NCBI GenBank assembly: GCA_902518355.1
Contig: CABYFY010000009.1
Coordinates: 1-64,000 of the forward strand
Direction: 5' to 3'
From: an uncultured Bacteroidota bacterium
GTDB lineage: Bacteria > Bacteroidota > Bacteroidia > Flavobacteriales > Flavobacteriaceae
Length of the DNA stretch: 64,000 bases
Each line of letters opens with the position of its first letter. The stretch's first letter is position 1. A model generated the notes under the pieces. It was given only the letters and a program-made list of their open reading frames with translations. It had not been told where the DNA came from and made no database searches. Below are positions 1-64,000 of this stretch, piece by piece. A program made the position numbers and the translations under genes.

Positions 1-3000
1 AAATTGTATAATTTTCCTGACACCAATTTGGATCCAGTCCCATCACTTGCCATTCTAATAATGCATCACTTACATTTGTTAAATCAATTGGACCCATAAC
101 TACCCAGTTGTCAGGGGTTAGAGCACCAACACCATTGATATATGACGCTGAATTAGCTGATAAATCACTTGTGTCATCACCAAAAGCTTGATAGAACCAA
201 TAATTTCCATCACCATCATTGTCATAGAATGTTTGACAAGTAGTCCATGCAACAGGATCATTGAAATCATTTAGATATGGAAGTGAGTAGCTGCTTGGGC
301 AACTATTTGTTGTCCATGCATCAGGACCATCATTACCATTGTCTGTCCAGTCTGAATAATTATCATCTCCACAAACAGATCTCATTGTAAAATAGTATGT
401 AGTATTTGACTCTAGGCCCGTCAGTGTATGAGGGAATGAATCAAACTCATATACAGTTGCAGTACCATCACCTGGTGTAAATGTAGAAGTACTATATTCA
501 ATTTGATATCCGATAACTCCATCTTGGTTGTTTCCGTCAAATATAGCTCCGTCACCTGTCATTGACCAAGAAGTGATGTCTGGCGCTGGACATGGTCCAG
601 CTGAACATTCTACAAATGGGTATGGACAACCTGAATCACATGTTGTTGTTGAGCCGTCAGTACAGTTAACTTCACCATACGTCCACGCTCCCTCAACTTT
701 ATATGCCCAAGAATCCATGTATTCCCAAGCTTCTCCGGTACCATCAACATCAACATCACCGAATACTTCGATAACACTTCCGCCAAAGTAAAGCTCAATA
801 GCATCATCACCATTTTGTGAAATATCACTACTTGCTTCTAGTACCTGATCGAATCCAGTCATTCCATAAGCTTCCATAGCTTCTGGAGATCTGGCAATTA
901 ATATATGTTGACCAGCAGTAGCTGAACCTTCTGGGAAGAAATACTCTTCACCGTCAGTACCACCTCCGTTGTTAGCAACACCTATTCCATAGTTAGACAG
1001 GTCAGCAATATCTGCAGTAACTAGTACATGTATTGCTTTACCGTCAGAACCAGCACTTGGAACTGTAAAGTCAATGATACCTTGTAGTACCATCATACCA
1101 TCTTCTGAAGCAGCACAACCTACACCATCTCCAGAACAATCTCCAAAGCAGTGTAATAAGTATGTATCACCGTCAAATTCTGGTAGGATTCTATCATTGT
1201 AGTTATTTACATCAGCACACTCTTGGCCGGCTAAGTCTTCTTTAGCTCCCCAGTCACCACCGTCACCAGGTCCGTTTAAGAATGCATAGTTAGATCCAAT
1301 TTGATCTGTATTAACTTCAAGTGTAACTTCATATACACCGTCTCCATCGTCATCAGACATTAGGTGACCTTGTGCATTTCCAAATCCACCACCACCTAAG
1401 TACATACCAGAAGCACCAACGGTGATGTTAGCTGTATCAACAGCAAATGTTACATTGTAAACTTGACCAGGTGTTTCACCAGGACATAAGTTCCAGAATA
1501 CTGTTTCTAATGTCATGTCAGCACCAGCGACTGTAAATGCTCTGTTGGTATATGTACCATCAGTAACTGTACAACCTTCAACAGCTCCGATTGATCCAAA
1601 TTCTTCCTGAACGCTCCATCCGTTAATAGTGAACTTATATTCATAGTCACCATCTTCTAATGCAACTGTTACAGTCCAAATTCCGTCTCCATCATCGTCG
1701 TTCATTGGAGTACAGTCTCCACACCATCCAACAAAGTTACCGTTTAAGTAAACGATATCACTGTCAGCTAATCCTCCAGGATAGTTACTCATGTTTACGT
1801 TGAATGTAACGTCATAAGTAGTTGATGGAGCAGGACATTCGCCTGTACCATTACCTGAACATTCACCAAAGCAGTGTAATAATGTATAATCTTCTTCTCC
1901 TACTGGATCTAAGATTCTATCATCATAGTTGGCTGGATCAGCACAATCTTGACCATTTAAGTTTTCTTTAGTTCCCCAGTCAGATGAACCGTTAGGGCTA
2001 TTAAAGAATACGTAGTTTCCTGTAGTACCAGGTGCTAAAGCAATAGTAGTTTCCCAAACACCGTCACCATCATCATCTGATAATGCGTAAGCGTCAGAAC
2101 CACCAAGAACTCCACCACCAACATAGATACCATTTGCACCTACTTCAATGTTCTCAGTATTTACACTGAATGTAACATTTGTTGTTGCTGCAGGACAAGT
2201 AACAGCAAAGTCAAGTGTATATCCGCTTACAGATCCATCAGAATCAATTTCTACTGTGATTGTACCATCAGTGGAAGTAATTGCCTGACCAGTATGGTCA
2301 CCAGAAGCATTGTATAACTCGTTTCCTGCACCATCTCTGATGATAAGGAAATCATAACCGCCTTCTGTTTGACCTGTAACCGTTACAGTTACTTCTCCAC
2401 CAGGATTAGAAGCGCTAAATAATGTACCTGATTCATTGTTACCGTAAGTATATGAATAAGTTTCATCACATGCTAAGTCCGGAGGCATAATAGATTCAGT
2501 AGCAAATAAAATTTGCTGAATGTCAATAATACCAGCTGAAGCAACTGGTCCATCACCTGGATTTTCAACCAGTTGAAGCCACCAATTTGCTTGAGTGCCA
2601 TTCCAGTTTGTTAAAGCAGTAAGGTCTAACTCATATGTTTGAGCAACACCATCGTTTGCTACCATATCCCTAGTTGAATACTCATTTCCACCACTGGGTG
2701 AAACAAGCGTTAACTTATTCTTTGGTGAATTATTTACCAGCGTTACCTGTGCATATTTATACGTATCAGCATCAACACTATAAAGGCCTGTCTGCTCCAG
2801 CTTTGGATATGGGCTCTGTGCGGCGATGTCTAAATGTAATTCACCAGCTACTGGCTGTGTAAGTGTAATCCCATTGACACCAGAAAAACCTTCGCTATCA
2901 GAAGTATCATCAAATGTATAATCAACTCTAGGAGTAGCAGGAATTGATTCTACAATTTCAATATGATCAATCAAAATATTACCTGCAAAGGTCTGATTGT

Positions 3001-3469
3001 TAACTCCATTACCTTTTTTAAACCTAAAAATTATTTCACTAATTGTTCCAGTCCAATTTGAATTTGCACCTACATTAATATAATGAGTTACAAAATCTGA
3101 ATCATTTGCAGAAAGCGTTTCAAAATTTACATAGCATCCACAACCACCACCTGGTGGTCCAAGAATTGCCTGCATTTTGTTATTAGCAGTTTCATTTTTC
3201 ATTGTAATCGCAATAAAACTACCTAAAGACGTATCAATTCCTGCATCTAAATTTCTAAAATTCGAGTTTGGAGACTCTGCATCTCCATCTCCATCAGCAT
3301 CATTCAGGGTAAAAGTAACATAAGTGTCACCAACTGTTAATGAAGCATAATTTTGTGCAACAAAGCCATGATCAGTTCCGTTAAAATCCCAAGGTGGACC
3401 ATCTTGAGCAAATAAGCTTAAATTGAAAACCATCAAAAAAGCTACAACGATTGAGTAAAGTTTTTTCAT
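1..3469 (-). CDS. Giant multidomain secreted surface protein, partial (C-terminus beyond window)
   Basis: An open frame of 1,156 codons runs from an ATG at 3469 to the window edge with no stop, so the C-terminus is missing. A signal peptide (about 1-21, ending LSLFAQ) is followed by two CBM-like beta-sandwich regions (about 24-175 and 180-325). Next come a CUB-like domain (about 332-425), two paralogous modules (about 430-538 and 670-780, both with DDDGDG and LLHCFG motifs) separated by a different E-set-like module (about 550-665). A lamin-tail-like domain (about 795-930), a fibronectin III domain (about 962-1055) and the start of a choice-of-anchor J domain (from about 1057) complete it. 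It is the last visible gene of the PUL operon, 31 bp after the CBM gene. A role in binding glycan at the cell surface is inferred. A T9SS signal is expected but unseen. Confidence 0.8.
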   Translation of the reverse strand, partial: MKKLYSIVVAFLMVFNLSLFAQDGPPWDFNGTDHGFVAQNYASLTVGDTYVTFTLNDADGDGDAESPNSNFRNLDAGIDTSLGSFIAITMKNETANNKMQAILGPPGGGCGCYVNFETLSANDSDFVTHYINVGANSNWTGTISEIIFRFKKGNGVNNQTFAGNILIDHIEIVESIPATPRVDYTFDDTSDSEGFSGVNGITLTQPVAGELHLDIAAQSPYPKLEQTGLYSVDADTYKYAQVTLVNNSPKNKLTLVSPSGGNEYSTRDMVANDGVAQTYELDLTALTNWNGTQANWWLQLVENPGDGPVASAGIIDIQQILFATESIMPPDLACDETYSYTYGNNESGTLFSASNPGGEVTVTVTGQTEGGYDFLIIRDGAGNELYNASGDHTGQAITSTDGTITVEIDSDGSVSGYTLDFAVTCPAATTNVTFSVNTENIEVGANGIYVGGGVLGGSDAYALSDDDGDGVWETTIALAPGTTGNYVFFNSPNGSSDWGTKENLNGQDCADPANYDDRILDPVGEEDYTLLHCFGECSGNGTGECPAPSTTYDVTFNVNMSNYPGGLADSDIVYLNGNFVGWCGDCTPMNDDDGDGIWTVTVALEDGDYEYKFTINGWSVQEEFGSIGAVEGCTVTDGTYTNRAFTVAGADMTLETVFWNLCPGETPGQVYNVTFAVDTANITVGASGMYLGGGGFGNAQGHLMSDDDGDGVYEVTLEVNTDQIGSNYAFLNGPGDGGDWGAKEDLAGQECADVNNYNDRILPEFDGDTYLLHCFGDCSGDGVGCAASEDGMMVLQGIIDFTVPSAGSDGKAIHVLVTADIADLSNYGIGVANNGGGTDGEEYFFPEGSATAGQHILIARSPEAMEAYGMTGFDQVLEASSDISQNGDDAIELYFGGSVIEVFGDVDVDGTGEAWEYMDSWAYKVEGAWTYGEVNCTDGSTTTCDSGCPYPFVECSAGPCPAPDITSWSMTGDGAIFDGNNQDGVIGYQIEYSTSTFTPGDGTATVYEFDSFPHTLTGLESNTTYYFTMRSVCGDDNYSDWTDNGNDGPDAWTTNSCPSSYSLPYLNDFNDPVAWTTCQTFYDNDGDGNYWFYQAFGDDTSDLSANSASYINGVGALTPDNWVVMGPIDLTNVSDALLEWQVMGLDPNWCQENYTI

Positions 3470-3500
3470 GTGTAAAAATTTTTATATTTAATTTAATGAT

Positions 3501-4037
3501 TTATTTTGAGATTGATACATCATCTAAGAAAAATTCTGTTCCCTCAGTCATGTACCAAAATCTAATTGCTTGATTTGAGCTATTAGACTTTAGGTTAAAA
3601 GTGTGTGAATATTTTGTCCAATCTTCAGTAAGGGCAAAATCCTTTCCTTGATAACTTCCTTGAACATCAGATTGAATCACTAATTTCATTTTTCCTCCTC
3701 CATCTTTGTTCTTCGCATGAAAAGTTATTGTAACCGCATCTCCTTCTTTTCCTTTAAACTTTTGATTGAATTGTGAGCTTAGATGATAACCCTTTTCACC
3801 CAATCTATGAGTTTGTACTTTGAGGGCTTTTTTACTGCCCGGGTTTGTATCAAAATCCTCCACAGAAAATGTGGCATCAGCTCCTTTACGTGTAACGTCA
3901 TTCCACCACCAAAACTTACCCTCGGGGCTTACTCCTTCCAAATTTGAATTCTTTAATTCTAGTGTTTTTTGAGAAAATAAGTCAGCGTAAAAGAAGACTA
4001 TAAGAACTGTTAAAATAAATTTAATTGTTAGTTTCAT
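3501..4037 (-). CDS. Secreted stand-alone carbohydrate-binding module (CBM4/9-like)
   Basis: This 178-residue protein has a signal peptide (about 1-22, ending DLFSQ) and a single CBM4/9-like beta-sandwich filling the rest. It has no catalytic domain and no sorting domain. It is clearly paralogous to the N-terminal module of the GH30 enzyme at 11075-13231: both carry QSDV-GSYQG, YSHTF, RFWYM and a terminal FLDDVSIS/FLDEVSIS. It sits 25 bp after the beta-helix gene in the PUL operon. It probably binds the same glycan as the GH30 enzyme, either in the periplasm or after release; this is inference. With no T9SS domain or lipobox, its final location is uncertain. Confidence 0.8.
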   Translation of the reverse strand: MKLTIKFILTVLIVFFYADLFSQKTLELKNSNLEGVSPEGKFWWWNDVTRKGADATFSVEDFDTNPGSKKALKVQTHRLGEKGYHLSSQFNQKFKGKEGDAVTITFHAKNKDGGGKMKLVIQSDVQGSYQGKDFALTEDWTKYSHTFNLKSNSSNQAIRFWYMTEGTEFFLDDVSISK

Positions 4038-4062
4038 AATTGATTTTTTAGTTTATATAATT

Positions 4063-6570
4063 TTATTGTTTTATTAATCTTAAAGTTTTTAATTGTCCTG
4101 TATTGATATCTTGAATTCTTATAAAGTAAATCCCCGTTTCTAGGTTTGACATATTTAAAGAAAGTCTGTCATTTTCAAAATCATTTATAACATTTATTTC
4201 ATAATTTTTACCTAGTAAATCAAACAGAGATATTGTAGAGTTCGAATATACATTTTGAATGTTAAGTATGTCTTTGACAGGATTCGGATACACAAACATA
4301 TTTTCAAAATTATTTTCCGAAATAGAAAGCGGGTCAAAAACAGTAACCTCAACTTGTGTACTTGCAGAATTTCCTGAATTATCAGAGGCTGTAAAAGTGA
4401 CAAAATATACTCCAACTGCTGATGTGTCAACATTATGAGAAACGTCATAACTTATGTCGCTATCACAATTGTCATTTACTGTTGGTAGTTCAATATCATT
4501 TACATCAAAAGTTGAATTTATTTCATATTCATAACTACATCCTGACCCTCCACAATCTGACAATTCAATTACCGGTGGTGTTGTGTCATTTGAACATTCA
4601 TTAGTGCTAAACTCATATGCTCCGATATCAACTATATCTCCAGAATTTTCAAAATCAACCGCTGGAGAGCCTTCGGAAACAAGTGAGAAATCATCTATGT
4701 AATAGCTAGCACCAACACCACCTTGTACAGGTGGTCCTTTCACATACAAAAAGAAATTATTTGAAATATTATGTGTAAAATCTGCAGTTAATAAAGTCCA
4801 TTCTTGATCAGTGACCTCAATAGCTTCGGTTAAATTATAATACTCATTTTGATCGGTATCCTTTATTGTTAACTGAGATGTGCCAGTCTCGCCATAAGCT
4901 AATTTAACCCAAACATAAAATGTGTATGTTTCGTCCTGATCAAGTAGATTATTTAATACGATTCTTGGGCTATGCCAATTTGCTGTCCTGTCTGTTGTAA
5001 ATAAGCTTCTTTCACCCGACAATGATTGTTCAGATGTTGTTTCAATTGTTGCACCAAATGCTGTCCAACCTCCAGTTGCATTTTCAAAACTTGTTGACGC
5101 AATAGCGCTTGCCGAAACCGGTCTTGGATTGCCGTTAATATCATGACTAGGGCTATAGCTTGGATTTCCAGCATTTATTGCAGGAGAACCTTCCATTAAA
5201 GAAAAATCTGTCCCTTCAATTGTCAATGGGCCATTCACAGTTTCAGGTGCCGAGTTGAACATAGGGTCGACATCGATAAGATTATTACTTTCAGTTGCCG
5301 GCCATGCATAAGTTCCATTAACAATTATATTGTCAACAGCCACTCTTGTACCATAAACATTATTTAGCTGAAGGGCTGAAAACTCATTGTCTCTGGTCAT
5401 TATAATGTTATTTACCACAGTAGCATTTAATACATGGTTGGCTTTTATTCCGCCTACTTTTTGTCCTCTGTGTGCTGGATTACCTTCTGCTTCAGAAATG
5501 TCTTGTATAATCTCATGAACACCATTATAGTAAAGTGTATTATTTTGATAAATCGCCGAGGCTGAGTGTGAATGGTCAAAATTAATTCCGTTTTTACCAT
5601 TGTTTAAACACAAGTTGTTTTCAAATAAAAATGTGCCAGCATATTCTGGATCACTTCTAGTTACATAAATACCTTGACCGTCCCAAATTGATTGAAAATT
5701 TGCCGTACCATAATTTGGATTGTTGTTTCCTGAGTTGTCTGGAAGTTGTGTAACATAAAATCGAATTCTATTCCAATTATTATAAACAACATTTCCTCTA
5801 ATTATCATTTTAATATCGTCCGTGTTATCCCCAGAAACAGCAACAGATTCAGCTAGAACAATTGCACTTGATGCTGAAGAAGTCCACCAATTTGAATTAT
5901 ATACTATGTTGTTTTCTATTAAAATATGATCACTGTCATTGAATCTAATTGCAGAACCACACGTGTCGTGAACAATATTATTTCTTATTATGATATTGTG
6001 GTGGGCTCCATAGCCACCCCAAATTCCTTTTCCTGAAAAATATGAATGGTTATAGTTTGTAGAATCATCTTCGTCTTCAGCCACTTCAATTTTATAATCT
6101 CTATCTGCCTCAGCCATTTCATAATTAATATCTTGTGCAGGACCCTCAACTTCAAAGCCTTCAACTATTATATAATTCATATTATTAGAAATAACTATTC
6201 CACCTCTTCCGTCAAATTGAATCTTTGGAAGGTGACCAGGATAATTACGCAAAGTAATATAAGCGCCCTCAGAACCAGATTTATTTATAGTAACCACGTG
6301 CTGATTGTCCATATTAGTATTAGTTGAAGGATCTACATTACCATAATTTTCATTTTGGTAAATACCATCCATAACATAGACTGTCCCACCGGCGCTTACC
6401 ATTGAAATTCCTTTATTTATTGTTTTAAAAGGTGCTTCAAGTGTGCCTGAATTATTATCTGATCCATTTGAGTCTGAGACATAAAAATCCTGTGCAATTA
6501 TAAACTGCGTGCTTGTAAACATTAATATAAAACACACCCACAATACTTTATAAGATTTTGAAATCATCAT
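4063..6570 (-). CDS. Secreted right-handed beta-helix protein with nested CBM and T9SS sorting domain
   Basis: The 835-residue protein starts with a signal peptide (about 1-26). Its N-terminal FYVSDSNGSD...GGTVYV block is typical of pectate-lyase-like parallel beta-helix proteins (DUF1565, PL6/PL9-like, some glycosidases). Helix coils with repeated NNI/NNIVY ladders run to about residue 470. The usual closing motif of such helices is split: DINGNPRP at 477-484 and VDIGAYEF at 647-654, with a CBM4/9-like domain (about 490-632) between them. An HYR/DUF5011-like domain (about 663-746) and a T9SS sorting domain (about 757-835, YPNP) follow. It lies 2 bp after a sulfatase gene in the PUL operon. 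Lyase or glycosidase activity is likely, but the family and catalytic residues cannot be fixed by eye. Confidence 0.82.
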   Translation of the reverse strand: MMISKSYKVLWVCFILMFTSTQFIIAQDFYVSDSNGSDNNSGTLEAPFKTINKGISMVSAGGTVYVMDGIYQNENYGNVDPSTNTNMDNQHVVTINKSGSEGAYITLRNYPGHLPKIQFDGRGGIVISNNMNYIIVEGFEVEGPAQDINYEMAEADRDYKIEVAEDEDDSTNYNHSYFSGKGIWGGYGAHHNIIIRNNIVHDTCGSAIRFNDSDHILIENNIVYNSNWWTSSASSAIVLAESVAVSGDNTDDIKMIIRGNVVYNNWNRIRFYVTQLPDNSGNNNPNYGTANFQSIWDGQGIYVTRSDPEYAGTFLFENNLCLNNGKNGINFDHSHSASAIYQNNTLYYNGVHEIIQDISEAEGNPAHRGQKVGGIKANHVLNATVVNNIIMTRDNEFSALQLNNVYGTRVAVDNIIVNGTYAWPATESNNLIDVDPMFNSAPETVNGPLTIEGTDFSLMEGSPAINAGNPSYSPSHDINGNPRPVSASAIASTSFENATGGWTAFGATIETTSEQSLSGERSLFTTDRTANWHSPRIVLNNLLDQDETYTFYVWVKLAYGETGTSQLTIKDTDQNEYYNLTEAIEVTDQEWTLLTADFTHNISNNFFLYVKGPPVQGGVGASYYIDDFSLVSEGSPAVDFENSGDIVDIGAYEFSTNECSNDTTPPVIELSDCGGSGCSYEYEINSTFDVNDIELPTVNDNCDSDISYDVSHNVDTSAVGVYFVTFTASDNSGNSASTQVEVTVFDPLSISENNFENMFVYPNPVKDILNIQNVYSNSTISLFDLLGKNYEINVINDFENDRLSLNMSNLETGIYFIRIQDINTGQLKTLRLIKQ

Positions 6571-6572
6571 AG

Positions 6573-8012
6573 TTAATTTGATTGATTTTGAAACGGATCC
6601 TTATTTACATAATTTCGCATCTCTTCTAATTTAATACTATATTTTTTAATAAGCTCTTTGCTTTCAGGTAAATTAGAAATGTCAATATTTTGCTTTTTAT
6701 CATTTGTCATTTCATAAAGCATATTTCCCAGAAATTTATTGCCTTCAACAAACTCTGTGTAGGCATAATTTTTATCAATAACTGCTTCCCCTTGCTTATA
6801 CCTTGTATAAATTTCATCTTTCAAAATAATTTCCGGGTTTTTAAGAACAGGTGTTAAGCTTTTTCCTTGTAAATAATTCGGGGGAGTTATTCCTGTAAGC
6901 TCACAAAGAGTTGGATAAATATCAACCAGCTCAGTAAAAGAGTTTGTTTCTTCACTGGAATCAAACTTAGGAGATGATATTATTAATGGAATTTGAACTG
7001 CTTCATAAAATGTACTATGCTTACACCAAAAACCATGTTCACCTAAAAAGTATCCGTGATCACTCCACAAAATTATTGTGGTATTTTCCCTTAAACCGGC
7101 TTCTTCTAATCCCTCAATTAATTTTCCGATCATTGCATCCATGTATGATACACTCGCATAATAACCGTGAATCAAATCCTTTGATAATTCATTGTCAAGT
7201 TGACCTTCTGCGGGAATCCCAAGATAATTTTTTCTTAGTTCAGCTGAATTATGTTGCGCTTCAATTGCTATGTCAGGGGAATTTAAAGGCTGAAATGTAT
7301 TATCTGCTAATTTTATTTTATCGTGGTCATACATATCCCAATACTTTTTGGGCTGTATGAAAGGAAGGTGTGGAGAAACATATCCAATTGCCATGAAAAA
7401 AGGTTTTCCATTGTTACTAAATTGCTTAAACTTTTCAATTGCCTTTAGTGTAATTTTTCCATCATTATATGCAAAGTCGTCTACGTCAGGATATTCAATG
7501 ATTGGATTTTTCTTGCCATACTCACCTGTTTCAGCATTATCTCGTAATCTTATAGATTCTGGATCCTGAAAATCAGCTTGAGCTGCACCGTTGTCTTTTT
7601 CTGTCCAATGATCTGCAAAATCGTCATTGTGATGGTAAATCTTTCCATATGAAATAGTTTCATATCCATTTTCTTTAAAAATCTGATTAAGCGGAATTGC
7701 ATCTGGAGCGTCAACTGAAGCTCGAGTTGAGAAATCATTAAATCTCTTCTCGCTTGGTCTTATGCCAGTCATAATACTTGCTCTACTTGCACCGCATACT
7801 GCAATATTTGTAAAAGCATTATTAAATTGTACACCCTCAGAAGCTAGCTTATCCATGTAAGGCGTAATCATTTTCTCATTTTCATAATTATAAGAATTCA
7901 TAGTTGGCCTTAGATCATCAATTGAAATAAAAAGTATGTTGTGTTTTTTTTCAACATGATAATTGCATGATATTAGAAATACTCCTGTGATGATTACAAA
8001 TATTTTTTTCAT
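6573..8012 (-). CDS. Lipoprotein sulfatase, family S1 (iduronate-2-sulfatase-like, possibly S1_7)
   Basis: The 479-residue protein is a type I sulfatase. A lipobox ends at Cys16 (FLISC), so it should be a lipoprotein. The metal-binding DD pair is at 32-33, and the formylglycine motif is Cys73-G-A-S-Arg77, which fits C-x-(P/A)-x-R. The segment after the motif (GIRPSEKR-NDF, then GYETISYGKIYH) resembles iduronate-2-sulfatase-like enzymes, so S1_7 is the best guess. It is probably periplasmic or surface-attached and removes sulfate esters from the PUL substrate. It needs a formylglycine-generating enzyme (anSME or FGE), and none is encoded in this window. It is one of three adjacent sulfatase genes with gaps of a few bases, which suggests different sulfate positions on one glycan. 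Confidence 0.92.
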   Translation of the reverse strand: MKKIFVIITGVFLISCNYHVEKKHNILFISIDDLRPTMNSYNYENEKMITPYMDKLASEGVQFNNAFTNIAVCGASRASIMTGIRPSEKRFNDFSTRASVDAPDAIPLNQIFKENGYETISYGKIYHHNDDFADHWTEKDNGAAQADFQDPESIRLRDNAETGEYGKKNPIIEYPDVDDFAYNDGKITLKAIEKFKQFSNNGKPFFMAIGYVSPHLPFIQPKKYWDMYDHDKIKLADNTFQPLNSPDIAIEAQHNSAELRKNYLGIPAEGQLDNELSKDLIHGYYASVSYMDAMIGKLIEGLEEAGLRENTTIILWSDHGYFLGEHGFWCKHSTFYEAVQIPLIISSPKFDSSEETNSFTELVDIYPTLCELTGITPPNYLQGKSLTPVLKNPEIILKDEIYTRYKQGEAVIDKNYAYTEFVEGNKFLGNMLYEMTNDKKQNIDISNLPESKELIKKYSIKLEEMRNYVNKDPFQNQSN

Positions 8013-8020
8013 TCTTTAAT

Positions 8021-9706
8021 TTAATTTGATGTTATTTCTGATGCTTTATATCCTATTCTTATAGCCCTCGCAACAATTTTTTGTTTGTCTCCAAGCAATA
8101 TAGGTTTGTGATATAAACTCCAGCTATTTGTTCCTATTTGATCTTCAATTTGATAGCCTATGGAAGCTCCATCTGTTATTGAGGTAAGTTCATATAAACC
8201 ATCATCCCTCATTTTAAACTCAACATTTTCTGTCTTTGGCTGAGTAAGCTTTGGCCAAAAAGATTCTACTATTTTATTCTCGGGAATAAATCCTTGATCA
8301 TTGATTTCCTTTTGCCAATTTTCTAAAGCAACTCTAAAATCATTTATCCTCTTAGTATATTTTGGGTCATCAATAATATTGTTTACCTCATACGGATCAG
8401 TTTCAAGATCATAAAACTCCTCAGAAGGTTTTATTTTCATAAATATATATTTTGCATCACCTTCTAACATATCTAAACTATCCAATTGAATAAGTTTAGA
8501 ATTCATAGTAATTCTCTCTCTATATTTATTTCGGTAAATTAAAGGTAGTTCAGGCATAAAGTTTTTAATGTAAACATACCTTCCATCCAAAACCGATCTT
8601 TGCATATCTGTACTTTCGTCAAATCTATCAGCAGTTCCAAATGCATATTTCCTTGGGTTTTCTTCATATTGACCAGCTATTGCCTTACCATCATAATGTT
8701 TTGGAGGTTCGATATTTAAAAGAGATAAAACCGTAGGGCCTAAATCCATCAGAGATACAATTCTATCATCAACTGTTCCAGCATCTATTTTATTTGGATA
8801 TCTAATTATTAAGGGAACATTTAATCCACTATTTCCAACAGCCCTTTTTTGCCTAAGCAGGTTTCCCCCGTGATCGCTCCAAAACATAATAATTGTATTT
8901 TCTAATAATCCGTCTTCCTCTAGTTGACTAATTATCTCACCTACTTTTTCATCCATAGCCTCAATATTAGAGTACTTTCTAGCAATATCATTTCTAACCT
9001 CTGGAATATCTGGAAAATATGATGGAATTTCCACATCTTTAGGGTTGACAGTTAGAGGCATATTGCTCCTTTCCCAAATCCTAGATTCGTGGGTTAACAA
9101 CGTATTCCAAACATAAAAAAATGGTTTGTCTTGTGGTGCATCCCGAAAACTCACGGTTGATGATACTTCATCCCACGCTGTAAACGGGGCATTAAATTGA
9201 TAATCACATTTAAAATTGTTTGCACAATAATATCCATTAGCTCTTAAAATCTCGGTAAATGGTTTTACGTAGGTTGGCGGAACTACCTCATACTCTGGAA
9301 TATTTTTCCCAGCCTTATCAATTACGCCGATATCTTTTCTGTGAGTAACCTGCTCAGGAGTTTTATAATTGTGATGATCTCCCGTTCTCATATTGTGTGC
9401 TCCAAGTCTAGCAGAATACATTCCTGTTATAATTGAAAACCTACTTGGGGCACAGACTCCAACAGTTGAATATGCATTAGTATATCTAACTCCTTCTGCT
9501 GCAAGCTTATCAAGGTTTGGTGTTTTAACCAAATCATTGCCGTATGATCCTAATATAGGTCCCATATCCTCACAACTTATCCATACTACATTAAGTGGTT
9601 TTTGGGTTGTTTTTATATTTTCAGAGCATGAAAAAAATAGAGGAATAATTAGCAATATAAGTTTTGACTTAAGCATATTAATAGTGGAGTTTAATATAGT
9701 CTTCAT
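8021..9706 (-). CDS. Lipoprotein sulfatase, family S1 (heparan sulfamidase-like, possibly S1_8)
   Basis: The 561-residue type I sulfatase has formylglycine motif Cys85-A-P-S-Arg89, CEDMGP near 45-50 for metal binding, and FWSDHGG in the C-terminal half. Its internal layout resembles S1_8 sulfamidase-like enzymes. The start is uncertain: the first ATG (9706) overlaps the upstream gene by 29 bp, while an ATG at 9676 lies just after that gene's stop and puts the lipobox (PLFFSC) closer to the N-terminus. The 9676 start gives 551 residues with the modified cysteine at 75 and is preferred. The last 60 residues or so resemble the chitobiase-like C-terminal extension seen in some marine sulfatases. 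It forms one operon with the sulfatases on both sides. Confidence 0.9.
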   Translation of the reverse strand: MKTILNSTINMLKSKLILLIIPLFFSCSENIKTTQKPLNVVWISCEDMGPILGSYGNDLVKTPNLDKLAAEGVRYTNAYSTVGVCAPSRFSIITGMYSARLGAHNMRTGDHHNYKTPEQVTHRKDIGVIDKAGKNIPEYEVVPPTYVKPFTEILRANGYYCANNFKCDYQFNAPFTAWDEVSSTVSFRDAPQDKPFFYVWNTLLTHESRIWERSNMPLTVNPKDVEIPSYFPDIPEVRNDIARKYSNIEAMDEKVGEIISQLEEDGLLENTIIMFWSDHGGNLLRQKRAVGNSGLNVPLIIRYPNKIDAGTVDDRIVSLMDLGPTVLSLLNIEPPKHYDGKAIAGQYEENPRKYAFGTADRFDESTDMQRSVLDGRYVYIKNFMPELPLIYRNKYRERITMNSKLIQLDSLDMLEGDAKYIFMKIKPSEEFYDLETDPYEVNNIIDDPKYTKRINDFRVALENWQKEINDQGFIPENKIVESFWPKLTQPKTENVEFKMRDDGLYELTSITDGASIGYQIEDQIGTNSWSLYHKPILLGDKQKIVARAIRIGYKASEITSN

Positions 9707-11078
9707 TTTTTAGTTTACCGGTCAAATTTTGAGGAACTCTGTTCCATTTTGAGTTTTTATCCAAAGGATGAAGGGTAGGTTTTAATATTGAAATTGGATC
9801 TTCCAAAAGAAAATCTTCTTGAGTTTTCATCCAATTTTCTAAAGCAATTGATAATCTATTTCTTATTTTTTGGTATTTATTATCCTTTATCAAATTTACT
9901 TTTTGATATGGGTCTTTTTCTAAGTCGTACAATTCTTCGTAAGGAATACTTGGAAAAGATTCTGCTCCGATTTTGGCAAATTCGTTTATAATTGGATTGT
10001 CACCCAAATTTGAATTGACAACCTCAATGGAATTAAAATTTCTTATGAGCTTAAACCTTGAGTCTCTTACCATTCTAGAAGGGAAAATTTTACACTCCCT
10101 AATATTTTGTCTAGTAGCTACCCCGTATATATATTCATTAATTTGTTTGTCATCACCTTTTAATGAGACAACAAAACTTTTCCCGTCAAGTTCTCTTGGA
10201 ATTTTGGTTTTTGATACTTCCAAAATAGTAGGTAAAACATCTACAAGAGTCAATAATGTTTCAGAGGTTGTGTTAGGCATAATTTTTCCAGGCCATCTAA
10301 CAACAAACGGAAGACGAAGTCCTTGTTCTTTTAAACTCCACTTACCACTGAGACCATGATCTGAGGCATAAATAAACATAGAGCTTTCTTTATGACCATA
10401 CTTGTCTACCATTTCTAAAACTTTTCCAAGCTGATCATTATCGTCTTGAATGTTTTGGTAGTACCCTGGCTTGTGATTACCAACATAATTTGGATCATAT
10501 GGCAATTTAAAAATATCAGCTTTACCATAATTTTCAGTTTTAGGAAACGGACCATGAGGATAATCTGAAGCAATAATTAAGCAAAATGGTTTATTCACAT
10601 TTTTTAAATAGTCGTCAATTTTTTCTAGGGGTAAATATCTGTTGTTAACCTTTGGAAAGTAGTGTGTCCAGTCAAATACTTTGTTTGGTTTGACATGGCT
10701 CTTACCGGCCAAAACTACTTCATATCCAGACTCCTTTAATAGCGATGTAATGCTTTTTATATTTGGCTTTACACCAATATGATTTGCCATGCATCCGTTT
10801 TTTACCGGGTACATTCCTGTAAAAATTTGTGATCTACTAGGAGCGCAGATAGCCTGAGCAGTATAAAAATTTGTAAATTTTATTCCTTGAGTTGCTAGAA
10901 GGTCAACATTACTAGTTTCAACTTTTGGGTTGCCATAAACTCCGTAATCTAAAAGATCCTGATCATCTGAAAGATAAAAGATTATATTGGTAGGCTTTGA
11001 TTCTTGTTGAGCGTAAAAATTATTAAAAAACAATAAAAATATTAACGCAAAATAATATGTGAATCCGTTTATTTTCAT
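9678..11078 (-). CDS. Secreted sulfatase, family S1
   Basis: The 466-residue type I sulfatase has a classical signal peptide (about 1-23, ending NFYAQQ). Metal-site residues SDDQD lie at 37-41, the formylglycine motif is Cys78-A-P-S-Arg82, and YASDHGL lies in the middle. Unlike its two neighbours it has no lipobox, so it is probably soluble in the periplasm. Its ATG overlaps the stop of the GH30 gene by 4 bp (ATGA), implying translational coupling. The subfamily is not certain; arylsulfatase or sulfamidase-like groups fit best. Its role is to remove a sulfate group so that a glycosidase can reach the backbone (inference from context). Confidence 0.9.
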   Translation of the reverse strand: MKINGFTYYFALIFLLFFNNFYAQQESKPTNIIFYLSDDQDLLDYGVYGNPKVETSNVDLLATQGIKFTNFYTAQAICAPSRSQIFTGMYPVKNGCMANHIGVKPNIKSITSLLKESGYEVVLAGKSHVKPNKVFDWTHYFPKVNNRYLPLEKIDDYLKNVNKPFCLIIASDYPHGPFPKTENYGKADIFKLPYDPNYVGNHKPGYYQNIQDDNDQLGKVLEMVDKYGHKESSMFIYASDHGLSGKWSLKEQGLRLPFVVRWPGKIMPNTTSETLLTLVDVLPTILEVSKTKIPRELDGKSFVVSLKGDDKQINEYIYGVATRQNIRECKIFPSRMVRDSRFKLIRNFNSIEVVNSNLGDNPIINEFAKIGAESFPSIPYEELYDLEKDPYQKVNLIKDNKYQKIRNRLSIALENWMKTQEDFLLEDPISILKPTLHPLDKNSKWNRVPQNLTGKLKNEDYIKLHY

Positions 11079-13231
11079 TGTTTGATTATCTTTTTAGTTA
11101 CCGTTTTTGTGTCAGTCATAGAGTTTATCTTTAATAAATAAGTGCCTTTTTGAAATTTAGATATGTCAATTAAAACTTCTTTATTATCACTAAACCTATC
11201 GATTAATTTTTGACCCTGTAAATTAAAAATCTTCACATTATAATTCGAATAATCAGGTAGAATCAAATTGATTTGATCTTCTGCTGGATTAGGGAATAAC
11301 TCAACCTGAAAATCATTATTGTTTACAAGATTAAACTCACTGTTAGAAAGAGATTCATCAATATCAAAGACTAGTGAAGTTAAAGACAATTCGGGTAGAG
11401 TTGTTGTAAAATATCTGTTATAATAATCTATTTGATTTACACCCAAGGATGAAAACTCCTCAGAATCATTGTTGGTGGTTAAAAAAGTTTCAACTGATAT
11501 TGCGCCAAGGGGAACATCAACTGAAAATTCTTTTTCATTTCCCTCATTGAATATTTGAACTATTACTTTCGATTCATCATATGAAATAAATCCTGCGACA
11601 AAAACTCCATTTTCATCACTTGAGGCAGAACTGATTAGGCTATAATCTTTCTTTACCAAGTTTGCAAAATGTTTAAATGAATGATACCTTTTTGGTAAAA
11701 TTATTTCACCCGTAGGAGTCCATGCAACTAAGCTAGAATAACCATTATTATCGGCTTCCTCATAAAATAAATGTAGCATATAAGCAGTAACTCCACCTTC
11801 GTTAAATCCTCTTATTATCCACTTAATATAATTTGCGGCATCTGTCATTGATTGATCAGTACTATTGAGATTAGCCGATTCAGTTACCCATACTGGTTTG
11901 CCATTAGCCGCTACTTTTAATGCATTCCAATTAGCATTATGATTGGGGTCTGCATAAGTATGAGTGCCTACAATATCAACAGCTTCCTCAACAGCTGAAT
12001 TTTCAAACATAGTATTAATATAATTTGTAGCAGAGGTTCCGGAATTTTGAGATTCAACCCTGAAACATTCAGGTGAAACTATATTAATATTATCCAAACC
12101 AGAATTTGACAACCTAGCGTTAAGATTTATTAATATACTTGATAATTCTGAAGGTGTTGTATTCATAGATTCATAGGAGACTTCATAGTCAGGTTCATTT
12201 GTGGGTGAAATTGCAGTGACTTCAATTCCATACCTTGACTCCATACCATTTAAAAATGCAACAAGAAATTCACTAAATTCTGATTCTCCTCCACTAATCA
12301 GAGTGCCTCCGCCATTATGTTGACCATTTGTTTTAAGCCAGGCTGGGGCGCTGTTACAGTTGCCAATTACATGATCAAATCCATTAATACTTTGACTAAA
12401 AGCATTTTGTAAGGCTTCACCAACATATCTAGTTCTCCAACTATTTGGATCGCTATCGTATCTTGTCCAGTCAAGTTGTGATTCGTCTAAGCTATACGGA
12501 TCGTCATTATCATTTTCAGGCTCTAAATCATGATAAACAAAAAACCTAATCATATTAACCTCAAGATCATTAAAACAATATTCTTCAATCTGCTCTCTAA
12601 ACGAGTCGTTTAATACATAGAGCTGCTCTGTTCTTCTTTTAATTCCTGCACCAAAACCATCAACTACTTGTAATTTTTCTTCAGGTTGAAAGGTTATTCT
12701 ATCACCGGGGGAAATACTCACCTCATCTAAAAAGTAAGTTACGTCAGATTGCATGTACCAAAACCTTACCCTATTGTTATCACTAGAATGTTCGACGGTA
12801 AAAGTGTGAGAATATCTTTGCCATTCATTTGTTATCCAAATATTTTGTCCCTGATAGCTGCCAGAAACATCGGATTGAAAAACAAGTTTCACTTGCCGCG
12901 AGTCTGCTCCTTGAACTTTGGCAAAAAAAGTAACTGTATATTTTTGACCAGCAATTACTTGAAAAGGATATTCACTTTTTGAGCTAACATGCCATCCATT
13001 TGCACCCAATGAATGTACTTCACACTTAAGAGCTTTTGTACTTCCACCAACCAAATCATTTGTTTCAATTGAGTATGTTGCCTCCCCGCCTTCATTGGCT
13101 TGATGACTCCAATATTGAAACTCATTATTTTCTATATCTTCTAGAAAGCCATTGGCAAGAGGTAATTGATTTTGTGAAATCAAAGGACTCAAAACCAAAG
13201 TCATTAAAGCTGTTATTATTAACTTTCTCAA
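11075..13231 (-). CDS. Secreted CBM-GH30 glycoside hydrolase with T9SS sorting domain
   Basis: The 718-residue enzyme has a signal peptide (about 1-20), a CBM4/9-like domain (about 25-175), a GH30-type (beta/alpha)8 barrel with its side beta-sandwich (about 176-625) and a T9SS sorting domain (about 643-718, LFPNPAEDQ). Catalytic glutamates expected for clan GH-A are visible: the acid/base in TNEPDY (Glu346) and the nucleophile in VWVTESAN (Glu451). GH30 includes xylanases, beta-1,6-glucanases and beta-1,6-galactanases; the subfamily cannot be set by eye. As the only clearly recognised glycosidase in the visible PUL, it probably cuts the backbone at the surface. Its CBM is paralogous to the free CBM at 3501-4037. 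Confidence 0.88.
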   Translation of the reverse strand: MRKLIITALMTLVLSPLISQNQLPLANGFLEDIENNEFQYWSHQANEGGEATYSIETNDLVGGSTKALKCEVHSLGANGWHVSSKSEYPFQVIAGQKYTVTFFAKVQGADSRQVKLVFQSDVSGSYQGQNIWITNEWQRYSHTFTVEHSSDNNRVRFWYMQSDVTYFLDEVSISPGDRITFQPEEKLQVVDGFGAGIKRRTEQLYVLNDSFREQIEEYCFNDLEVNMIRFFVYHDLEPENDNDDPYSLDESQLDWTRYDSDPNSWRTRYVGEALQNAFSQSINGFDHVIGNCNSAPAWLKTNGQHNGGGTLISGGESEFSEFLVAFLNGMESRYGIEVTAISPTNEPDYEVSYESMNTTPSELSSILINLNARLSNSGLDNINIVSPECFRVESQNSGTSATNYINTMFENSAVEEAVDIVGTHTYADPNHNANWNALKVAANGKPVWVTESANLNSTDQSMTDAANYIKWIIRGFNEGGVTAYMLHLFYEEADNNGYSSLVAWTPTGEIILPKRYHSFKHFANLVKKDYSLISSASSDENGVFVAGFISYDESKVIVQIFNEGNEKEFSVDVPLGAISVETFLTTNNDSEEFSSLGVNQIDYYNRYFTTTLPELSLTSLVFDIDESLSNSEFNLVNNNDFQVELFPNPAEDQINLILPDYSNYNVKIFNLQGQKLIDRFSDNKEVLIDISKFQKGTYLLKINSMTDTKTVTKKIIKQ

Positions 13232-13294
13232 TTTTCAAAATAAAATACTACCACTAATACCACAATTAATGGCAGCATAAATAAATTTAATGTT

Positions 13295-14818
13295 TTAGTC
13301 AATTAAATCGTTAGTATTGATTTCAATTAACGGTATTGGCAATGACATCACTTGAGTCTCGTCAGTACTCAATGTAAGATCTACTGCAGGACTATGGAGG
13401 GGATTGTTATTGTGAAATAAAATTGTCTTATTTAAAAAATAATCAAACCCTCTTCTTCTGTTATTATGTGCATCCTCTCCTTCACCTAACATTTCAAATC
13501 TATACTCATACATAATTGCATCTCTAAATTCAGCTTGAGTTCCAAAATAATCTGCCTGAGGACTCATACCAACTCTACTTAATAGTTCAGTTACAAATCC
13601 TAATTGTTGACCATTGTCTAATTCATTCGATATTTCAGCAAGCATAATTAGTAATTCTCCGTATCTATAAATGATTACATTCTGATCTCCGTATTGATTA
13701 CTATGCTGAGTATCTTTTTCTGTGAATTTGAAGAAAAATGGGTGCGCCTTGGAAAAGTTTGGCCTATTAGGATTAGAAGGATAAACAGTAACTAAATTTC
13801 CGTTATCCGCTCTATTATAACTATGTAAGTAGGTTCCCTCCAGCCTCGGGTCATTTGGATAGGTTGATGTGTGATGATTATAAACATCTGCACTAACCCT
13901 TAACCATCCAAAATGTTGACCTAGTTTGTATTTCCATGGGGTAAAATTTCTTCCCATTTGTGAGTTTGCAGCATCTTGGCTTATTTGTAATTCCCAAATA
14001 GATTCGGATGAATTTTCATTAGTATCGGTGAATAAACTGCTATAATCAGCAACTAAACTATATTGACCATAAACCTGCATAGCTTGTTCATAAGCTAATT
14101 GCCAGTAATCCATTTCACTTAATCCGTCAGCTCTTAAATCTGGATTAGTAGCTAGGGTCATATAAACTTTTGCGAGTAACATATTAGCAGCATACTGCCT
14201 AGGATATCCAGTTCCAAAATTGCCATTCATTAGAGAGATTGCCATTTCAGCATCAGAAATTATTTGTGCATAAATGTCCTTTGAAGGTGATGTTGCTAAA
14301 TGTAAGTTTTCATTGTTTGGTAATGATAGCCAAAGAGGTACATCTCCCCATAATCTAGTTAAAGAAAAATATGACCATGCTCTAACAAAGTATGCTTGGC
14401 CAGCGATGTCATTAAACCCTGATTCATCAGAGGATGATGGCTCTAAGACTGTTGAAACATTTTCTATAGCACCGTTACACCTGGCAATAACCCTATATAA
14501 TCCACCCCACATATTCTCAGAATCTATATCATAGGTTGGTTTCAAAGAGAATAAGTTTGCATTGTTTACATTATTAACGTTATTACCGCCGTTTTTACCT
14601 GTAACAAATAATCCCGAATAACCTGCAAGAGCAAAAAGTCTTTGCTCCTGAGCTCCATAACTAGTTAATCCCTGATAAATTCCATCTAATGCGCCTTTTG
14701 CAACATTTATATCAGTATAAACTGCTTGAGAATCCAAAAATATTGGATCTTCATCAAGGTCACATGACATTGAAAATATCCCAATTATAGCTAATAATAT
14801 TATTTTAAAATTTTTCAT
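13295..14818 (-). CDS. susD: SusD/RagB-family glycan-binding lipoprotein
   Basis: SusD-like outer-membrane lipoprotein that captures oligosaccharide over the SusC channel. The chosen ATG (14818) gives 507 residues and a clean lipobox ending at Cys19 (GIFSMSC). A longer frame from 14860 would overlap the SusC gene by 14 bp and bury the lipobox, so it is less likely. SusD hallmarks are the N-terminal DLDEDP after the cysteine, TPR-like helices with ARCNGAIEN and GQAYFVRAWSYFSLTRLWGD, and the C-terminal RYGELLIMLAE and RRRGFDYF blocks. It follows SusC directly and precedes the GH30 gene by about 60 bp. Confidence 0.95.
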   Translation of the reverse strand: MKNFKIILLAIIGIFSMSCDLDEDPIFLDSQAVYTDINVAKGALDGIYQGLTSYGAQEQRLFALAGYSGLFVTGKNGGNNVNNVNNANLFSLKPTYDIDSENMWGGLYRVIARCNGAIENVSTVLEPSSSDESGFNDIAGQAYFVRAWSYFSLTRLWGDVPLWLSLPNNENLHLATSPSKDIYAQIISDAEMAISLMNGNFGTGYPRQYAANMLLAKVYMTLATNPDLRADGLSEMDYWQLAYEQAMQVYGQYSLVADYSSLFTDTNENSSESIWELQISQDAANSQMGRNFTPWKYKLGQHFGWLRVSADVYNHHTSTYPNDPRLEGTYLHSYNRADNGNLVTVYPSNPNRPNFSKAHPFFFKFTEKDTQHSNQYGDQNVIIYRYGELLIMLAEISNELDNGQQLGFVTELLSRVGMSPQADYFGTQAEFRDAIMYEYRFEMLGEGEDAHNNRRRGFDYFLNKTILFHNNNPLHSPAVDLTLSTDETQVMSLPIPLIEINTNDLID

Positions 14819-14846
14819 AATTAAAGAATTTAGTTTTTTTAATTGT

Positions 14847-17800
14847 TTAAAATCCAACATTTAATCCCAGTATAAATGTTCTTGCATTTGCTCTTCCGTT
14901 CCAGTCAACACCATTGATTAACCCATTATATAAAAAGCTTGATATTTCAGGATCATATCCCGAATAATCAGTCCATGTAAGTAAGTTTTGTCCTGCTATA
15001 AATAATTTTAAATTACTTATTGAGTCATTATTATTTACATCAAAGTCATAGCTTACAGTAAGATTACTTAATCTTAGGTAACTTCCATCTTCTATAATTC
15101 TATCGGTCATTGCTGGTTGGCCATTGGTCGTATATCCAATTCTAGGATAAGTGTTTGTTTGAGCATCAGGTCTCCATGCATTATAATAAGCATCTGGAGC
15201 AATATTTAAATATGTAAGTCCTTCTGCATTTTCTAATTGTAATAAATTACCATTTGCTATATCATTTCCATAAACTCCGTTAAATAAAATGCTGGCCGAT
15301 AATCTTTTATAATTTAGATTGAAATTAAATCCGTATATAAAATCAGGATTTGGATTTCCAATAAAGGTTCTGTCATTTAAATCAATAATACCATCTCCAT
15401 TTTGATCAACAATTTTGACATCACCTGGGACAGCAGCAGTACCAAAAACATTAGGAAGCACATCACCTGTCTGATATATTCCATCCGTCTCTAAACCATA
15501 AAATAAACTTGTTTCTTCACCTTCAACAAAAACATTTGCTGGATATTTAAATATGTTTCCTCTTGACACCTGTGCGCCATAATAAAACCTTCTTTCCTCC
15601 GCAATACCGTCTATATAAAATTCGTCTAATGGCTGTGCTGCTAAATTTGTAATTTTTGTTTTATTAAAACCAATATTACCCCCAAAAGTTAAATTGAAAT
15701 CATTGTTAGATACAAGCTCAGTATCTAAGGAAATCTCCAGACCTTTATTTGAAATTTCACCTCGATTTACAAGAATATTTGAAAAACCAGAGGATGTTGG
15801 AATATTTACATTTTGTAATAAGTCTTTTGTTGTTTTATCGTAAATGTCAATTGTACCACTTACTTTTCCGTTAGTTGTTGTAAAGTCAGCTCCAACATTT
15901 AACTGTTCCGTGGTTTCCCAAGTCAAGTCAGGATTTGCAACATTTTGCAAGGCAATAGGAACATTTGTGCCACCATCTGGATTTCCATACAAATTTGGTG
16001 AAACTCCATAATTAGACAATGTACCATAAGATCCAATTCCATGATTACCAATTTGACCCCAACCAGCTCGTAGCTTAAGTTCGTCAAATATTTTTAAATC
16101 ATTATTCTGATGGACATTCCATGCTAATGCAAAAGATGGGAAAAATCCATAACGATTATTTTGAGCAAACTTTGAAACACCATCTCGTCTAAAAGTCGCG
16201 GTTAAAATATATGTATTATCATAAGTGTAATTGAATCTACCTAATAATGAAAAGATTTGCTGATCACCTTTAATATAAGTAAGCGGTCTTGTAATAACTT
16301 GTCCAAATGCTGGGTTTTGTGTTGTAAACTGCGTAGTTACAAAATCTTCAACTGCATAGATATTATTTGAAACTTTTCTTACATCATATGTAACACCAAG
16401 GACACTATTAATTCTGTGCTTACGCTTTAATGTTCTGTTAAATCTTAAAAAATTATTTACTTGAAAAGAAGAGTTGTTGAGACCAGTAATTTGTAATGCT
16501 CCATTTGCATTATTACCCAGCCAGGTTGTTGTTCCAAAAAATCTTCTTCTTTCTTTGGTTCTAATATTTCCGCCAACCTTAACTTGATATCTGAGGCCTT
16601 GAACAGGTAATTTATATGTAAGACCAATGTTACCGATGTATCTACTTTCTTTTGAAATATCCTCAAAATCGTTTATCCAGGAATATGGATTTGAAAGATC
16701 TAAATCTTCACCAAAATCCTCGAATTCTTCAGTGATAATAGGCCTAAAAGATATAAGGTTTTTAATAAAACTTTGATTTGAGCCTCCGAGTAAGTCACCA
16801 CTTTCGGCAAAATTTGTTGAGCTTAAATATCCACTCATTCTTGCCTCAAGTATAAGTTTATCATTAAGATCCTGATTAAGATTAATCCTTAAATCGCCAC
16901 TTTTAAATGACGAGGTTGGAACTACACCGCCTTGATCATCAAATCCAGCAGAGATATAATAATTTCCATTATCTGTTCCGCCTGAGACTGAACCTCCAAC
17001 TTTTCTGCTAATTCCACTTGTGTATATTTCATCTTGCCAATGATATGAGCGAGCTGGTATTCCCGAAATGGTACCATCTGACTCAATACCATATATTGCA
17101 TAATCGTCATCAATAAAATATCTTGGATCTAATCCATTATTTGCATTGACCTCGTTAACATAAGCAGCAAAACCATAAGGATCTAAAACATTGTATTTTT
17201 TTGAAATGACCCTTACAGAAGTATTACTAAACGCTTCAATATTAACTTTGCCACTCTTTCCTTTTTTCGTTGTTATAACAACTACTCCATTAGCACCTCT
17301 AGAACCATAAATAGCAGTAGCAGATGCATCTTTCAAAACCTGTATACTTTCTATATCTCTTGGGTTGATTCCGTTTAAACCATTTTGACTTTCTTGACCA
17401 GAATTACCAACCCCAGCTGGTAAAACATCTTCACCTGCCGAAGAAATAATTACACCATCAACAACGTAAAGAGGCTCGTTATTACCTCTTAAACTATTGG
17501 TGCCTCTAATTTTTACACTGATTCCTGCACCAGGCGTGGCAGAGTTTTGCACAACTTGAACTCCTGCAGCTCTACCCTGTAATAGCTGATCAATAGAGTT
17601 TGATTGATTGGCAACTTCTTGCTCAACTTCAACCTGTGATAGCGAACCTGTTAAATCCTTTTTTAATACTGAACCATAACCAACAACAACTACTTCTTCA
17701 AGTTGCTCAAGATCTGGAATCATCATAATGGAAATATTGTCTGATGATGAAACATCAACTTCCTGTGTTGTATAGCCTAAATAAGAAAATATTAAAACCT

Positions 17801-17996
17801 TAGGTTTGTCTGAAGGAATTGTAATAGAAAAATTCCCATCAAAGTCTGTTAAGGCACCAAGATTTGAATTCTGAACTGTGATGTTAACTCCCACAAGTGG
17901 AAGGCTATTTTCATCGTTAACAGTTCCCGAAATCGTTTTCGTTTGAGAGAAAACAAATATTGGAAATAAAATAAATAATGCAAGTAGTTTTTTCAT
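14847..17996 (-). CDS. susC: SusC/RagA-family TonB-dependent outer-membrane transporter
   Basis: The 1,049-residue SusC-type importer takes oligosaccharides into the periplasm using TonB energy. A signal peptide (1-18, FVFSQ) is followed by a carboxypeptidase-regulatory-like domain (about 20-95), a TonB-box-like EVVVVGYG (101-108), the plug (about 110-240, with LLQGRAAGVQV, IRGTNSLRGNNEPLYVVDG and GANGVVVITTKKG) and a 22-strand barrel to a C-terminal aromatic residue (GLNVGF). It is the first gene of the PUL operon. A possible -7 element lies about 35 bp upstream. No hybrid two-component, SusR or ECF regulator is adjacent, so control of the locus must lie elsewhere. Confidence 0.96.
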   Translation of the reverse strand: MKKLLALFILFPIFVFSQTKTISGTVNDENSLPLVGVNITVQNSNLGALTDFDGNFSITIPSDKPKVLIFSYLGYTTQEVDVSSSDNISIMMIPDLEQLEEVVVVGYGSVLKKDLTGSLSQVEVEQEVANQSNSIDQLLQGRAAGVQVVQNSATPGAGISVKIRGTNSLRGNNEPLYVVDGVIISSAGEDVLPAGVGNSGQESQNGLNGINPRDIESIQVLKDASATAIYGSRGANGVVVITTKKGKSGKVNIEAFSNTSVRVISKKYNVLDPYGFAAYVNEVNANNGLDPRYFIDDDYAIYGIESDGTISGIPARSYHWQDEIYTSGISRKVGGSVSGGTDNGNYYISAGFDDQGGVVPTSSFKSGDLRINLNQDLNDKLILEARMSGYLSSTNFAESGDLLGGSNQSFIKNLISFRPIITEEFEDFGEDLDLSNPYSWINDFEDISKESRYIGNIGLTYKLPVQGLRYQVKVGGNIRTKERRRFFGTTTWLGNNANGALQITGLNNSSFQVNNFLRFNRTLKRKHRINSVLGVTYDVRKVSNNIYAVEDFVTTQFTTQNPAFGQVITRPLTYIKGDQQIFSLLGRFNYTYDNTYILTATFRRDGVSKFAQNNRYGFFPSFALAWNVHQNNDLKIFDELKLRAGWGQIGNHGIGSYGTLSNYGVSPNLYGNPDGGTNVPIALQNVANPDLTWETTEQLNVGADFTTTNGKVSGTIDIYDKTTKDLLQNVNIPTSSGFSNILVNRGEISNKGLEISLDTELVSNNDFNLTFGGNIGFNKTKITNLAAQPLDEFYIDGIAEERRFYYGAQVSRGNIFKYPANVFVEGEETSLFYGLETDGIYQTGDVLPNVFGTAAVPGDVKIVDQNGDGIIDLNDRTFIGNPNPDFIYGFNFNLNYKRLSASILFNGVYGNDIANGNLLQLENAEGLTYLNIAPDAYYNAWRPDAQTNTYPRIGYTTNGQPAMTDRIIEDGSYLRLSNLTVSYDFDVNNNDSISNLKLFIAGQNLLTWTDYSGYDPEISSFLYNGLINGVDWNGRANARTFILGLNVGF

Positions 17997-18029
17997 GATT
18001 AGCTTATTTCTGATTAAAATTTATTATAA

Positions 18030-18037
18030 TAAATATA
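18030..18037 (-). promoter_or_regulatory. Weak candidate -7 box for the PUL operon
   Basis: On the minus strand this reads TATATTTA, one base off the Bacteroidota -7 consensus TAnnTTTG, about 34 bp before the SusC ATG. No TTG is visible at the expected -33 distance. The gap between SusC and the divergent gene (17997-18224) is AT-rich and must hold the promoters for both directions. Confidence 0.3.
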
Positions 18038-18165
18038 ACACTCTATGTCGGTTTAGAAAAAATATTGTTAAATAATACATTGGATTTTTACATATTTAAT
18101 AAATAACCCCGTTAAACTTTGAAGAATTTATAAGTTTTTTAACTTAATTTTGAGATTTTAGATTT

Positions 18166-18173
18166 TATATTTG
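18166..18173 (+). promoter_or_regulatory. Candidate -7 box for the divergent secreted-protein gene
   Basis: TATATTTG matches TAnnTTTG exactly and lies about 50 bp before the preferred ATG at 18225. A TTG ends 13 bp upstream, closer than the usual 17-23 bp, so the -33 element is not convincing. If this box is used, the longer reading frame starting at 18171 cannot be the true start because it would begin inside the promoter. Confidence 0.4.
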
Positions 18174-18224
18174 CATCGCAAGCATAGTACTTTAAAAGCT
18201 GTTAAACTAACCCGAAATCTGATT

Positions 18225-19529
18225 ATGAAAAGTAAATTTATATACACAATTTCATTAATACTTATTTTTATTTCAACCCCGATTTTTGGACAAATTGAGC
18301 TACCCATAAATTTTGAGGATGAACAAATTGCAAACAGTGATATTATTCACTTCAATGGTGGCTCAGGATATGTTGTATACAATCCTCAAATTGACGATGA
18401 TAATCCAAGCGAATATGTTGGGGTTATCATAAGGGACGGAGGAGACATTTGGGCTGGGACATATATTGAACTTGATAGTTATTTGGATTTTTCTAGCAAT
18501 ACTACACTGAATATGAATGTTCTATCTCCTTATCCAGGCCTAATGGTTAAGTTTAAAATCGAAGGTGATGTAGGCGAATTTCCATCTGAACCTGCAACTG
18601 AAAGAGACGCCTTTACTACAAAGACTAACGAATGGGAAATGCTATCCTGGGATTTTTCAGGAGAATCCTCAAACACATATAGAAAGCTTGTATTAATGTT
18701 TGATTTTGGAAATGTTGGTGACGGTACTGCTGACTCTACATTTTATTATGATGATATTTATCAAACCGATCCAAGCGGGGGGCTTAGCCAAATGGATTTA
18801 CCAGTTACCTTTGAAGATCCAAGTGTATATTATGTGTTGACAGACTTTGGCGGAAATGGTCCTTCAACAATTTTAGAAACGGTTGACGGCAATTACGCAA
18901 GGGTAGAAAAAAACAGTGGTGCTGAAACATGGGCTGGAGTTACAATCGGTTCTGGTGCTGGGTTTTTAAACAATATCCCGATTACCAATACTGACACAAA
19001 AATGTTTGTACATATTTATGTTTCGGGCACAACACAAACTGGAATTCCCATAAAATTAAAAATCGAAAATTCGCAGGATCCAACTCAATCAGTTGAGACA
19101 GACACTTACACTACAGTTGCTGGGGAATGGGAAACTATGGAGTTTGATTTTTCGAATGAATCTGAGGGAACAGCGGCCCTCAATACAGATTTTGTTTTCG
19201 ATATGGCTTCCATATTTTTCAATTTTGGATCGTCAGGAAATCAGAATATAGTTTACTACTTTGATAATGTTTCTTTTGGATCTCCATTAAATACTGAAGA
19301 TAATTTTTTCAATACTTATAAAATTTATCCAAATCCATTTATTGACATAATAAATCTTTTCGGTATTGAAGGAGATGAGACTATTATTATTAACAATATT
19401 CTTGGTAAAGAAATTTTTAAAGGGGTTGGAGTCGAAGAAATTAACCTTTCAAGTTTTGAAAAAGGAACGTACTTTTTGACTCTTTCAAAAGCTAGTCAAA
19501 GCAGTACATTCAAGGTCATAAAAAAATAA
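18225..19529 (+). CDS. Secreted two-domain CBM-like protein with T9SS sorting domain
   Basis: The preferred ATG at 18225 gives 434 residues beginning with a normal signal peptide (MKSKFIYTISL...GQ). An in-frame start at 18171 adds 18 basic residues and overlaps a -7 box. Two related beta-sandwich domains (about 22-180 and 185-350) share LP-xF-ED, WAG, and a C-terminal FYYDD/YYFDNVSF strand. This layout is typical of CBM-like proteins found beside glucan and other PULs in Flavobacteriia. A T9SS sorting domain follows (about 360-434, KIYPNPFID). It is divergent from the SusC operon and probably binds glycan at the surface. Ligand unknown; no catalytic residues are apparent. Confidence 0.8.
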   Translation: MKSKFIYTISLILIFISTPIFGQIELPINFEDEQIANSDIIHFNGGSGYVVYNPQIDDDNPSEYVGVIIRDGGDIWAGTYIELDSYLDFSSNTTLNMNVLSPYPGLMVKFKIEGDVGEFPSEPATERDAFTTKTNEWEMLSWDFSGESSNTYRKLVLMFDFGNVGDGTADSTFYYDDIYQTDPSGGLSQMDLPVTFEDPSVYYVLTDFGGNGPSTILETVDGNYARVEKNSGAETWAGVTIGSGAGFLNNIPITNTDTKMFVHIYVSGTTQTGIPIKLKIENSQDPTQSVETDTYTTVAGEWETMEFDFSNESEGTAALNTDFVFDMASIFFNFGSSGNQNIVYYFDNVSFGSPLNTEDNFFNTYKIYPNPFIDIINLFGIEGDETIIINNILGKEIFKGVGVEEINLSSFEKGTYFLTLSKASQSSTFKVIKK

Positions 19530-19533
19530 TCTA

Positions 19534-19713
19534 ATGAAGGGTTTCTGGAATCAGAATAATTATAGAAAACTATTTAATATTTCTGTTTTTTTAATCATTC
19601 TTGGTGGGGTATTATCTATTATTGAGCTGCTCACAGAAAATAGCAATTCAATATTCCTCTCTGGAATTGTTTTGCTAATTATTTTGAAAATTTTTAAATC
19701 TAAATTTTATTAA
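19534..19713 (+). CDS. Small predicted two-helix membrane protein (59 aa)
   Basis: A 59-codon frame starts 4 bp after the stop of the preceding secreted-protein gene and ends 4 bp before the convergent UPF0316-like gene. It encodes a basic N-terminus (MKGFWNQNNYRK), two hydrophobic stretches (about 14-32 and 39-54) separated by ELLTENSNS, and a basic tail (KIFKSKFY). This is the pattern of a small inner-membrane hairpin protein with both ends in the cytoplasm. The tight spacing suggests co-transcription. No family is recognised, and it could still be a chance frame. Confidence 0.5.
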   Translation: MKGFWNQNNYRKLFNISVFLIILGGVLSIIELLTENSNSIFLSGIVLLIILKIFKSKFY

Positions 19714-19717
19714 CCAA

Positions 19718-20215
19718 CTACTTTCTTAAAGATGTTGGATTAGCAAAATCTGTAGTAACATAAGCATCAGGGTTTACGGATCTGATTATCGAGAGTACCT
19801 TTCTGAGTTTTCTTCTTGGCACAATGCACCATGAAATTGTTACAGCACCATCCCTACCTTTTGCTTTGATGTCGGTAACCATAAAACCCTTATCTCTAAG
19901 TGGCTTACTAATATTTGCAGATTTTGAGGGTGTAAAAACTCTAACAACAGCACTACCAAGACCAATAAATTTTTCTAATTGAATTCCAAGTAATGTTCCA
20001 GCTGCAAAACCAAAAGCATATGCCGCTATCAAAAAAGGGTCGTTTATATCTTTGATTACTTGTGATACCGCTAGAATCCAAATTGCAGATTCAACCAGTC
20101 CAATAAATGCTCCAAGGAATGGCTTTTTAGTAACCACCAAAGCCCTAACCGTTGTTAGTGATTGATCAATAAGCCTCAAAACAAAAATTAAAAGTGCAGA
20201 TAAAAATAGACTCAT
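19718..20215 (-). CDS. UPF0316-like membrane protein (DUF5698/DUF2179)
   Basis: The 165-residue protein has three hydrophobic helices in its first 90 residues (DUF5698-like: LRLIDQSLTTVRAL, then GLVESAIWILAVSQV and AAYAFGFAAGTLLGIQLE). A soluble C-terminal DUF2179-like domain (about 95-160) follows, a fold related to small-ligand or PII-like sensors. Length and order match UPF0316. The function of this family is not established; DUF2179 domains elsewhere are linked to transport or nucleotide sensing. It is convergent with the small membrane protein gene and stands alone on this strand. Confidence 0.85.
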   Translation of the reverse strand: MSLFLSALLIFVLRLIDQSLTTVRALVVTKKPFLGAFIGLVESAIWILAVSQVIKDINDPFLIAAYAFGFAAGTLLGIQLEKFIGLGSAVVRVFTPSKSANISKPLRDKGFMVTDIKAKGRDGAVTISWCIVPRRKLRKVLSIIRSVNPDAYVTTDFANPTSLRK

Positions 20216-20278
20216 AATTATGTGAAAATAAATATTAGTATTATCTAAAATTAGATGATTTTATAAAGCTTTTAATTT

Positions 20279-20286
20279 TAAATTTG
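20279..20286 (+). promoter_or_regulatory. -7 box for the GNAT-MATE pair
   Basis: TAAATTTG matches TAnnTTTG exactly, 19 bp before the ATG at 20306. No clear TTG lies 17-23 bp upstream. The leader would be very short. Confidence 0.5.
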
Positions 20287-20305
20287 TTTTTTTATTCACT
20301 TAGTT

Positions 20306-20806
20306 ATGATAAGGACGGGGGAAATTTCTGATATAGATGCTATTTTAAATATTACAAAATCATGCGCCTTGCACATGATTCAAAATAATATACGTCAATG
20401 GAATGAGCATTATCCAGACAAAGGCTCTTTTATTAATGACGCAGAAAATCAGGAATTATATGTTTATGTCATGAATGGTAAAGTGGTTGCATGTATTTCT
20501 CTTTGTATACATATGGATGAAGTTTATTTGCCTGTAAAATGGAAAACTAAAAATGATAATAATTTATACATTCACAGATTGGCAGTTCATCCTGATTTTC
20601 AAAAAAAGGGTATAGGAAAAATCCTGATGGATTTCGCTGAAAAATATGCTAAAGAAAAAAAGTTTGCATCTGTCAGGTTAGATACATTTTCTGTGAATAA
20701 AAGAAACTTAAAATTTTACGAATCAAGAGGATATCAGCGATTGGAAGGGATCTATTTTCCAAAGCAGAGTGAGTTTCCTTTTTATTGTTATGAATTAATA
20801 CTTTGA
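20306..20806 (+). CDS. GNAT-family N-acetyltransferase
   Basis: The 166-residue protein is a single GNAT domain transferring an acetyl group from acetyl-CoA to an unknown amine. It begins IRTGEISDIDAILNIT. The central motif A is LYIHRLAVHPDFQKKGIGKILM (LAVHP then QKKGIG, the acetyl-CoA pyrophosphate-binding loop). A late VNKRNLKFYESRGYQRLEG block is typical of the family. Its stop overlaps the TTG start of the MATE gene, so the two are probably translationally coupled; the acetyltransferase could modify a compound that the transporter exports, but that is speculation. Confidence 0.9.
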   Translation: MIRTGEISDIDAILNITKSCALHMIQNNIRQWNEHYPDKGSFINDAENQELYVYVMNGKVVACISLCIHMDEVYLPVKWKTKNDNNLYIHRLAVHPDFQKKGIGKILMDFAEKYAKEKKFASVRLDTFSVNKRNLKFYESRGYQRLEGIYFPKQSEFPFYCYELIL

Positions 20807-22119
20807 CAAAATCAGTTAAAATTTCTGACATTCAAAAGCTAGCAATACCTGCTTTAATATCTGGTATTGCAGAACCTATTTTGTCAATAACCGATACAAT
20901 AATTGTAGGGAACATTCCAGAAAATGCAACCATATCATTAGGTGCAGTTGGAATTGTGGGTAGTTTTATTTCAATGTTGATTTGGGTTTTTGGACAAACT
21001 AGAAGTGTAATAGCTTCAATTATTGCACAGGCTCTTGGTCAAAAAAATTTAAAGGCTGTTGAAACGCTTCCTGCACAAGGAGTTTTAATTATCATCTCCA
21101 GCAGCTTTCTAATTATACTGCTAACATTCTTCAACTCTGAGAATCTATTTAAATTTTATAATGCAAGCGGTGATCTTCTTCAATTCAGTGTTGACTATTT
21201 TAATATTAGGGTTTGGGGGCTTCCGTTCACTTTACTAACTATTGGAATATTTGGAATATTCAGGGGGTTGCAAAATACTTTTTACCCAATGGTAATTGCC
21301 ATCATTGGAACACTATTAAATATTGTATTGGACATAATATTCGTTTATGGGATAGACGGATTTATAAGTCCAATGTATATTAAAGGGGCTGCATACGCTA
21401 GTTTAATCGCCCAAATAACAATGGCAATTATTGCTGTAATAATATTATACAAAAAAACCAATATTACACTTAGGATAAGATTACCCTTTAACCCCAAAAT
21501 AAAATCGTTTTTGCAGATGTTTGGCAATTTGGTAATAAGGACAGCGTCGTTAAACGTAACACTATATTTCTGTAATGCATTTGCAACAAAATACGGTGAT
21601 GAGTTTATTGCTGCATATACCATAGCCATTAACCTCTGGTTTCTTGTTGCTTTTATTATAGATGGATACTCAAGTGCTGGGACTATTTTGTCTGGAAAAT
21701 TATTTGGGGAAAAGTCATACGATGTGCTGAAAAAGTTTGGAAGTGATCTAACTAAAATAGGGATTAAAATAGGTGTTGTTATGTGTATTATTGGGTTTAT
21801 TTTTTATTATCCTCTAGGAAGAATATTTAACAATGACCCTGTTGTTTTACAAGAGTTTTATAACATTTTTTGGATCGTACTAGCAATGCTTCCTTTGTGC
21901 TCAATTGCATTTATTTTTGATGGCATCTATAAAGGGTTAGGTTGGATGAAAGATCTTAGAAATGTTTTACTGTTTTCAACGTTTATCATTTTTGTTCCTT
22001 TTGTTATTTTATTTGACAACTACGATTTAGGTCTACACGGAATATTTTATGCCTTCACATTATGGATTTTAGCAAGGTCAATTCCTCTGATTATTAAATT
22101 CAAAAAAACATTTAATTAG
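20803..22119 (+). CDS. MATE-family multidrug/sodium efflux transporter
   Basis: The 438-residue integral membrane protein has about 12 hydrophobic helices in two halves, as in MATE exporters of cationic compounds. The opening PALISGIAEPILSITDTIIVG is the characteristic MATE N-terminus, and a second-half equivalent begins near FGNLVIRTASLNV. Translation appears to start at TTG, whose last two bases form the stop of the upstream GNAT gene (TTGA at 20803-20806). It is probably a DinF/NorM-like efflux pump in the inner membrane. Substrate unknown. Confidence 0.92.
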   Translation: MTKSVKISDIQKLAIPALISGIAEPILSITDTIIVGNIPENATISLGAVGIVGSFISMLIWVFGQTRSVIASIIAQALGQKNLKAVETLPAQGVLIIISSSFLIILLTFFNSENLFKFYNASGDLLQFSVDYFNIRVWGLPFTLLTIGIFGIFRGLQNTFYPMVIAIIGTLLNIVLDIIFVYGIDGFISPMYIKGAAYASLIAQITMAIIAVIILYKKTNITLRIRLPFNPKIKSFLQMFGNLVIRTASLNVTLYFCNAFATKYGDEFIAAYTIAINLWFLVAFIIDGYSSAGTILSGKLFGEKSYDVLKKFGSDLTKIGIKIGVVMCIIGFIFYYPLGRIFNNDPVVLQEFYNIFWIVLAMLPLCSIAFIFDGIYKGLGWMKDLRNVLLFSTFIIFVPFVILFDNYDLGLHGIFYAFTLWILARSIPLIIKFKKTFN

Positions 22120-22134
22120 CTTTCATAAAAAATG

Positions 22135-22142
22135 TACATTTG
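22135..22142 (+). promoter_or_regulatory. -7 box for queD
   Basis: TACATTTG matches TAnnTTTG exactly, 19 bp before the queD ATG (22162). It lies between the MATE stop and queD, suggesting that queD has its own promoter. Confidence 0.45.
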
Positions 22143-22161
22143 GGGCTCAATAAACAGCTAA

Positions 22162-22611
22162 ATGTCAAAAATTAGAATTACAAAGAAATTTAGATTTGAA
22201 GCGGCTCATGCTTTGTATGGCTATGACGGAAAATGTAAAAATATCCATGGTCATAATTATAAGTTGTTTGTGACTATTATTGGAGAACCAATAAGTAACA
22301 AATCTGATGTTAAATTTGGAATGGTCATGGATTTTGATGATCTGAAAAAAATTGTAAAATCTGAGATAATAAATGAATTTGATCATTCTGTAATATTTAA
22401 TAAAAACTCTCCACATAAAGAGTTAGCTGATGAATTAATAAAGAATGGTCATAAAGTAATTTTAGCTAACTATCAGCCTACCATTGAAGAAATGATTGCT
22501 GATTTTGCAAAACGAATATCTTCAAAACTTCCTGCTGAAATTAAACTTCACTCGCTTAAACTAGAAGAAACAGAAACCTCATATTCAGAGTGGTTTGCTG
22601 CTGACAATTAA
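22162..22611 (+). CDS. queD: 6-carboxytetrahydropterin synthase QueD-like (PTPS family)
   Basis: The 149-residue enzyme converts 7,8-dihydroneopterin triphosphate to 6-carboxytetrahydropterin in the queuosine/7-deazaguanine pathway. Zinc ligands His16 (FEAAHAL), His29 and His31 (NIHGHNY) and the catalytic Cys25 are all present. Later conserved blocks include MVMDFDDLKK and the near-C-terminal LEETETSYSEW. The length fits QueD; a eukaryote-type 6-pyruvoyl-tetrahydropterin synthase is the alternative. It is followed 29 bp later by lpxH. No other queuosine genes are in view. Confidence 0.9.
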   Translation: MSKIRITKKFRFEAAHALYGYDGKCKNIHGHNYKLFVTIIGEPISNKSDVKFGMVMDFDDLKKIVKSEIINEFDHSVIFNKNSPHKELADELIKNGHKVILANYQPTIEEMIADFAKRISSKLPAEIKLHSLKLEETETSYSEWFAADN

Positions 22612-22620
22612 TCTTTTATA

Positions 22621-22628
22621 TATCTTTG
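22621..22628 (+). promoter_or_regulatory. Promoter of lpxH (-33 TTG and -7 TAnnTTTG)
   Basis: TATCTTTG is an exact -7 match 12 bp before the lpxH ATG. A TTG at 22595-22597 inside the end of queD is 23 bp upstream, at the limit of the usual -33 spacing. Confidence 0.5.
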
Positions 22629-22640
22629 GCTTAATAAGTC

Positions 22641-23396
22641 ATGAAAGTAACCGAAGGAAAGAAAATATATTTTGCATCTGACAACCATTTAGGAATACCT
22701 GATTCTAGATCAAGTCTAATCCGTGAAAAAAAGTTTGTACAATGGCTAGATGCCATTAAAGTTGATGCACATTCGATTTACCTTCTTGGTGATTTGTTTG
22801 ACTTTTGGTTTGAATACAAAACAGTTGTGCCGAAAGGATTCACAAGAGTTTTAGGAAAAATAGCGGAGATTACAGATTCTGGAATTCCGATATATTTCTT
22901 TACTGGAAATCACGACATGTGGGTTAGGGACTATTTTCAATTAGAGCTTGGCGTAAAAGTGATTACTGAACCTCAACAATTTAAGATTAACGAAAAGAGT
23001 TTTTTCATTGGTCATGGGGACGGTTTAGGGCCTGGTGATACTTCTTACAAATTGATGAAAAAATTCATTACAGGAAATAGATTTTTTAAGTGGTGCTTTA
23101 AATGGGTTCATCCTGACATTGGGGTCAAACTTGGTCAATTTCTTTCAAAAGAAAAAAAGTTAATGTCAGCAAAAAAAGACATTGGTGATGTTGAAAATCA
23201 GTGGCTAACCCTGTACTGTAGAAAAAAACTTGAAACAAAGCATTATGACTATTTCATTTTTGGTCACTCTCACATTCCAGTTGAATTAAATTTAAACTCA
23301 GAATCTAAATACATTAATCTTGGGGACTGGATTATAAATTTTACCTATGCCGAATTTGACGGTAGTAAGCTAAGTCTGAAAAGGTATAAAGATTAA
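22641..23396 (+). CDS. lpxH: UDP-2,3-diacylglucosamine diphosphatase
   Basis: The 251-residue metallophosphoesterase carries out the fourth step of lipid A synthesis, cutting UDP-2,3-diacylglucosamine to lipid X and UMP at the inner membrane. All calcineurin-type metal motifs are present in order: SDNHLG (D-x-H), GDLFDFW, GNHDMW, GHGDG and GHSH. The length fits Bacteroidota LpxH. Its end overlaps by 4 bp the end of the convergent small secreted protein gene. Confidence 0.9.
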   Translation: MKVTEGKKIYFASDNHLGIPDSRSSLIREKKFVQWLDAIKVDAHSIYLLGDLFDFWFEYKTVVPKGFTRVLGKIAEITDSGIPIYFFTGNHDMWVRDYFQLELGVKVITEPQQFKINEKSFFIGHGDGLGPGDTSYKLMKKFITGNRFFKWCFKWVHPDIGVKLGQFLSKEKKLMSAKKDIGDVENQWLTLYCRKKLETKHYDYFIFGHSHIPVELNLNSESKYINLGDWIINFTYAEFDGSKLSLKRYKD

Positions 23397-23776
23397 TTTT
23401 TCTGAATCTTTCTTTTAAAATCTTTATCCTCTTTTCTTCCATAATACATGTTGCCAATTAAAGACATAACCTCTTCCACAATTTCATCTGGTTTTACAGA
23501 CTCAATCGGAAACACGAGGCCGCTCATACTTATTAGTTCATTTTTATCACACCCTAGATCTATCGCAGTAGCATAATAATATCTGAGAACATAGTCTAAA
23601 CTATAATTACTGTCCTTAAATTTTTTTTTGAAAACTAAAGAGTCAGTAAATGTTGTTGTCAGAGTTCTATATCCTTTTTCCATATTATCATTTTTAATAT
23701 AAACCTCCATTTCTGGTTTTTCCTGTGCTATTGAAAGAGCTGCAAAAAGCCAAATAAAAAAAATAATGGGTCTCAT
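23393..23776 (-). CDS. Small secreted protein of unknown function, next to a TonB receptor
   Basis: The 127-residue protein has a signal peptide (about 1-17, ending LSIAQ) and a polar mature region with DNMEKGYRTLTTTF and two tyrosine-rich segments. I do not recognise a family. Its ATG overlaps the stop of the upstream TonB-dependent receptor gene (TAATG), so the two are made together, which suggests a periplasmic partner or accessory of that receptor. One mature cysteine (CDKNE) is visible. Confidence 0.65.
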   Translation of the reverse strand: MRPIIFFIWLFAALSIAQEKPEMEVYIKNDNMEKGYRTLTTTFTDSLVFKKKFKDSNYSLDYVLRYYYATAIDLGCDKNELISMSGLVFPIESVKPDEIVEEVMSLIGNMYYGRKEDKDFKRKIQKN

Positions 23777-25761
23777 TAAAATGTAGTTTTAACTGAAAGG
23801 ATGAAACTTCTAAGTGAAGCGGGCTCATAATACCTGTTACCAAATGCATTGGTTCTAATATTATCATAGTATTTTTCGTCGAGTAAGTTTCTTACGTGTA
23901 AACCAACTTCTAGGAAAAACCCTTTTAAATTAAATTTGTTTTTTAGGGCAATATTTGAGAGTAAATACGAAGGAACCTTTACTTCATTATTATTATCTGC
24001 ATATAATGAATTTACATATTTTAAGTCCAGTTTTAAATCAAAATCCTTGTATCCATAAAGCCACTTAAGAGCAAAATTAGATTTTGGAATTCCAGGGAGA
24101 TCTCCGCTAACTTCTTGATTTTTAAATTCGTATTTAGCTTGTGTATATGATGCATTTAACACCCCTGAATTTCCTAAATTATAGCTTACCTCCATCTCTG
24201 TACCAATCCTTTTTGACGTTCCTAGATTTCTGTAGAAATTCATACCCTCAAAACCTTCTAATTCGTAACGAACTATCTCATCTTTTGTTTTAATATAAAA
24301 TCCTGTAATACTGTAAGATAGATTTTGTGACTTATTTCTAAAACCTAAATCAAAGCCACTTGAATTCATTGGATTTAAATCTCCATTGAATCCTACGCCG
24401 TTTGGATTTGCTGAAAGCTCACTTAATGATGGTGTTTCATAAGATTTACCATAATTTATATAAACTTCATCATTTTTATTTAAGTTGTAAATAAATCCAA
24501 CATTAGGCGAAAATGCTTTGAGTGATTTTGAATACTCAACATATTGTTGATCGATTCCAACATTGTCATCTAAAGAAATTTCGTGTAGATCAAATCTTAC
24601 GCCTGATTGAATACTATAATTCTCTTTGTTATATGACGCAAGAGCAAAAGCTCCATAAGACCTAAAAGACTCAATCTGATCAAGTATTATAGCCCCCTTT
24701 TCTCCTTCATTGTTTTCAAATCTTTTTCTGTCATCTTTCTGATCTTGAATTGACGTTCCAACTATCCATTCAAAATTCTGAGATTTATCTTTGATGCTTA
24801 TTTCTACACCCGAAAAATCTCTATTTAATTCAACATAGCCCCCGTTTGTAAATGGCAGTAGTCCAACAAAATCTCTATTACTGTAATATATGTTTGAATT
24901 AACCTCACCTAGTTTTGTATCCCAGTCTAAAACTACTCCTGTTTGAATTTGTTTGATTGATTCTTGCGAATTGTAAAGTATATTTCTATCTCTTGCTTGT
25001 GATCTGTTTTCTTCAACTGATTCAATATTTAACCCTCCTGGGTCAAAAGCGTACGGGCTATCAAAATAAAGCAAATTGAATTTCAGATTCATATTTTGAA
25101 ATTTCCTTGCATGCTTAAAAAATAAAGACTTATTTAAGTAGCTGCTATGGTCTCTATATCCGTCACTCTCGGCCTGAGAAATATTTAAAATAGTGGATGA
25201 CTTTTCACTATTTGTTGAGTATGTTCCTTTGATATTTTTATAACCATAACTTCCATAACCAGCCTCCACAATATAGTTGTCAGTAAGATTAGAAAAGGTG
25301 TTTATACTAACCACTCCCCCCGATGCATTTCCATATCTTGTGGATGATAGACTTTTTATAATCTCAACATTCTCAATTAGCTGAAAAGGGATGTTGTCTA
25401 CTTGTGATTGACCATCTGGGGTTGTAAGTGGCACCCCGTCAAGAATAATTTTTAAACCCCTGATTCCAAAAGCTGAACGGGCACCAAACCCCCTAATTGC
25501 CATACGATTATCTTGCGCTTGATTTTCACTATTTGTAATCCAAAGTCCAGCAGAAAAATCAATTGCATCTTGAAAATTCACAGGTCTAATTCCATACTCA
25601 TCATATGAAATTTCTGAAACAGTAAGTGCTGGATTAGCATGATTAATTAACGCGCTCTTCAGCATGACCTCATCTAAATTTAAGGTGTCTGATTGTAGGG
25701 CAAACAGATTGGTTTGCAATAATAATAACGCACTTAATGATAGTAGCTTATGTGTTTTCAT
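23776..25761 (-). CDS. TonB-dependent outer-membrane receptor (FecA/CirA-type)
   Basis: The 661-residue receptor has a signal peptide ending near Ala21 and lacks the N-terminal regulatory domain of SusC proteins. The plug (about 45-150) contains AIDFSAGLWI, NRMAIRGFGARSAFGIRGLK and ILDGVPLTTPDGQSQ, followed by a barrel ending in ILSVKTTF. The form is typical of siderophore, heme or vitamin receptors; the YYDNIRTNAFGNRYYEPAS block resembles PupA/FecA-like proteins. The MFS exporter gene upstream overlaps it by 14 bp and a small secreted protein follows, so the three form an operon perhaps for uptake and export of one metal chelate (inference). Confidence 0.9.
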   Translation of the reverse strand: MKTHKLLSLSALLLLQTNLFALQSDTLNLDEVMLKSALINHANPALTVSEISYDEYGIRPVNFQDAIDFSAGLWITNSENQAQDNRMAIRGFGARSAFGIRGLKIILDGVPLTTPDGQSQVDNIPFQLIENVEIIKSLSSTRYGNASGGVVSINTFSNLTDNYIVEAGYGSYGYKNIKGTYSTNSEKSSTILNISQAESDGYRDHSSYLNKSLFFKHARKFQNMNLKFNLLYFDSPYAFDPGGLNIESVEENRSQARDRNILYNSQESIKQIQTGVVLDWDTKLGEVNSNIYYSNRDFVGLLPFTNGGYVELNRDFSGVEISIKDKSQNFEWIVGTSIQDQKDDRKRFENNEGEKGAIILDQIESFRSYGAFALASYNKENYSIQSGVRFDLHEISLDDNVGIDQQYVEYSKSLKAFSPNVGFIYNLNKNDEVYINYGKSYETPSLSELSANPNGVGFNGDLNPMNSSGFDLGFRNKSQNLSYSITGFYIKTKDEIVRYELEGFEGMNFYRNLGTSKRIGTEMEVSYNLGNSGVLNASYTQAKYEFKNQEVSGDLPGIPKSNFALKWLYGYKDFDLKLDLKYVNSLYADNNNEVKVPSYLLSNIALKNKFNLKGFFLEVGLHVRNLLDEKYYDNIRTNAFGNRYYEPASLRSFILSVKTTF

Positions 25762-27010
25762 TCATGTCTTTAGTTAAATCTAATTTTCTAAATGTTGGAA
25801 ATTTAATTGCTGTAAATCCAACTGTCAATATTGTCATCACACCTCCAAATACAACAGCAGGAACGGTTCCCATTAATTTTGCCGTTGCTCCACTTTCAAA
25901 GGCGCCAAGTTCGTTTGATGAACCAACAAAAATTGAGTTCACAGAGGCAACTCTTCCTCTAAATTCATCCGGTGTTTTTAACTGTAAAATAGTTTGTCTA
26001 ATAATCATTGAAACTCCATCGGTCAGTCCATACATAAACAGAGCAAATACCGATAGCCAAAATATATCAGAAACCCCAAATACTATTATTGATATTCCAA
26101 AACAGAATATAGCAAAGAGCAACTTCTTACCAGCATTTCTAGTAAGGGGAATATGAGCCGAGGCTACCATCATTAAAACCGAGCCAACAGCCGGGGCTGC
26201 TCTAAGAATTCCGAAACCTTCAGAACCTACATTTAAAATATCTTGTGCGTAAATTGGTAGTAGCGCAATAGCGCCCCCAAATAAAACGGCAACCATGTCA
26301 AGGGTCAATGCAACTAGTATAGATTTGGTTTTATACACAAAATTTAATCCAGCCTTAAGACTTTGAAAAATTGGCTCTCCGATTTTAGGATTAAGAATTG
26401 GTTTTTTCTTTATAAAACCGATCAAAAACAATCCAATGATTATTGCTCCTAACACTATTCCCATTGAATTGTGAACTCCGATCCAAGCAATAGAAAATCC
26501 TGCAAAGGCAGGCCCTAAAACCACAGCCAACTGCCAAGTTGAGCTACTCCATGTGGCTGCGTTTGGATAAACCCGTTTTGGAACAATAAGAGCAACTAGG
26601 GAAAAAATTGTTGGTCCAATAAACGCTCTCACAAATCCACCGATAAACACTAATATATAGATGCCAATTAAAATTTCAGAGTTTTCATAATTTTCATAAG
26701 CATAGGGGCTGGTTATAAAATAGTATCCTATAGCCACTAATAAAAAGGCCGTGATACATTGAACAAATAGCATTTTCTTTTCTCGTTGATCAACAACATG
26801 CCCTGCAAATAGAGCGGTGGAAATTGCAGGGATAACCTCTACCAAACCAATTAAGCCCAATGATAAAGGGTCTTTTGTAAGACTATAAACCTCCCACTCA
26901 ACAATGATAAACTGCATGGACCAACCAAAGACCAGAATAAACCTTATCACAAGGAAAAAGTTAAATTCCTTAAATCTTAATGCTGCATACGGGTCAAGCT
27001 TTTCTTCCAA
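25748..27010 (-). CDS. MFS transporter (EntS-like subfamily)
   Basis: The 420-residue protein has about 12 membrane helices. Family signs are RFILVFGWSMQFIIVEWEVYSLTKDPLSLGL at the start (split here as EWEVYSLTKDP, then LGLIGLVEVIPA) and AGHVVDQREKKM in the loop between helices 2 and 3. A C-terminal GVSMIIRQTILQLKTPDEFRGRV block is typical of the MFS_3/EntS group. These often export siderophores or drugs. It overlaps the downstream receptor gene by 14 bp and follows the nuclease gene by 1 bp. Confidence 0.88.
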   Translation of the reverse strand: MEEKLDPYAALRFKEFNFFLVIRFILVFGWSMQFIIVEWEVYSLTKDPLSLGLIGLVEVIPAISTALFAGHVVDQREKKMLFVQCITAFLLVAIGYYFITSPYAYENYENSEILIGIYILVFIGGFVRAFIGPTIFSLVALIVPKRVYPNAATWSSSTWQLAVVLGPAFAGFSIAWIGVHNSMGIVLGAIIIGLFLIGFIKKKPILNPKIGEPIFQSLKAGLNFVYKTKSILVALTLDMVAVLFGGAIALLPIYAQDILNVGSEGFGILRAAPAVGSVLMMVASAHIPLTRNAGKKLLFAIFCFGISIIVFGVSDIFWLSVFALFMYGLTDGVSMIIRQTILQLKTPDEFRGRVASVNSIFVGSSNELGAFESGATAKLMGTVPAVVFGGVMTILTVGFTAIKFPTFRKLDLTKDMNENT

Positions 27011-27011
27011 A

Positions 27012-27791
27012 TTACCTACTTAATTCTTTAGCTTGTTCAACCAAAAATGCTGCCTCTTTTTTCATTTCTGGCAATTTTAAATGAACATAGTTAGTATAGT
27101 TTGGGTGTAGCACCAGTAAGTTCATTGAACTAATTTGCTTGTCATAATGTTTTTCAAGAATGAACTTATATACATTTTGTTGAAGTGCGTATCGGTTAAA
27201 ACTATTGTCAGCAATATGAGACAAACCATCACGACCATAATTGAAGTCTTTAAGAACAGGCTGATTGTTTTGATCAATTAATTTTGATGTTCTCTTCCAA
27301 TCAAAAATAAACAGTTCACCGTTTTCTTTTTGATAAACCATATCAACTGTTCCTGCTAATGAAAGGCTGTCGTCAAAAATTCTCCACTCAGTCCTGTAGG
27401 GCTGAAGCTTTTTATATTTGTTATGAAAATTTTTAAAAAAGTCAAATTCTGGAGGATAATCCTCGTGAAATATTTCATTATAAAAATCTTCAATCTTCTC
27501 GTGTAATATAGTTCCCTTTGACGCAGCATCGATTCTCTTTCTCTCCCATGCTTCTAGTATTTGTTTGATTGTTGCTTGTAGCACCTCGGAATCATATTCA
27601 ACATGATCTTGATTTAGTTTTTCGATTGCTTTGCGCTCTGCCCAATACGCTGAATCAAATTCAGGAAAGAACTTATCTATAATTTCAGTAACGGAAAATT
27701 TTGCTTTCTGTCCGTCAATAAAATAATTGTGCTCTGCTTCGTCAAAACTAATTCTACTATCATTAATATGTTTATGAATTTCAGCTAACAA
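27012..27791 (-). CDS. PD-(D/E)XK nuclease of the RecB/Cas4-like group, stand-alone
   Basis: The 259-residue protein shows the RecB-type nuclease motifs: His97-Glu98 (GTILHEKIEDFY), Asp150 (AGTVDMVY), Asp164-W-Lys166 (FIFDWKR) and the QxxxY element Gln204-Tyr208 (YALQQNVYKFIL). There is no helicase domain, no C-terminal iron-sulfur cysteine cluster and no CRISPR array in this window, so it is neither AddB nor a typical Cas4. Its N-terminal FDEAEHNYFIDGQKAKFSVTEII resembles phage-type exonucleases. It starts an operon-like run (nuclease, MFS, receptor), but a link in function is not evident. A DNA repair role is the simplest guess. Confidence 0.75.
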   Translation of the reverse strand: MLAEIHKHINDSRISFDEAEHNYFIDGQKAKFSVTEIIDKFFPEFDSAYWAERKAIEKLNQDHVEYDSEVLQATIKQILEAWERKRIDAASKGTILHEKIEDFYNEIFHEDYPPEFDFFKNFHNKYKKLQPYRTEWRIFDDSLSLAGTVDMVYQKENGELFIFDWKRTSKLIDQNNQPVLKDFNYGRDGLSHIADNSFNRYALQQNVYKFILEKHYDKQISSMNLLVLHPNYTNYVHLKLPEMKKEAAFLVEQAKELSR

Positions 27792-27793
27792 TT

Positions 27794-28210
27794 CTAGTTG
27801 TATTTTATTTCCGTTTTTACTTTTGAAAAGCCTCTGAACATTTCCATCACACCGCAGTATCTTGTTACAGATAAATCAACAGCTTTTTCTATTTTCTCTT
27901 TATCTAAGTCTTGACCAAAAAAATGATATTCTACAGTGACCTCATTATAAAACCTCGGGTGTTCATCCGTTAATGAAGCAGTAGTGTTAATCTTAAAATC
28001 GTCAAGCTCAACTCTCATTTTTTTAAGTATTGCCACAACATCAAGACCTGAGCAGACAGCAAGTGAACCAAGCATGATTGCCTTTGGTGATGCTATCTTT
28101 TCTTCTCCCTCAGCACTCGTTCCAAGAATAGTAGAAACTCCATTTGGATTAATGCATTCAAATTCTGTAGTTCCCTTTTTCCAATTTGTAATAACTGTAT
28201 TTGTATCCAT
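27794..28210 (-). CDS. OsmC/Ohr-family thiol peroxidase-like protein
   Basis: The chosen ATG (28210) gives 138 residues and lies 4 bp after the rsmI stop; the longer frame from 28234 would overlap rsmI and is less likely. The protein has the OsmC fold. A redox Cys is in the central helix (LAVCSGLDVVAILKKMRV), and a second Cys lies near the end (VTRYCGVMEMFRGFSKV). Members reduce organic hydroperoxides or are of unknown specificity (YhfA-like). It lies between rsmI and the RecB-type nuclease gene. Confidence 0.85.
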   Translation of the reverse strand: MDTNTVITNWKKGTTEFECINPNGVSTILGTSAEGEEKIASPKAIMLGSLAVCSGLDVVAILKKMRVELDDFKINTTASLTDEHPRFYNEVTVEYHFFGQDLDKEKIEKAVDLSVTRYCGVMEMFRGFSKVKTEIKYN

Positions 28211-28214
28211 ATTT

Positions 28215-28883
28215 TTATTTTGGTGAAAGGACAATTACAAATTCTCCCTTCGTTTTATTTTTTTCAAAGTGCTCAACTGACTCTTTAATCGTACCTCTAA
28301 ATGTTTCCTCATATAATTTTGTCAGCTCACGAGAAACGCTGATTTGACTTTCAACCTCAAAGTAATTTGATAAATCATTTAGGGTTTTTAAAATTCTATG
28401 AGGAGATTCGTAAAAAACCATTGTCTTTGTTTCAGTAGATAATTCTTTTAATCGTTTTGTTCTTCCTTTTTTAACTGGCAAAAACCCTTCAAAAGAAAAT
28501 CTATCACAAGGTAATCCCGAAGACACTAAGGCTGGCACAAAGGCCGTTGGACCGGGCAAGCACTCAACTTCGACTTCATTATTTATACATTCACGAACAA
28601 GTAAAAAACCAGGGTCAGATATTCCAGGCGTACCTGCATCAGAGATTAAAGCAATCTCAAAATCACTCCTTAGTTTGTTAATTATAGATTCTAGTTTTTT
28701 ATGCTCGTTGTGCATGTGAAAAGATTCTACAGGCGTGTCAATATCATAATGTTTTAATAGTTTGGACGAGGTTCTTGTATCTTCAGCTAAAATAAGATCT
28801 GCTGATTTTAATACTTCGATAGATCTTAAAGTGATATCTCCTAGATTTCCTATTGGGGTTGGTACAACGAATAGCTTGCTCAT
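28215..28883 (-). CDS. rsmI: 16S rRNA (cytidine-1402-2'-O)-methyltransferase
   Basis: The 222-residue enzyme methylates the ribose of C1402 in the 16S decoding centre. Its tetrapyrrole-methylase fold begins LFVVPTPIGNLGDITLRS. Hallmarks are AEDTRTSSKLL, ALISDAGTPGISDPG, ECLPGPTAFVPALVSSGLP and FYESPHRI, all at normal spacing for RsmI. It starts a leftward run towards the OsmC and nuclease genes and is divergent from tdk across 113 bp. Confidence 0.96.
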   Translation of the reverse strand: MSKLFVVPTPIGNLGDITLRSIEVLKSADLILAEDTRTSSKLLKHYDIDTPVESFHMHNEHKKLESIINKLRSDFEIALISDAGTPGISDPGFLLVRECINNEVEVECLPGPTAFVPALVSSGLPCDRFSFEGFLPVKKGRTKRLKELSTETKTMVFYESPHRILKTLNDLSNYFEVESQISVSRELTKLYEETFRGTIKESVEHFEKNKTKGEFVIVLSPK

Positions 28884-28996
28884 AAAAAAATCTTTAAATT
28901 AAATTTAAGTTGAGTTAATATCAGCTTGTTTTTTACTAAATTTATTCGATTCAATTTTGAGAACCAATTAAGCTATCAACTTTTTAAATTTACAAA

Positions 28997-29587
28997 ATGT
29001 TTCTTGAAAATACCTTAAACTTTGACAAACAAACTGGATGGATTGAGGTTGTATCTGGTTCAATGTTTTCAGGTAAAACTGAGGAATTAATAAGAAGAAT
29101 TCGTAGGGCAAAATATGCAAATTTAGATGTAATAATTTTTAAGCCTACTGTCGATAAAAGAGATAAAAAGGATACAGTAGTTTCTCACGACGACACAACT
29201 ATTGATTGTAAAACAATAAAGCGTGCATCTGAAATCTACAAAATTGTGAAAAACTTTAAAGTTGTTGGAATTGATGAAGCACAGTTCTTCGACGATGAAA
29301 TTGTAGAGGTATGTAATAGCCTAGCAAATCATGGGGTAAGGGTGATTGTTGCTGGACTTGATATGGATTACAAGGGCGTTCCGTTTAAAAATATGGCCAA
29401 CCTAATGGCAACCGCAGAATACGTAACCAAGGTACACGCAATATGTCCTAAGACGGGTGGTCTTGCTCAGTATAGTTACAGAAAAACAAAAAGTAAAAAA
29501 AGAATCCTGCTTGGAAAGGGTGATGAATATATGCCTTTAAGTAGATCTGCTTATTTTAAAAAAAAGAATAAAAAAAGTAAGGGTTGA
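28997..29587 (+). CDS. tdk: Thymidine kinase (type II)
   Basis: The 196-residue enzyme phosphorylates thymidine in the pyrimidine salvage pathway. The P-loop is GSMFSGKT (21-28), followed by DEAQFFDDEIV and the lasso region. Of the usual zinc cysteines, the late pair reads CPKT where other phyla have CxxC, so the structural zinc site is probably absent; I believe this is common in Bacteroidota. Its stop overlaps the TTG start of alr (TTGA), coupling the two genes. Confidence 0.95.
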   Translation: MFLENTLNFDKQTGWIEVVSGSMFSGKTEELIRRIRRAKYANLDVIIFKPTVDKRDKKDTVVSHDDTTIDCKTIKRASEIYKIVKNFKVVGIDEAQFFDDEIVEVCNSLANHGVRVIVAGLDMDYKGVPFKNMANLMATAEYVTKVHAICPKTGGLAQYSYRKTKSKKRILLGKGDEYMPLSRSAYFKKKNKKSKG

Positions 29588-30672
29588 AAAAAACTGTTTT
29601 AGAGATTGATCTTAATGCGCTTGAGCACAACTTCAATGTAATTTCCTCCAAATTAAAACCATCTACAAAGTTTATGGCTGTTGTAAAGGCTGGTGGTTAT
29701 GGGTCTGATAGCGTTGAAATAGCAAAAAAATTAGAATCAATTGGAGTTGACTATTTTGCTGTTGCTTTTACAAACGAGGGAATAGATCTTAGAAAGGCGG
29801 GAATTAAAACCCCAATATTAGTGCTACTGCCACAGGTTGAATCGATAAAAAATATTATTGATTACAATCTCCAAGCAAGTCTTTACTCTTTTTACTTTCT
29901 TGAAAATTTCATTGATTACGTTAATGAAAAAGAGGTAAAGAAATGCTTCTGTCATTTTAAAATAAATACAGGTTTAAACAGAGTTGGGTTTAGCGAGTAT
30001 CAGATTAACGATGTTGTTGAAAAAATAAAAAATTGTAAACCAATTAAACTTGCAGGTATCTATTCTCATCTAGCTGCTACAGATGATTTGAATGAAACAA
30101 AATTTACCAATTCTCAGATTAATTTATTTAAAAAACTTTCATCTAAAATCAAATCTCAAATTTCTTATAACCCCATTTTACATATGTCAAATACCTCTGG
30201 TATTTTTAATTACCCTGAATGTGAATTTGATATGGTTCGAAGCGGTATAGGATTATATGGATATAATAATTATTTAAATAAAGAGCTTGTTCCTGTACAT
30301 TCTTTAAAGTCAGTTATTGCTCAAATTATAAATTGTAAAAAAGGAGAGTCTGTAGGATATAATCGATCATTTATCTGTAAAAATGATATGATGGTTGGAG
30401 TTATTCCCATTGGCCATGCTGATGGAATTAGCAGGTCATTTTCTAAAAACATACATGTTTTTATAAGCGGCAAAAAAGCCGAAGTTTTGGGTAATATTTG
30501 CATGGATGTTTTAATGATAAACTTAAATGGTATAAACTGCGATGAGGGAGACGAAGTTGTAGTGTTTAACTCCAAAAATAACGCAGAAGATTTTGCAAAA
30601 TCTGTTGGAACAATTTCATATGAGATTTTAACTAATTTATCTAGCAGAATAGAAAGAAAAATAATCAGATAA
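29584..30672 (+). CDS. alr: Alanine racemase
   Basis: The 362-residue PLP enzyme interconverts L- and D-alanine for peptidoglycan. The PLP lysine is Lys35 in AVVKAGGYGSD. The substrate-binding half carries MVRSGIGLYGY, and the catalytic tyrosine of the second subunit is in SVGYNRSF, followed by VGVIPIGHADGISR and GNICMDVLMINL. It starts at TTG inside the tdk stop. It stands apart from the murF-alr fusion often seen in Bacteroidota; whether the genome has another copy is unknown. Confidence 0.93.
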   Translation: MKKTVLEIDLNALEHNFNVISSKLKPSTKFMAVVKAGGYGSDSVEIAKKLESIGVDYFAVAFTNEGIDLRKAGIKTPILVLLPQVESIKNIIDYNLQASLYSFYFLENFIDYVNEKEVKKCFCHFKINTGLNRVGFSEYQINDVVEKIKNCKPIKLAGIYSHLAATDDLNETKFTNSQINLFKKLSSKIKSQISYNPILHMSNTSGIFNYPECEFDMVRSGIGLYGYNNYLNKELVPVHSLKSVIAQIINCKKGESVGYNRSFICKNDMMVGVIPIGHADGISRSFSKNIHVFISGKKAEVLGNICMDVLMINLNGINCDEGDEVVVFNSKNNAEDFAKSVGTISYEILTNLSSRIERKIIR

Positions 30673-30725
30673 TCTGCTCAAAAGTTAATGTGAATTGATT
30701 TTCGTAGATTTAAGTCGATTTTATG

Positions 30726-30739
30726 TTATGCATGCATAA
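30726..30739. promoter_or_regulatory. 14-bp perfect palindrome upstream of the diheme cytochrome gene
   Basis: TTATGCATGCATAA is a perfect inverted repeat, ending 18 bp before the ATG at 30758. Its position is right for an operator of a dimeric regulator over the start of transcription. No regulator gene is adjacent, and short AT-rich palindromes can occur by chance. Confidence 0.35.
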
Positions 30740-30757
30740 TATTTCAGGTAGTTATAA

Positions 30758-31840
30758 ATGAAAGGTAGAATAAAGATTTTTTTAGGAAAGCTGCTACTTT
30801 GCTTGGCTGTTATTTCTTACAGTTGTAGCGATGAAGCATATGTAGCTATTGAATATTCTCCTGTTAACTATAATATAAATGAAATGCCCTATGAAAACCT
30901 TTCTCAATATAATTTCTTTGAAGGGGAGCTTAAAAATCTTAATCCTGTATATGGAGTAATACCCTACGAACTAATCAGTTCGTTGTTTACGGACTATTCA
31001 ATTAAAAACCGTTTTTTATGGATGCCTGATGGAGTATCAGCTGAATATATTTCTAGTTCTAGTGTTTTTGATTTTCCGGTTGGTACCATACTAATAAAGA
31101 ACTTTTCTTATGATGATGTTCTTCCTGAAATGATTAGTAAAAATATTGAAACTCGTCTAATGATAAAAAAAGAAAGTGGATGGATATTTGCTGATTATAT
31201 ATGGAATGAAGATCAAACAGAAGCCTCTTTTAGTCTTGACGGAAGTGTAGTTGATATTTCTTGGCTTCAAAACGGAGAAGAAAGAAACATCAGTTATAGA
31301 ATACCAAGTGCAAGCGAATGCTTAACATGTCATAAAATTTCGGATGGGGCAATTCCCAATGGAGTAAAGCCAAGAAACATTAATAAAACATTAGATTACA
31401 GATCAAATTCAATGAATCAACTTGACAAGTGGATGGAAATGGGGTACTTAAATAGTTATCCTACTGATCTTGAGGCAGTAGCTAATTGGAAAGATTTGTC
31501 TGAACCACTAGAAAGAAGAGTGCGTTCTTATATTGATATAAATTGTGCACATTGTCATTCAGATAATACCCATTGTGAATATAGGCCGATTAGACTTAGC
31601 TATGAAGCAACAGAAGATTTAGCAAATATGGGTGTCTGCTTAACACCCGATACCAACCTTGGAAACGGAACAGATCTTATTATTAATCCTGGAAATATTG
31701 ACAGGTCTGTATTGCACTTTCGAATGACTAGTAATGAAGAGCAATACAGAATGCCTTTAATTGGAAGAAGCATCGTACATGATGAAGCAATAGAAATGAT
31801 TGAAGAATGGATAATTTCTTTAGACGATAATTGTAACTAA
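30758..31840 (+). CDS. Diheme c-type cytochrome lipoprotein (SO_2930/HNE_0200-like family)
   Basis: The 360-residue protein has a lipobox-type signal (VISYSC, Cys23) and two heme c motifs: Cys188-L-T-Cys191-His192 and Cys263-A-H-Cys266-His267. The first half carries a conserved beta-rich region (VIPYELISSLFTDYS, RFLWMPDG, FPVGTILIKNF) seen in the SO_2930/HNE_0200-like family, ending with DRSVLHFRM and MPLIGRSIVHDEAI. It is predicted to be a membrane-anchored periplasmic or surface electron carrier; no enzyme activity is proven for this family to my knowledge. It lies 9 bp before the FG-GAP protein gene. Confidence 0.85.
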   Translation: MKGRIKIFLGKLLLCLAVISYSCSDEAYVAIEYSPVNYNINEMPYENLSQYNFFEGELKNLNPVYGVIPYELISSLFTDYSIKNRFLWMPDGVSAEYISSSSVFDFPVGTILIKNFSYDDVLPEMISKNIETRLMIKKESGWIFADYIWNEDQTEASFSLDGSVVDISWLQNGEERNISYRIPSASECLTCHKISDGAIPNGVKPRNINKTLDYRSNSMNQLDKWMEMGYLNSYPTDLEAVANWKDLSEPLERRVRSYIDINCAHCHSDNTHCEYRPIRLSYEATEDLANMGVCLTPDTNLGNGTDLIINPGNIDRSVLHFRMTSNEEQYRMPLIGRSIVHDEAIEMIEEWIISLDDNCN

Positions 31841-31849
31841 AACAACAAT

Positions 31850-33958
31850 ATGAAAAAAATATTTTTAATCACTACTATATTAATCTTCACAAGTTTTGAG
31901 CTTTACTCTCAAAGTGGTAATTCATGCGATGAAGCTATCGCAATAACCGCAGGAACATATACGGTCAATGGAATTAACGGTAATTCTTTTGACGCTAATT
32001 GTACTGAATATGATGCGGCTAATGGTGAATTAGAGTGGTATTCTTACACATCTACTCAAGATTATCTGGTAACGGTTTCAACTGATTATGCGGTCAATAA
32101 TGGTTTGGATACTAGATTTCATGTTTACGGTGGAGATTGCGAAAACTTACAATGTGTTGGTGGCGACGATGATAGTGGTGACGGCTATTTATCACATGGT
32201 TCTTTCTATGCATATACAGGGAATACCTATTTAATTGCTTGGGATGACAGATGGGGTACTGAAGAGTTTGAATTTACTCTTGAGGAAAATGATCCACCAC
32301 CACCACCGCCTTTTGAATTTTCTGCAATCAATGTGAATTCTGTGGGGTCTGAAAGAGGGTTGGTCGATATGACTGGTGATGGTCTAGACGACCTGGTTTC
32401 AATTCAATCAAGCAATGTAAATTTATTAGTTCAAACAGAAGGTGGGTTCGAAGAAATTAATATCTCAACAGATCAAGCAGACTATACCCCATCATGGAGT
32501 ATGGCTGCGGCAGATTTTGACAGAAACGGATATACTGATCTTTTATATGGTGGAGGCAGTGGTGTTACCTTCATGAGAGCTAATGATGATGGAACAGGTT
32601 TTTCTGAAATTTCTGGAAACGAATATGTTTTCTCGCAAAGATCAAATTTTATTGACATAAACAATGATGGTCATTTAGACGCTTTTGTTTGTCATGACGT
32701 ACAGCCAACAGTTTATTACATAAATGATGGGGATGGAAATTTACAATTCTTTCAAGGACCGAACGAGAATGGGGTTATTTCTGGAATCGGAGGGGTTGAA
32801 TATTCTTTATCACCTTACCCTGGTGAGCAAGAGGGAGGAAACTATGGGTCTGTTTGGATTGATTTTGATAATGACAGAGATGTTGATTTGTTTATAGCTA
32901 AATGTAGAGGAGGAAATATCCAGTGGAAATACAATGAATTATGGAGAAACAATGGAGATGGAACATTTTCTAATATTGCTGATGTAACAGGCTACTATAG
33001 TGGGTTCTATCCTGATGGAGGCCACGATAATAGTTCTAATTTAGGAGACCCCGTGCAAACATGGTCATCTGCTTGGGGGGACTTTGATAATGATGGCTAT
33101 ATGGATGTATATGTTGGTGCTAGTGCAACAGGTGATGGTGATCATAAGCTTATGCAAAATAACGGTGATGGAACATTTACCGACAGAACCTCTGGATCAG
33201 GTGTAGAAAATGCACCATTCGGAATTGAAAATGACTCTGGAGATTTTAATAATGATGGCTATATCGATGTTCTTTCTAACGGAAGCATTCTTTTAAACAA
33301 TGGTGACTTTACTTTTACCCTTTATGAAAGCGGAGTTCCTGGTCCTGGAGCAATAGGTGATGCAAATAACGATGGGTTCTTAGATGTATTTAACGGAAAT
33401 AATTTATATCAAAATAACCCCAACGGAAACAACTGGCTTAAGGTTGTTACAATTGGAACTACCTCGAATATTAATGGAATTGGTGCTAGAGTAGAAATTA
33501 CATCTGCTCTTGGAACACAAATTAGAGATGTACAAAGTGGTACAGGTTTTAGATATATGGGTAGTTTAAACACATATTTTGGTCTAGGAGAGAATACTAA
33601 CATTTCAACACTAACTATATATTGGCCTTCTGGAACAGTTGATGTGATGAATAACGTTAGTGTCAATCAGTCTCTGATGATAACCGAAGGTCAAACACTT
33701 AGTGCTGAAATTTCTAGTTTGAACCAAATTAGTGTATTTCCAAACCCAGCAATAAATTCTATTGAAATTAAATCTGATTATAGTTTAGAAAATGCTATAA
33801 TAAGTGTCTTTGATTTAAACGGGCGTAGAGTTTTAAACTATAAAAATGTAGGTGGAAGTAATCTTGTTGACCTGTCTAGTCTAAGTATAGGCGAATATAT
33901 TTTGAGGGTAATTTCGTTCGAAGGAAATATTTATTCGACAAAGGTTTTAAAACGGTAA
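31850..33958 (+). CDS. Secreted FG-GAP/VCBS repeat protein with ASPIC/UnbV and T9SS domains
   Basis: The 702-residue protein has a signal peptide (about 1-20), an N-terminal beta-sandwich (about 24-140), a proline run (PPPPPPF) and then repeated FG-GAP/VCBS units with calcium-type loops (DMTGDGLDDL, DFDRNGYTDL, DINNDGHLDAF, DFDNDGYMDVY, DANNDGFLDVF). These form an integrin-like propeller (about 150-520). An ASPIC/UnbV domain (about 530-625, GARVEI...RDVQSGTGFRYMGS) and a T9SS sorting domain (about 630-702, VFPNPAINS) follow. It is secreted and probably surface-attached. Pairing with the upstream diheme cytochrome suggests a joint extracellular function. Ends 1 bp from the convergent dehydrogenase gene. 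Confidence 0.88.
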   Translation: MKKIFLITTILIFTSFELYSQSGNSCDEAIAITAGTYTVNGINGNSFDANCTEYDAANGELEWYSYTSTQDYLVTVSTDYAVNNGLDTRFHVYGGDCENLQCVGGDDDSGDGYLSHGSFYAYTGNTYLIAWDDRWGTEEFEFTLEENDPPPPPPFEFSAINVNSVGSERGLVDMTGDGLDDLVSIQSSNVNLLVQTEGGFEEINISTDQADYTPSWSMAAADFDRNGYTDLLYGGGSGVTFMRANDDGTGFSEISGNEYVFSQRSNFIDINNDGHLDAFVCHDVQPTVYYINDGDGNLQFFQGPNENGVISGIGGVEYSLSPYPGEQEGGNYGSVWIDFDNDRDVDLFIAKCRGGNIQWKYNELWRNNGDGTFSNIADVTGYYSGFYPDGGHDNSSNLGDPVQTWSSAWGDFDNDGYMDVYVGASATGDGDHKLMQNNGDGTFTDRTSGSGVENAPFGIENDSGDFNNDGYIDVLSNGSILLNNGDFTFTLYESGVPGPGAIGDANNDGFLDVFNGNNLYQNNPNGNNWLKVVTIGTTSNINGIGARVEITSALGTQIRDVQSGTGFRYMGSLNTYFGLGENTNISTLTIYWPSGTVDVMNNVSVNQSLMITEGQTLSAEISSLNQISVFPNPAINSIEIKSDYSLENAIISVFDLNGRRVLNYKNVGGSNLVDLSSLSIGEYILRVISFEGNIYSTKVLKR

Positions 33959-33959
33959 A

Positions 33960-35069
33960 CTATCTTTTTGACACTTTATAAATGACATCTCTTTCTGTTA
34001 AATAGTCATTTACGAAATTAAAATGGTTTCCTAAAAATTCAGGGGGTGAGATTCCTTTTTTGACGAACTTATTATCCAAAACTAAGTTTGCAACAGCCGT
34101 GCATGTATATCCAGTTGTCCTGGCCATTGATATTGTATCGTCCTTAAACCTGTCAAGGAGTGTATAAGTATATTCTACGTCCTCGCCTTTCTCTTTTCCT
34201 GAAATTTTAATTCTCATTATTGTAAAATCTTCATCCCCTTCTTTCATCTGCCACTTTGGAAAAAGCAATTTGGATGTTAAATCTATTGGTCTAATCTTAT
34301 TTCCGTTAATTTCAACAGGATCATAAGAAAAATAGCCACATTCCCTTAAAACTTTGAGGTATTCTACACATCCAGGATACCTTAATGTTTTTTCAATCAT
34401 ATTTGGAACATGACTCATTGTTTGGATTAATGTTCTTAACCCGTCTGAGTTCCAACTTTCAAGCGTACCTATTTCTTCGAATTCCACTAACTCGGTATCT
34501 GAAAGAGCCTCTTTGATTATTAATGATTTATTTTGAACATATCTTGCCGGTCGGATGTACTCTTCAATTACATCAATTGGAGAAAAAACTGCCTGATATT
34601 CAAAAGGCCATTCTCTTTTTTTTGGGAGCCCACCAACAAGACATTCGTAGTCTGATATTTTCATCATCTTATCGTGATGAGAAAAAATTATATTCCCCAT
34701 CCCAGGTGCTACACCACAATCCATAATTGCAATAACATTGTTGTCTATAGCCAATTTGTCTAGTCCAAAAGGATCTTCTGGGTAAAAAGAAATATCAACT
34801 ATATTTTTCTTAGCCATTATAACTCTTTTCATGGTTTCATATCCCATAAAACCTGGAAGAGCGCCAACAACTAAATCACAATCTTTTATGATTTGGTTTA
34901 AGACGGCCGGATCCGAAACGTCCTTACAAATTTTGGATATTGATTCTGATTTTAAGTTGTCTAAATTTTTTTGAGAGATGTCTACTGATGTAACCTTATA
35001 TGTTTGGGAAAGATCCTCCGCCATAACTCGCCCAACAAGGCCGCAACCCAAAACAACTATTTTCTTCAT
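33960..35069 (-). CDS. Saccharopine dehydrogenase-family oxidoreductase
   Basis: The 369-residue enzyme has an N-terminal Rossmann fold (VVLGCGLVGRVMAEDL, GxGxxG at about 8-13) and a saccharopine-dehydrogenase C-terminal domain with DCGVAPGMGN and GGLPKKREWPFEYQ. Length and motifs fit lysine/saccharopine dehydrogenases of the LYS9-like group, including lysine 6-dehydrogenases and carboxynorspermidine-type enzymes. The substrate cannot be assigned by eye. It lies 1 bp after accC and is probably made from the accBC transcript, which may hint at lysine degradation feeding acyl-CoA metabolism. Confidence 0.85.
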   Translation of the reverse strand: MKKIVVLGCGLVGRVMAEDLSQTYKVTSVDISQKNLDNLKSESISKICKDVSDPAVLNQIIKDCDLVVGALPGFMGYETMKRVIMAKKNIVDISFYPEDPFGLDKLAIDNNVIAIMDCGVAPGMGNIIFSHHDKMMKISDYECLVGGLPKKREWPFEYQAVFSPIDVIEEYIRPARYVQNKSLIIKEALSDTELVEFEEIGTLESWNSDGLRTLIQTMSHVPNMIEKTLRYPGCVEYLKVLRECGYFSYDPVEINGNKIRPIDLTSKLLFPKWQMKEGDEDFTIMRIKISGKEKGEDVEYTYTLLDRFKDDTISMARTTGYTCTAVANLVLDNKFVKKGISPPEFLGNHFNFVNDYLTERDVIYKVSKR

Positions 35070-35070
35070 A

Positions 35071-36411
35071 TTAATCTTCCATTGAAAAGTCTTCCATAAA
35101 CTTAGTGGTATAATTACCTTCGATATAAGCCTGGCTATCCATTAATTTTCGATGAAATGGAATAGTTGTTTTAATACCTTCAATTACAAATTCGTCAAGC
35201 GCTCTTTTCATTTTATCAATTGCTTCTTCTCTTGTCTGGGCAGTTGTTATTAATTTTGCAATCATTGAATCATAATTTGGTGGTATGGTATAACCTGAAT
35301 ATACATGGGTATCAATTCTGATACCGTGACCACCAGGAAGATGCAAATTGGTAATTTTTCCAGGCGAGGGTCTAAAATCATTAAATGGATCTTCTGCGTT
35401 AATCCTGCACTCAATAGAGTGAAGTTGAGGCATATAATTTTTACCAGATATTTTTACTCCAGCAGCTACCATAATCTGCTCTCTTATTAAATCATAATCG
35501 ATTACTTGTTCAGTAATTGGATGCTCAACTTGAATTCTGGTGTTCATTTCCATAAAATAAAATTTTCTGTTTTTGTCAACCAGAAATTCGACTGTTCCAA
35601 CCCCTTCATATTTTATATACTCAGCAGCCTTTACTGCGGCTTTACCCATTTCGTCTCTTAACTTATCAGTCATGAAAGGAGAGGGCACTTCCTCAGTTAG
35701 TTTTTGATGCCTTCTTTGAACAGAACAATCTCTTTCAGACAAGTGACATGCGCGACCCTTTGAGTCGCCAACTATTTGAATCTCTATGTGTCTTGGCTCC
35801 TCAATTAGTTTTTCCATATACATATCATCATTTGCAAAGGCAGCTTTTGATTCAACTCTAGCAGAATTCCAGGCATCTTCTAAATCTGCTTCTTTCCAAA
35901 CAGCTCGCATTCCTTTTCCTCCACCTCCAGCACTAGCTTTTAACATAACCGGATAACCGACCTCTTTTGCTAATTTTTTACAATGACTGAGTGATTCAAT
36001 TATACCTTCACTCCCAGGAACACATGGAACTCCAGCTTCTATCATTGTTGCCTTGGCTGTTGCTTTGTCTCCCATTTTGTTAATCATTTCGGGTGATGCG
36101 CCAATAAACTTAATGCCATGTTCATCACAAATCTTTGAAAACTTTGCATTTTCTGAGAGAAAACCATAACCTGGGTGGATAGCATCAGCATTTGTGATTT
36201 CTGCAGCTGCTATGATGTTTGAAATTCTCAAGTAAGAATCAAAGCTTGGGGCAGGGCCAATACAAACGGCTTCATCAGCAAACTTAACATGGATGCTTTC
36301 GGCATCTGCAGTAGAGTAAACAGCTACAGTTTGAATACCCATTTCTTTACATGTTCTGATCACACGTAAAGCTATTTCACCTCGATTGGCAATTAGAATC
36401 TTTTTGAACAT
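35071..36411 (-). CDS. accC: Biotin carboxylase subunit of acetyl/propionyl-CoA carboxylase
   Basis: The 446-residue ATP-grasp enzyme carboxylates biotin on the carrier protein. Hallmarks are [18 protein letters not shown] at the start, the glycine-rich ATP loop [29 protein letters not shown], and the catalytic [16 protein letters not shown]. The C-terminal domain ends with [10 protein letters not shown]. The length is that of free-standing AccC, not a fused alpha subunit. It lies 14 bp after accB. No carboxyltransferase subunit is adjacent, so whether it serves acetyl- or propionyl-CoA carboxylase cannot be settled here; a methylmalonyl-CoA epimerase gene lies far downstream at 53552. Confidence 0.95.
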
Positions 36412-36425
36412 AATTTAATGGGTTT

Positions 36426-36899
36426 TTATGATGGGTCGACTAAAAATAGTGGCTGGTCAAATTCAACTGGACTTGAGTCATCCACTAAGATTTTGACAAT
36501 TTTTCCAGAAACTTCAGATTCAATGTCGTTAAATAGCTTCATAGCCTCAATTACGCAAAGAACCGAACCTTCCGAAATAGAATCACCAACTTCAACAAAA
36601 TTTGGTTTGTCTGGTGAAGGCTTGCGGTAAAAAGTACCAATAATAGGTGATTTTATTGTAATAAAATTTGAATCTTCTTCAACATTTGCTTGAGAAGGGG
36701 GGGGCACAGAGGGTTCTGGCGAAACTGGCTGGGTTTGAAAAACCTGTTGGGGAAAAACTGGTGTCTCTTGAACAACAACAGGCTGTGAACCATCATTAGT
36801 TTTAATAGTGATTTTTACATCTTCCATCTCGAGCTTGACTTCGCTTGCGCCTGACTTAGCAACAAACTTTATGAGGTTTTGTATCTCCTTAATTTTCAT
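36426..36899 (-). CDS. accB: Biotin carboxyl carrier protein
   Basis: The 157-residue protein carries biotin between the carboxylase and transferase subunits. The N-terminal helix (MKIKEIQNLIKFVAKS) is followed by a proline/glutamine-rich linker (about 40-72) and a biotinyl domain (about 80-157). The biotinylated residue should be Lys121 in EAMKLFN; leucine replaces the usual second methionine. It begins the accB-accC-dehydrogenase operon, facing a 515-bp AT-rich gap. Confidence 0.95.
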   Translation of the reverse strand: MKIKEIQNLIKFVAKSGASEVKLEMEDVKITIKTNDGSQPVVVQETPVFPQQVFQTQPVSPEPSVPPPSQANVEEDSNFITIKSPIIGTFYRKPSPDKPNFVEVGDSISEGSVLCVIEAMKLFNDIESEVSGKIVKILVDDSSPVEFDQPLFLVDPS

Positions 36900-37414
36900 A
36901 ATAATTAATTAAAGTGTAAAAATCACAACTTTTTTATCAAAAAACAACAAAAAACATGCTTAAAATGAATAAAACAACATAAAAAAGGATAAAAATGAGC
37001 TAAAAACCAGAAAAATTGGGATGAAAGAAAGTAGATTTAAATTGTAAATTTGATAATTATCAAAAAACACAGAAAATTAAACTAAAAATGAATAAATATT
37101 GCTGATTATGCCCAAAAATACAGTTTTTTTAAGAAAAAAATGACTAAAAATACAATATTAAAGACTTTATATTTTATACATTTTTTTGCATATTTCATAA
37201 TGCAAATATTTCTTCATTTTTTTTATAAAAATCAGCTTTTTTTATATAAAATACGTATTTTTTGATTAAAAGTCGCTTTTTTTTTAATCAAAATTCAATT
37301 TTTTTGGTTTTTTTTATCACACTTTTTATTTAAAAAAAATTATGAATATTATAAAAAATTAACATTTTAAATGGGTATTCACTCAAAAAACAACTAAAAC
37401 ATTATATTTAAAGC
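36900..37414. other. Extremely AT-rich intergenic region with an A-rich to T-rich switch
   Basis: This 515-bp gap separates divergent accB and a small membrane protein gene. On the plus strand the left half (to about 37165) is dominated by A-tracts. The right half (about 37165-37345) is dominated by T-tracts of 5-9 bases, many about a helical turn or two apart, as in curved DNA. No coding frame of note, tRNA or clear DnaA box was found. The promoters of accB and the rightward gene must lie inside it. Confidence 0.6.
37260..37293. repeat. 12-bp perfect inverted repeat in the AT-rich gap
   Basis: TTTTGATTAAAA (37260-37271) and TTTTAATCAAAA (37282-37293) are exact reverse complements separated by 10 bases. 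It could form a hairpin or be a protein-binding site. It lies in the T-rich half, about 120 bp before the small membrane protein gene and about 360 bp from accB. Confidence 0.5.
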
Positions 37415-37636
37415 ATGAAGACAAATAAAGCTTTAATAATAATAACCATTTTAGGATGGTTAAATATTGGCTTGTTTTATTCGCTCTATCTTCTGAAAAT
37501 AGAAAATGTAATTATTGGTGTATTTAGAGAGCTGACTATTATACCCTCCTATTTTTTAGGCATTCTCAGCCCCACAATCTTATTGTTAAGACTTGCCTAC
37601 AAATTATTATTAAAAATTATTGATAAGAGAACTTAG
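37415..37636 (+). CDS. Small predicted membrane protein (73 aa), unknown
   Basis: The 73-residue frame has two hydrophobic stretches (about 7-27 and 41-62), a basic N-terminus (MKTNK) and a basic tail (KIIDKRT). This is a helical-hairpin layout, with LGWLNIGLFYSLY and ILSPTILLLRLAY. The TATATTTA element 15 bp upstream resembles the -7 box. It ends 14 bp before the convergent rpmF gene. No family recognised; its coding status rests on spacing, start context and membrane pattern. Confidence 0.5.
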   Translation: MKTNKALIIITILGWLNIGLFYSLYLLKIENVIIGVFRELTIIPSYFLGILSPTILLLRLAYKLLLKIIDKRT

Positions 37637-37650
37637 CTAGATACAACAAA

Positions 37651-37848
37651 CTAAGCTTCAACTTCAGAATTGTTGTCTAAAAGCACTTTGCCCCTGTAGT
37701 ATAGTTTACCTTCATGCCAATATGCTCTATGGTAAAGATGGCTTTCACCGGTTTTTGAACATACCGAAATCTGAGGCATTTCAGCCTTATAATGTGTTCT
37801 TCTTTTGTCTCTTCTAGTTTTTGACGTTTTTCTTTTTGGATGTGCCAT
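37651..37848 (-). CDS. rpmF: 50S ribosomal protein L32
   Basis: The 65-residue basic protein starts [20 protein letters not shown], the L32 signature, with a later [25 protein letters not shown]. The zinc cysteines of some L32 proteins are reduced to one visible Cys. It sits 11 bp after the DUF177 gene, the standard pairing in many bacteria. Confidence 0.97.
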
Positions 37849-37859
37849 TGTAAACTATT

Positions 37860-38378
37860 TTATTTTTTTAAACTTTTAAGCTGTTCCCATCTTGGGTCAG
37901 CAAAATTACTATTTTCTTTTGGTTTAAGATCTTCCAATATATCTAATATTTCTGACTTCAAGGTTCCGTCTTCAACACCAGGATGAATTCTCTTAGGCGG
38001 CAAAGATAATACAATCAATTCAAATATATATTGATCAACATAAAGCTTATGCTCTCCGTGAGGTAAAACTAGTATTTCATCATCCTCATCATTGTAGTCT
38101 TGTCCAAACTTTACAACAAGTGAGGCTTTGTATTTTACCTGATAGTCAAAGGGCTCATTTGTCAAGTCACAATTGAGGTTAACCCCACCAGTTATAACAA
38201 AGTCTAGTTCAAGCAATGTTGATTTTTTTGTCAATTCAATGTCAATATTTACAGCAACATCGTTAAAATCAGAAAAATTAAATCTATCAAAGAACTTTTT
38301 ATCAGCATTAAAATTAAATTGGTGACTTCCGATTTTTAAACCTGCAAACTCAATTTTATATTTGCTATCAGACTTCAT
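37860..38378 (-). CDS. DUF177/YceD-family protein, 23S rRNA accumulation
   Basis: The 172-residue protein has the DUF177 pattern: a beta-rich domain with NCDLTNEPFDYQV (C...C replaced by a single Cys), acidic stretches (DYNDEDDEILVLPHG), and a C-terminal LPPKRIHPG-like block. Members are encoded just before rpmF and are linked to 23S rRNA maturation or 50S assembly. A -7 box at 38399-38406 drives the pair. Confidence 0.88.
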   Translation of the reverse strand: MKSDSKYKIEFAGLKIGSHQFNFNADKKFFDRFNFSDFNDVAVNIDIELTKKSTLLELDFVITGGVNLNCDLTNEPFDYQVKYKASLVVKFGQDYNDEDDEILVLPHGEHKLYVDQYIFELIVLSLPPKRIHPGVEDGTLKSEILDILEDLKPKENSNFADPRWEQLKSLKK

Positions 38379-38398
38379 CTCTAAAATTTTAAGGCGAG

Positions 38399-38406
38399 CA
38401 AATATA
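38399..38406 (-). promoter_or_regulatory. -7 box for the DUF177-rpmF pair
   Basis: On the minus strand this reads TATATTTG, an exact TAnnTTTG match 20 bp before the DUF177 gene ATG. No convincing -33 TTG is seen. Confidence 0.5.
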
Positions 38407-38448
38407 TAAATTTTCTTGAGAAACTAACAGAAAAGAGTTTGATTTAAG

Positions 38449-39489
38449 CTATTTTGATATTTCAAGTTTGTTTTTAGAAACCTCATCATAAATCCTCCTT
38501 CTTCTGTAAATATCAATCGCAAGATAAATTGAACAAAGAAACGAATCTCTAGATGCAACACCTTTTCCTGCTATTGAATATGCTGTTCCATGGTCTGGGG
38601 ATGTCCTGATCTTATCCAAGCCCGAAGTATAATTTACCCCCATACCAAAAGATAATGTTTTAAATGGAATAAGACCTTGATCATGGTATGAGGCTATTAC
38701 AAGGTCATATTTCTTATATTCATTTGATCCAAAAAAGCTATCAGCTGAGAAAGGGCCATATACTAAAATACCCGAAGCATACGCCTTTTTAATGGCAGGA
38801 ACTATTATTTTTTTGTCATTTTCTGCTATTACCCCTCCGTCACCAGCATGAGGGTCTATAGAAAGAATCGCTATTTTTGGTCGCTCAATTTGAAAATCTC
38901 TCATCAACGTTTCGTTTAGGGAATTAACTTTGTTTTTCACATAATCAGATGTAATTGAATCTGTAACTTTCGAAATAGGAATGTGTTCAGTCAATAAAGC
39001 TACCCTAAGATCATTTGAAACCATCATCATGGTTGAGCTACCATTAATTTGACTATCTATGTAGTCTGTATGACCCATAAACTTAAATTCATTAGAGTGA
39101 ATGGCTTCTTTATTAATAGGTGGTGTTACCAAAACATCAATTTTACCATCTTTCAAATCTTTAACCCCGCTTCTTATAGATTCGAAGGCGACAGCGCCCA
39201 TCTCTTTGTTTAGACTTCCAAACGATATTTCAGGCGTGTTTTTAAAATTGTCAACTACATTGATATTGTCTTCTTTAGATTGCTCAGCTGAAGTTATTCT
39301 GTTAAATGAAAGCTCAAAACCCAAATGATTCAGAGTATAATTTAAGTTTTTTACAGGTCCGTATATGACTGGCGTATAAAGAGATAGCAGCTCAGTATTT
39401 TTTAAAGAATTTAAAAGAATTTCAGGTCCAATTCCATTCATATCGCCTGTTGTAAACCCTACTTTAATCTTGTTTTTTGGATCTTTCAA
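38449..39489 (-). CDS. pdxA: 4-hydroxythreonine-4-phosphate dehydrogenase
   Basis: The 346-residue enzyme oxidises 4-phosphohydroxythreonine in the DXP-dependent pyridoxal phosphate pathway. Visible hallmarks are VGFTTGDMNGIGPEI at the start, TPPINKEAIH, the metal ligand in GHTDYID, SIDPHAGDGG, and ASYHDQGLIPFK. A C-terminal TSPDHGTAYSIAGKG completes the active site. The start is TTG at 39489. It is divergent from riboflavin synthase across 57 bp. Confidence 0.95.
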   Translation of the reverse strand: MKDPKNKIKVGFTTGDMNGIGPEILLNSLKNTELLSLYTPVIYGPVKNLNYTLNHLGFELSFNRITSAEQSKEDNINVVDNFKNTPEISFGSLNKEMGAVAFESIRSGVKDLKDGKIDVLVTPPINKEAIHSNEFKFMGHTDYIDSQINGSSTMMMVSNDLRVALLTEHIPISKVTDSITSDYVKNKVNSLNETLMRDFQIERPKIAILSIDPHAGDGGVIAENDKKIIVPAIKKAYASGILVYGPFSADSFFGSNEYKKYDLVIASYHDQGLIPFKTLSFGMGVNYTSGLDKIRTSPDHGTAYSIAGKGVASRDSFLCSIYLAIDIYRRRRIYDEVSKNKLEISK

Positions 39490-39546
39490 TTTGATTTTAG
39501 CTATATCCTTAATATTTCTGTAAATTTATCAAATTAAACAGACATA

Positions 39547-40128
39547 ATGTTTACTGGAATAATAGAAAGTTTAGGAAAAATTACTGACCTTAAGGTTGAT
39601 CGAGGAAACATTGATTTTACAATCGAAAGTGATATATCGAAGGAGCTGAAAGTTGATCAAAGCGTTTCCCATAATGGGGTTTGTTTAACGGTAACTGATA
39701 CAAATAACAATACCCACACTGTTACCGCAGTTAAAGAGACATTAGACAAGTCCTCTCTGACAAACTTTTCGGTCAATGATCTTGTAAATCTTGAGCGCGC
39801 AATGAAGCTTGGCGAAAGACTCGATGGTCATCTTGTTCAAGGGCATGTAGATGGTGTTGCAAAATGTCTTGGTATTTCAGTTAACGAGGGAAGCTGGATA
39901 TATAAATTTGAATTTGATATTTCCAATGAAATGCTTTTAATCGAAAAGGGGTCAATTTGTATTAATGGTATAAGTCTCACAGTTTTTGACATTGCAGAAA
40001 ACACTTTCAAGGTTACGATTATACCTTATACATATGAGAACACTTCATTCAAGACCCTAAAAGAAGGTGATATTGTAAACATTGAATTTGATATGATTGG
40101 CAAGTATCTTGCAAGATTTAATAAATAA
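39547..40128 (+). CDS. ribE: Riboflavin synthase, alpha chain
   Basis: The 193-residue enzyme dismutates two 6,7-dimethyl-8-ribityllumazine molecules into riboflavin. Two lumazine-binding repeats are present (about 1-92 and 93-190). The first begins MFTGIIESLGKI and has SHNGVCLTVTD; the second has GHLVQGHVDGVA and SICINGISLTVFD. Length is normal. DUF2911 and amidohydrolase genes follow on the same strand. Confidence 0.95.
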   Translation: MFTGIIESLGKITDLKVDRGNIDFTIESDISKELKVDQSVSHNGVCLTVTDTNNNTHTVTAVKETLDKSSLTNFSVNDLVNLERAMKLGERLDGHLVQGHVDGVAKCLGISVNEGSWIYKFEFDISNEMLLIEKGSICINGISLTVFDIAENTFKVTIIPYTYENTSFKTLKEGDIVNIEFDMIGKYLARFNK

Positions 40129-40146
40129 TGATTAAAATAATATATA

Positions 40147-40686
40147 ATGAAAAATGTTTTAAAAATAATTGGAGTATTAGTTTTGGCTTTTATTGGCTAT
40201 GTTGCGTACATGATATTAAATCCTGTAAGCCCAAAAGAAACTATAAGCTACAGTTCTGAAATTTCTGATCTTGAGGTGGTTTACAGTCGACCTTATAAAA
40301 AGGACAGATTAATTTTTGGGTCGGAGGAAGATGGCGCATTAGTTCCATTTGGAAAATATTGGAGAACCGGGGCAAACGCTGCTACCACATTCGAAACCTC
40401 AAACGGAATTTCTTTTAACGGTGAAAAACTTGAGCCTGGAAAATACAGGCTTTACACCGTTCCAGGAAAAGATGAATGGAAGGTTGTTCTCAATTCAGAG
40501 GGAGATAAGTTTTTTGCTATTTCTGAGCCTGACTATTCAAAAGACGTACTTACAACTAGTGTTAAGCCTGAAATAAAATCTAAAAACATTGTAGAACAGT
40601 TTACAATTCGTTTTACAAAAAGTGAAAAAGGGGCTGAGATGAATTTAGTTTGGGATACCACTGTTTTAACAATACCTATTGACTAG
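40147..40686 (+). CDS. DUF2911 domain-containing protein, membrane-anchored
   Basis: The 179-residue protein has one N-terminal hydrophobic helix (about 4-24) acting as a signal anchor. A DUF2911 domain follows, with SRPYKKDRLIFG, LVPFGKYWRTGANAATTFE and KLEPGKYRLYTVPGKDEW. The family is common in Bacteroidota and has no assigned function. It lies 18 bp after ribE and just before the amidohydrolase gene. Confidence 0.9.
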   Translation: MKNVLKIIGVLVLAFIGYVAYMILNPVSPKETISYSSEISDLEVVYSRPYKKDRLIFGSEEDGALVPFGKYWRTGANAATTFETSNGISFNGEKLEPGKYRLYTVPGKDEWKVVLNSEGDKFFAISEPDYSKDVLTTSVKPEIKSKNIVEQFTIRFTKSEKGAEMNLVWDTTVLTIPID

Positions 40687-40690
40687 TTTT

Positions 40691-41833
40691 ATGTTTAGTT
40701 TAAAAAATCTTTTAAAAACTCTATCATTCATTCTGGTTATAACTCTCTCTGTTTATTATGCAATTGATATAATTCAAAATAAACAAAACATAATGAGCTT
40801 TGAAGATTATGATCCTCCTTCGTCACTTGTTGTAGAAGGCAAGGAAATTAAAAAAGCCAAATATCCGTTTGTTGATGTTCATAGTCATCAGTGGAGAATG
40901 CCAACAATGGACCTTAATGAGTTTGTCGCTGAAATGGATGAGATAAACATGAAATTTATTATAAATTTAAGTGGGTCTGGTTTTGGACCTCAAGCAGCAA
41001 AAGACCTGTATTTTGACGAATCAATAAAAAATATTGAAGAGAATCAACCTGGTAGAATTGGCTTATTTGTAAATGTTGATTTCAACTCTGTTGATGTTGA
41101 AAATCATGTTGAAAATCAGGTAAATATTATCAGGGATGCTGTTTCTAAAGGTGCCATCGGCTTAAAGGTTTACAAATCTCTTGGGTTAACCAATAAAGAC
41201 TCGAAAGGTGAAAGAGTTCGGGTCGATGACGAGAGGCTTGCGCCAATTTGGGATGTCTGTGGGGAACTAAACATTCCTGTGTTAATTCACTCCGCAGATC
41301 CATTTCAATTTTGGCTACCAAAGGATAATCAAAACGAAAGGTGGTTTGAGTTAAAGGAAAAACCAAACAGATATTATGGTGATTCCGACTTTATCCCTCC
41401 CTTTGAAGATATAATTAGGGAACAGCATACGATATTTGAAAAACACAAAAACACCACTTTTATAAATGCACATTTGGGGTGGATGGGCAATGATCTAAAA
41501 AAACTTGGTGAGCACCTTGACAAATACCCAAATGTGATGACAGAATTTGGTGCTGTTATTGCTGAACTCGGCAGACAGCCAAAAACAGCAAGAAAGTTTT
41601 TTATTGATTACCAAGACAGAATCATGTTTGGAAAAGACTCCTATAATAAGGAGGAGTTTTACACTTATTTCAGAATCTTAGAATCAGACGATGAATACTT
41701 TAATTATTTTAGAAAAAGACATGCTTTTTGGAAAATGTATGGCTTAAACCTTCCTGATGAAGTTTTGAGGAAAATATATTATGAAAATGCTCTTCAGCTT
41801 TTCCCATCAATTCCTAAAGATCTATTCAAATAA
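40691..41833 (+). CDS. Amidohydrolase-2 family protein (TIM-barrel), membrane-anchored
   Basis: The ATG at 40691 gives 380 residues; a TTG 12 bp earlier would overlap the DUF2911 gene and is less likely. An N-terminal hydrophobic segment (about 8-25) is followed by a COG2159-type amidohydrolase barrel. Metal-binding candidates are the HSH pair in VDVHSHQW, the His in VLIHSADP, the His in FINAHLGW, and the late Asp in MFGKDSY. Related enzymes include decarboxylases and hydrolases of aromatic acids. The substrate is unknown. It is followed immediately by the DUF6588 gene. Confidence 0.85.
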   Translation: MFSLKNLLKTLSFILVITLSVYYAIDIIQNKQNIMSFEDYDPPSSLVVEGKEIKKAKYPFVDVHSHQWRMPTMDLNEFVAEMDEINMKFIINLSGSGFGPQAAKDLYFDESIKNIEENQPGRIGLFVNVDFNSVDVENHVENQVNIIRDAVSKGAIGLKVYKSLGLTNKDSKGERVRVDDERLAPIWDVCGELNIPVLIHSADPFQFWLPKDNQNERWFELKEKPNRYYGDSDFIPPFEDIIREQHTIFEKHKNTTFINAHLGWMGNDLKKLGEHLDKYPNVMTEFGAVIAELGRQPKTARKFFIDYQDRIMFGKDSYNKEEFYTYFRILESDDEYFNYFRKRHAFWKMYGLNLPDEVLRKIYYENALQLFPSIPKDLFK

Positions 41834-42856
41834 ATGAAGAACTGGTTGCTATGTCTTGTGCTTTTATTTTATTTAAATAACCGTTCCCAAAATATTGCTG
41901 GAGTGGAGAATTTTCTTCTAGCTTCACAGCAAGACCAGGAAATATTAGTTCAAGAGTATTTTAACCCTCTATTTAACGCATTGCAAATTTCTATGGGAGA
42001 AGGCTGGGTTAAATCTGCGAAAACCCATAAAAAACTTGGTTTTGATTTTACTTTCTCACTATCAGCTATTAATGTTCCTGAGAGCAATTTAAGTTTTGGT
42101 AATCAAATATTTAATAGTTTATCTTCAACTTCAACTCATAGCCCTACAATTTTTGGCTCAGACTCAAATGGAACTTATTTAGTTGAGTTTTATCCTCCTG
42201 ATTCTGACTACTCAATGTCAACTTCCTTTGAGATTCCAAATGGAAACAATGATTTACTTTCTAGCGGGAGGCTTCTGTTACCTAATCTTCAATTTTCGGC
42301 TGGTATACCTTTTAAAACTGAATTAATTGTGAGGTATATGCCAGAGACAACAAATAAGGGTGCAAAATTTAAATCCATAGGGCTGGGAATAAAACATAGT
42401 ATATCTCAGTATTTCAAAGCTTCAAAGGCAACTCCATTTAACCTTTCTATATTGGCTAACAATTCAAGATTAGAAGGGGGTTATAACTTTGGGGTAAATT
42501 CTCAAATTCCGGGTGAAAACCAATCTGTTGATTTAATAGTTAGCAATTATGGTCTTGGTCTTTTGGGTTCTGTGGATCTAAAAATTGTGAGTGTTTATGC
42601 CTCGATAATGCAGGTCTACAGTAAAAGTTCATTAAACATTAAAGGGTCATACGAGTTAAATTATGAAACATCCTCTGAAGAAATTGGAGCAATAGCCTTT
42701 CAGGTTCAAGACCCGATATCAATTGAAAATAATTTAAATTTTCTAAGAAAAAATATTGGTATAGCTTTTAATTTTGCTTTTTATAATCTTTTTGTCGACT
42801 ACAGCTTCCAAGAATACAATTCGATTAATTTGGGAATGTCCTTGGGTGTAAGGTAG
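41834..42856 (+). CDS. DUF6588-like predicted outer-membrane protein
   Basis: The 340-residue protein has a signal peptide (about 1-19, NNRSQ) and many alternating beta strands, including SSGRLLLPNLQFSAGIPFKTELIVRYMP. It ends NLGMSLGVR, consistent with a beta-barrel. It resembles the DUF6588 family, mostly from Bacteroidota. Its ATG directly follows the amidohydrolase stop. Possibly a channel or an outer-membrane structural protein. Confidence 0.75.
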   Translation: MKNWLLCLVLLFYLNNRSQNIAGVENFLLASQQDQEILVQEYFNPLFNALQISMGEGWVKSAKTHKKLGFDFTFSLSAINVPESNLSFGNQIFNSLSSTSTHSPTIFGSDSNGTYLVEFYPPDSDYSMSTSFEIPNGNNDLLSSGRLLLPNLQFSAGIPFKTELIVRYMPETTNKGAKFKSIGLGIKHSISQYFKASKATPFNLSILANNSRLEGGYNFGVNSQIPGENQSVDLIVSNYGLGLLGSVDLKIVSVYASIMQVYSKSSLNIKGSYELNYETSSEEIGAIAFQVQDPISIENNLNFLRKNIGIAFNFAFYNLFVDYSFQEYNSINLGMSLGVR

Positions 42857-42937
42857 TGTTTTACAAAATTTTCGTATTTTAGCAGGCCGTCTTGCACTGT
42901 AGCAGGACAAAGTGGATACTATTTAAAAATAAATTTT

Positions 42938-45900
42938 ATGAAAAACTTGAAACTATTATTAGTTTCTTTAGCAATTCTTTTCTCTCATAACTTCACTATG
43001 GGGCAGGATTCTAAAGATTCGAACAAAGAGAAAAGTGCTGTGAAATCTGCACTAAATGCATTTAAATTTAGAAGTATTGGGCCTGCTTTCATGTCTGGAA
43101 GAATTGCAGATATTGCTATTGACCCAATGAATGAAAATGTTTGGTATGTTGCTGTCGGTTCCGGTGGTGTATGGAAAACTGAAAATGCAGGAACAACATG
43201 GAGCCCTATTGCTGACAATATGCCTTTTTACTCTACTGGGTGTATCACTATTGATCCTCACAACAATGCATCAATATGGCTAGGAACCGGAGAAAATGTT
43301 GGTGGGAGACATGTTGGTATTGGACATGGAGTTTATCACAGTAAAGATGGTGGTAAGTCTTGGAAAGATATGGGATTAAAGAAGTCTGAGCACATTTCAA
43401 AAATAATAGTTCACCCAGAAGATCCTAATACTATTTGGGTTGCTTCACAGGGGCCGTTATGGAGTCCAGGTGGTGAAAGAGGTTTATATAAAACAACTGA
43501 CGGAGGTAAAACTTGGAAGAATACTTTAGATATTAATGAGTGGACCGGTGTTACAGATCTAGTGATTGATCCTACTAACCCTGATGTACTATACGCTGCA
43601 AGCTGGCAAAAACACAGAAATGTTGCTGCTCTTATTGGCGGTGGTCCAGGAACTTCACTTTATAAAAGTGTTGACGGTGGAAACAATTGGTCAAAAATTG
43701 ATAAAGGACTACCTAGTTCAAATAAAGGAAAAATAGGGTTAGCTATTTCTCCAATGCAACCAAATGTATTATATGCTGCTGTTGAGCTAGATAAAAGAGC
43801 AGGTGCTGTATATAGGTCTGATAATAGTGGTGGAAGCTGGAAAAAAATGTCTGATACCGTTTCTGGTGGTACAGGCCCACACTACTATCAAGAACTTGTG
43901 GCTTCTCCTCATGTATTTGACAAGATTTATTTAATGAATGTTAGGGTTTTAGTTTCTGAAGATGGTGGTAAAAATTTCTACACAATGACAGAAAGAAAAA
44001 AGCACTCTGACAATCACTCTTTAACTTTCAAAGCAAACGACCCTAATTATATGTTGATAGGTACTGATGGTGGTATCTACGAATCTTTTGATGACTCTGC
44101 AAGCTGGAAGTTTGTTGGAAACCTTCCTCTTACTCAATTTTACAAATTAGCGGTTGATGATGCTGAGCCTTTTTACAATGTTTATGGGGGTACTCAAGAT
44201 AATAATACGCAAGGGGGGCCTTCAAGGACTTTTGAATACAGTGGAATTTCAAATGCTCACTGGTATGTAGTTTTAGGTGGTGATGGTCACCAGCCAGCGA
44301 CAGAGCCTGGAAATCCAAAAATTATATATGCTCAATCTCAGCAAGGATATATCAACAGAATTGATATGACAAACAGAGAAGCTGTGAGTATTAGGCCTCA
44401 AGAAGGAATTGATGAACCTTATGAAAGATTTAACTGGGATTCTCCAATTTTAGTTAGTTATCACGACCCTAAAAGATTATACTTTGGAACTCAAAGAGTT
44501 TGGAGATCTGAAAACAGAGGTGACAGCTGGACAGCTGTTTCTGGAGACTTAACTAAAGATGAAGAAAGACTATCATTGCCAATTATGGGAAGAGTTCAAA
44601 GTTTTGATAACGCTTGGGATGTATATGCTATGTCAACGTATAATACAATCACATCGCTTTCTGAATCTAGAATTGATGAAAACATTCTTTACGCAGGAAC
44701 CGACGATGGAATTATACAATATACAAAAGACGGCGGTCAAAATTGGACTAAAATGACAGTTGACAAATTACCGGAAACTCCTTCTAGTGCATTTGTGAAT
44801 GATATTAAGGCTGATCTTCATAATACTGAAACAGCTTATGTACTTTTAGATAACCATAAGTTTGGAGATTACAAGCCATATGTTTTCAAAACAACTAATG
44901 GGGGTAAAAAATGGGTTTCGATTACAAACGGGTTGCCTGATGGAACTCTTGTTTGGAGAATTGTTCAAGACCATGTTAATCCAAACTTGCTGTTTTTAGG
45001 AACTGAATACGGGGTTTATATAAGTTTAAATCAGGGAGATAATTGGCATAAATTCTCTAACGGACTACCTACAATTCCTGTAAGGGATTTAGCAATTCAG
45101 AAAAGAGAGAATGATTTAGTGCTTGCTACCTTTGGTAGAAGTTTTTATGTTCTTGACGACTATAGTCCGCTAAGAGACATTACCGAAGAAAACCTTTCAA
45201 ACGAAGGTGTAATTTTTGAGCCTAGAAAAGCTTTACAATACAACCAGGTATTTGGAGGTACAAGTAGTGATGGAGGACAAACATATTACGCAAGTAACCC
45301 TCAGTACGGAGCAAATATTACTTACTATGTAAAAGACGCTCCTGAGTCTATGAAATCTAAAAGAAAAAAATCAGAAAGAGCTAAAAAAGATGCTGATATT
45401 CCTTTCCCAGGCTGGGATGCATTAGACAAGGAAAATGCAGAGCAAAAAAACCAGGTTATTCTTGTTGTAAAAAACAAGGCAGGTGAAATTGTTTCTAAAA
45501 TTTCTGGACCACTAAGAAAAGGTGTTTCAAGAGTTAACTGGAATCTTACAAGCTCTATTCCAACGACTGTTAAAGCTTCATCAAGAAGTTCAAGAGGTTG
45601 GAGAGGCTCTGGAGGAGGAATAACAACTCAAGTGGATCCAGGAAAATATGATTTATTTCTAAAGAAAAGAGTTAATGGTGTGGTAAGTGATCTTGCTGGT
45701 CCTGTTGAATTAGAGGTTGAAAAGATTAGGTCTGGAACCTTGTCTAACCCAATGGCAGACAAGCATGATAAGTACTATGCTGATTTAGCTGAATTTTCAA
45801 CGGTTGTCACATCATATCAGCATAAGTTTGAAAAAGCAAATGCTAGAGTAAAAACATATCAAAGAATGCTAATGCAAATCACAACAAATATTCCTGAAGC

Positions 45901-46201
45901 TAGTAGATCTCTTTATGAACTAACTGAGACCATGAATATGCTTGAGAAAAAAGTTGGAGGAAGTAAAGCAAAGGCAGAGATTGGTGAAAAAGACTTCTTA
46001 ACCATTAGTGATAGGTTGTCAACCGCAAGAGGTGGTTGGTATCCCAACTCATATGGTCCAACTCAGCTGCACATGCAAAGCTTTGATGGTGCAAAAGAAA
46101 TGTTCAAGAGGGTAAAACCTGAAATGGACGCCTACTTTGAAAATGTAGAAAAAGTAGGAAAGATCTTGGAGGAGGCCGGTGCTCCAATTGTGCTGGACTA
46201 A
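42938..46201 (+). CDS. Secreted sortilin/BNR-type beta-propeller protein (annotated as glycosyl hydrolase-like)
   Basis: The 1,087-residue protein has a signal peptide (about 1-22, FTMGQ). Repeated BNR/sortilin-like units follow, each with an Asp-box such as SGGVWKTENAGTTWSPI, SKDGGKSWKDMG, TTDGGKTWKN, SVDGGNNWSKI, SEDGGKNFY, TKDGGQNWTKM and TTNGGKKWVSI. They form one or two propellers (about 45-750). The last 300 residues hold a linker rich in Lys/Arg/Ser (KSKRKKSERAKKDAD) and a helical C-terminus. Databases often label such proteins glycosyl hydrolases, but no sialidase active site is visible. A peptide-binding or scaffold role is equally possible. A strong terminator follows. Confidence 0.85.
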   Translation: MKNLKLLLVSLAILFSHNFTMGQDSKDSNKEKSAVKSALNAFKFRSIGPAFMSGRIADIAIDPMNENVWYVAVGSGGVWKTENAGTTWSPIADNMPFYSTGCITIDPHNNASIWLGTGENVGGRHVGIGHGVYHSKDGGKSWKDMGLKKSEHISKIIVHPEDPNTIWVASQGPLWSPGGERGLYKTTDGGKTWKNTLDINEWTGVTDLVIDPTNPDVLYAASWQKHRNVAALIGGGPGTSLYKSVDGGNNWSKIDKGLPSSNKGKIGLAISPMQPNVLYAAVELDKRAGAVYRSDNSGGSWKKMSDTVSGGTGPHYYQELVASPHVFDKIYLMNVRVLVSEDGGKNFYTMTERKKHSDNHSLTFKANDPNYMLIGTDGGIYESFDDSASWKFVGNLPLTQFYKLAVDDAEPFYNVYGGTQDNNTQGGPSRTFEYSGISNAHWYVVLGGDGHQPATEPGNPKIIYAQSQQGYINRIDMTNREAVSIRPQEGIDEPYERFNWDSPILVSYHDPKRLYFGTQRVWRSENRGDSWTAVSGDLTKDEERLSLPIMGRVQSFDNAWDVYAMSTYNTITSLSESRIDENILYAGTDDGIIQYTKDGGQNWTKMTVDKLPETPSSAFVNDIKADLHNTETAYVLLDNHKFGDYKPYVFKTTNGGKKWVSITNGLPDGTLVWRIVQDHVNPNLLFLGTEYGVYISLNQGDNWHKFSNGLPTIPVRDLAIQKRENDLVLATFGRSFYVLDDYSPLRDITEENLSNEGVIFEPRKALQYNQVFGGTSSDGGQTYYASNPQYGANITYYVKDAPESMKSKRKKSERAKKDADIPFPGWDALDKENAEQKNQVILVVKNKAGEIVSKISGPLRKGVSRVNWNLTSSIPTTVKASSRSSRGWRGSGGGITTQVDPGKYDLFLKKRVNGVVSDLAGPVELEVEKIRSGTLSNPMADKHDKYYADLAEFSTVVTSYQHKFEKANARVKTYQRMLMQITTNIPEASRSLYELTETMNMLEKKVGGSKAKAEIGEKDFLTISDRLSTARGGWYPNSYGPTQLHMQSFDGAKEMFKRVKPEMDAYFENVEKVGKILEEAGAPIVLD

Positions 46202-46222
46202 ATCAAGTTTTTAGTTAATATA

Positions 46223-46254
46223 AGCCCTCGCCTTAATCAAGCGGGGGCTTTGTT
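46223..46254 (+). terminator. Rho-independent terminator after the propeller-protein gene
   Basis: AGCCCTCGC (46223-46231) pairs with GCGGGGGCT (46241-46249), 9 bp with one G-T pair and a 9-base loop, followed by TTGTTTA. It begins 21 bp after the stop codon. Confidence 0.8.
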
Positions 46255-46324
46255 TAATAACTCAAATCAAAAAGAAAAATTAAGGCATAAGAATTGATTA
46301 AGCCTAAATAAAAATTTACTAATA

Positions 46325-48298
46325 ATGAAAAGATCATTTAAATGTTTTATAGCTGTTTGCCTTATTAATGTTGTTGGATATTCACAAACTAATAATGACT
46401 CTAGTTATGATTATGTAAAAGCTTTTGAAACAGCTTTTTATACTACTCCATCGTCAGAATATAGGTCTGCAAGTGGAAAGCCCGGTCATAACTATTGGCA
46501 AAATAGAGCTGATTATATTATTGATGTAGAGCTTGATACTCTTTCTGATATAATTATGGGTAAAGAAATTATAAAATATACTAATAATAGCCCTGACGAA
46601 CTGGACTTCTTGTGGCTTCACTTAGATCAAAACGCATTTAAAAATGATTCGAAAGGAAATGCTATTATTCCTCTTAGGGGGAGTAGAAGTGGAACAAAAG
46701 GCCAAAAACTAGACGGTGGTTTTAAAATTTCAGCGGTTCAGGTAATTAGCGGTAAAGGAAGAGACAGAACTATTGAAGATGCTAAACATGAGATTTACGG
46801 AACAAGAATGAAGGTAAACCTTCCTCAAACATTAAAACCTAATGGTGGTGAAGTGTCCTTAAAAATTGACTTTTCATTTCTATCGCCAAATTATGGTTCT
46901 GACAGAATGGGTATTGCTGAGACCCAAAACGGAAAAATTTATTCTATTGCACAATTTCACCCAAGAATGTGTGTTTATGATGATTTAAATGGATGGAACA
47001 CCCTTCCTTATATTGGTCAGGGAGAATTTTATTTAGAATATGGTGATTTTAACATAAGTATTACTGTGCCTTCTGATCAAATTGTTCTTTGCTCGGGTGA
47101 ACTTATTAATCCTCTTGAAACCTACACACTAGATCAGCTTGACAGATGGGCTCAGGCAGAGGGAAGTGATGAAACAGTAATGATCAGAACTCCTGAGGAA
47201 ATAAATGATCCCAATTCAAGACCTGTTGGTAGAGACATGATCACATGGAGGTTTAAAATGGAGAACACCAGGGATATTGCTTGGGCTTCGTCCTCTGCGT
47301 TTATTTTAGATGCTGCAAAGATTAATTTACCAAGCGGTAAAAACTCAATTGCAATTTCTGCTTATCCGATTGAGAGTTATGGAGATAATGCATGGGAGAG
47401 GTCTACAGAATATACCAAGGCGTCTGTTGAACACTACTCAGAAAAATGGTTTGAATATCCTTACCCTACAGCCATCAACGTTGCAAGTAATGTTGCTGGG
47501 ATTGAATATCCTGCAGTTTCATTTTGTAGTTATAAATCAAAAGGTGGTAGATTATGGGGTGTTACGGATCATGAATTTGGTCACAACTGGTTTCCAATGA
47601 TTGTTGGGTCAAATGAAAGACTATATGGATGGATGGATGAGGGCTTCAATACTTTTATAAACAATATTAGCACAAAAGAATTTAACAATGGTGAATATTA
47701 CAGAGGCAAGGTAAATATGCATATGGCTGCACTACAATTTGGCTCTCGTAATTTAGAGCCACTGATTACAGCTCCAGACAATTTAAGACCAAGAAATACA
47801 GGGCTTCAATACTATAAAACTGCAATGTTTTTATGGTTGTTGAGGGATAATGTTCTTGGGGCAAAAAGATTTGATGATGCTTTTAAAGAATATATTCACC
47901 GGTGGGCGTTTAAGCACCCTGAACCAAATGATTTTTTTAGAACGATGGAAGATGTGTCTGGAGAAGATCTTGGCTGGTTTTGGAGGTCGTGGGTTTTGAA
48001 CAACTGGGTACTTGATCAAGCAATTACAGATGTTGAATATGTGGATGGTGATCCTGCTAAAGGAGCATATATTTCTATTAAAAATATGAGAGAAATTCCT
48101 ATGCCTGTAAAATTAGAAATCACTACATCTAGCGAAAAGAAAATTAGAAAAGAGCTTCCTGTTGATATATGGCGAAACAATGTCTCGTGGAAGTTTTTAG
48201 TTGAAACAACAGAGCCATTTAAGAAGATTGTATTAGACCCTGATTTTGAATATCCTGATGTTAATGCTAAAAACAACTATTGGTATGGGCCTGAATAG
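46325..48298 (+). CDS. M1-family metallopeptidase (aminopeptidase N-like), secreted
   Basis: The 657-residue protein has a signal peptide (about 1-20). The zinc motif is His416-E-F-G-His420 with the third ligand Glu439 (WMDEGF), the exact HExxH-x18-E spacing of the gluzincin M1 clan. The exopeptidase GxMEN element reads VAGIEYP, a divergent form. N-terminal beta domain and C-terminal helical region are present. It probably degrades peptides in the periplasm or outside the cell. A paralogue lies at 61482-63302; both share a C-terminal (H-P-E/K-P-NDF) block. Confidence 0.92.
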   Translation: MKRSFKCFIAVCLINVVGYSQTNNDSSYDYVKAFETAFYTTPSSEYRSASGKPGHNYWQNRADYIIDVELDTLSDIIMGKEIIKYTNNSPDELDFLWLHLDQNAFKNDSKGNAIIPLRGSRSGTKGQKLDGGFKISAVQVISGKGRDRTIEDAKHEIYGTRMKVNLPQTLKPNGGEVSLKIDFSFLSPNYGSDRMGIAETQNGKIYSIAQFHPRMCVYDDLNGWNTLPYIGQGEFYLEYGDFNISITVPSDQIVLCSGELINPLETYTLDQLDRWAQAEGSDETVMIRTPEEINDPNSRPVGRDMITWRFKMENTRDIAWASSSAFILDAAKINLPSGKNSIAISAYPIESYGDNAWERSTEYTKASVEHYSEKWFEYPYPTAINVASNVAGIEYPAVSFCSYKSKGGRLWGVTDHEFGHNWFPMIVGSNERLYGWMDEGFNTFINNISTKEFNNGEYYRGKVNMHMAALQFGSRNLEPLITAPDNLRPRNTGLQYYKTAMFLWLLRDNVLGAKRFDDAFKEYIHRWAFKHPEPNDFFRTMEDVSGEDLGWFWRSWVLNNWVLDQAITDVEYVDGDPAKGAYISIKNMREIPMPVKLEITTSSEKKIRKELPVDIWRNNVSWKFLVETTEPFKKIVLDPDFEYPDVNAKNNYWYGPE

Positions 48299-48751
48299 TT
48301 ATATTGACAAAAAATAAATTATTGTTGGCGGAAAAAGCAGCGATGAAAGATAGGCCACCCATTTAGGGTGGTTTTTTTTTGAGTGCCAGTAAGCTAAGAG
48401 AATTAATGGAATTTGAAACGGCATTCTAATTAAAGCATCCTTCTGTGAAATTCCTAATAAGCTTTGAGGGGTCTCTGAGACATAAAGATATATGTTTGCG
48501 GGAAATACGGATACTAGCAAAAATATCAGCAAATAAGCCCCCGCTTTTCTTGATTTTGTTGAAAGAATCGCTGCTCCGCCAACAACTTCAATCAAGCCTG
48601 TGAAATATACTAGAAATAATTTAGAGGGTAGTTGAGGCGGTACAATATCTAAAAAATATTGTGGATCTGTGAAGTGTCTAATTCCAATAAAAATATACAT
48701 AATACTCATTACGTAAATCGTTAATAGCTTGTATTTTTTTATAAAATTCAT
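48299..48751 (-). CDS. DoxX/MauE-like small membrane protein
   Basis: The 150-residue protein has four hydrophobic helices and an ATG at 48751. Motifs IFIGIRHFTDPQYFLDIVPP and YFTGLIEVVGGAAILS match the DoxX/DoxX-like group, thought to be parts of redox or quinone-linked membrane systems. Its stop is adjacent to that of the convergent M1 peptidase gene. It lies just outside the left border of the putative tRNA island, 29 bp from the terminator hairpin. Confidence 0.88.
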   Translation of the reverse strand: MNFIKKYKLLTIYVMSIMYIFIGIRHFTDPQYFLDIVPPQLPSKLFLVYFTGLIEVVGGAAILSTKSRKAGAYLLIFLLVSVFPANIYLYVSETPQSLLGISQKDALIRMPFQIPLILLAYWHSKKNHPKWVAYLSSLLFPPTIIYFLSI

Positions 48752-48775
48752 TGATTAAATTTAGTCATTCTAAAC

Positions 48776-48800
48776 AAAAAGCCCTTCATTTTGAAGGGCT
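48776..48800 (-). terminator. Terminator reading leftwards, probably the ancestral tRNA terminator
   Basis: AGCCCTTCA (48780-48788) and TGAAGGGCT (48792-48800) form a perfect 9-bp stem with a 3-base loop. On the minus strand it is followed by TTTTTG, so it ends leftward transcripts. It lies 6 bp beyond the tRNA 3' fragment in the tRNA's direction. Confidence 0.85.
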
Positions 48801-48806
48801 TTAAGT

Positions 48807-48830
48807 GGTGGTCCCACCTGGACTCGAACC
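48807..48830 (-). repeat. tRNA 3'-end fragment, left attachment site (attL/attR-like)
   Basis: This 24-bp stretch matches the 3' end of the tRNA(CAU) at 53430-53453 at 23 of 24 positions and in the same orientation; the one difference is A at 48822 versus G at 53445. It covers the T-loop, the 3' side of the T-stem, the 3' acceptor strand and the discriminator base. The rest of a tRNA is absent. This is the usual footprint of site-specific integration into a tRNA 3' end. Confidence 0.8.
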
Positions 48831-48835
48831 CATTA

Positions 48836-49073
48836 AATGTAGTATCCTCTTTAATATCAATATTTAAACACACAACCTCAATAAATACAATACTTTAACA
48901 AAACTTATTTAATTTTTCTGTATTGGATTAAAATGCATAAAATAGCATATAATTGTCCGATTTGTTGCCAATTATATAATTTTATTATATTTTATTGTGT
49001 TCACTCTGAAAAATTCAAAAATTGTTAGTATTTATTTAATATTAAAGAAACATTTATAATTGATATTAGATGT
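48836..49073. other. AT-rich non-coding left end of the island
   Basis: This stretch between the tRNA fragment and the PAP2 gene has no coding frame of note. It holds one GTTGCCA copy (48964-48970) within the 12-bp repeat shared with the right end. Nothing else could be supported. Confidence 0.5.
48961..48972 (+). repeat. Island end repeat, left copy
   Basis: TTTGTTGCCAAT is identical to 53353-53364 near the other end of the island and in the same orientation. It could be an arm-type recombinase site or chance. Confidence 0.4.
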
Positions 49074-49724
49074 GTGATTAAGTTTCAACAACATTTGATT
49101 TTTTATAGCCTCTTAACACTAGTTTTATCCCCATTATTACTTCTACCTAAAGGACAGATTGTTTATAACTTTAACTTGTTTGAATTTCCATATTTCTTTA
49201 ATTTTTTTAAGTATATCACTTATTTAGGGGATGGTATATTTATTCCAATCTTATTAATTTTATTTTTTTTTGTTAGTAAAAAAAGGAAGAGAAATTTCAA
49301 GCTTATCTCATTTATTATTTCATGTATTTTAATGGTTATAATTGTTTGGAGTTTAAAACATTTAATTTTTGATGATTTGAGTCGTCCTTTTAACTTTTTT
49401 GTTTCTAAACCTGAATCATGGATAATAAATGATTTTAATTTAAGTTTTCATAAACATAAAACTTTTCCATCTGGACATACAGCTACAGCTACTATTTTTG
49501 GATTATATTTAATGGAGTTTACCCAAAATAAGTTTAAAAAATATTTTATTTACCTTATAATACTTATTGTTGGAGCTTCCAGAATTTACTTATTTCAACA
49601 TTTTTTTATTGATGTTTTTATTGGATTTTATGTAGGATTTTTATCAGTTGCCTTGTCAAGAATAATTTTATTATACTACATGAAATCAAAAATTAAAAAA
49701 TATTTTATATCCAATTTTCAATAA
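49074..49724 (+). CDS. PAP2-family membrane phosphatase
   Basis: The 216-residue protein (GTG start at 49074) has about six hydrophobic helices and the full PAP2 triad: K-x8-RP in KHLIFDDLSRP, the PSGH of FPSGHTATA, and SR-x5-H-x3-D in SRIYLFQHFFID. Such enzymes act on undecaprenyl pyrophosphate, phosphatidic acid or lipid A phosphates. In this island, dephosphorylation of lipid A or recycling of the lipid carrier would fit with the neighbouring sugar transferases. Codons are strongly AT-biased. Confidence 0.88.
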   Translation: MIKFQQHLIFYSLLTLVLSPLLLLPKGQIVYNFNLFEFPYFFNFFKYITYLGDGIFIPILLILFFFVSKKRKRNFKLISFIISCILMVIIVWSLKHLIFDDLSRPFNFFVSKPESWIINDFNLSFHKHKTFPSGHTATATIFGLYLMEFTQNKFKKYFIYLIILIVGASRIYLFQHFFIDVFIGFYVGFLSVALSRIILLYYMKSKIKKYFISNFQ

Positions 49725-49735
49725 CTAGTTAATTA

Positions 49736-50572
49736 TTATGATGTTAAGCGTTTTGGTTTTGCAGTATATATAATACCAAATAATGAAACAAAAGCAGTAA
49801 TTAAAGTAAACATTAATGCTAATAAAACAAGATTTTCTTGATCAATAGTTGTTAAAGATGAAACATTCAAAAAGATGAACTCTCTTATACCAACTCCACC
49901 AACTGATAATATCGATAGAATTGATGAAATTAAAAAAATTGATATTAAAAAGAGTTCATCGGTGTTTATTTCAAAAGATTTAATTATTAAGAGCATGCTA
50001 ATAATTTGAAGTATTTGTATAAGAATTGAATATAAAAAAGATTTAAAAAAAATATTTCCAGACTTAAAAATTATTGATGAAATATAATAACCAAAAAAAA
50101 CTAATATTATAAATAAAAATATTTTCAAAAAGATATTAATAAATAGTATTTTTTCATCTATTATTAATATCAAAAGAGAAAAAATTGCTCCGTAACCTAT
50201 TGCTCTATCTAAAAATATTGATTTAATTAAACTTTTAGTTTTAAACTTTTTCTTAAGTAATATTACTTTATAAGCATCACCGCCTATTCCTCCTGGTAAA
50301 AAAAAATTATAAAACATTCCCAATAAATAAAGCTTATTATTTGTTGATAGTTTAATATCGATTCCTGTTTTTTGGAAAATATAAAGTAATCTTATTGATG
50401 AGAGGAATTGAGATAAAATAAAAAAAATTGATGAAATAATAATTAGAAAAAAATCTAATTTATATAAGTTATAAGAAATTAAATTTATGTCAATTTGAAA
50501 AAAAGTATAAAGGATTAGCGATAAAGAAATTAATAAAGGCAGGTATTTTCTGTATAATTTTTGTTTAATCAC
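49736..50572 (-). CDS. Flippase-like/LPG synthase TM-domain membrane protein (UPF0104-like)
   Basis: The 278-residue protein has about eight hydrophobic helices. Family motifs are FLPGGIGGDAYKVILLKK, DRAIGYGAIF and SVGGVGIREFIFLNV. This family (AglD/UPF0104/LPG synthase transmembrane) often accompanies glycosyltransferases and is proposed to move lipid-linked sugars. It overlaps the GT2 gene by 8 bp, so the two are translationally coupled. Confidence 0.85.
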   Translation of the reverse strand: MIKQKLYRKYLPLLISLSLILYTFFQIDINLISYNLYKLDFFLIIISSIFFILSQFLSSIRLLYIFQKTGIDIKLSTNNKLYLLGMFYNFFLPGGIGGDAYKVILLKKKFKTKSLIKSIFLDRAIGYGAIFSLLILIIDEKILFINIFLKIFLFIILVFFGYYISSIIFKSGNIFFKSFLYSILIQILQIISMLLIIKSFEINTDELFLISIFLISSILSILSVGGVGIREFIFLNVSSLTTIDQENLVLLALMFTLITAFVSLFGIIYTAKPKRLTS

Positions 50573-51506
50573 TTTGGTGTATCTTTCTTATTTTATATGG
50601 TTTTTTATTTTGAGATTCATAATATGTTTTCATCATTAAATCATATGTAATTCCTATACTAAAGATTTGTATACCAATGATAACTAACATAATAGATAAA
50701 ATTAACAAAGGTCTTCCCCAAATATCTTGACCCATAATTCTTATTACAAAAAAATATAAACTTAATATAGAACCAGTTGAAAAAATTATAACTCCAATAC
50801 TACCAAAAAAATATATTGGTTTTTGTAGGAATTTTTTTTGAAAAAGAATCAAAAGAAGATCATTAATAACTTTGAAGATTCTACCAAGTCCGTATTTAGA
50901 GTATCCAAATTTTCTAGGATTATGTCTTACTGGAACTTCCGTAATTCTTGCTCCATCTAAATATGCTGCAAGGTTAATAAATCTATGCATCTCTCCATAT
51001 AAATTTAAACTTTTAGCAGTTTCTTTTTTAAAAACTTTTAAAGCACAACCTTGATCACTAATATTTAATCTAGTTAATGTTCTTATTATAAAATTAGCTA
51101 TCCTTGAGGGAATTATCTTGATAATTGAATCTTTTCTTTTGACCCTAATTCCAGTAACAATATCCCAATCTCCCTCTACTGCTTTATTTAACATCGGTAA
51201 AATATCATTTGGATCATTTTGAAGATCTCCATCTAGAGTTATAATATAATCACCTTTTGCAATATCAAAACCAGCAGCAAGTGCTAGACTCTGTCCATAA
51301 TTTTTGGAAAGCTCCACAAGTATTACTTTTTTTCTAATAATTGATTTTATTACTTCACGAGAAGAGTCTGAGGATGAATCATCAACATAAATTATTTCAA
51401 AGTTATATCCTTTTAAAGCCTTAAGAATTTTTTCATTTAATATAATAATACTGTCCTCTTCGTTAAAGATAGGGATAACTAATGATAGCATTTTATTAAC
51501 AGACAT
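50565..51506 (-). CDS. GT2 polyprenyl-phosphate glycosyltransferase (DPM1/GtrB/ArnC-like)
   Basis: The 313-residue protein has a GT-A catalytic domain (1-225) and two C-terminal helices (about 230-290). Sugar-nucleotide motifs are YVDDSSSDSS and TLDGDLQNDP (DxD-type), and QGCALKVFKKE follows. This layout makes a lipid-linked sugar from a nucleotide sugar and undecaprenyl phosphate. It is divergent from the ArnT-like gene (39 bp apart), which would use such a donor. The probable route is GT2 makes lipid-sugar, flippase-like protein moves it, and the ArnT-like enzyme transfers it. Confidence 0.9.
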   Translation of the reverse strand: MSVNKMLSLVIPIFNEEDSIIILNEKILKALKGYNFEIIYVDDSSSDSSREVIKSIIRKKVILVELSKNYGQSLALAAGFDIAKGDYIITLDGDLQNDPNDILPMLNKAVEGDWDIVTGIRVKRKDSIIKIIPSRIANFIIRTLTRLNISDQGCALKVFKKETAKSLNLYGEMHRFINLAAYLDGARITEVPVRHNPRKFGYSKYGLGRIFKVINDLLLILFQKKFLQKPIYFFGSIGVIIFSTGSILSLYFFVIRIMGQDIWGRPLLILSIMLVIIGIQIFSIGITYDLMMKTYYESQNKKPYKIRKIHQSD

Positions 51507-51545
51507 TTATCTCTAAATATTTAATTTACAAAGCTTTATTTTTAC

Positions 51546-53141
51546 ATGTTTAATAACGTAAACTTATTATCAAGAAATTATTACGAAATAACTCTCGTAA
51601 TCTTATCATTATTTATTCTGATTTTGTTTTTGGGTTCTCATCCCATAATTATTCTTGATGAGTCTAAAAATGCTGAAGCTGCTAGAGAATTTATAGTTAC
51701 TGGACAATATATGATACCTTATTTTAATGGTGAAATAAGAGTAGATAAGCCACCTCTCCATTACTATTTTATGAACTTAGGCTATAATATTTTTGGAATT
51801 AACTCCTTTGGAGCTAGATTCTTTTCTGCAATTTTTGGTTTATTTACAATATGGTTATCATTCAGGTTTGCTAGAAAATATTTTAATTGGAACATAGCAA
51901 TTCTTACATCTTTAATATTTATTTCTTCGTTTTTATTTATTCAGGAGTTTAAGTTAGCTGTTCCAGATCCTTATCTTATTTTTTTTATTTCAGCTTCTCT
52001 TTTTTCATTTTACAGTTATCATTTAAATAGGAAAAGAATAAGCTTATTATTGTTTTATATTTTTATAGGTCTTGGGATTCTAACAAAAGGTCCAATTGCA
52101 TTGTTTTTAATAGGTGTAATTGTCGTAATTTTCTTAATTATTACAAGAAATGTTAAAAAAATATTTCAGTATTATCCAATTTTAGGATTATTAGTTATTT
52201 TTCTTATTTCTTCTCCATGGTATATAAATATTCACTATTTAACGGATGGAATATGGACAGAGGGGTTCTTCTTAAAACACAATGTATCAAGATTTACTAA
52301 TACAATGGAAGGGCATGGGGGTTCAATTTTTAAAACTTTAGGATTTATTTTACTTGGGTTATTTCCATTTTCTATTTTTATACCTCAGTCATTGATACAT
52401 ATTTTCACTCGAGTTAGAAAACAAGAAAATTTATTTTTATTAATTATTTGTTCAGTTTTTACATTATTTTTTGGAATTTCAGCTACAAAGCTTCCAAATT
52501 ATACTATGCCATCATATCCTTTTTTTGCAATGGGAATAGCTGTGTTTTTAAATTATTCTATCAAAAAAAATAAAGAAAAAGCTTTAATACCAGCCCAATT
52601 AATAATTGTGATTATAGGATCTTTAATCCCTTTAATTGTATATATCTATTCTATTAATAACGAAGATGTACAATATTTATTGGATCATATAGTTTTATTG
52701 TCATTTTTATTTTTTGGGTCAATATTTAGTCTTTTCTTTATAAGAAAATTTAAATACTGGTTTATAATTATCTTTGTTACTTGGTCAACATTTACTTTTA
52801 CTTTAAATGGTTTTGTGTTTCCTAGTATTTCTAAGAGTAGTCCTGTCATTGAATTTAAAAAAGTTTTTAATGATAAACATGAAGTAATTGTCTATGATAG
52901 AATGGATCCATCTTTTCCATTTAATTTTGAAAAAATATACACAATAGTTCATTCAATTGATGATATTGAAAGCGAATTACTAAAAAATCCTAAATTACTA
53001 ATTTTAACCAACTCAAAAAAAGCTGATTCTTTAGAATCTCTTCAAAACATTAAATTAATTTTTTCAAAAAAAGCAATATTTGAAAACAATCAAACAAAAG
53101 TTTTTAAGCTAAAAAATAAAAAAACCTTTATAAACAATTGA
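51546..53141 (+). CDS. ArnT/PMT-like lipid-linked sugar glycosyltransferase (GT39/GT83-like)
   Basis: The 531-residue polytopic protein has about 12 hydrophobic helices and a small C-terminal domain. The first loop has DESKNAEAAREFIVTGQYM and VDKPPLHYYF, equal to the catalytic-loop signature (DExR-AE, KPPL) of ArnT-like and PMT-family enzymes. These use polyprenyl-phosphate sugars to modify lipid A or proteins on the outer face of the inner membrane. It starts by ATG at 51546 and ends 2 bp before the epimerase stump. AT-rich codon use is shared with the island. Confidence 0.88.
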   Translation: MFNNVNLLSRNYYEITLVILSLFILILFLGSHPIIILDESKNAEAAREFIVTGQYMIPYFNGEIRVDKPPLHYYFMNLGYNIFGINSFGARFFSAIFGLFTIWLSFRFARKYFNWNIAILTSLIFISSFLFIQEFKLAVPDPYLIFFISASLFSFYSYHLNRKRISLLLFYIFIGLGILTKGPIALFLIGVIVVIFLIITRNVKKIFQYYPILGLLVIFLISSPWYINIHYLTDGIWTEGFFLKHNVSRFTNTMEGHGGSIFKTLGFILLGLFPFSIFIPQSLIHIFTRVRKQENLFLLIICSVFTLFFGISATKLPNYTMPSYPFFAMGIAVFLNYSIKKNKEKALIPAQLIIVIIGSLIPLIVYIYSINNEDVQYLLDHIVLLSFLFFGSIFSLFFIRKFKYWFIIIFVTWSTFTFTLNGFVFPSISKSSPVIEFKKVFNDKHEVIVYDRMDPSFPFNFEKIYTIVHSIDDIESELLKNPKLLILTNSKKADSLESLQNIKLIFSKKAIFENNQTKVFKLKNKKTFINN

Positions 53142-53143
53142 AT

Positions 53144-53266
53144 ATGAAAAATGTCTTAATCACTGGGGGAGTAGGGTTCATTGGCACGAACTTAGCTGAG
53201 TTTTTGTTAGAACTTGGTTACAATGTCTATTCATTAGATAATTACTCTTTTGGGCTGGAAGCCTAA
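53144..53266 (+). pseudogene. Truncated NAD-dependent sugar epimerase (N-terminal 40 codons)
   Basis: Forty codons starting at the ATG encode the first beta-alpha-beta unit of a GalE/WbpP-like epimerase: MKNVLITGGVGFIGTNLAEF then LDNYSFG, with the NAD-binding GGxGFIG. A stop follows at 53264 and the remaining 270 or so residues are missing. It lies 2 bp after the ArnT-like gene, so a once longer surface-sugar operon was cut here. Confidence 0.8.
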
Positions 53267-53352
53267 AGATCGATTAAATAATTATATTCAAAATTTATTA
53301 CTTTGAGAAACCTACTTAAACAGGGGGGGTCAATTTCTCTAATTTTAAGGGT

Positions 53353-53373
53353 TTTGTTGCCAATATGTTGCCA
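53353..53373 (+). repeat. Island end repeat, right copy, with a second GTTGCCA
   Basis: TTTGTTGCCAAT (53353-53364) repeats the left-end copy. GTTGCCA occurs twice here, at 53356-53362 and 53367-53373, exactly 11 bp apart, about one helical turn. This spacing is suggestive of recombinase arm sites. Confidence 0.4.
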
Positions 53374-53383
53374 GACAAGGAAT

Positions 53384-53423
53384 AAAAAAACCGCAACTAT
53401 ATGTAAAACAAATAATTACGGTT
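53384..53423 (-). terminator. Terminator of the present tRNA(CAU)
   Basis: Arms 53389-53400 and 53412-53423 pair over 12 bp (two G-T pairs) with an 11-base loop. On the minus strand they are followed by seven T. It lies 9 bp beyond the tRNA 3' end. Confidence 0.8.
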
Positions 53424-53431
53424 TTTCTGGG

Positions 53432-53505
53432 TGGTCCCACCTGGGCTCGAACCAGGGACCAAATGATTATGAGTCATCTACTCTAACCAACTGAGCTATA
53501 GGACC
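53432..53505 (-). tRNA. tRNA with CAU anticodon (elongator Met or Ile2)
   Basis: The 74-base tRNA reads GGTCCTA at the 5' acceptor strand (pairs with TGGGACC), a D-arm with AGCTCAGTTGGTTAGAGT, an anticodon loop CTCATAA (anticodon CAT), a T-arm with CCTGG-TTCGAGC-CCAGG and discriminator A. CCA is not encoded. The CTCATAA loop fits both elongator Met and lysidine-type Ile2. Its last 24 bases form the right copy of the island attachment repeat. Confidence 0.93.
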
Positions 53506-53515
53506 AAATAGTGTG

Positions 53516-53545
53516 CAATATTAATGAATGTTTTGTTAATGACAA
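53516..53545 (-). promoter_or_regulatory. Promoter of the tRNA gene
   Basis: On the minus strand, TTG (53545-53543) is followed by 19 bases and TAATATTG (53523-53516), one base off TAnnTTTG, 10 bases before the tRNA. A 9-bp inverted repeat ATGTTTTGT/ACAAAACAT (53528-53536, 53542-53550) overlaps it and may also end the mce transcript. Confidence 0.55.
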
Positions 53546-53551
53546 AACATC

Positions 53552-53953
53552 TTAAATTTCTTCACAGAGCTCAACAAGAACTCCGTTAGTTGTTTTTGGG
53601 TGTAAGAAGACAATCATCTTATTATCTGCTCCTTTTTTCGGGGTTGTTGAAATAAACTCAAAACCCAAACCTTTAAGCCTTTCAACTTCATTTTTTATGC
53701 TGTCTACGTGAAGTGCTAAATGATGTATGCCTTCTTTGCGTTTTTCAATGAACTTTGAAATAGGCGACTCCTCGGATGTAGCATGAAGTAATTCTACTTT
53801 TTGATCTGCTACTTTAAAAAAAGAGGTGGTAACCCCTTCTGACTTAACATCCTCAGTTTTGTATGGTTTCTCACCTAAAAGTTTTTCAAATAGTTCTTCA
53901 GATTTTTTAAGGTCTTTAACTGCAATTCCAATATGCTCAATTTTCTTAATCAC
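53552..53953 (-). CDS. mce: Methylmalonyl-CoA epimerase
   Basis: The 133-residue glyoxalase-fold enzyme interconverts (R)- and (S)-methylmalonyl-CoA in propionyl-CoA metabolism. The N-terminal metal His is in IEHIGIAVKDL, a second His in IHHLALHVD, and the metal Glu near the end in VLVELCEE. Length is normal. The start is GTG at 53953. The -7 box begins only 12 bp upstream, so the mRNA is probably nearly leaderless. No mutase is in view. Confidence 0.93.
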   Translation of the reverse strand: MIKKIEHIGIAVKDLKKSEELFEKLLGEKPYKTEDVKSEGVTTSFFKVADQKVELLHATSEESPISKFIEKRKEGIHHLALHVDSIKNEVERLKGLGFEFISTTPKKGADNKMIVFLHPKTTNGVLVELCEEI

Positions 53954-53957
53954 AATA

Positions 53958-53965
53958 CAAATTTA
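53958..53965 (-). promoter_or_regulatory. -7 box for mce, next to the start codon
   Basis: On the minus strand this reads TAAATTTG, an exact match, ending 4 bases before the GTG start of mce. Confidence 0.5.
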
Positions 53966-53968
53966 GTT

Positions 53969-53976
53969 TAATTTTG
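53969..53976 (+). promoter_or_regulatory. -7 box for rbfA
   Basis: TAATTTTG matches TAnnTTTG exactly, 42 bp before the rbfA ATG and back to back with the mce box. Confidence 0.4.
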
Positions 53977-54018
53977 TATTTGTTTAATTAAACGGCCTAA
54001 ATGTTCTAATTTTATCAA

Positions 54019-54381
54019 ATGGAAACAACTAGACAAAAAAAGGTTTCGAAACTGCTTCAAAAGGATGTTGCTGAAATTTTACAAACCAAGATTAAAAAAG
54101 AAGGGAATTACGGAATTCTCTTGTCTGTGACGAAAGTTTCTGTTACTGTAGATTTTTCGGCAGCAAAAGTTTTCTTAAGCGTCTTTCCTTCTGAGATGTC
54201 CAAACAAATCTTGGATGAGGTGGTGAAAATGTCATCTAGAATAAGACATGAGGTTGCTCAAAAAGCAAAAAAACAACTTAGAAAAGTACCCGAGCTGTTG
54301 TTTTTTCTAGATGATTCACTAGACTATATTGAAAAGATTGAAGATTCTTTAAAAGGTCTTGACAACCCCTTAAGAAAATAG
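54019..54381 (+). CDS. rbfA: Ribosome-binding factor A
   Basis: The 120-residue KH-type protein binds the 30S subunit during late 16S maturation. It starts TTRQKKVSKLLQKDVAEILQ and has VSVTVDFSAAKVFLSVFPS; the closing RKVPELLFFLDDSLDYIEKIE is the RbfA C-terminal signature. The permease gene follows 3 bp later. Confidence 0.94.
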   Translation: METTRQKKVSKLLQKDVAEILQTKIKKEGNYGILLSVTKVSVTVDFSAAKVFLSVFPSEMSKQILDEVVKMSSRIRHEVAQKAKKQLRKVPELLFFLDDSLDYIEKIEDSLKGLDNPLRK

Positions 54382-54384
54382 TTT

Positions 54385-55572
54385 TTGAGTGTTTCCAAAC
54401 ACATATCGCTAAGGTACTTTTTTACAAAAAGTAAGAACACTGCTATTAACTATATGTCAATTCTCGCAATTGTTGGTGTAATTGTGAGTTCTGCTGCAAT
54501 GTTTGTAGTGTTGTCAGGTTTTAGCGGTTTAAAAGATTACAGCCTTGAATTTATTTCCTTTGTTTCACCGGACCTAAAAATCACCTCCGCTAAAGGAAAG
54601 TCTTTTGAATTTACTGATAAAATAAGATCTTTTTTAGAAGATGAGAATATTTCATATAGTCTTTCATATGAAGACAAAACTCTCTTTTCAATGAATGAAA
54701 ATACCCGGATTGTAACTCTTCGTGGTGTTGGCCAAGGATTTCCTAAAAGAAGTATTGACTCAATGCTTTATAAAGGGCGTTGGTTTAATTTAGAAAGCAA
54801 TGAGGTAGTTGTTGGTTTGGGCGCCGCGTATGATCTTGGTGTTAGCACTTTTGATGTGGTAAACCAAATTAAGCTTTATGCTCCTAGAGCTGGCAAGGGT
54901 CAGATATTTTCGGAAAGGGATGTTTTAAAGTCGACAAACGTTATGGCTTCTGGAATTTTTACCCTTAACGAAGAATTAAATAATAGTCTTGTTTTTGCAG
55001 ATATTGATCTCGTTAAAAATCTTTTTGATGTAGACCCAAAAAATGTTGGTTCAATTGACATATATCAAGATAATATTTCTGCTGAAAGAGTCGCTTCTTT
55101 TTTTGGACCTCAGTTTTTAGCTGAGAGCAGGGTGCAACAAAACAGAACGATATATAAGATGCTTAACACTGAACAGTTGGCAATTTATTTAATCTTTTCA
55201 TTAATAGTGGTTGTGGCCTTGTTTAATATGTTTGGGGCTTTGATGATGATGGTTATAGAAAAGAAAAACAATCTTCACACACTTCTAGTTTTGGGTTTAA
55301 CAAAAAAGGAGGTGAGTAAAATTTTCTTTTATCAGGGCGGTTTAATCTCTGTAGTTGGCTGTACTATTGGTCTTGTGATTGGGGTTTTACTAATTTTTTT
55401 ACAGCAAACTTTTTCTTTATTTATGATTACCCCCTCCTTGGCCTATCCAGTTGTGTTTGAGTTTGAAAACTTTTTAACAGTCCTGTTTACGGTATATATT
55501 TTAGGTGGTGTTGCCTCAACCGTTGTTTCTTTTTACGTTAAAAAGAATATTGAGCAAATTTCTCAGAAATAG
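54385..55572 (+). CDS. LolC/LolE-like ABC permease (FtsX family)
   Basis: The 395-residue permease has an N-terminal RYFFTKSKNTAINYMS and four hydrophobic helices (about 22-46, 265-290, 310-345, 360-385) with a large periplasmic domain between the first two. This is the MacB/FtsX layout of the lipoprotein-releasing subunits LolC and LolE. It should act with a LolD ATPase and partner encoded elsewhere. The start is TTG at 54385. Its 3' end overlaps dusB by 35 bp, tail to tail. Confidence 0.88.
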   Translation: MSVSKHISLRYFFTKSKNTAINYMSILAIVGVIVSSAAMFVVLSGFSGLKDYSLEFISFVSPDLKITSAKGKSFEFTDKIRSFLEDENISYSLSYEDKTLFSMNENTRIVTLRGVGQGFPKRSIDSMLYKGRWFNLESNEVVVGLGAAYDLGVSTFDVVNQIKLYAPRAGKGQIFSERDVLKSTNVMASGIFTLNEELNNSLVFADIDLVKNLFDVDPKNVGSIDIYQDNISAERVASFFGPQFLAESRVQQNRTIYKMLNTEQLAIYLIFSLIVVVALFNMFGALMMMVIEKKNNLHTLLVLGLTKKEVSKIFFYQGGLISVVGCTIGLVIGVLLIFLQQTFSLFMITPSLAYPVVFEFENFLTVLFTVYILGGVASTVVSFYVKKNIEQISQK

Positions 55573-56527
55573 AATCAAGAATCTCATATACTTCATTTGA
55601 AGTCTCGGTTGTCACGAGTTTTTGTCTGTAAGGTTTAAAATTCTCGATTCCCTTAAAATAATTTGAATAATGTCTTCTTGTTTCATAAACACCCAGTTTT
55701 TCACCCTTCCATGCAACAGACATTTCTAAATGACGTTTTGCAACTGCAGCCCTTTCTTTAATAGACGCAGGTTCTTTGTGTAAGCCTGTTTCAAAGTAGT
55801 GTTTAACCTCGTTAAAAAACCATGGGTTTCCTATTGAGGCTCGCCCTATCATTGCTCCGTCTAAACCGAGCTCGTCTCTAACAAACATTGCTCTTTCAGG
55901 TGTATTTATGTCACCATTTGCAAAGACTGGAATATGTATCCTAGGGTTGTTTTTTACTTTTTCTATGTAACTCCAGTCTGCATCTCCTTTATACATTTGA
56001 GCTCTTGTTCTTCCGTGTATTGCAATAGCTTTACAACCAACATCCTGTAGTCTTTCTGCGACCTCAACAATTTTTATCGAGTCATGGTCCCAGCCCAATC
56101 TTGTCTTTACTGTTACTGGCAGGTTTGTTCTTTCAACAATTGCTTTTGTGAGGCTCTCCATTAAACACAGGTCTTTCAAAATCCCTGCACCAGCTCCTTT
56201 AGAAACTACTTTTTTTACAGGACAACCGTAGTTAATGTCTATTATATCAGGGTTAGATTTTTCAACTATATCAACAGCCTGAAGCATTGAGTCTAAATTT
56301 GCGCCAAAAATTTGTATCCCCACAGGCCTTTCTTTTTCGTATATGTCGAGCTTTATGACGCTTTTTGCTGCATCTCTAATCAGTCCTTCAGACGAAATAA
56401 ACTCAGTGTAAACCACATCAGCTCCGTTCTCTTTACAGAGGGCTCTAAATGGAGGGTCGCTTACATCTTCCATTGGGGCAAGCAACAAAGGGAAGTCTCC
56501 TAATTCAATGTCTCCTATTTTTACCAA
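55538..56527 (-). CDS. dusB: tRNA-dihydrouridine synthase
   Basis: The 329-residue FMN enzyme reduces uridines in the tRNA D-loop. Motifs are LAPMEDVSDPPFRALC, INYGCPVKKVVSKGAGAG (catalytic Cys), VTVKTRLGWD, IHGRTRAQMYKG, VFANGDI and GAMIGRASIGNPW. It has normal length for DusB. It runs opposite to the LolC/E-like gene and ends inside it. Confidence 0.95.
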   Translation of the reverse strand: MVKIGDIELGDFPLLLAPMEDVSDPPFRALCKENGADVVYTEFISSEGLIRDAAKSVIKLDIYEKERPVGIQIFGANLDSMLQAVDIVEKSNPDIIDINYGCPVKKVVSKGAGAGILKDLCLMESLTKAIVERTNLPVTVKTRLGWDHDSIKIVEVAERLQDVGCKAIAIHGRTRAQMYKGDADWSYIEKVKNNPRIHIPVFANGDINTPERAMFVRDELGLDGAMIGRASIGNPWFFNEVKHYFETGLHKEPASIKERAAVAKRHLEMSVAWKGEKLGVYETRRHYSNYFKGIENFKPYRQKLVTTETSNEVYEILDSISEKFAQYSF

Positions 56528-56594
56528 GTTGAGCTGTTTGTTTGTGCAAAGATAACCAAGTCTTTTATATAGTCCTTTAACGATAATTTTTACT

Positions 56595-56602
56595 TACTTT
56601 TG
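56595..56602 (+). promoter_or_regulatory. -7 box for lepA
   Basis: TACTTTTG matches TAnnTTTG exactly, 17 bp before the lepA ATG. No -33 TTG is clear. Confidence 0.45.
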
Positions 56603-56619
56603 TTCTCTCTAGTTAACCG

Positions 56620-58416
56620 ATGAAAAACATTAGAAATTTTTGCATTATAGCCCATATTGATCACGGGAAAAGTACTCTTGCTGATAGGCTTTTAGAGTTT
56701 ACAGGCGCTATTACAGATCGTGAAAAACAAGATCAGCTTTTGGACGATATGGATCTTGAGAGAGAAAGAGGTATTACAATAAAGTCCCATGCAATCCAAA
56801 TGTATTACAGTCATAGTGGGGAGGATTATGTGCTTAATCTTATTGATACTCCAGGACATGTTGACTTTTCATATGAAGTTTCGAGGTCAATTGCAGCTTG
56901 CGAGGGTGCATTACTTGTTGTAGATGCTGCGCAGAGCATACAGGCTCAAACAATTTCTAATCTATACCTTGCTCTTGAAAATGACCTTGAAATCATTCCT
57001 ATACTAAACAAAGTGGATTTACCAAGTGCTAACCCACAGGAGGTGACAGATGATATAGTTGACCTGCTTGGCTGCAAAACTGAAGAAGTTATTCCAGCAA
57101 GTGCAAAGACGGGCCTTGGAATTGAAAATATTCTTGAAGCCATCATTGATCGTGTGCCTTGTCCAAGTGGAGACGCCTCAAAACCATTACAGGCTTTAAT
57201 TTTTGATTCTGTATATAATCCTTTTAGAGGAATTGAAACCTACTTTAGGGTTATTGATGGTTCAATTAAAAAGAATCAAAGAATAAAATTTTTAGCTACC
57301 AACAAGGCTTATGGTGCTGATGAGGTGGGGACGCTTAATTTAAAGCAAAGCCCTAAACAAGAAATATTTGCCGGAGATGTTGGGTATTTGATCACAGGGA
57401 TTAAGGAGGCTAAAGAAGTTAAAGTTGGTGACACAATAACAGATTTTGAGAAACCAACAGAAGAGGCAATTTCTGGTTTCGAAGATGTAAAACCAATGGT
57501 TTTTGCAGGAATTTACCCTGTTGATACTGAGGACTATGAAGAGCTTCGAGGGGCAATGGAAAAGCTACAGTTGAACGATGCCTCGCTTGTCTTTGTTCCA
57601 GAAAGCTCAGCTGCCCTTGGATTTGGTTTCAGGTGTGGGTTTCTTGGGATGCTTCATATGGAAATTGTACAAGAAAGGCTTGAAAGAGAGTTTGGAATGA
57701 CTGTAATTACCACTGTTCCAAACGTTTCTTATCATGCTTATTCCAAAAAACAGCCAGACAATATTATTCTTGTAAACAACCCTTCAGATTTGCCAGATCC
57801 GTCTTTTTTAGATAGGGTTGAAGAGCCATTTATTAAAGCCTCGATTATTACAAAGGCCGATTTTATTGGTAATGTTATGTCTTTGTGTATAGAAAAAAGA
57901 GGGGTGATTAAAAGCCAAACTTATTTGACAACAACCAGGGTTGAATTAATTTTTGACATGCCTTTGGCAGAAATAGTTTTTGATTTTTATGATCGGCTAA
58001 AGACTGTTTCTAAAGGATATGCTTCTTTTGATTATTCCCCTATAGGGCTTCAACAATCTAAGCTTGTGAGAGTTGATATACTTCTAAACGGAAAACCTAT
58101 TGACGCTTTATCGGCTCTTATTCATACCGACAACGCATATAGAATGGGTAAAAAAATCTGTGAGAAGCTTAAAGAGTTGATTCCTAGGCAACAATTTGAT
58201 GTTCCTATTCAGGCTGCTATTGGAACTAAAATTATCGCTAGAGAAACCATCAAGGCTGTAAGGAAAGATGTAACTGCAAAGTGTTATGGTGGAGACATCA
58301 CTAGGAAAAGAAAGCTTCTAGAAAATCAGAAAAAAGGGAAAAAGAGAATGCGTCAAGTCGGAAGTGTTGAGATTCCTCAAGAGGCGTTCATGGCTGTTTT
58401 AAAGCTTAATGATTAG
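56620..58416 (+). CDS. lepA: Elongation factor 4
   Basis: The 598-residue translational GTPase acts on stalled ribosomes. G-motifs are [10 protein letters not shown], the DTPGHVDF switch and NKVD; the C-terminal LepA-specific domain has [20 protein letters not shown]. Length is standard. Confidence 0.98.
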
Positions 58417-58420
58417 TTAA

Positions 58421-60589
58421 TTAATCTTTTAGTGTAATTCTTAAAACTGAGCAGGCTGCTCTTTCTGTAAATTTGTCTTTTCCTCCTCCAAACAAAACCT
58501 TAATCCAGTTATCTTTTTCTGGGGTTCCAAGAATCAATAAGTCATAGCTTGCTGAAATTTCAGCAATAGCATCAACTGGTTTGCTACTTTTTACCACTTC
58601 TACGTTTGCCGAAACTTTTGATTGTTTTAGCTTTTCTTCTGATCTGTGTTTAATTGTCTCTGTGGTTCTGCTGTTTTCTGGCACCACATGCAACAGCGTT
58701 AGGGTTGCTCCATAGTGCTTACAGATATTATTTGCTATGCCTATGAAGTTTTTATCCTTTCTTCCTGGTCTTAGTGCTAGTACAACTTTGCCTATGTATC
58801 TTGCGCCATTATCTTTAAATAGGGCTAGATTTGAATTAATATTTGCAAGCAACCACCCAATTGGGTTGCTGATAAATATTCCCGAATTTGGTCTTGCTCC
58901 CCACCCCATGACCAACCACTCACAGCTTTCCTGAGAACTAAGCTTGTTTATGGTTTGAGATAGTTCGTATGTAACAACTGCCTCAAAGCCTACATTAAGA
59001 TCTTTTGAGTCTGAAAGGCGTTTTATTCTTCTTTTTAGGGAAGTTGACTCAGGGGAATCCTCCATAAAAACCGATGAATCTGTTTGGTTTGGTACTTCTG
59101 TTATATCAAAAGCCTGAACCTCATTTGTGCTTTTTAGAGCTGCTGCCATTTCAACCAATGTTTCTGGTGAAGTTTCCTCTCCGAGTAAAGGCACAACAAC
59201 TTCAGCTTTAGTTGTAATTGCATCTTCTGTATTGTCTGTCTCTTCAGAATGTTCTCTGATTTTTGAGGCATCTTTTCTAAAAAAAGAAAGAATTCCATAG
59301 CTTGAGGCAACCCCACTTCTATCTGATTTACTTCCGTAAACTAAAAATATTAGGAATCCTAGAATTACAACTCCAATTACAGAAACTACAGGCATCACCC
59401 CTAGAAAAGCTAACAATACAATCCCGCTTAAAATTCCAAAAATCTGTACATAAGGATACATTGGGGATTTAAAGGTTGGTCTATACCATTGAGCGTTTGT
59501 TTCTCTTAAAACAATGACTGTGAGCTCGTTGAAAATAAACATTAAGACTTTAAACGCACTTGCTAATTTTGCGATCTTCACTACATCTAAAAAAATAATT
59601 GCTAATGCGATAAGAGTTGATGTTGTAAGAATAGCTGAAACAGGTGTCATAAATTTTGAGTTGATCCCTGCTAAGTAGCTTGGAAGTAATCCATCTTTGG
59701 ACATAGCAAAGGGGAATCTAGAAGAGGCTAAGACACCAGAGTTTGCCATTGATAAAAGTGTTAGCGCTCCTACAACTCCTGCAATTAGTCCAAAAGTGTC
59801 ACCTCCGATTGTTTGAAATAGTGTGTGTATAGGTTTTATGTCGGTTGCTAAAATAGACGCTTCAACGTTACCAACTAACGCTAGTGCAACTAAGCAATAT
59901 ATTGTGGTTATTAGAAACAATGAAATTATCATTGTTAGTGGAAGGTTTTTAGACGGGTTAGTTATTTCACCTGCTATAGCTGCAATCTTTGTTACCCCTG
60001 CATATGAAATATATAGAAATGCAACCCCTGCAATAAATCCATTGGTTCCATCAGAAAAAACTGGCTCAGTTAGCTTTGTATCAAAAGAAGTTAGACCAAG
60101 AGCAATTATTACAATCAATGAAATAATACTAGTTGAGACTATAAATAATTGTGTTTTCTCAACCTTTTTTAGGCCAAACACGTTTAATAAAAAGATAAGC
60201 AAAAGCGCCAGAAGAGCGATGGCTTTGGTATAAGCTTCGTCAATGTTTACAACAACATACAGATAAGCGCTCAGCCCAACAAGAGAAAACGCACTTTTTA
60301 AAAGCAGTGAAAGCCACAACCCTATTCCTGCAATGGTTCCAAACAAGGGCCCGAAAGCTCTCTCGATATACACATACGTTCCACCTGATTTAGGCATTGC
60401 TGTTCCTAGCTCTGACTTTGAAAGGACTGCAGGAAGAATACATAGAGCCGCTACAAGAAAGGCTAGCCATACTGATGACCCCGTAATTCCAACAGCCAAT
60501 CCTGGTAAAACAAATATCCCGCTTAACATTCCTCCAATACTAACTGCAATAGCTCCTGGCAGCGATAATGTTCTCTCTAATTTCTTCAA
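58421..60589 (-). CDS. APC-family amino acid permease fused to universal stress protein domains
   Basis: The 722-residue protein has a 12-helix APC permease (about 1-430; LSLPGAIAVSIGGMLSGIFVL, MPKSGGTYVYIERAFGP). Two USP-like soluble domains follow (about 465-600 and 605-722). The second begins IGKVVLALRP and has DLLILGTPEKDNW, but a full nucleotide-binding G-x2-G-x9-G(S/T) is not clear. Likely amino acid transport at the inner membrane with stress or nucleotide control. It ends 4 bp from convergent lepA. Confidence 0.9.
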   Translation of the reverse strand: MKKLERTLSLPGAIAVSIGGMLSGIFVLPGLAVGITGSSVWLAFLVAALCILPAVLSKSELGTAMPKSGGTYVYIERAFGPLFGTIAGIGLWLSLLLKSAFSLVGLSAYLYVVVNIDEAYTKAIALLALLLIFLLNVFGLKKVEKTQLFIVSTSIISLIVIIALGLTSFDTKLTEPVFSDGTNGFIAGVAFLYISYAGVTKIAAIAGEITNPSKNLPLTMIISLFLITTIYCLVALALVGNVEASILATDIKPIHTLFQTIGGDTFGLIAGVVGALTLLSMANSGVLASSRFPFAMSKDGLLPSYLAGINSKFMTPVSAILTTSTLIALAIIFLDVVKIAKLASAFKVLMFIFNELTVIVLRETNAQWYRPTFKSPMYPYVQIFGILSGIVLLAFLGVMPVVSVIGVVILGFLIFLVYGSKSDRSGVASSYGILSFFRKDASKIREHSEETDNTEDAITTKAEVVVPLLGEETSPETLVEMAAALKSTNEVQAFDITEVPNQTDSSVFMEDSPESTSLKRRIKRLSDSKDLNVGFEAVVTYELSQTINKLSSQESCEWLVMGWGARPNSGIFISNPIGWLLANINSNLALFKDNGARYIGKVVLALRPGRKDKNFIGIANNICKHYGATLTLLHVVPENSRTTETIKHRSEEKLKQSKVSANVEVVKSSKPVDAIAEISASYDLLILGTPEKDNWIKVLFGGGKDKFTERAACSVLRITLKD

Positions 60590-60633
60590 AATATTGTTTT
60601 ATATTTAATAAAAATAGTAAATATTAATTTCAC

Positions 60634-61485
60634 TTGAATTTGCATCCAATTATTGCGGGAAACTTTATGCTTGATGGAGGAGCTATGTTTGGTGTAGTTC
60701 CAAAGTCTATTTGGCAAAAAACCAACCCTGCAGACAATAACAATATGGTAAAAATTGCTGCGCGCTGCCTTCTTGTTGAAGAGGGAGATAGGCTAACCCT
60801 TATTGATGCTGGAATGGGGAACAAACAAAGTGAAAAGTTTTTTAGTTATTACCATCGTTGGGGTGAAGAAGCCTTAGTTTCTTCAATTAGAAAATGTGGA
60901 TTTAGTGCTGATGATGTAACAGATGTTTTCTTGACACATTTACATTTTGATCATTGTGGTGGTGGTGTTGTTAAGGCTGGGGAGGACTCTTACAAAACAA
61001 CTTTTAAAAACGCTAAGTATTGGAGCAATAAGGCTCATTGGGAGTGGGCTACCAGCCCCAATAAAAGAGAAGCGGCTTCTTTTTTGAAGGAAAATTTTGT
61101 GCCTGTAGAGGAGTCAGGACAATTAAACTTTTTAAAAAAAGATGAAAACAATTATTTAACTCATTGCGACTTAGGCTTTGATGTATTATTTGTTGATGGT
61201 CATACTGAAAAACAAATGATACCTATAATTAGTTTCAAAGGTCAAAAAATTGCTTTTGCAGCAGACCTTATACCTACGGCTGGGCATGTCCCTCTTCCTT
61301 ATATTCCAGGCTATGATATTAGGCCTTTAACTTCATTAAAGGAAAAGGAGTCTTTCCTGAATTTCTGTATCGATAATAGTGTACTTTTGTTTTTTGAGCA
61401 CGATGCTTTTGAGGAACTTGGTTTGATTCATCAAACGGAACGCGGTATTAGATTAAAGAGCACTTTAAAACTTTTAGATTTATGA
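60634..61485 (+). CDS. MBL-fold metallohydrolase (lactonase-like)
   Basis: The 283-residue protein carries THLHFDHCGG (HxHxDH), a later His in TAGHVP, an Asp in FAADLIP and a C-terminal His in FFEHDAF. This places it in the metallo-beta-lactamase fold near AHL-lactonase-like or alkylsulfatase-like groups. The start is TTG at 60634. Its stop overlaps the next gene's ATG (ATGA), so an M1 peptidase is coupled. Confidence 0.88.
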   Translation: MNLHPIIAGNFMLDGGAMFGVVPKSIWQKTNPADNNNMVKIAARCLLVEEGDRLTLIDAGMGNKQSEKFFSYYHRWGEEALVSSIRKCGFSADDVTDVFLTHLHFDHCGGGVVKAGEDSYKTTFKNAKYWSNKAHWEWATSPNKREAASFLKENFVPVEESGQLNFLKKDENNYLTHCDLGFDVLFVDGHTEKQMIPIISFKGQKIAFAADLIPTAGHVPLPYIPGYDIRPLTSLKEKESFLNFCIDNSVLLFFEHDAFEELGLIHQTERGIRLKSTLKLLDL

Positions 61486-63302
61486 AAAACACAATCTATT
61501 TTTTATTTATTTTTTTCTTTAGTTTGGGGATTTCCCAAGAAAATAAGTGGCGTTGGCAACAAGAAGTAGACTATACTATGGTAATTGATGTTGATGTTGA
61601 AAACCACACCTATAAAGGAACTCAAAGTATTGTCTATACTAATAATTCTCCAGATGACTTGGATAGAGTTTTTTATCATTTATATTTTAATGCTTTTAAG
61701 CCTGGCACGGATCTGGAACAAAACTCAAGATACTCCGCTGACGATTCAAGAACTATGTCAAAAAACATTTTAATGTTAGACGAGAAAGACTGGGGGGATG
61801 TTCAAATAAAATGGATGCTTCAGGACGGTGTTCCTGTCAAATTCAAAGTTGAAGAAACAATTTTAGAGGTTGCACTAGCTAGCCCGATTAAAGCTGGAGA
61901 GAGTACAGTGCTTGAAATGGAGTTTTTTATTCAAACACCTGCAATGATAAGAAGGTCTGGAAAAAACAGCGAAGACAATGTTGCTTTTTCAATGTCTCAG
62001 TGGTATCCTAAGCTTTGTCAGTATGATGATGAGGGGTGGCATGCTAATCCATATATAGGAAGAGAGTTTTACGGAATCTGGGGTGATTTTGATGTTACCA
62101 TTAATATAGACAAAGACTATGTTGTTGCTGCTTCTGGATATTTGCAAAACCCTGAATTAATTGGCCACGGATATGCTCCATTAAAAAAAGGTGTGATTCA
62201 CGGTGATAAAATTTCTTGGCACTTTATAGCTCCTGATGTGCATGATTTTAGTTGGGCTGCTGACCCTGATTTTGTTCACGATTTTCGCGATATAGAAAAT
62301 GGTCCTAGGATGCATTTCTTTTACAAAAGGGACTCAGAATATGTTGATTTATGGAAAGATTTTCAGCCTAATGCGGCAAAATTTCTAAGCTTTTTTAGTG
62401 AAAAAATTGGCAAGTATCCATACGCTCAATATTCTGTGATTATGGCCGGAGACGGTGGAATGGAATATGCTATGTGTACATTTATTGATGGTGTTGGTCA
62501 TCCGACAATGAGAAGTTTATATTCTGTAACATCTCACGAAATTGCCCACACTTGGTTTCAATTTTTAATGGCCACCAATGAGTCTAAGCACTCCTGGATG
62601 GATGAAGGTTTTACGAGCTACATTGATGATGTTGCTATGAATGTTATATTAAAAGAAGGAAAAGCTCTTCCTAATGCAAATGCTTATAAGGATTATTTTA
62701 GTTGGGTCGCAACAGGGCTTGAAGAACCAATGACAACACATGCTGATAGATTTAAATTCAACAAAGGTTACGGTATGAGTGCTTATGATAAAGGCTCTAT
62801 CTTTTTGTCTCAGTTACAATATATAATTGGGAAAGAAAACTTTGATAATACTTTAAAAAAATATTTTAATGATTGGTCTTTTAGGCACCCAAAACCCAAT
62901 GATTTTATACGTTCTGCCGAAAAGGTTTCAGGCCTGGAATTAGATTGGTATTTACTTGATTGGGCGCAATCCACAATGACTATAGATTACTCTATTAACT
63001 CTGTTTATGGTGTAGATAATAGAACTAAAATTGTTTTAAAAAGAATCGGTCAAATGGGAATGCCTATCGACATAAGATTTGTTTTAGAATCTGGGCATTA
63101 TTTAGATTATAATATTCCTATGACTAAAATGCGGGGATCTAAACCATTAAATAATTCTACACTTTTAGATTCTTGGTGCTGGGCAAAACCTTATTACGAA
63201 TTTTGGATAGATGTTGATTCAAATAAAATTTCTAAAATATTAATTGATCCAAAAAACGAGATGGCCGATATTGACAGAAATAATAATTCTTTAGACTTAT
63301 AG
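61482..63302 (+). CDS. M1-family metallopeptidase, second copy
   Basis: The 606-residue protein has a signal peptide (about 1-18, GISQ). The zinc motif is His352-E-I-A-His356 with Glu375 (WMDEGF). The substrate-binding element is GGMEYAM, closer to the usual GxMEN than in the copy at 46325. Both copies share the late F-x-HP-x-PNDF block. Secreted, probably periplasmic aminopeptidase activity. rnpA starts 2 bp later. Confidence 0.92.
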   Translation: MKNTIYFLFIFFFSLGISQENKWRWQQEVDYTMVIDVDVENHTYKGTQSIVYTNNSPDDLDRVFYHLYFNAFKPGTDLEQNSRYSADDSRTMSKNILMLDEKDWGDVQIKWMLQDGVPVKFKVEETILEVALASPIKAGESTVLEMEFFIQTPAMIRRSGKNSEDNVAFSMSQWYPKLCQYDDEGWHANPYIGREFYGIWGDFDVTINIDKDYVVAASGYLQNPELIGHGYAPLKKGVIHGDKISWHFIAPDVHDFSWAADPDFVHDFRDIENGPRMHFFYKRDSEYVDLWKDFQPNAAKFLSFFSEKIGKYPYAQYSVIMAGDGGMEYAMCTFIDGVGHPTMRSLYSVTSHEIAHTWFQFLMATNESKHSWMDEGFTSYIDDVAMNVILKEGKALPNANAYKDYFSWVATGLEEPMTTHADRFKFNKGYGMSAYDKGSIFLSQLQYIIGKENFDNTLKKYFNDWSFRHPKPNDFIRSAEKVSGLELDWYLLDWAQSTMTIDYSINSVYGVDNRTKIVLKRIGQMGMPIDIRFVLESGHYLDYNIPMTKMRGSKPLNNSTLLDSWCWAKPYYEFWIDVDSNKISKILIDPKNEMADIDRNNNSLDL

Positions 63303-63303
63303 T

Positions 63304-63672
63304 TTGCCTGCTTTTTCTATAAATAAAAGTAATTCTTTAAAAAGCACTTCTGAGGTTGACGCTGTTTTTAAAGACGGCTCTAAACTTTCTTCAAAATTAA
63401 TCTCTCTTTACTATGTTAAATCTAAAAAAGAAAATCATTTGCGCTTTACATTTTCCGTCGGAAAAAAAACTCACTCACTTGCTACAACCAGAAATAAACT
63501 GAAAAGATTAATGAAGGAAGCTTTAAGGTTAAACGGTTCTGAATATTTAAACCATAATTTACCTTATAGTCTTGTTTTTATTTACTTTTCTTCTAAGGAA
63601 GAATCTTTTAAATCTATTGAAGAATCTATGAAATCGCTACTTTTGTCTTTTAAAAATAAAAAGTTGTCTTGA
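63304..63672 (+). CDS. rnpA: Ribonuclease P protein component
   Basis: The 122-residue basic protein has KSTSEVDAVFKDGSKL, FTFSVGKKTHSLATTRNK and the core RNA-binding RNKLKR (63-68); the usual motif is RNR. Start is TTG at 63304. rpmH is not upstream; an M1 peptidase gene is. Its stop overlaps the TTG start of the OmpA-like gene. Confidence 0.92.
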   Translation: MPAFSINKSNSLKSTSEVDAVFKDGSKLSSKLISLYYVKSKKENHLRFTFSVGKKTHSLATTRNKLKRLMKEALRLNGSEYLNHNLPYSLVFIYFSSKEESFKSIEESMKSLLLSFKNKKLS

Positions 63673-64000
63673 ATAAAATAATTGTTCTTTTTGCTTTCCT
63701 TTTAAGTTTTGGTCTACAAGCTCAATTTAATGTTGAGCATTCCGTATACTTTGACACTGATGTGTATAATTTAACTAAAACAGAAAAAACAAGACTACAA
63801 AAATTTCTTAGTTCTCTAACAAAAGATGAAGTGCAAAAAATAGAAATTTATGGTTTTTGTGACGATAGAGGTAGCAATAATTATAACCTTGAATTATCTC
63901 AAAATCGCGCTGATGCAATAAAAACAATTTTTGGTGATGCTTCTTTTTTTCCTGAAAAAATTGTTACTGTCGATGGTCGTGGAGAACTACTTTTAAATAT
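63669..64000 (+). CDS. OmpA-like domain protein, partial (C-terminus beyond window)
   Basis: A frame from TTG at 63669 (inside the rnpA stop, TTGA) runs 110 codons to the window edge. It has a signal peptide (about 1-18, FGLQAQ) and the OmpA/MotB-type peptidoglycan-binding start: VYFDTDVYNL, IEIYGFCDDRGS-NYNLELSQNRADAI. The expected end of the domain is outside the window. Confidence 0.8.
   Translation, partial: MNKIIVLFAFLLSFGLQAQFNVEHSVYFDTDVYNLTKTEKTRLQKFLSSLTKDEVQKIEIYGFCDDRGSNNYNLELSQNRADAIKTIFGDASFFPEKIVTVDGRGELLLN

Follow-up and report, generated by a model that had tools for sequence, protein, structure and literature searches.

A 4.6-kb integrase-less island at a CAU tRNA gene in a Flavobacteriaceae genome, probably a non-autonomous member of a tRNA-targeting element family

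The island and its tRNA gene

The stretch of DNA analysed here, called the window, is 64,000 nucleotides long and comes from the 1.42-Mb assembly (79.7% complete) of a marine-type Flavobacteriaceae bacterium. ARAGORN gives one tRNA in it, also called by Infernal, on the minus strand at 53428-53506 with a CAU anticodon, and the 3' 24 bp of this gene (53430-53453, GGTGGTCCCACCTGGGCTCGAACC) are repeated on the same strand at 48807-48830 (GGTGGTCCCACCTGGACTCGAACC) with 23/24 identity. The sequence-only reading that preceded this work had described this direct repeat, with a full tRNA on the right and a 3' piece on the left; both points hold, and the repeat is found at no other place in the assembly, where a 111-bp query across the tRNA 3' end likewise returned two matches, that at the left copy with E 1.3e-4. 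The genome has a further CAU tRNA with the look of the initiator, and the gene in the window would be either an elongator methionine tRNA or a lysidine isoleucine tRNA. A glyoxalase-family gene (53552-53953, minus strand; PF13669, 4e-23) borders the tRNA on the right, and a DoxX/MauE-like gene (48299-48751, minus strand; weak Pfam MauE/DoxX match, below cut-off) lies beyond the far repeat copy on the left.

Between the two copies is an island of about 4.6 kb (48831-53427) with a G+C of 24%. At its left junction the chromosomal side lies outside, with the encoded CCA and the native tRNA terminator (48776-48802, minus strand; hairpin fold -17.7 kcal/mol) now at the island's far end, and island sequence lies inside; at the right junction island sequence lies outside, where CCC replaces CCA, and the chromosomal T-arm inside. 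Both junctions are thus chimeric in the way that site-specific recombination demands, which supports the reading of integration at the tRNA 3' end.

The expectation of envelope-sugar genes was borne out. The island encodes an undecaprenyl-diphosphatase-like PAP2 phosphatase (49074-49724, plus strand; PF01569, 6e-16; NCBIfam SepP, 3e-9, below cut-off), a flippase-like membrane protein of the LPG_synthase_TM/TIGR00374 type (49736-50572, minus strand; PF03706, 3e-22; TIGR00374 above its cut-off), an ArnC-like polyprenyl-phosphate glycosyltransferase of GT2 (50565-51506, minus strand; PF00535, 5e-30; ArnC structure 9bhc, 5e-44) and an ArnT/PMT-like glycosyltransferase (51546-53141, plus strand; PF02366, 4e-24; ArnT structure 5ezm, 2e-28). 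These are followed by a truncated sugar epimerase/dehydratase of which only the N-terminal 40 aa are present (53144-53266, plus strand; GDP_Man_Dehyd, 8e-8, profile positions 1-31 of 332), so that the island's Pfam matches are PAP2, LPG_synthase_TM, GT2, PMT and an epimerase N-terminus. Such cargo may change the cell surface. PADLOC gave no hit for the four full-length proteins at E 0.001. The ArnT-like protein, used to look for a cargo donor, matched a single genome besides its own in each set, at 44% in 119 relatives (E 1e-40) and at 41% in 395 genomes from the order (E 1e-60).

The island's composition is foreign, as its visibly AT-rich character had suggested. The spacer from DoxX to the tRNA has a G+C of 0.243, and the four full-length genes have 0.205-0.266 with a GC3 of 0.129-0.176, against a mean G+C of 0.345 (SD 0.021, minimum 0.301) and a mean GC3 of 0.260 (SD 0.026, minimum 0.189) in the 39 non-island window ORFs, each of at least 150 aa, that served as reference. 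The proposed comparison with the flanks therefore came out as expected for G+C, with GC3 standing in for codon adaptation.

Ends shared with an integrase-bearing element

The right end consists, in order, of a 19-bp arm-like site (TGTTGCCAATATGTTGCCA; 53355-53373, plus strand), a hairpin (53387-53425, minus strand) and the tRNA 3' end. Of the 79 loci with the 19-mer, 24 place it 55-58 bp away from the 3' end of a complete tRNA, and the same right end is seen again at Leu and CAU tRNA genes of other genomes of the marine Flavobacteria type; its position and repetition suggest an arm site for an integrase. In an alignment of 35 right ends the hairpin forms a helix of 12 bp, with pairing in 95.2% of cells on the tRNA-sense strand versus 81.2% on the other, as would be expected of an island-borne replacement terminator, and it may well terminate transcription. 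One such right end, at locus L209, is 94.1% identical to that of the window across 85 bp, while the RbfA proteins of the two are only 47.9% identical and the L209 cargo gave no match, from which it follows that the end module travels. Exact copies of the 19-mer are present in gut Clostridia and certain other bacteria too; there the preceding sequence differs and no tRNA lies within 400 bp, and these loci were therefore not counted in the family. Two IMG/VR contigs (L150 and L151) hold it as well, a number that, on a rough estimate, might be about what chance would give in so large a collection; in L151 it falls among overlapping frames, on a contig with long phage-like ORFs.

The left end (48831-48990) is also shared. 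Positions 48800-48972 are 71% identical by blastn to an integrase-bearing relative, and alignment places GCATAAAATAGCA at 48935-48947 and, by position too, an arm-like site TTTGTTGCCAAT at 48961-48972 on the plus strand. The aligned relative (locus L210 of genome G443) has the same core, spacer motif and 19-mer ahead of an intact 419-aa tyrosine recombinase, int1, encoded directly behind the left arm repeat; the element is 21 kb, complete from core to core, and carries int1, HTH_17, BT4734-like_N and DUF3987 genes. The window has one left arm repeat versus two in the six compared left ends, which were found by the double repeat and hence selected for having two.

What the island lacks is the enzyme. 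The earlier statement that no recombinase lies between the repeats stands, both by Pfam and by tblastn of the related integrase, which gave chance-level matches only (E 5 and worse) and no int1 remnant in the island. PF00589 matches only two proteins in the 79.7%-complete assembly, both on other contigs and, at 303 and 297 aa, apparently Xer-like by size. Among the 29 genomes with the 19-mer, int1 is intact in one and present as remnants in three (97 aa in G450, a short frame with stops in G447, broken pieces in G466); 21 have no match at E 1e-15. No match was obtained at E 0.001 in any of 21 genus genomes (56-86% complete) with the same query that finds G443, so that no helper is known in the genus. 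In 378 family genomes int1 matched five at E 1e-60, a limit that would hide short remnants, with 35-40% identity, and the 19-mer is absent from the fetched loci of those five.

Within the int1 element family as defined here, the island has the right end (19-mer, hairpin and tRNA 3' end at 55-58 bp) and a homologous left end with one repeat, but not the integrase gene behind the left arm, and for that reason we describe the island as a non-autonomous derivative and not as an autonomous member. We consider it likely that 48831-53427 is an integrase-less member of this tRNA-targeting family that was inserted by an int1-type recombinase. Such an enzyme would have joined an attP, composed of the tRNA 3' end and flanking arm repeats, to the 3' end of the CAU tRNA, displacing the native terminator by 4.6 kb, and the right end of the element would have supplied a new 3' end and terminator, keeping the tRNA functional. 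In place of the integrase gene found behind the left arm repeat of the autonomous relative, an Arn-like sugar-transfer set would fill the element. With no integrase gene in the island, movement would depend on an int1-type integrase supplied by another element, and most likely the island is movable only in trans; blocks of this kind are probably moved by enzymes from rarer relatives.

The sequence-only reading had offered a decayed remnant or mobilisation in trans; the evidence favours the non-autonomous family element, for which mobilisation in trans would be the candidate route. If the island were instead a dead remnant, an autonomous ancestor would have shed the integrase it inserted with, together with some cargo and one of the left arm repeats, leaving something immobile by any route. 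The single left arm repeat, the truncated terminal epimerase, the int1 remnants in G450, G447 and G466, and the end of left-end homology to locus L182 near the expected start of the integrase are all compatible with such decay. However, the four other island genes are full-length open frames, the right arm, hairpin and core are well conserved, the island has no trace of int1, and its composition bears no sign of amelioration; we regard a dead remnant as unlikely, if worth keeping in view.

That the island is a phage satellite or prophage relic is very improbable. Attachment at tRNAs is typical of both, and in L150 a tRNA-Gly lies some 90 bp past the 19-mer; the frame that comes next resembles an integrase by eye but has no Pfam match. 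Yet the Pfam matches of the island genes include no phage gene, whether for packaging, regulation or replication. A peptide-pattern search of IMG/VR for int1 yielded four stretches that fit a pattern, none of them confirmed, and int1 matched 12 records of a phage collection, all below 60% identity and, for the 10 listed, at most 32.5%. A prophage relic was rejected.

Occupancy of the same tRNA gene in the genus

The insertion target is conserved: the genus loci examined share this tRNA and its neighbours. The glyoxalase-family gene adjoins the tRNA in 19/19 genus stretches and the DoxX/MauE-like gene in 17/19, the stretches of G014 and G001 ending too early. Of 21 genus genomes searched for the 23-mer with up to one mismatch, G000 and G014 have two copies and the other 19 have one. 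G005, a close relative, is empty: its DoxX stop is followed by 54 bp that hold the terminator, directly behind the tRNA, which is exactly the arrangement that had been predicted for an unoccupied site. Another close relative, G015, has a different insert, so that presence and content both vary; a fixed gene order in all genomes, which would have spoken against an island, is not what we see, the neighbours being conserved and the spacer variable. Different inserts occupy the identical point in G015, G010, G009 and G018, and with the window these make five of the 18 genus genomes with both flanks that carry a far-end tRNA fragment; it is absent from the other 13 readable spacers (13-bp core, up to two mismatches). 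All five inserts have a terminator hairpin at the outer end and a second hairpin beside the tRNA.

A distinct 0.67-kb cassette, also integrase-less and with repeats of the AGGTTCGGA type that differ from those of the window, occupies this tRNA site in both G015 and G010, which are distant species. Its ORF is identical at 399/402 positions, the three differences all being synonymous, and the inserts as a whole are 96.3% identical amid neighbours of 57.9-77.1%, which indicates that integrase-less cassettes do move; it does not show that the window island does. These data also bear on the proposal that related strains exchanged the island by homologous recombination in the flanking genes, with the tRNA fragment incidental. 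Conserved neighbours would offer flanks for such exchange, but the placement of the junctions inside the tRNA 3' end, seen in five genomes, and the divergence of the G015/G010 flanks beside a near-identical insert make this highly improbable, and it was rejected. An old tandem tRNA duplication with drifting sequence between the copies would account for tRNA 3' sequence on either side, but is scarcely credible, and the left fragment is not such a copy, given the single tRNA without a fragment in G005 (unless G005 precisely lost the whole block), the foreign composition, and the occurrence of this end module at different tRNAs in further genomes.

Relation to known mobile elements

The non-autonomous island favoured here would be of a kind already known, the additive tRNA cassettes. 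Additive flexible genomic islands of Alteromonas hold gene cassettes at tRNA genes (PMC4119200), and 'Candidatus Actinomarinales' has a tRNA-cassette island of envelope sugar genes, with integrase unmentioned in the cited passages (PMC7771536). The window island shares their conserved tRNA target and the differences in presence and content among close relatives, and is set apart by the defined repeat in its ends, by the strand specificity of its hairpin and by the existence of a matching element with an integrase; the cited passages of both papers describe neither an end module nor a helper, and give no account of a moving enzyme for these cassettes of streamlined ocean bacteria. Here both ends tie the island to an element whose integrase is intact, providing a concrete candidate helper and attP.

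CIMEs are non-autonomous: they retain sites for recombination and depend on the enzyme of a helper. Tycheposons, reportedly described in Prochlorococcus by Hackl et al. in 2023, have a 'deep-branching' recombinase and hallmark genes. Those of Methylophilaceae are marked, in the cited passages, by their own tyrosine recombinase and span 4-200 kb (PMC10872708). The window island resembles tycheposons in tRNA-gene integration in streamlined marine bacteria and in carrying cargo genes, and is unlike these large elements in having no tyrosine recombinase. CALINs, MITEs and other hitcher elements, as covered in the cited passages, likewise keep recombination sites and need a helper's enzyme (PMC11389934). 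With both recombination ends present and the recombinase absent, the window island is like a CIME or CALIN; however, CALINs use attC and integron integrases and MITEs use transposases, whereas the helper here would be a tRNA-targeting tyrosine recombinase. Among other Flavobacteriaceae, Riemerella anatipestifer has islands that adjoin tRNA genes and have direct repeats, and experiments showed integration of a plasmid that bore integrase and attP (PMC6764341, PMC9745183); unlike the window island, the Riemerella islands carry their own integrase, and the 53-bp and 19-bp repeats printed in the cited passages are other sequences.

It is conceivable, and we offer it tentatively, that tRNA genes of marine Flavobacteria serve as landing sites for a pool of non-autonomous cassettes, integron-like and working through tyrosine recombinases, with portable ends (tRNA 3' end, replacement terminator and arm repeats), exchanged cargo, stacking at one tRNA, and rare autonomous elements giving the enzyme. 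If so, part of the flexible genes of small genomes would ride on minimal hitch-hiking cassettes invisible to integrase-gene searches, and cargo that includes surface-sugar genes might affect phage attack. The strand-specific hairpin further suggests how insertions preserve the tRNA transcription unit.

The island and its junctions

The sequence-only reading had proposed that a 24-bp repeat of a tRNA 3' end borders an AT-rich island that carries no recombinase, and each of these points was borne out. When the sequence was read, the repeat was present at both borders (48807-48830 and 53430-53453), the second copy lying within the sole tRNA of the window, a CAU tRNA on the minus strand (53428-53506); across the 1.42-Mb assembly the sole match to this 3' end, apart from itself, is at 48807-48830. 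The island (48831-53427) contains four genes of full length and an epimerase stump of 40 aa, and all four genes lie below every other window ORF of at least 150 aa (n=39) in both G+C and GC3. No recombinase gene was found in the island, and PF00589 detected just two proteins in the whole assembly (79.7% complete), of 303 and 297 aa, both on other contigs. Elsewhere in the window, a further dip in G+C, to about 0.26, occurs at 36501-38000.

Both junctions are chimeric. The left copy has chromosomal sequence outside (the terminator and an encoded CCA) and island sequence inside, and the right copy, judged against the same-genus relative G005, has island sequence outside, with CCC replacing CCA, and the chromosomal T-arm inside. 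These junctions place the exchange point within about GTGGTCCCACCTGG. At 53428-53431, where the tRNA gene of G005 encodes a terminal CCA, the gene beside the island reads CCC; insertion therefore altered the 3' end of the tRNA gene. The one mismatch between the repeat copies is an A in the left copy, and left ends of related elements likewise have GGAC, which would be consistent with a base brought by the island and falls short of proof because GGAC also stands in the tRNA itself in G017 and in locus L209. We regard insertion of the island through site-specific recombination as practically demonstrated.

The same site in genus relatives

Using the FtsX-like neighbour as a probe we obtained a match in 59 of 60 genomes searched, the island's own included, and the surrounding stretch was taken from 19 of 20 same-genus relatives, the exception being G004, with a distant FtsX match only. 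The right neighbours adjoin the tRNA in all 19 stretches, and the DoxX neighbour adjoins in all 17 that are long enough to show it. The empty site that had been predicted, with the terminator alone between tRNA and DoxX gene, exists in G005, where the gap is 54 bp. Eighteen genus genomes, the window counted, have both flanks, and a fragment of the shared tRNA 3'-end core (13 bp, at most 2 mismatches) lies in the spacer of five: the window's own genome, G015, G010, G009 and G018. All five carry at the outer end a terminator hairpin resembling that of uninserted relatives (weakest in G018, at -9.8 kcal/mol) and another hairpin behind the tRNA. Of the 13 core-less spacers G005's is empty, and most others carry genes also found in relatives, which are thus probably old residents. 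The G002 spacer, also core-less, has two mutually similar genes absent from every other spacer.

G015 and G010 have an insert in common, 96.3% identical over 671 bp. Within its 133-aa ORF the two copies are distinguished by 3 synonymous changes in 402 positions, while DNA identity between the two hosts at five neighbouring genes is only 57.9-77.1%. Among ORFs of at least 45 aa the insert has this one and no integrase, and Pfam gave a weak VanZ match only. A near-identical insert between divergent neighbours, with no integrase, shows that an integrase-less cassette has passed between species at the CAU tRNA. An assembly artefact is disfavoured because both copies are internal to contigs with host-specific genes on each side, an argument to be read with the draft state of both assemblies in mind. 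The G019 spacer, in which the core fragment was not found, has a G015-type terminator beside the tRNA and its own 99-aa ORF; the final 35 bp ahead of the tRNA (L049:3135-3169) are identical to the G015/G010 cassette end.

Two further observations concern this tRNA. The G009 insert at the CAU tRNA (L042:3373-5311) encodes a restriction-modification pair, an EcoO109I-like endonuclease and a C5 methyltransferase with a MerR-type domain, and has GGAACCCC repeats near both ends. In G014 two contigs of the one assembly (L055, L073) terminate in or just past the CAU tRNA, each with its own neighbours, pointing to polymorphism of this site within the population.

A shared end module and its candidate integrase

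The island's right end carries the repeat pair TGTTGCCAATATGTTGCCA, 55 bp ahead of the tRNA. Of 299 family genomes 17 have a looser version of the pattern, and in several of these the exact 19-mer (53355-53373 in the window) stands beside tRNAs; in the GTDB collection the exact 19-mer was found at 79 loci. A script classed 35 of these as right ends by their hairpin motif or a correctly placed tRNA; a full opposite-strand tRNA lies at 55-58 bp in 24 of the 79 (10 Leu(CAA), 7 Leu(TAA) and 7 CAU). The other 44 include five script-called left ends and L182, a left end that the script's motif missed, the rest being some cut or unclear Bacteroidetes loci and, in a different context, loci from Clostridia and a few further groups. 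In gut Clostridia (L189, L196, L238 and others) the 19-mer is preceded by ATCGGATATGGGCTATCCGATTTTT, with no tRNA within 400 bp, and these loci are possibly a separate conserved element. On an IMG/VR contig (L150:4176-4717) the 19-mer lies about 90 bp ahead of a tRNA-Gly, and a downstream frame, cut at the locus end, resembles an integrase start with no Pfam match.

At locus L210 the window's core, spacer and 19-mer recur, and behind them lies a tyrosine recombinase of 419 aa, intact and here called int1 (PF00589 at 8e-15, PF13102 at 4e-9; Arm-DNA-bind_5 at just 0.004, under cut-off). The whole element, about 21 kb on contig C27 of G443, runs core, 19-mer, int1, DUF6617, HTH_17, BT4734-like_N and DUF3987 proteins, cargo, 19-mer, core. 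Over 176 bp the left end in the window matches L210 at 71% identity. It has one repeat where the six other compared ends have two, these having been picked by their double repeat so that single-repeat ends would escape, and it appears to have lost one, since an 11-bp gap interrupts otherwise matching sequence. Among the seven left ends int1 is intact in L210 only; L191 and L182 retain N-terminal pieces, L219 has no ORF of 70 aa at that position, and L206, L212 and the window have no int1.

We searched 29 whole genomes for int1 at E 1e-15. Together they hold 30 of the 79 loci, namely L172, L220 and 28 of the 41 that had been classed as ends. Eight genomes matched. In one, from which the query came, the match was identical; G450, G447 and G466 had remnants of this gene; and four had distant integrases only, at 26-38% identity. 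There was no match in the other 21, nor in any of 21 genomes of the window's genus at E 0.001. The candidate helper may be commoner than these counts show, because many searched genomes are incomplete. Membership of the island in the int1 family, minus the integrase, is well supported by the likeness of its ends, and it was presumably mobilised in trans. That it is instead a remnant is a live alternative, favoured by the single left repeat and the truncated epimerase.

The right end also appears to bring a replacement terminator. Thirty-five aligned right ends (the window and 34 loci, L188 included by eye; L179 and L228 were omitted, being identical there to L166 and L199) fold into a 12-bp helix in which the tRNA-sense strand has 95.2% of 420 cells paired and the other strand 81.2%. 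The strand gap is largest at a position where all 35 sense strands have U-G, U-A or C-G and 27 of the 35 opposite strands are unpaired, and the consensus folds at -13.0 versus -3.5 kcal/mol. The paired share is higher on both strands than in any of 500 shuffles or in the slid controls; pairs changed on both sides showed no excess over shuffles, the sense-strand count being reached by 440 of 500. This difference between the strands is an argument that the hairpin works in the RNA running off the tRNA, as a terminator.

Cargo and tandem cassettes

The island's GT2 protein matches ArnC structures (5e-44) and its PMT protein an ArnT structure (2e-28), both far under NCBIfam equivalog cut-offs; the other two full-length genes encode a flippase-like protein (TIGR00374) and a PAP2 phosphatase. 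We infer that the four proteins together attach a sugar to the lipid carrier, flip it and pass it on to an acceptor at the surface. Passages in the literature treat tRNA-targeted cassettes with repeated tRNA ends (PMC7771536, PMC4119200), tycheposons and a tRNA-Lys repeat island (PMC10872708), helper-dependent elements (PMC11389934), a variable region adjoining tRNA-Arg in planktonic Flavobacteriaceae (PMC4164334) and Riemerella islands (PMC9745183, PMC6764341). Among the titles listed by the literature searches none describes this end module, and we do not claim its absence from print.

In L236 and L221 the core links a 19-mer right end with a G015-like left end; in L212 a G015-like right terminator is followed by a 19-mer-type left end; both cassette kinds therefore occur in tandem, in either order. 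A second integrase type, int2, lies beyond the complete element on G443:C27, and in L181 and L200 a 19-mer right end is joined to a tRNA-like stretch and int2. The genus has a second hotspot, near tRNA-Asn(GTT), with many small genes and int2-type integrases (L161:9318-10361 in G020; L162:8805-9866 in G008) or fragments of one (L163:9380-9538 and 12353-12553 in G011).
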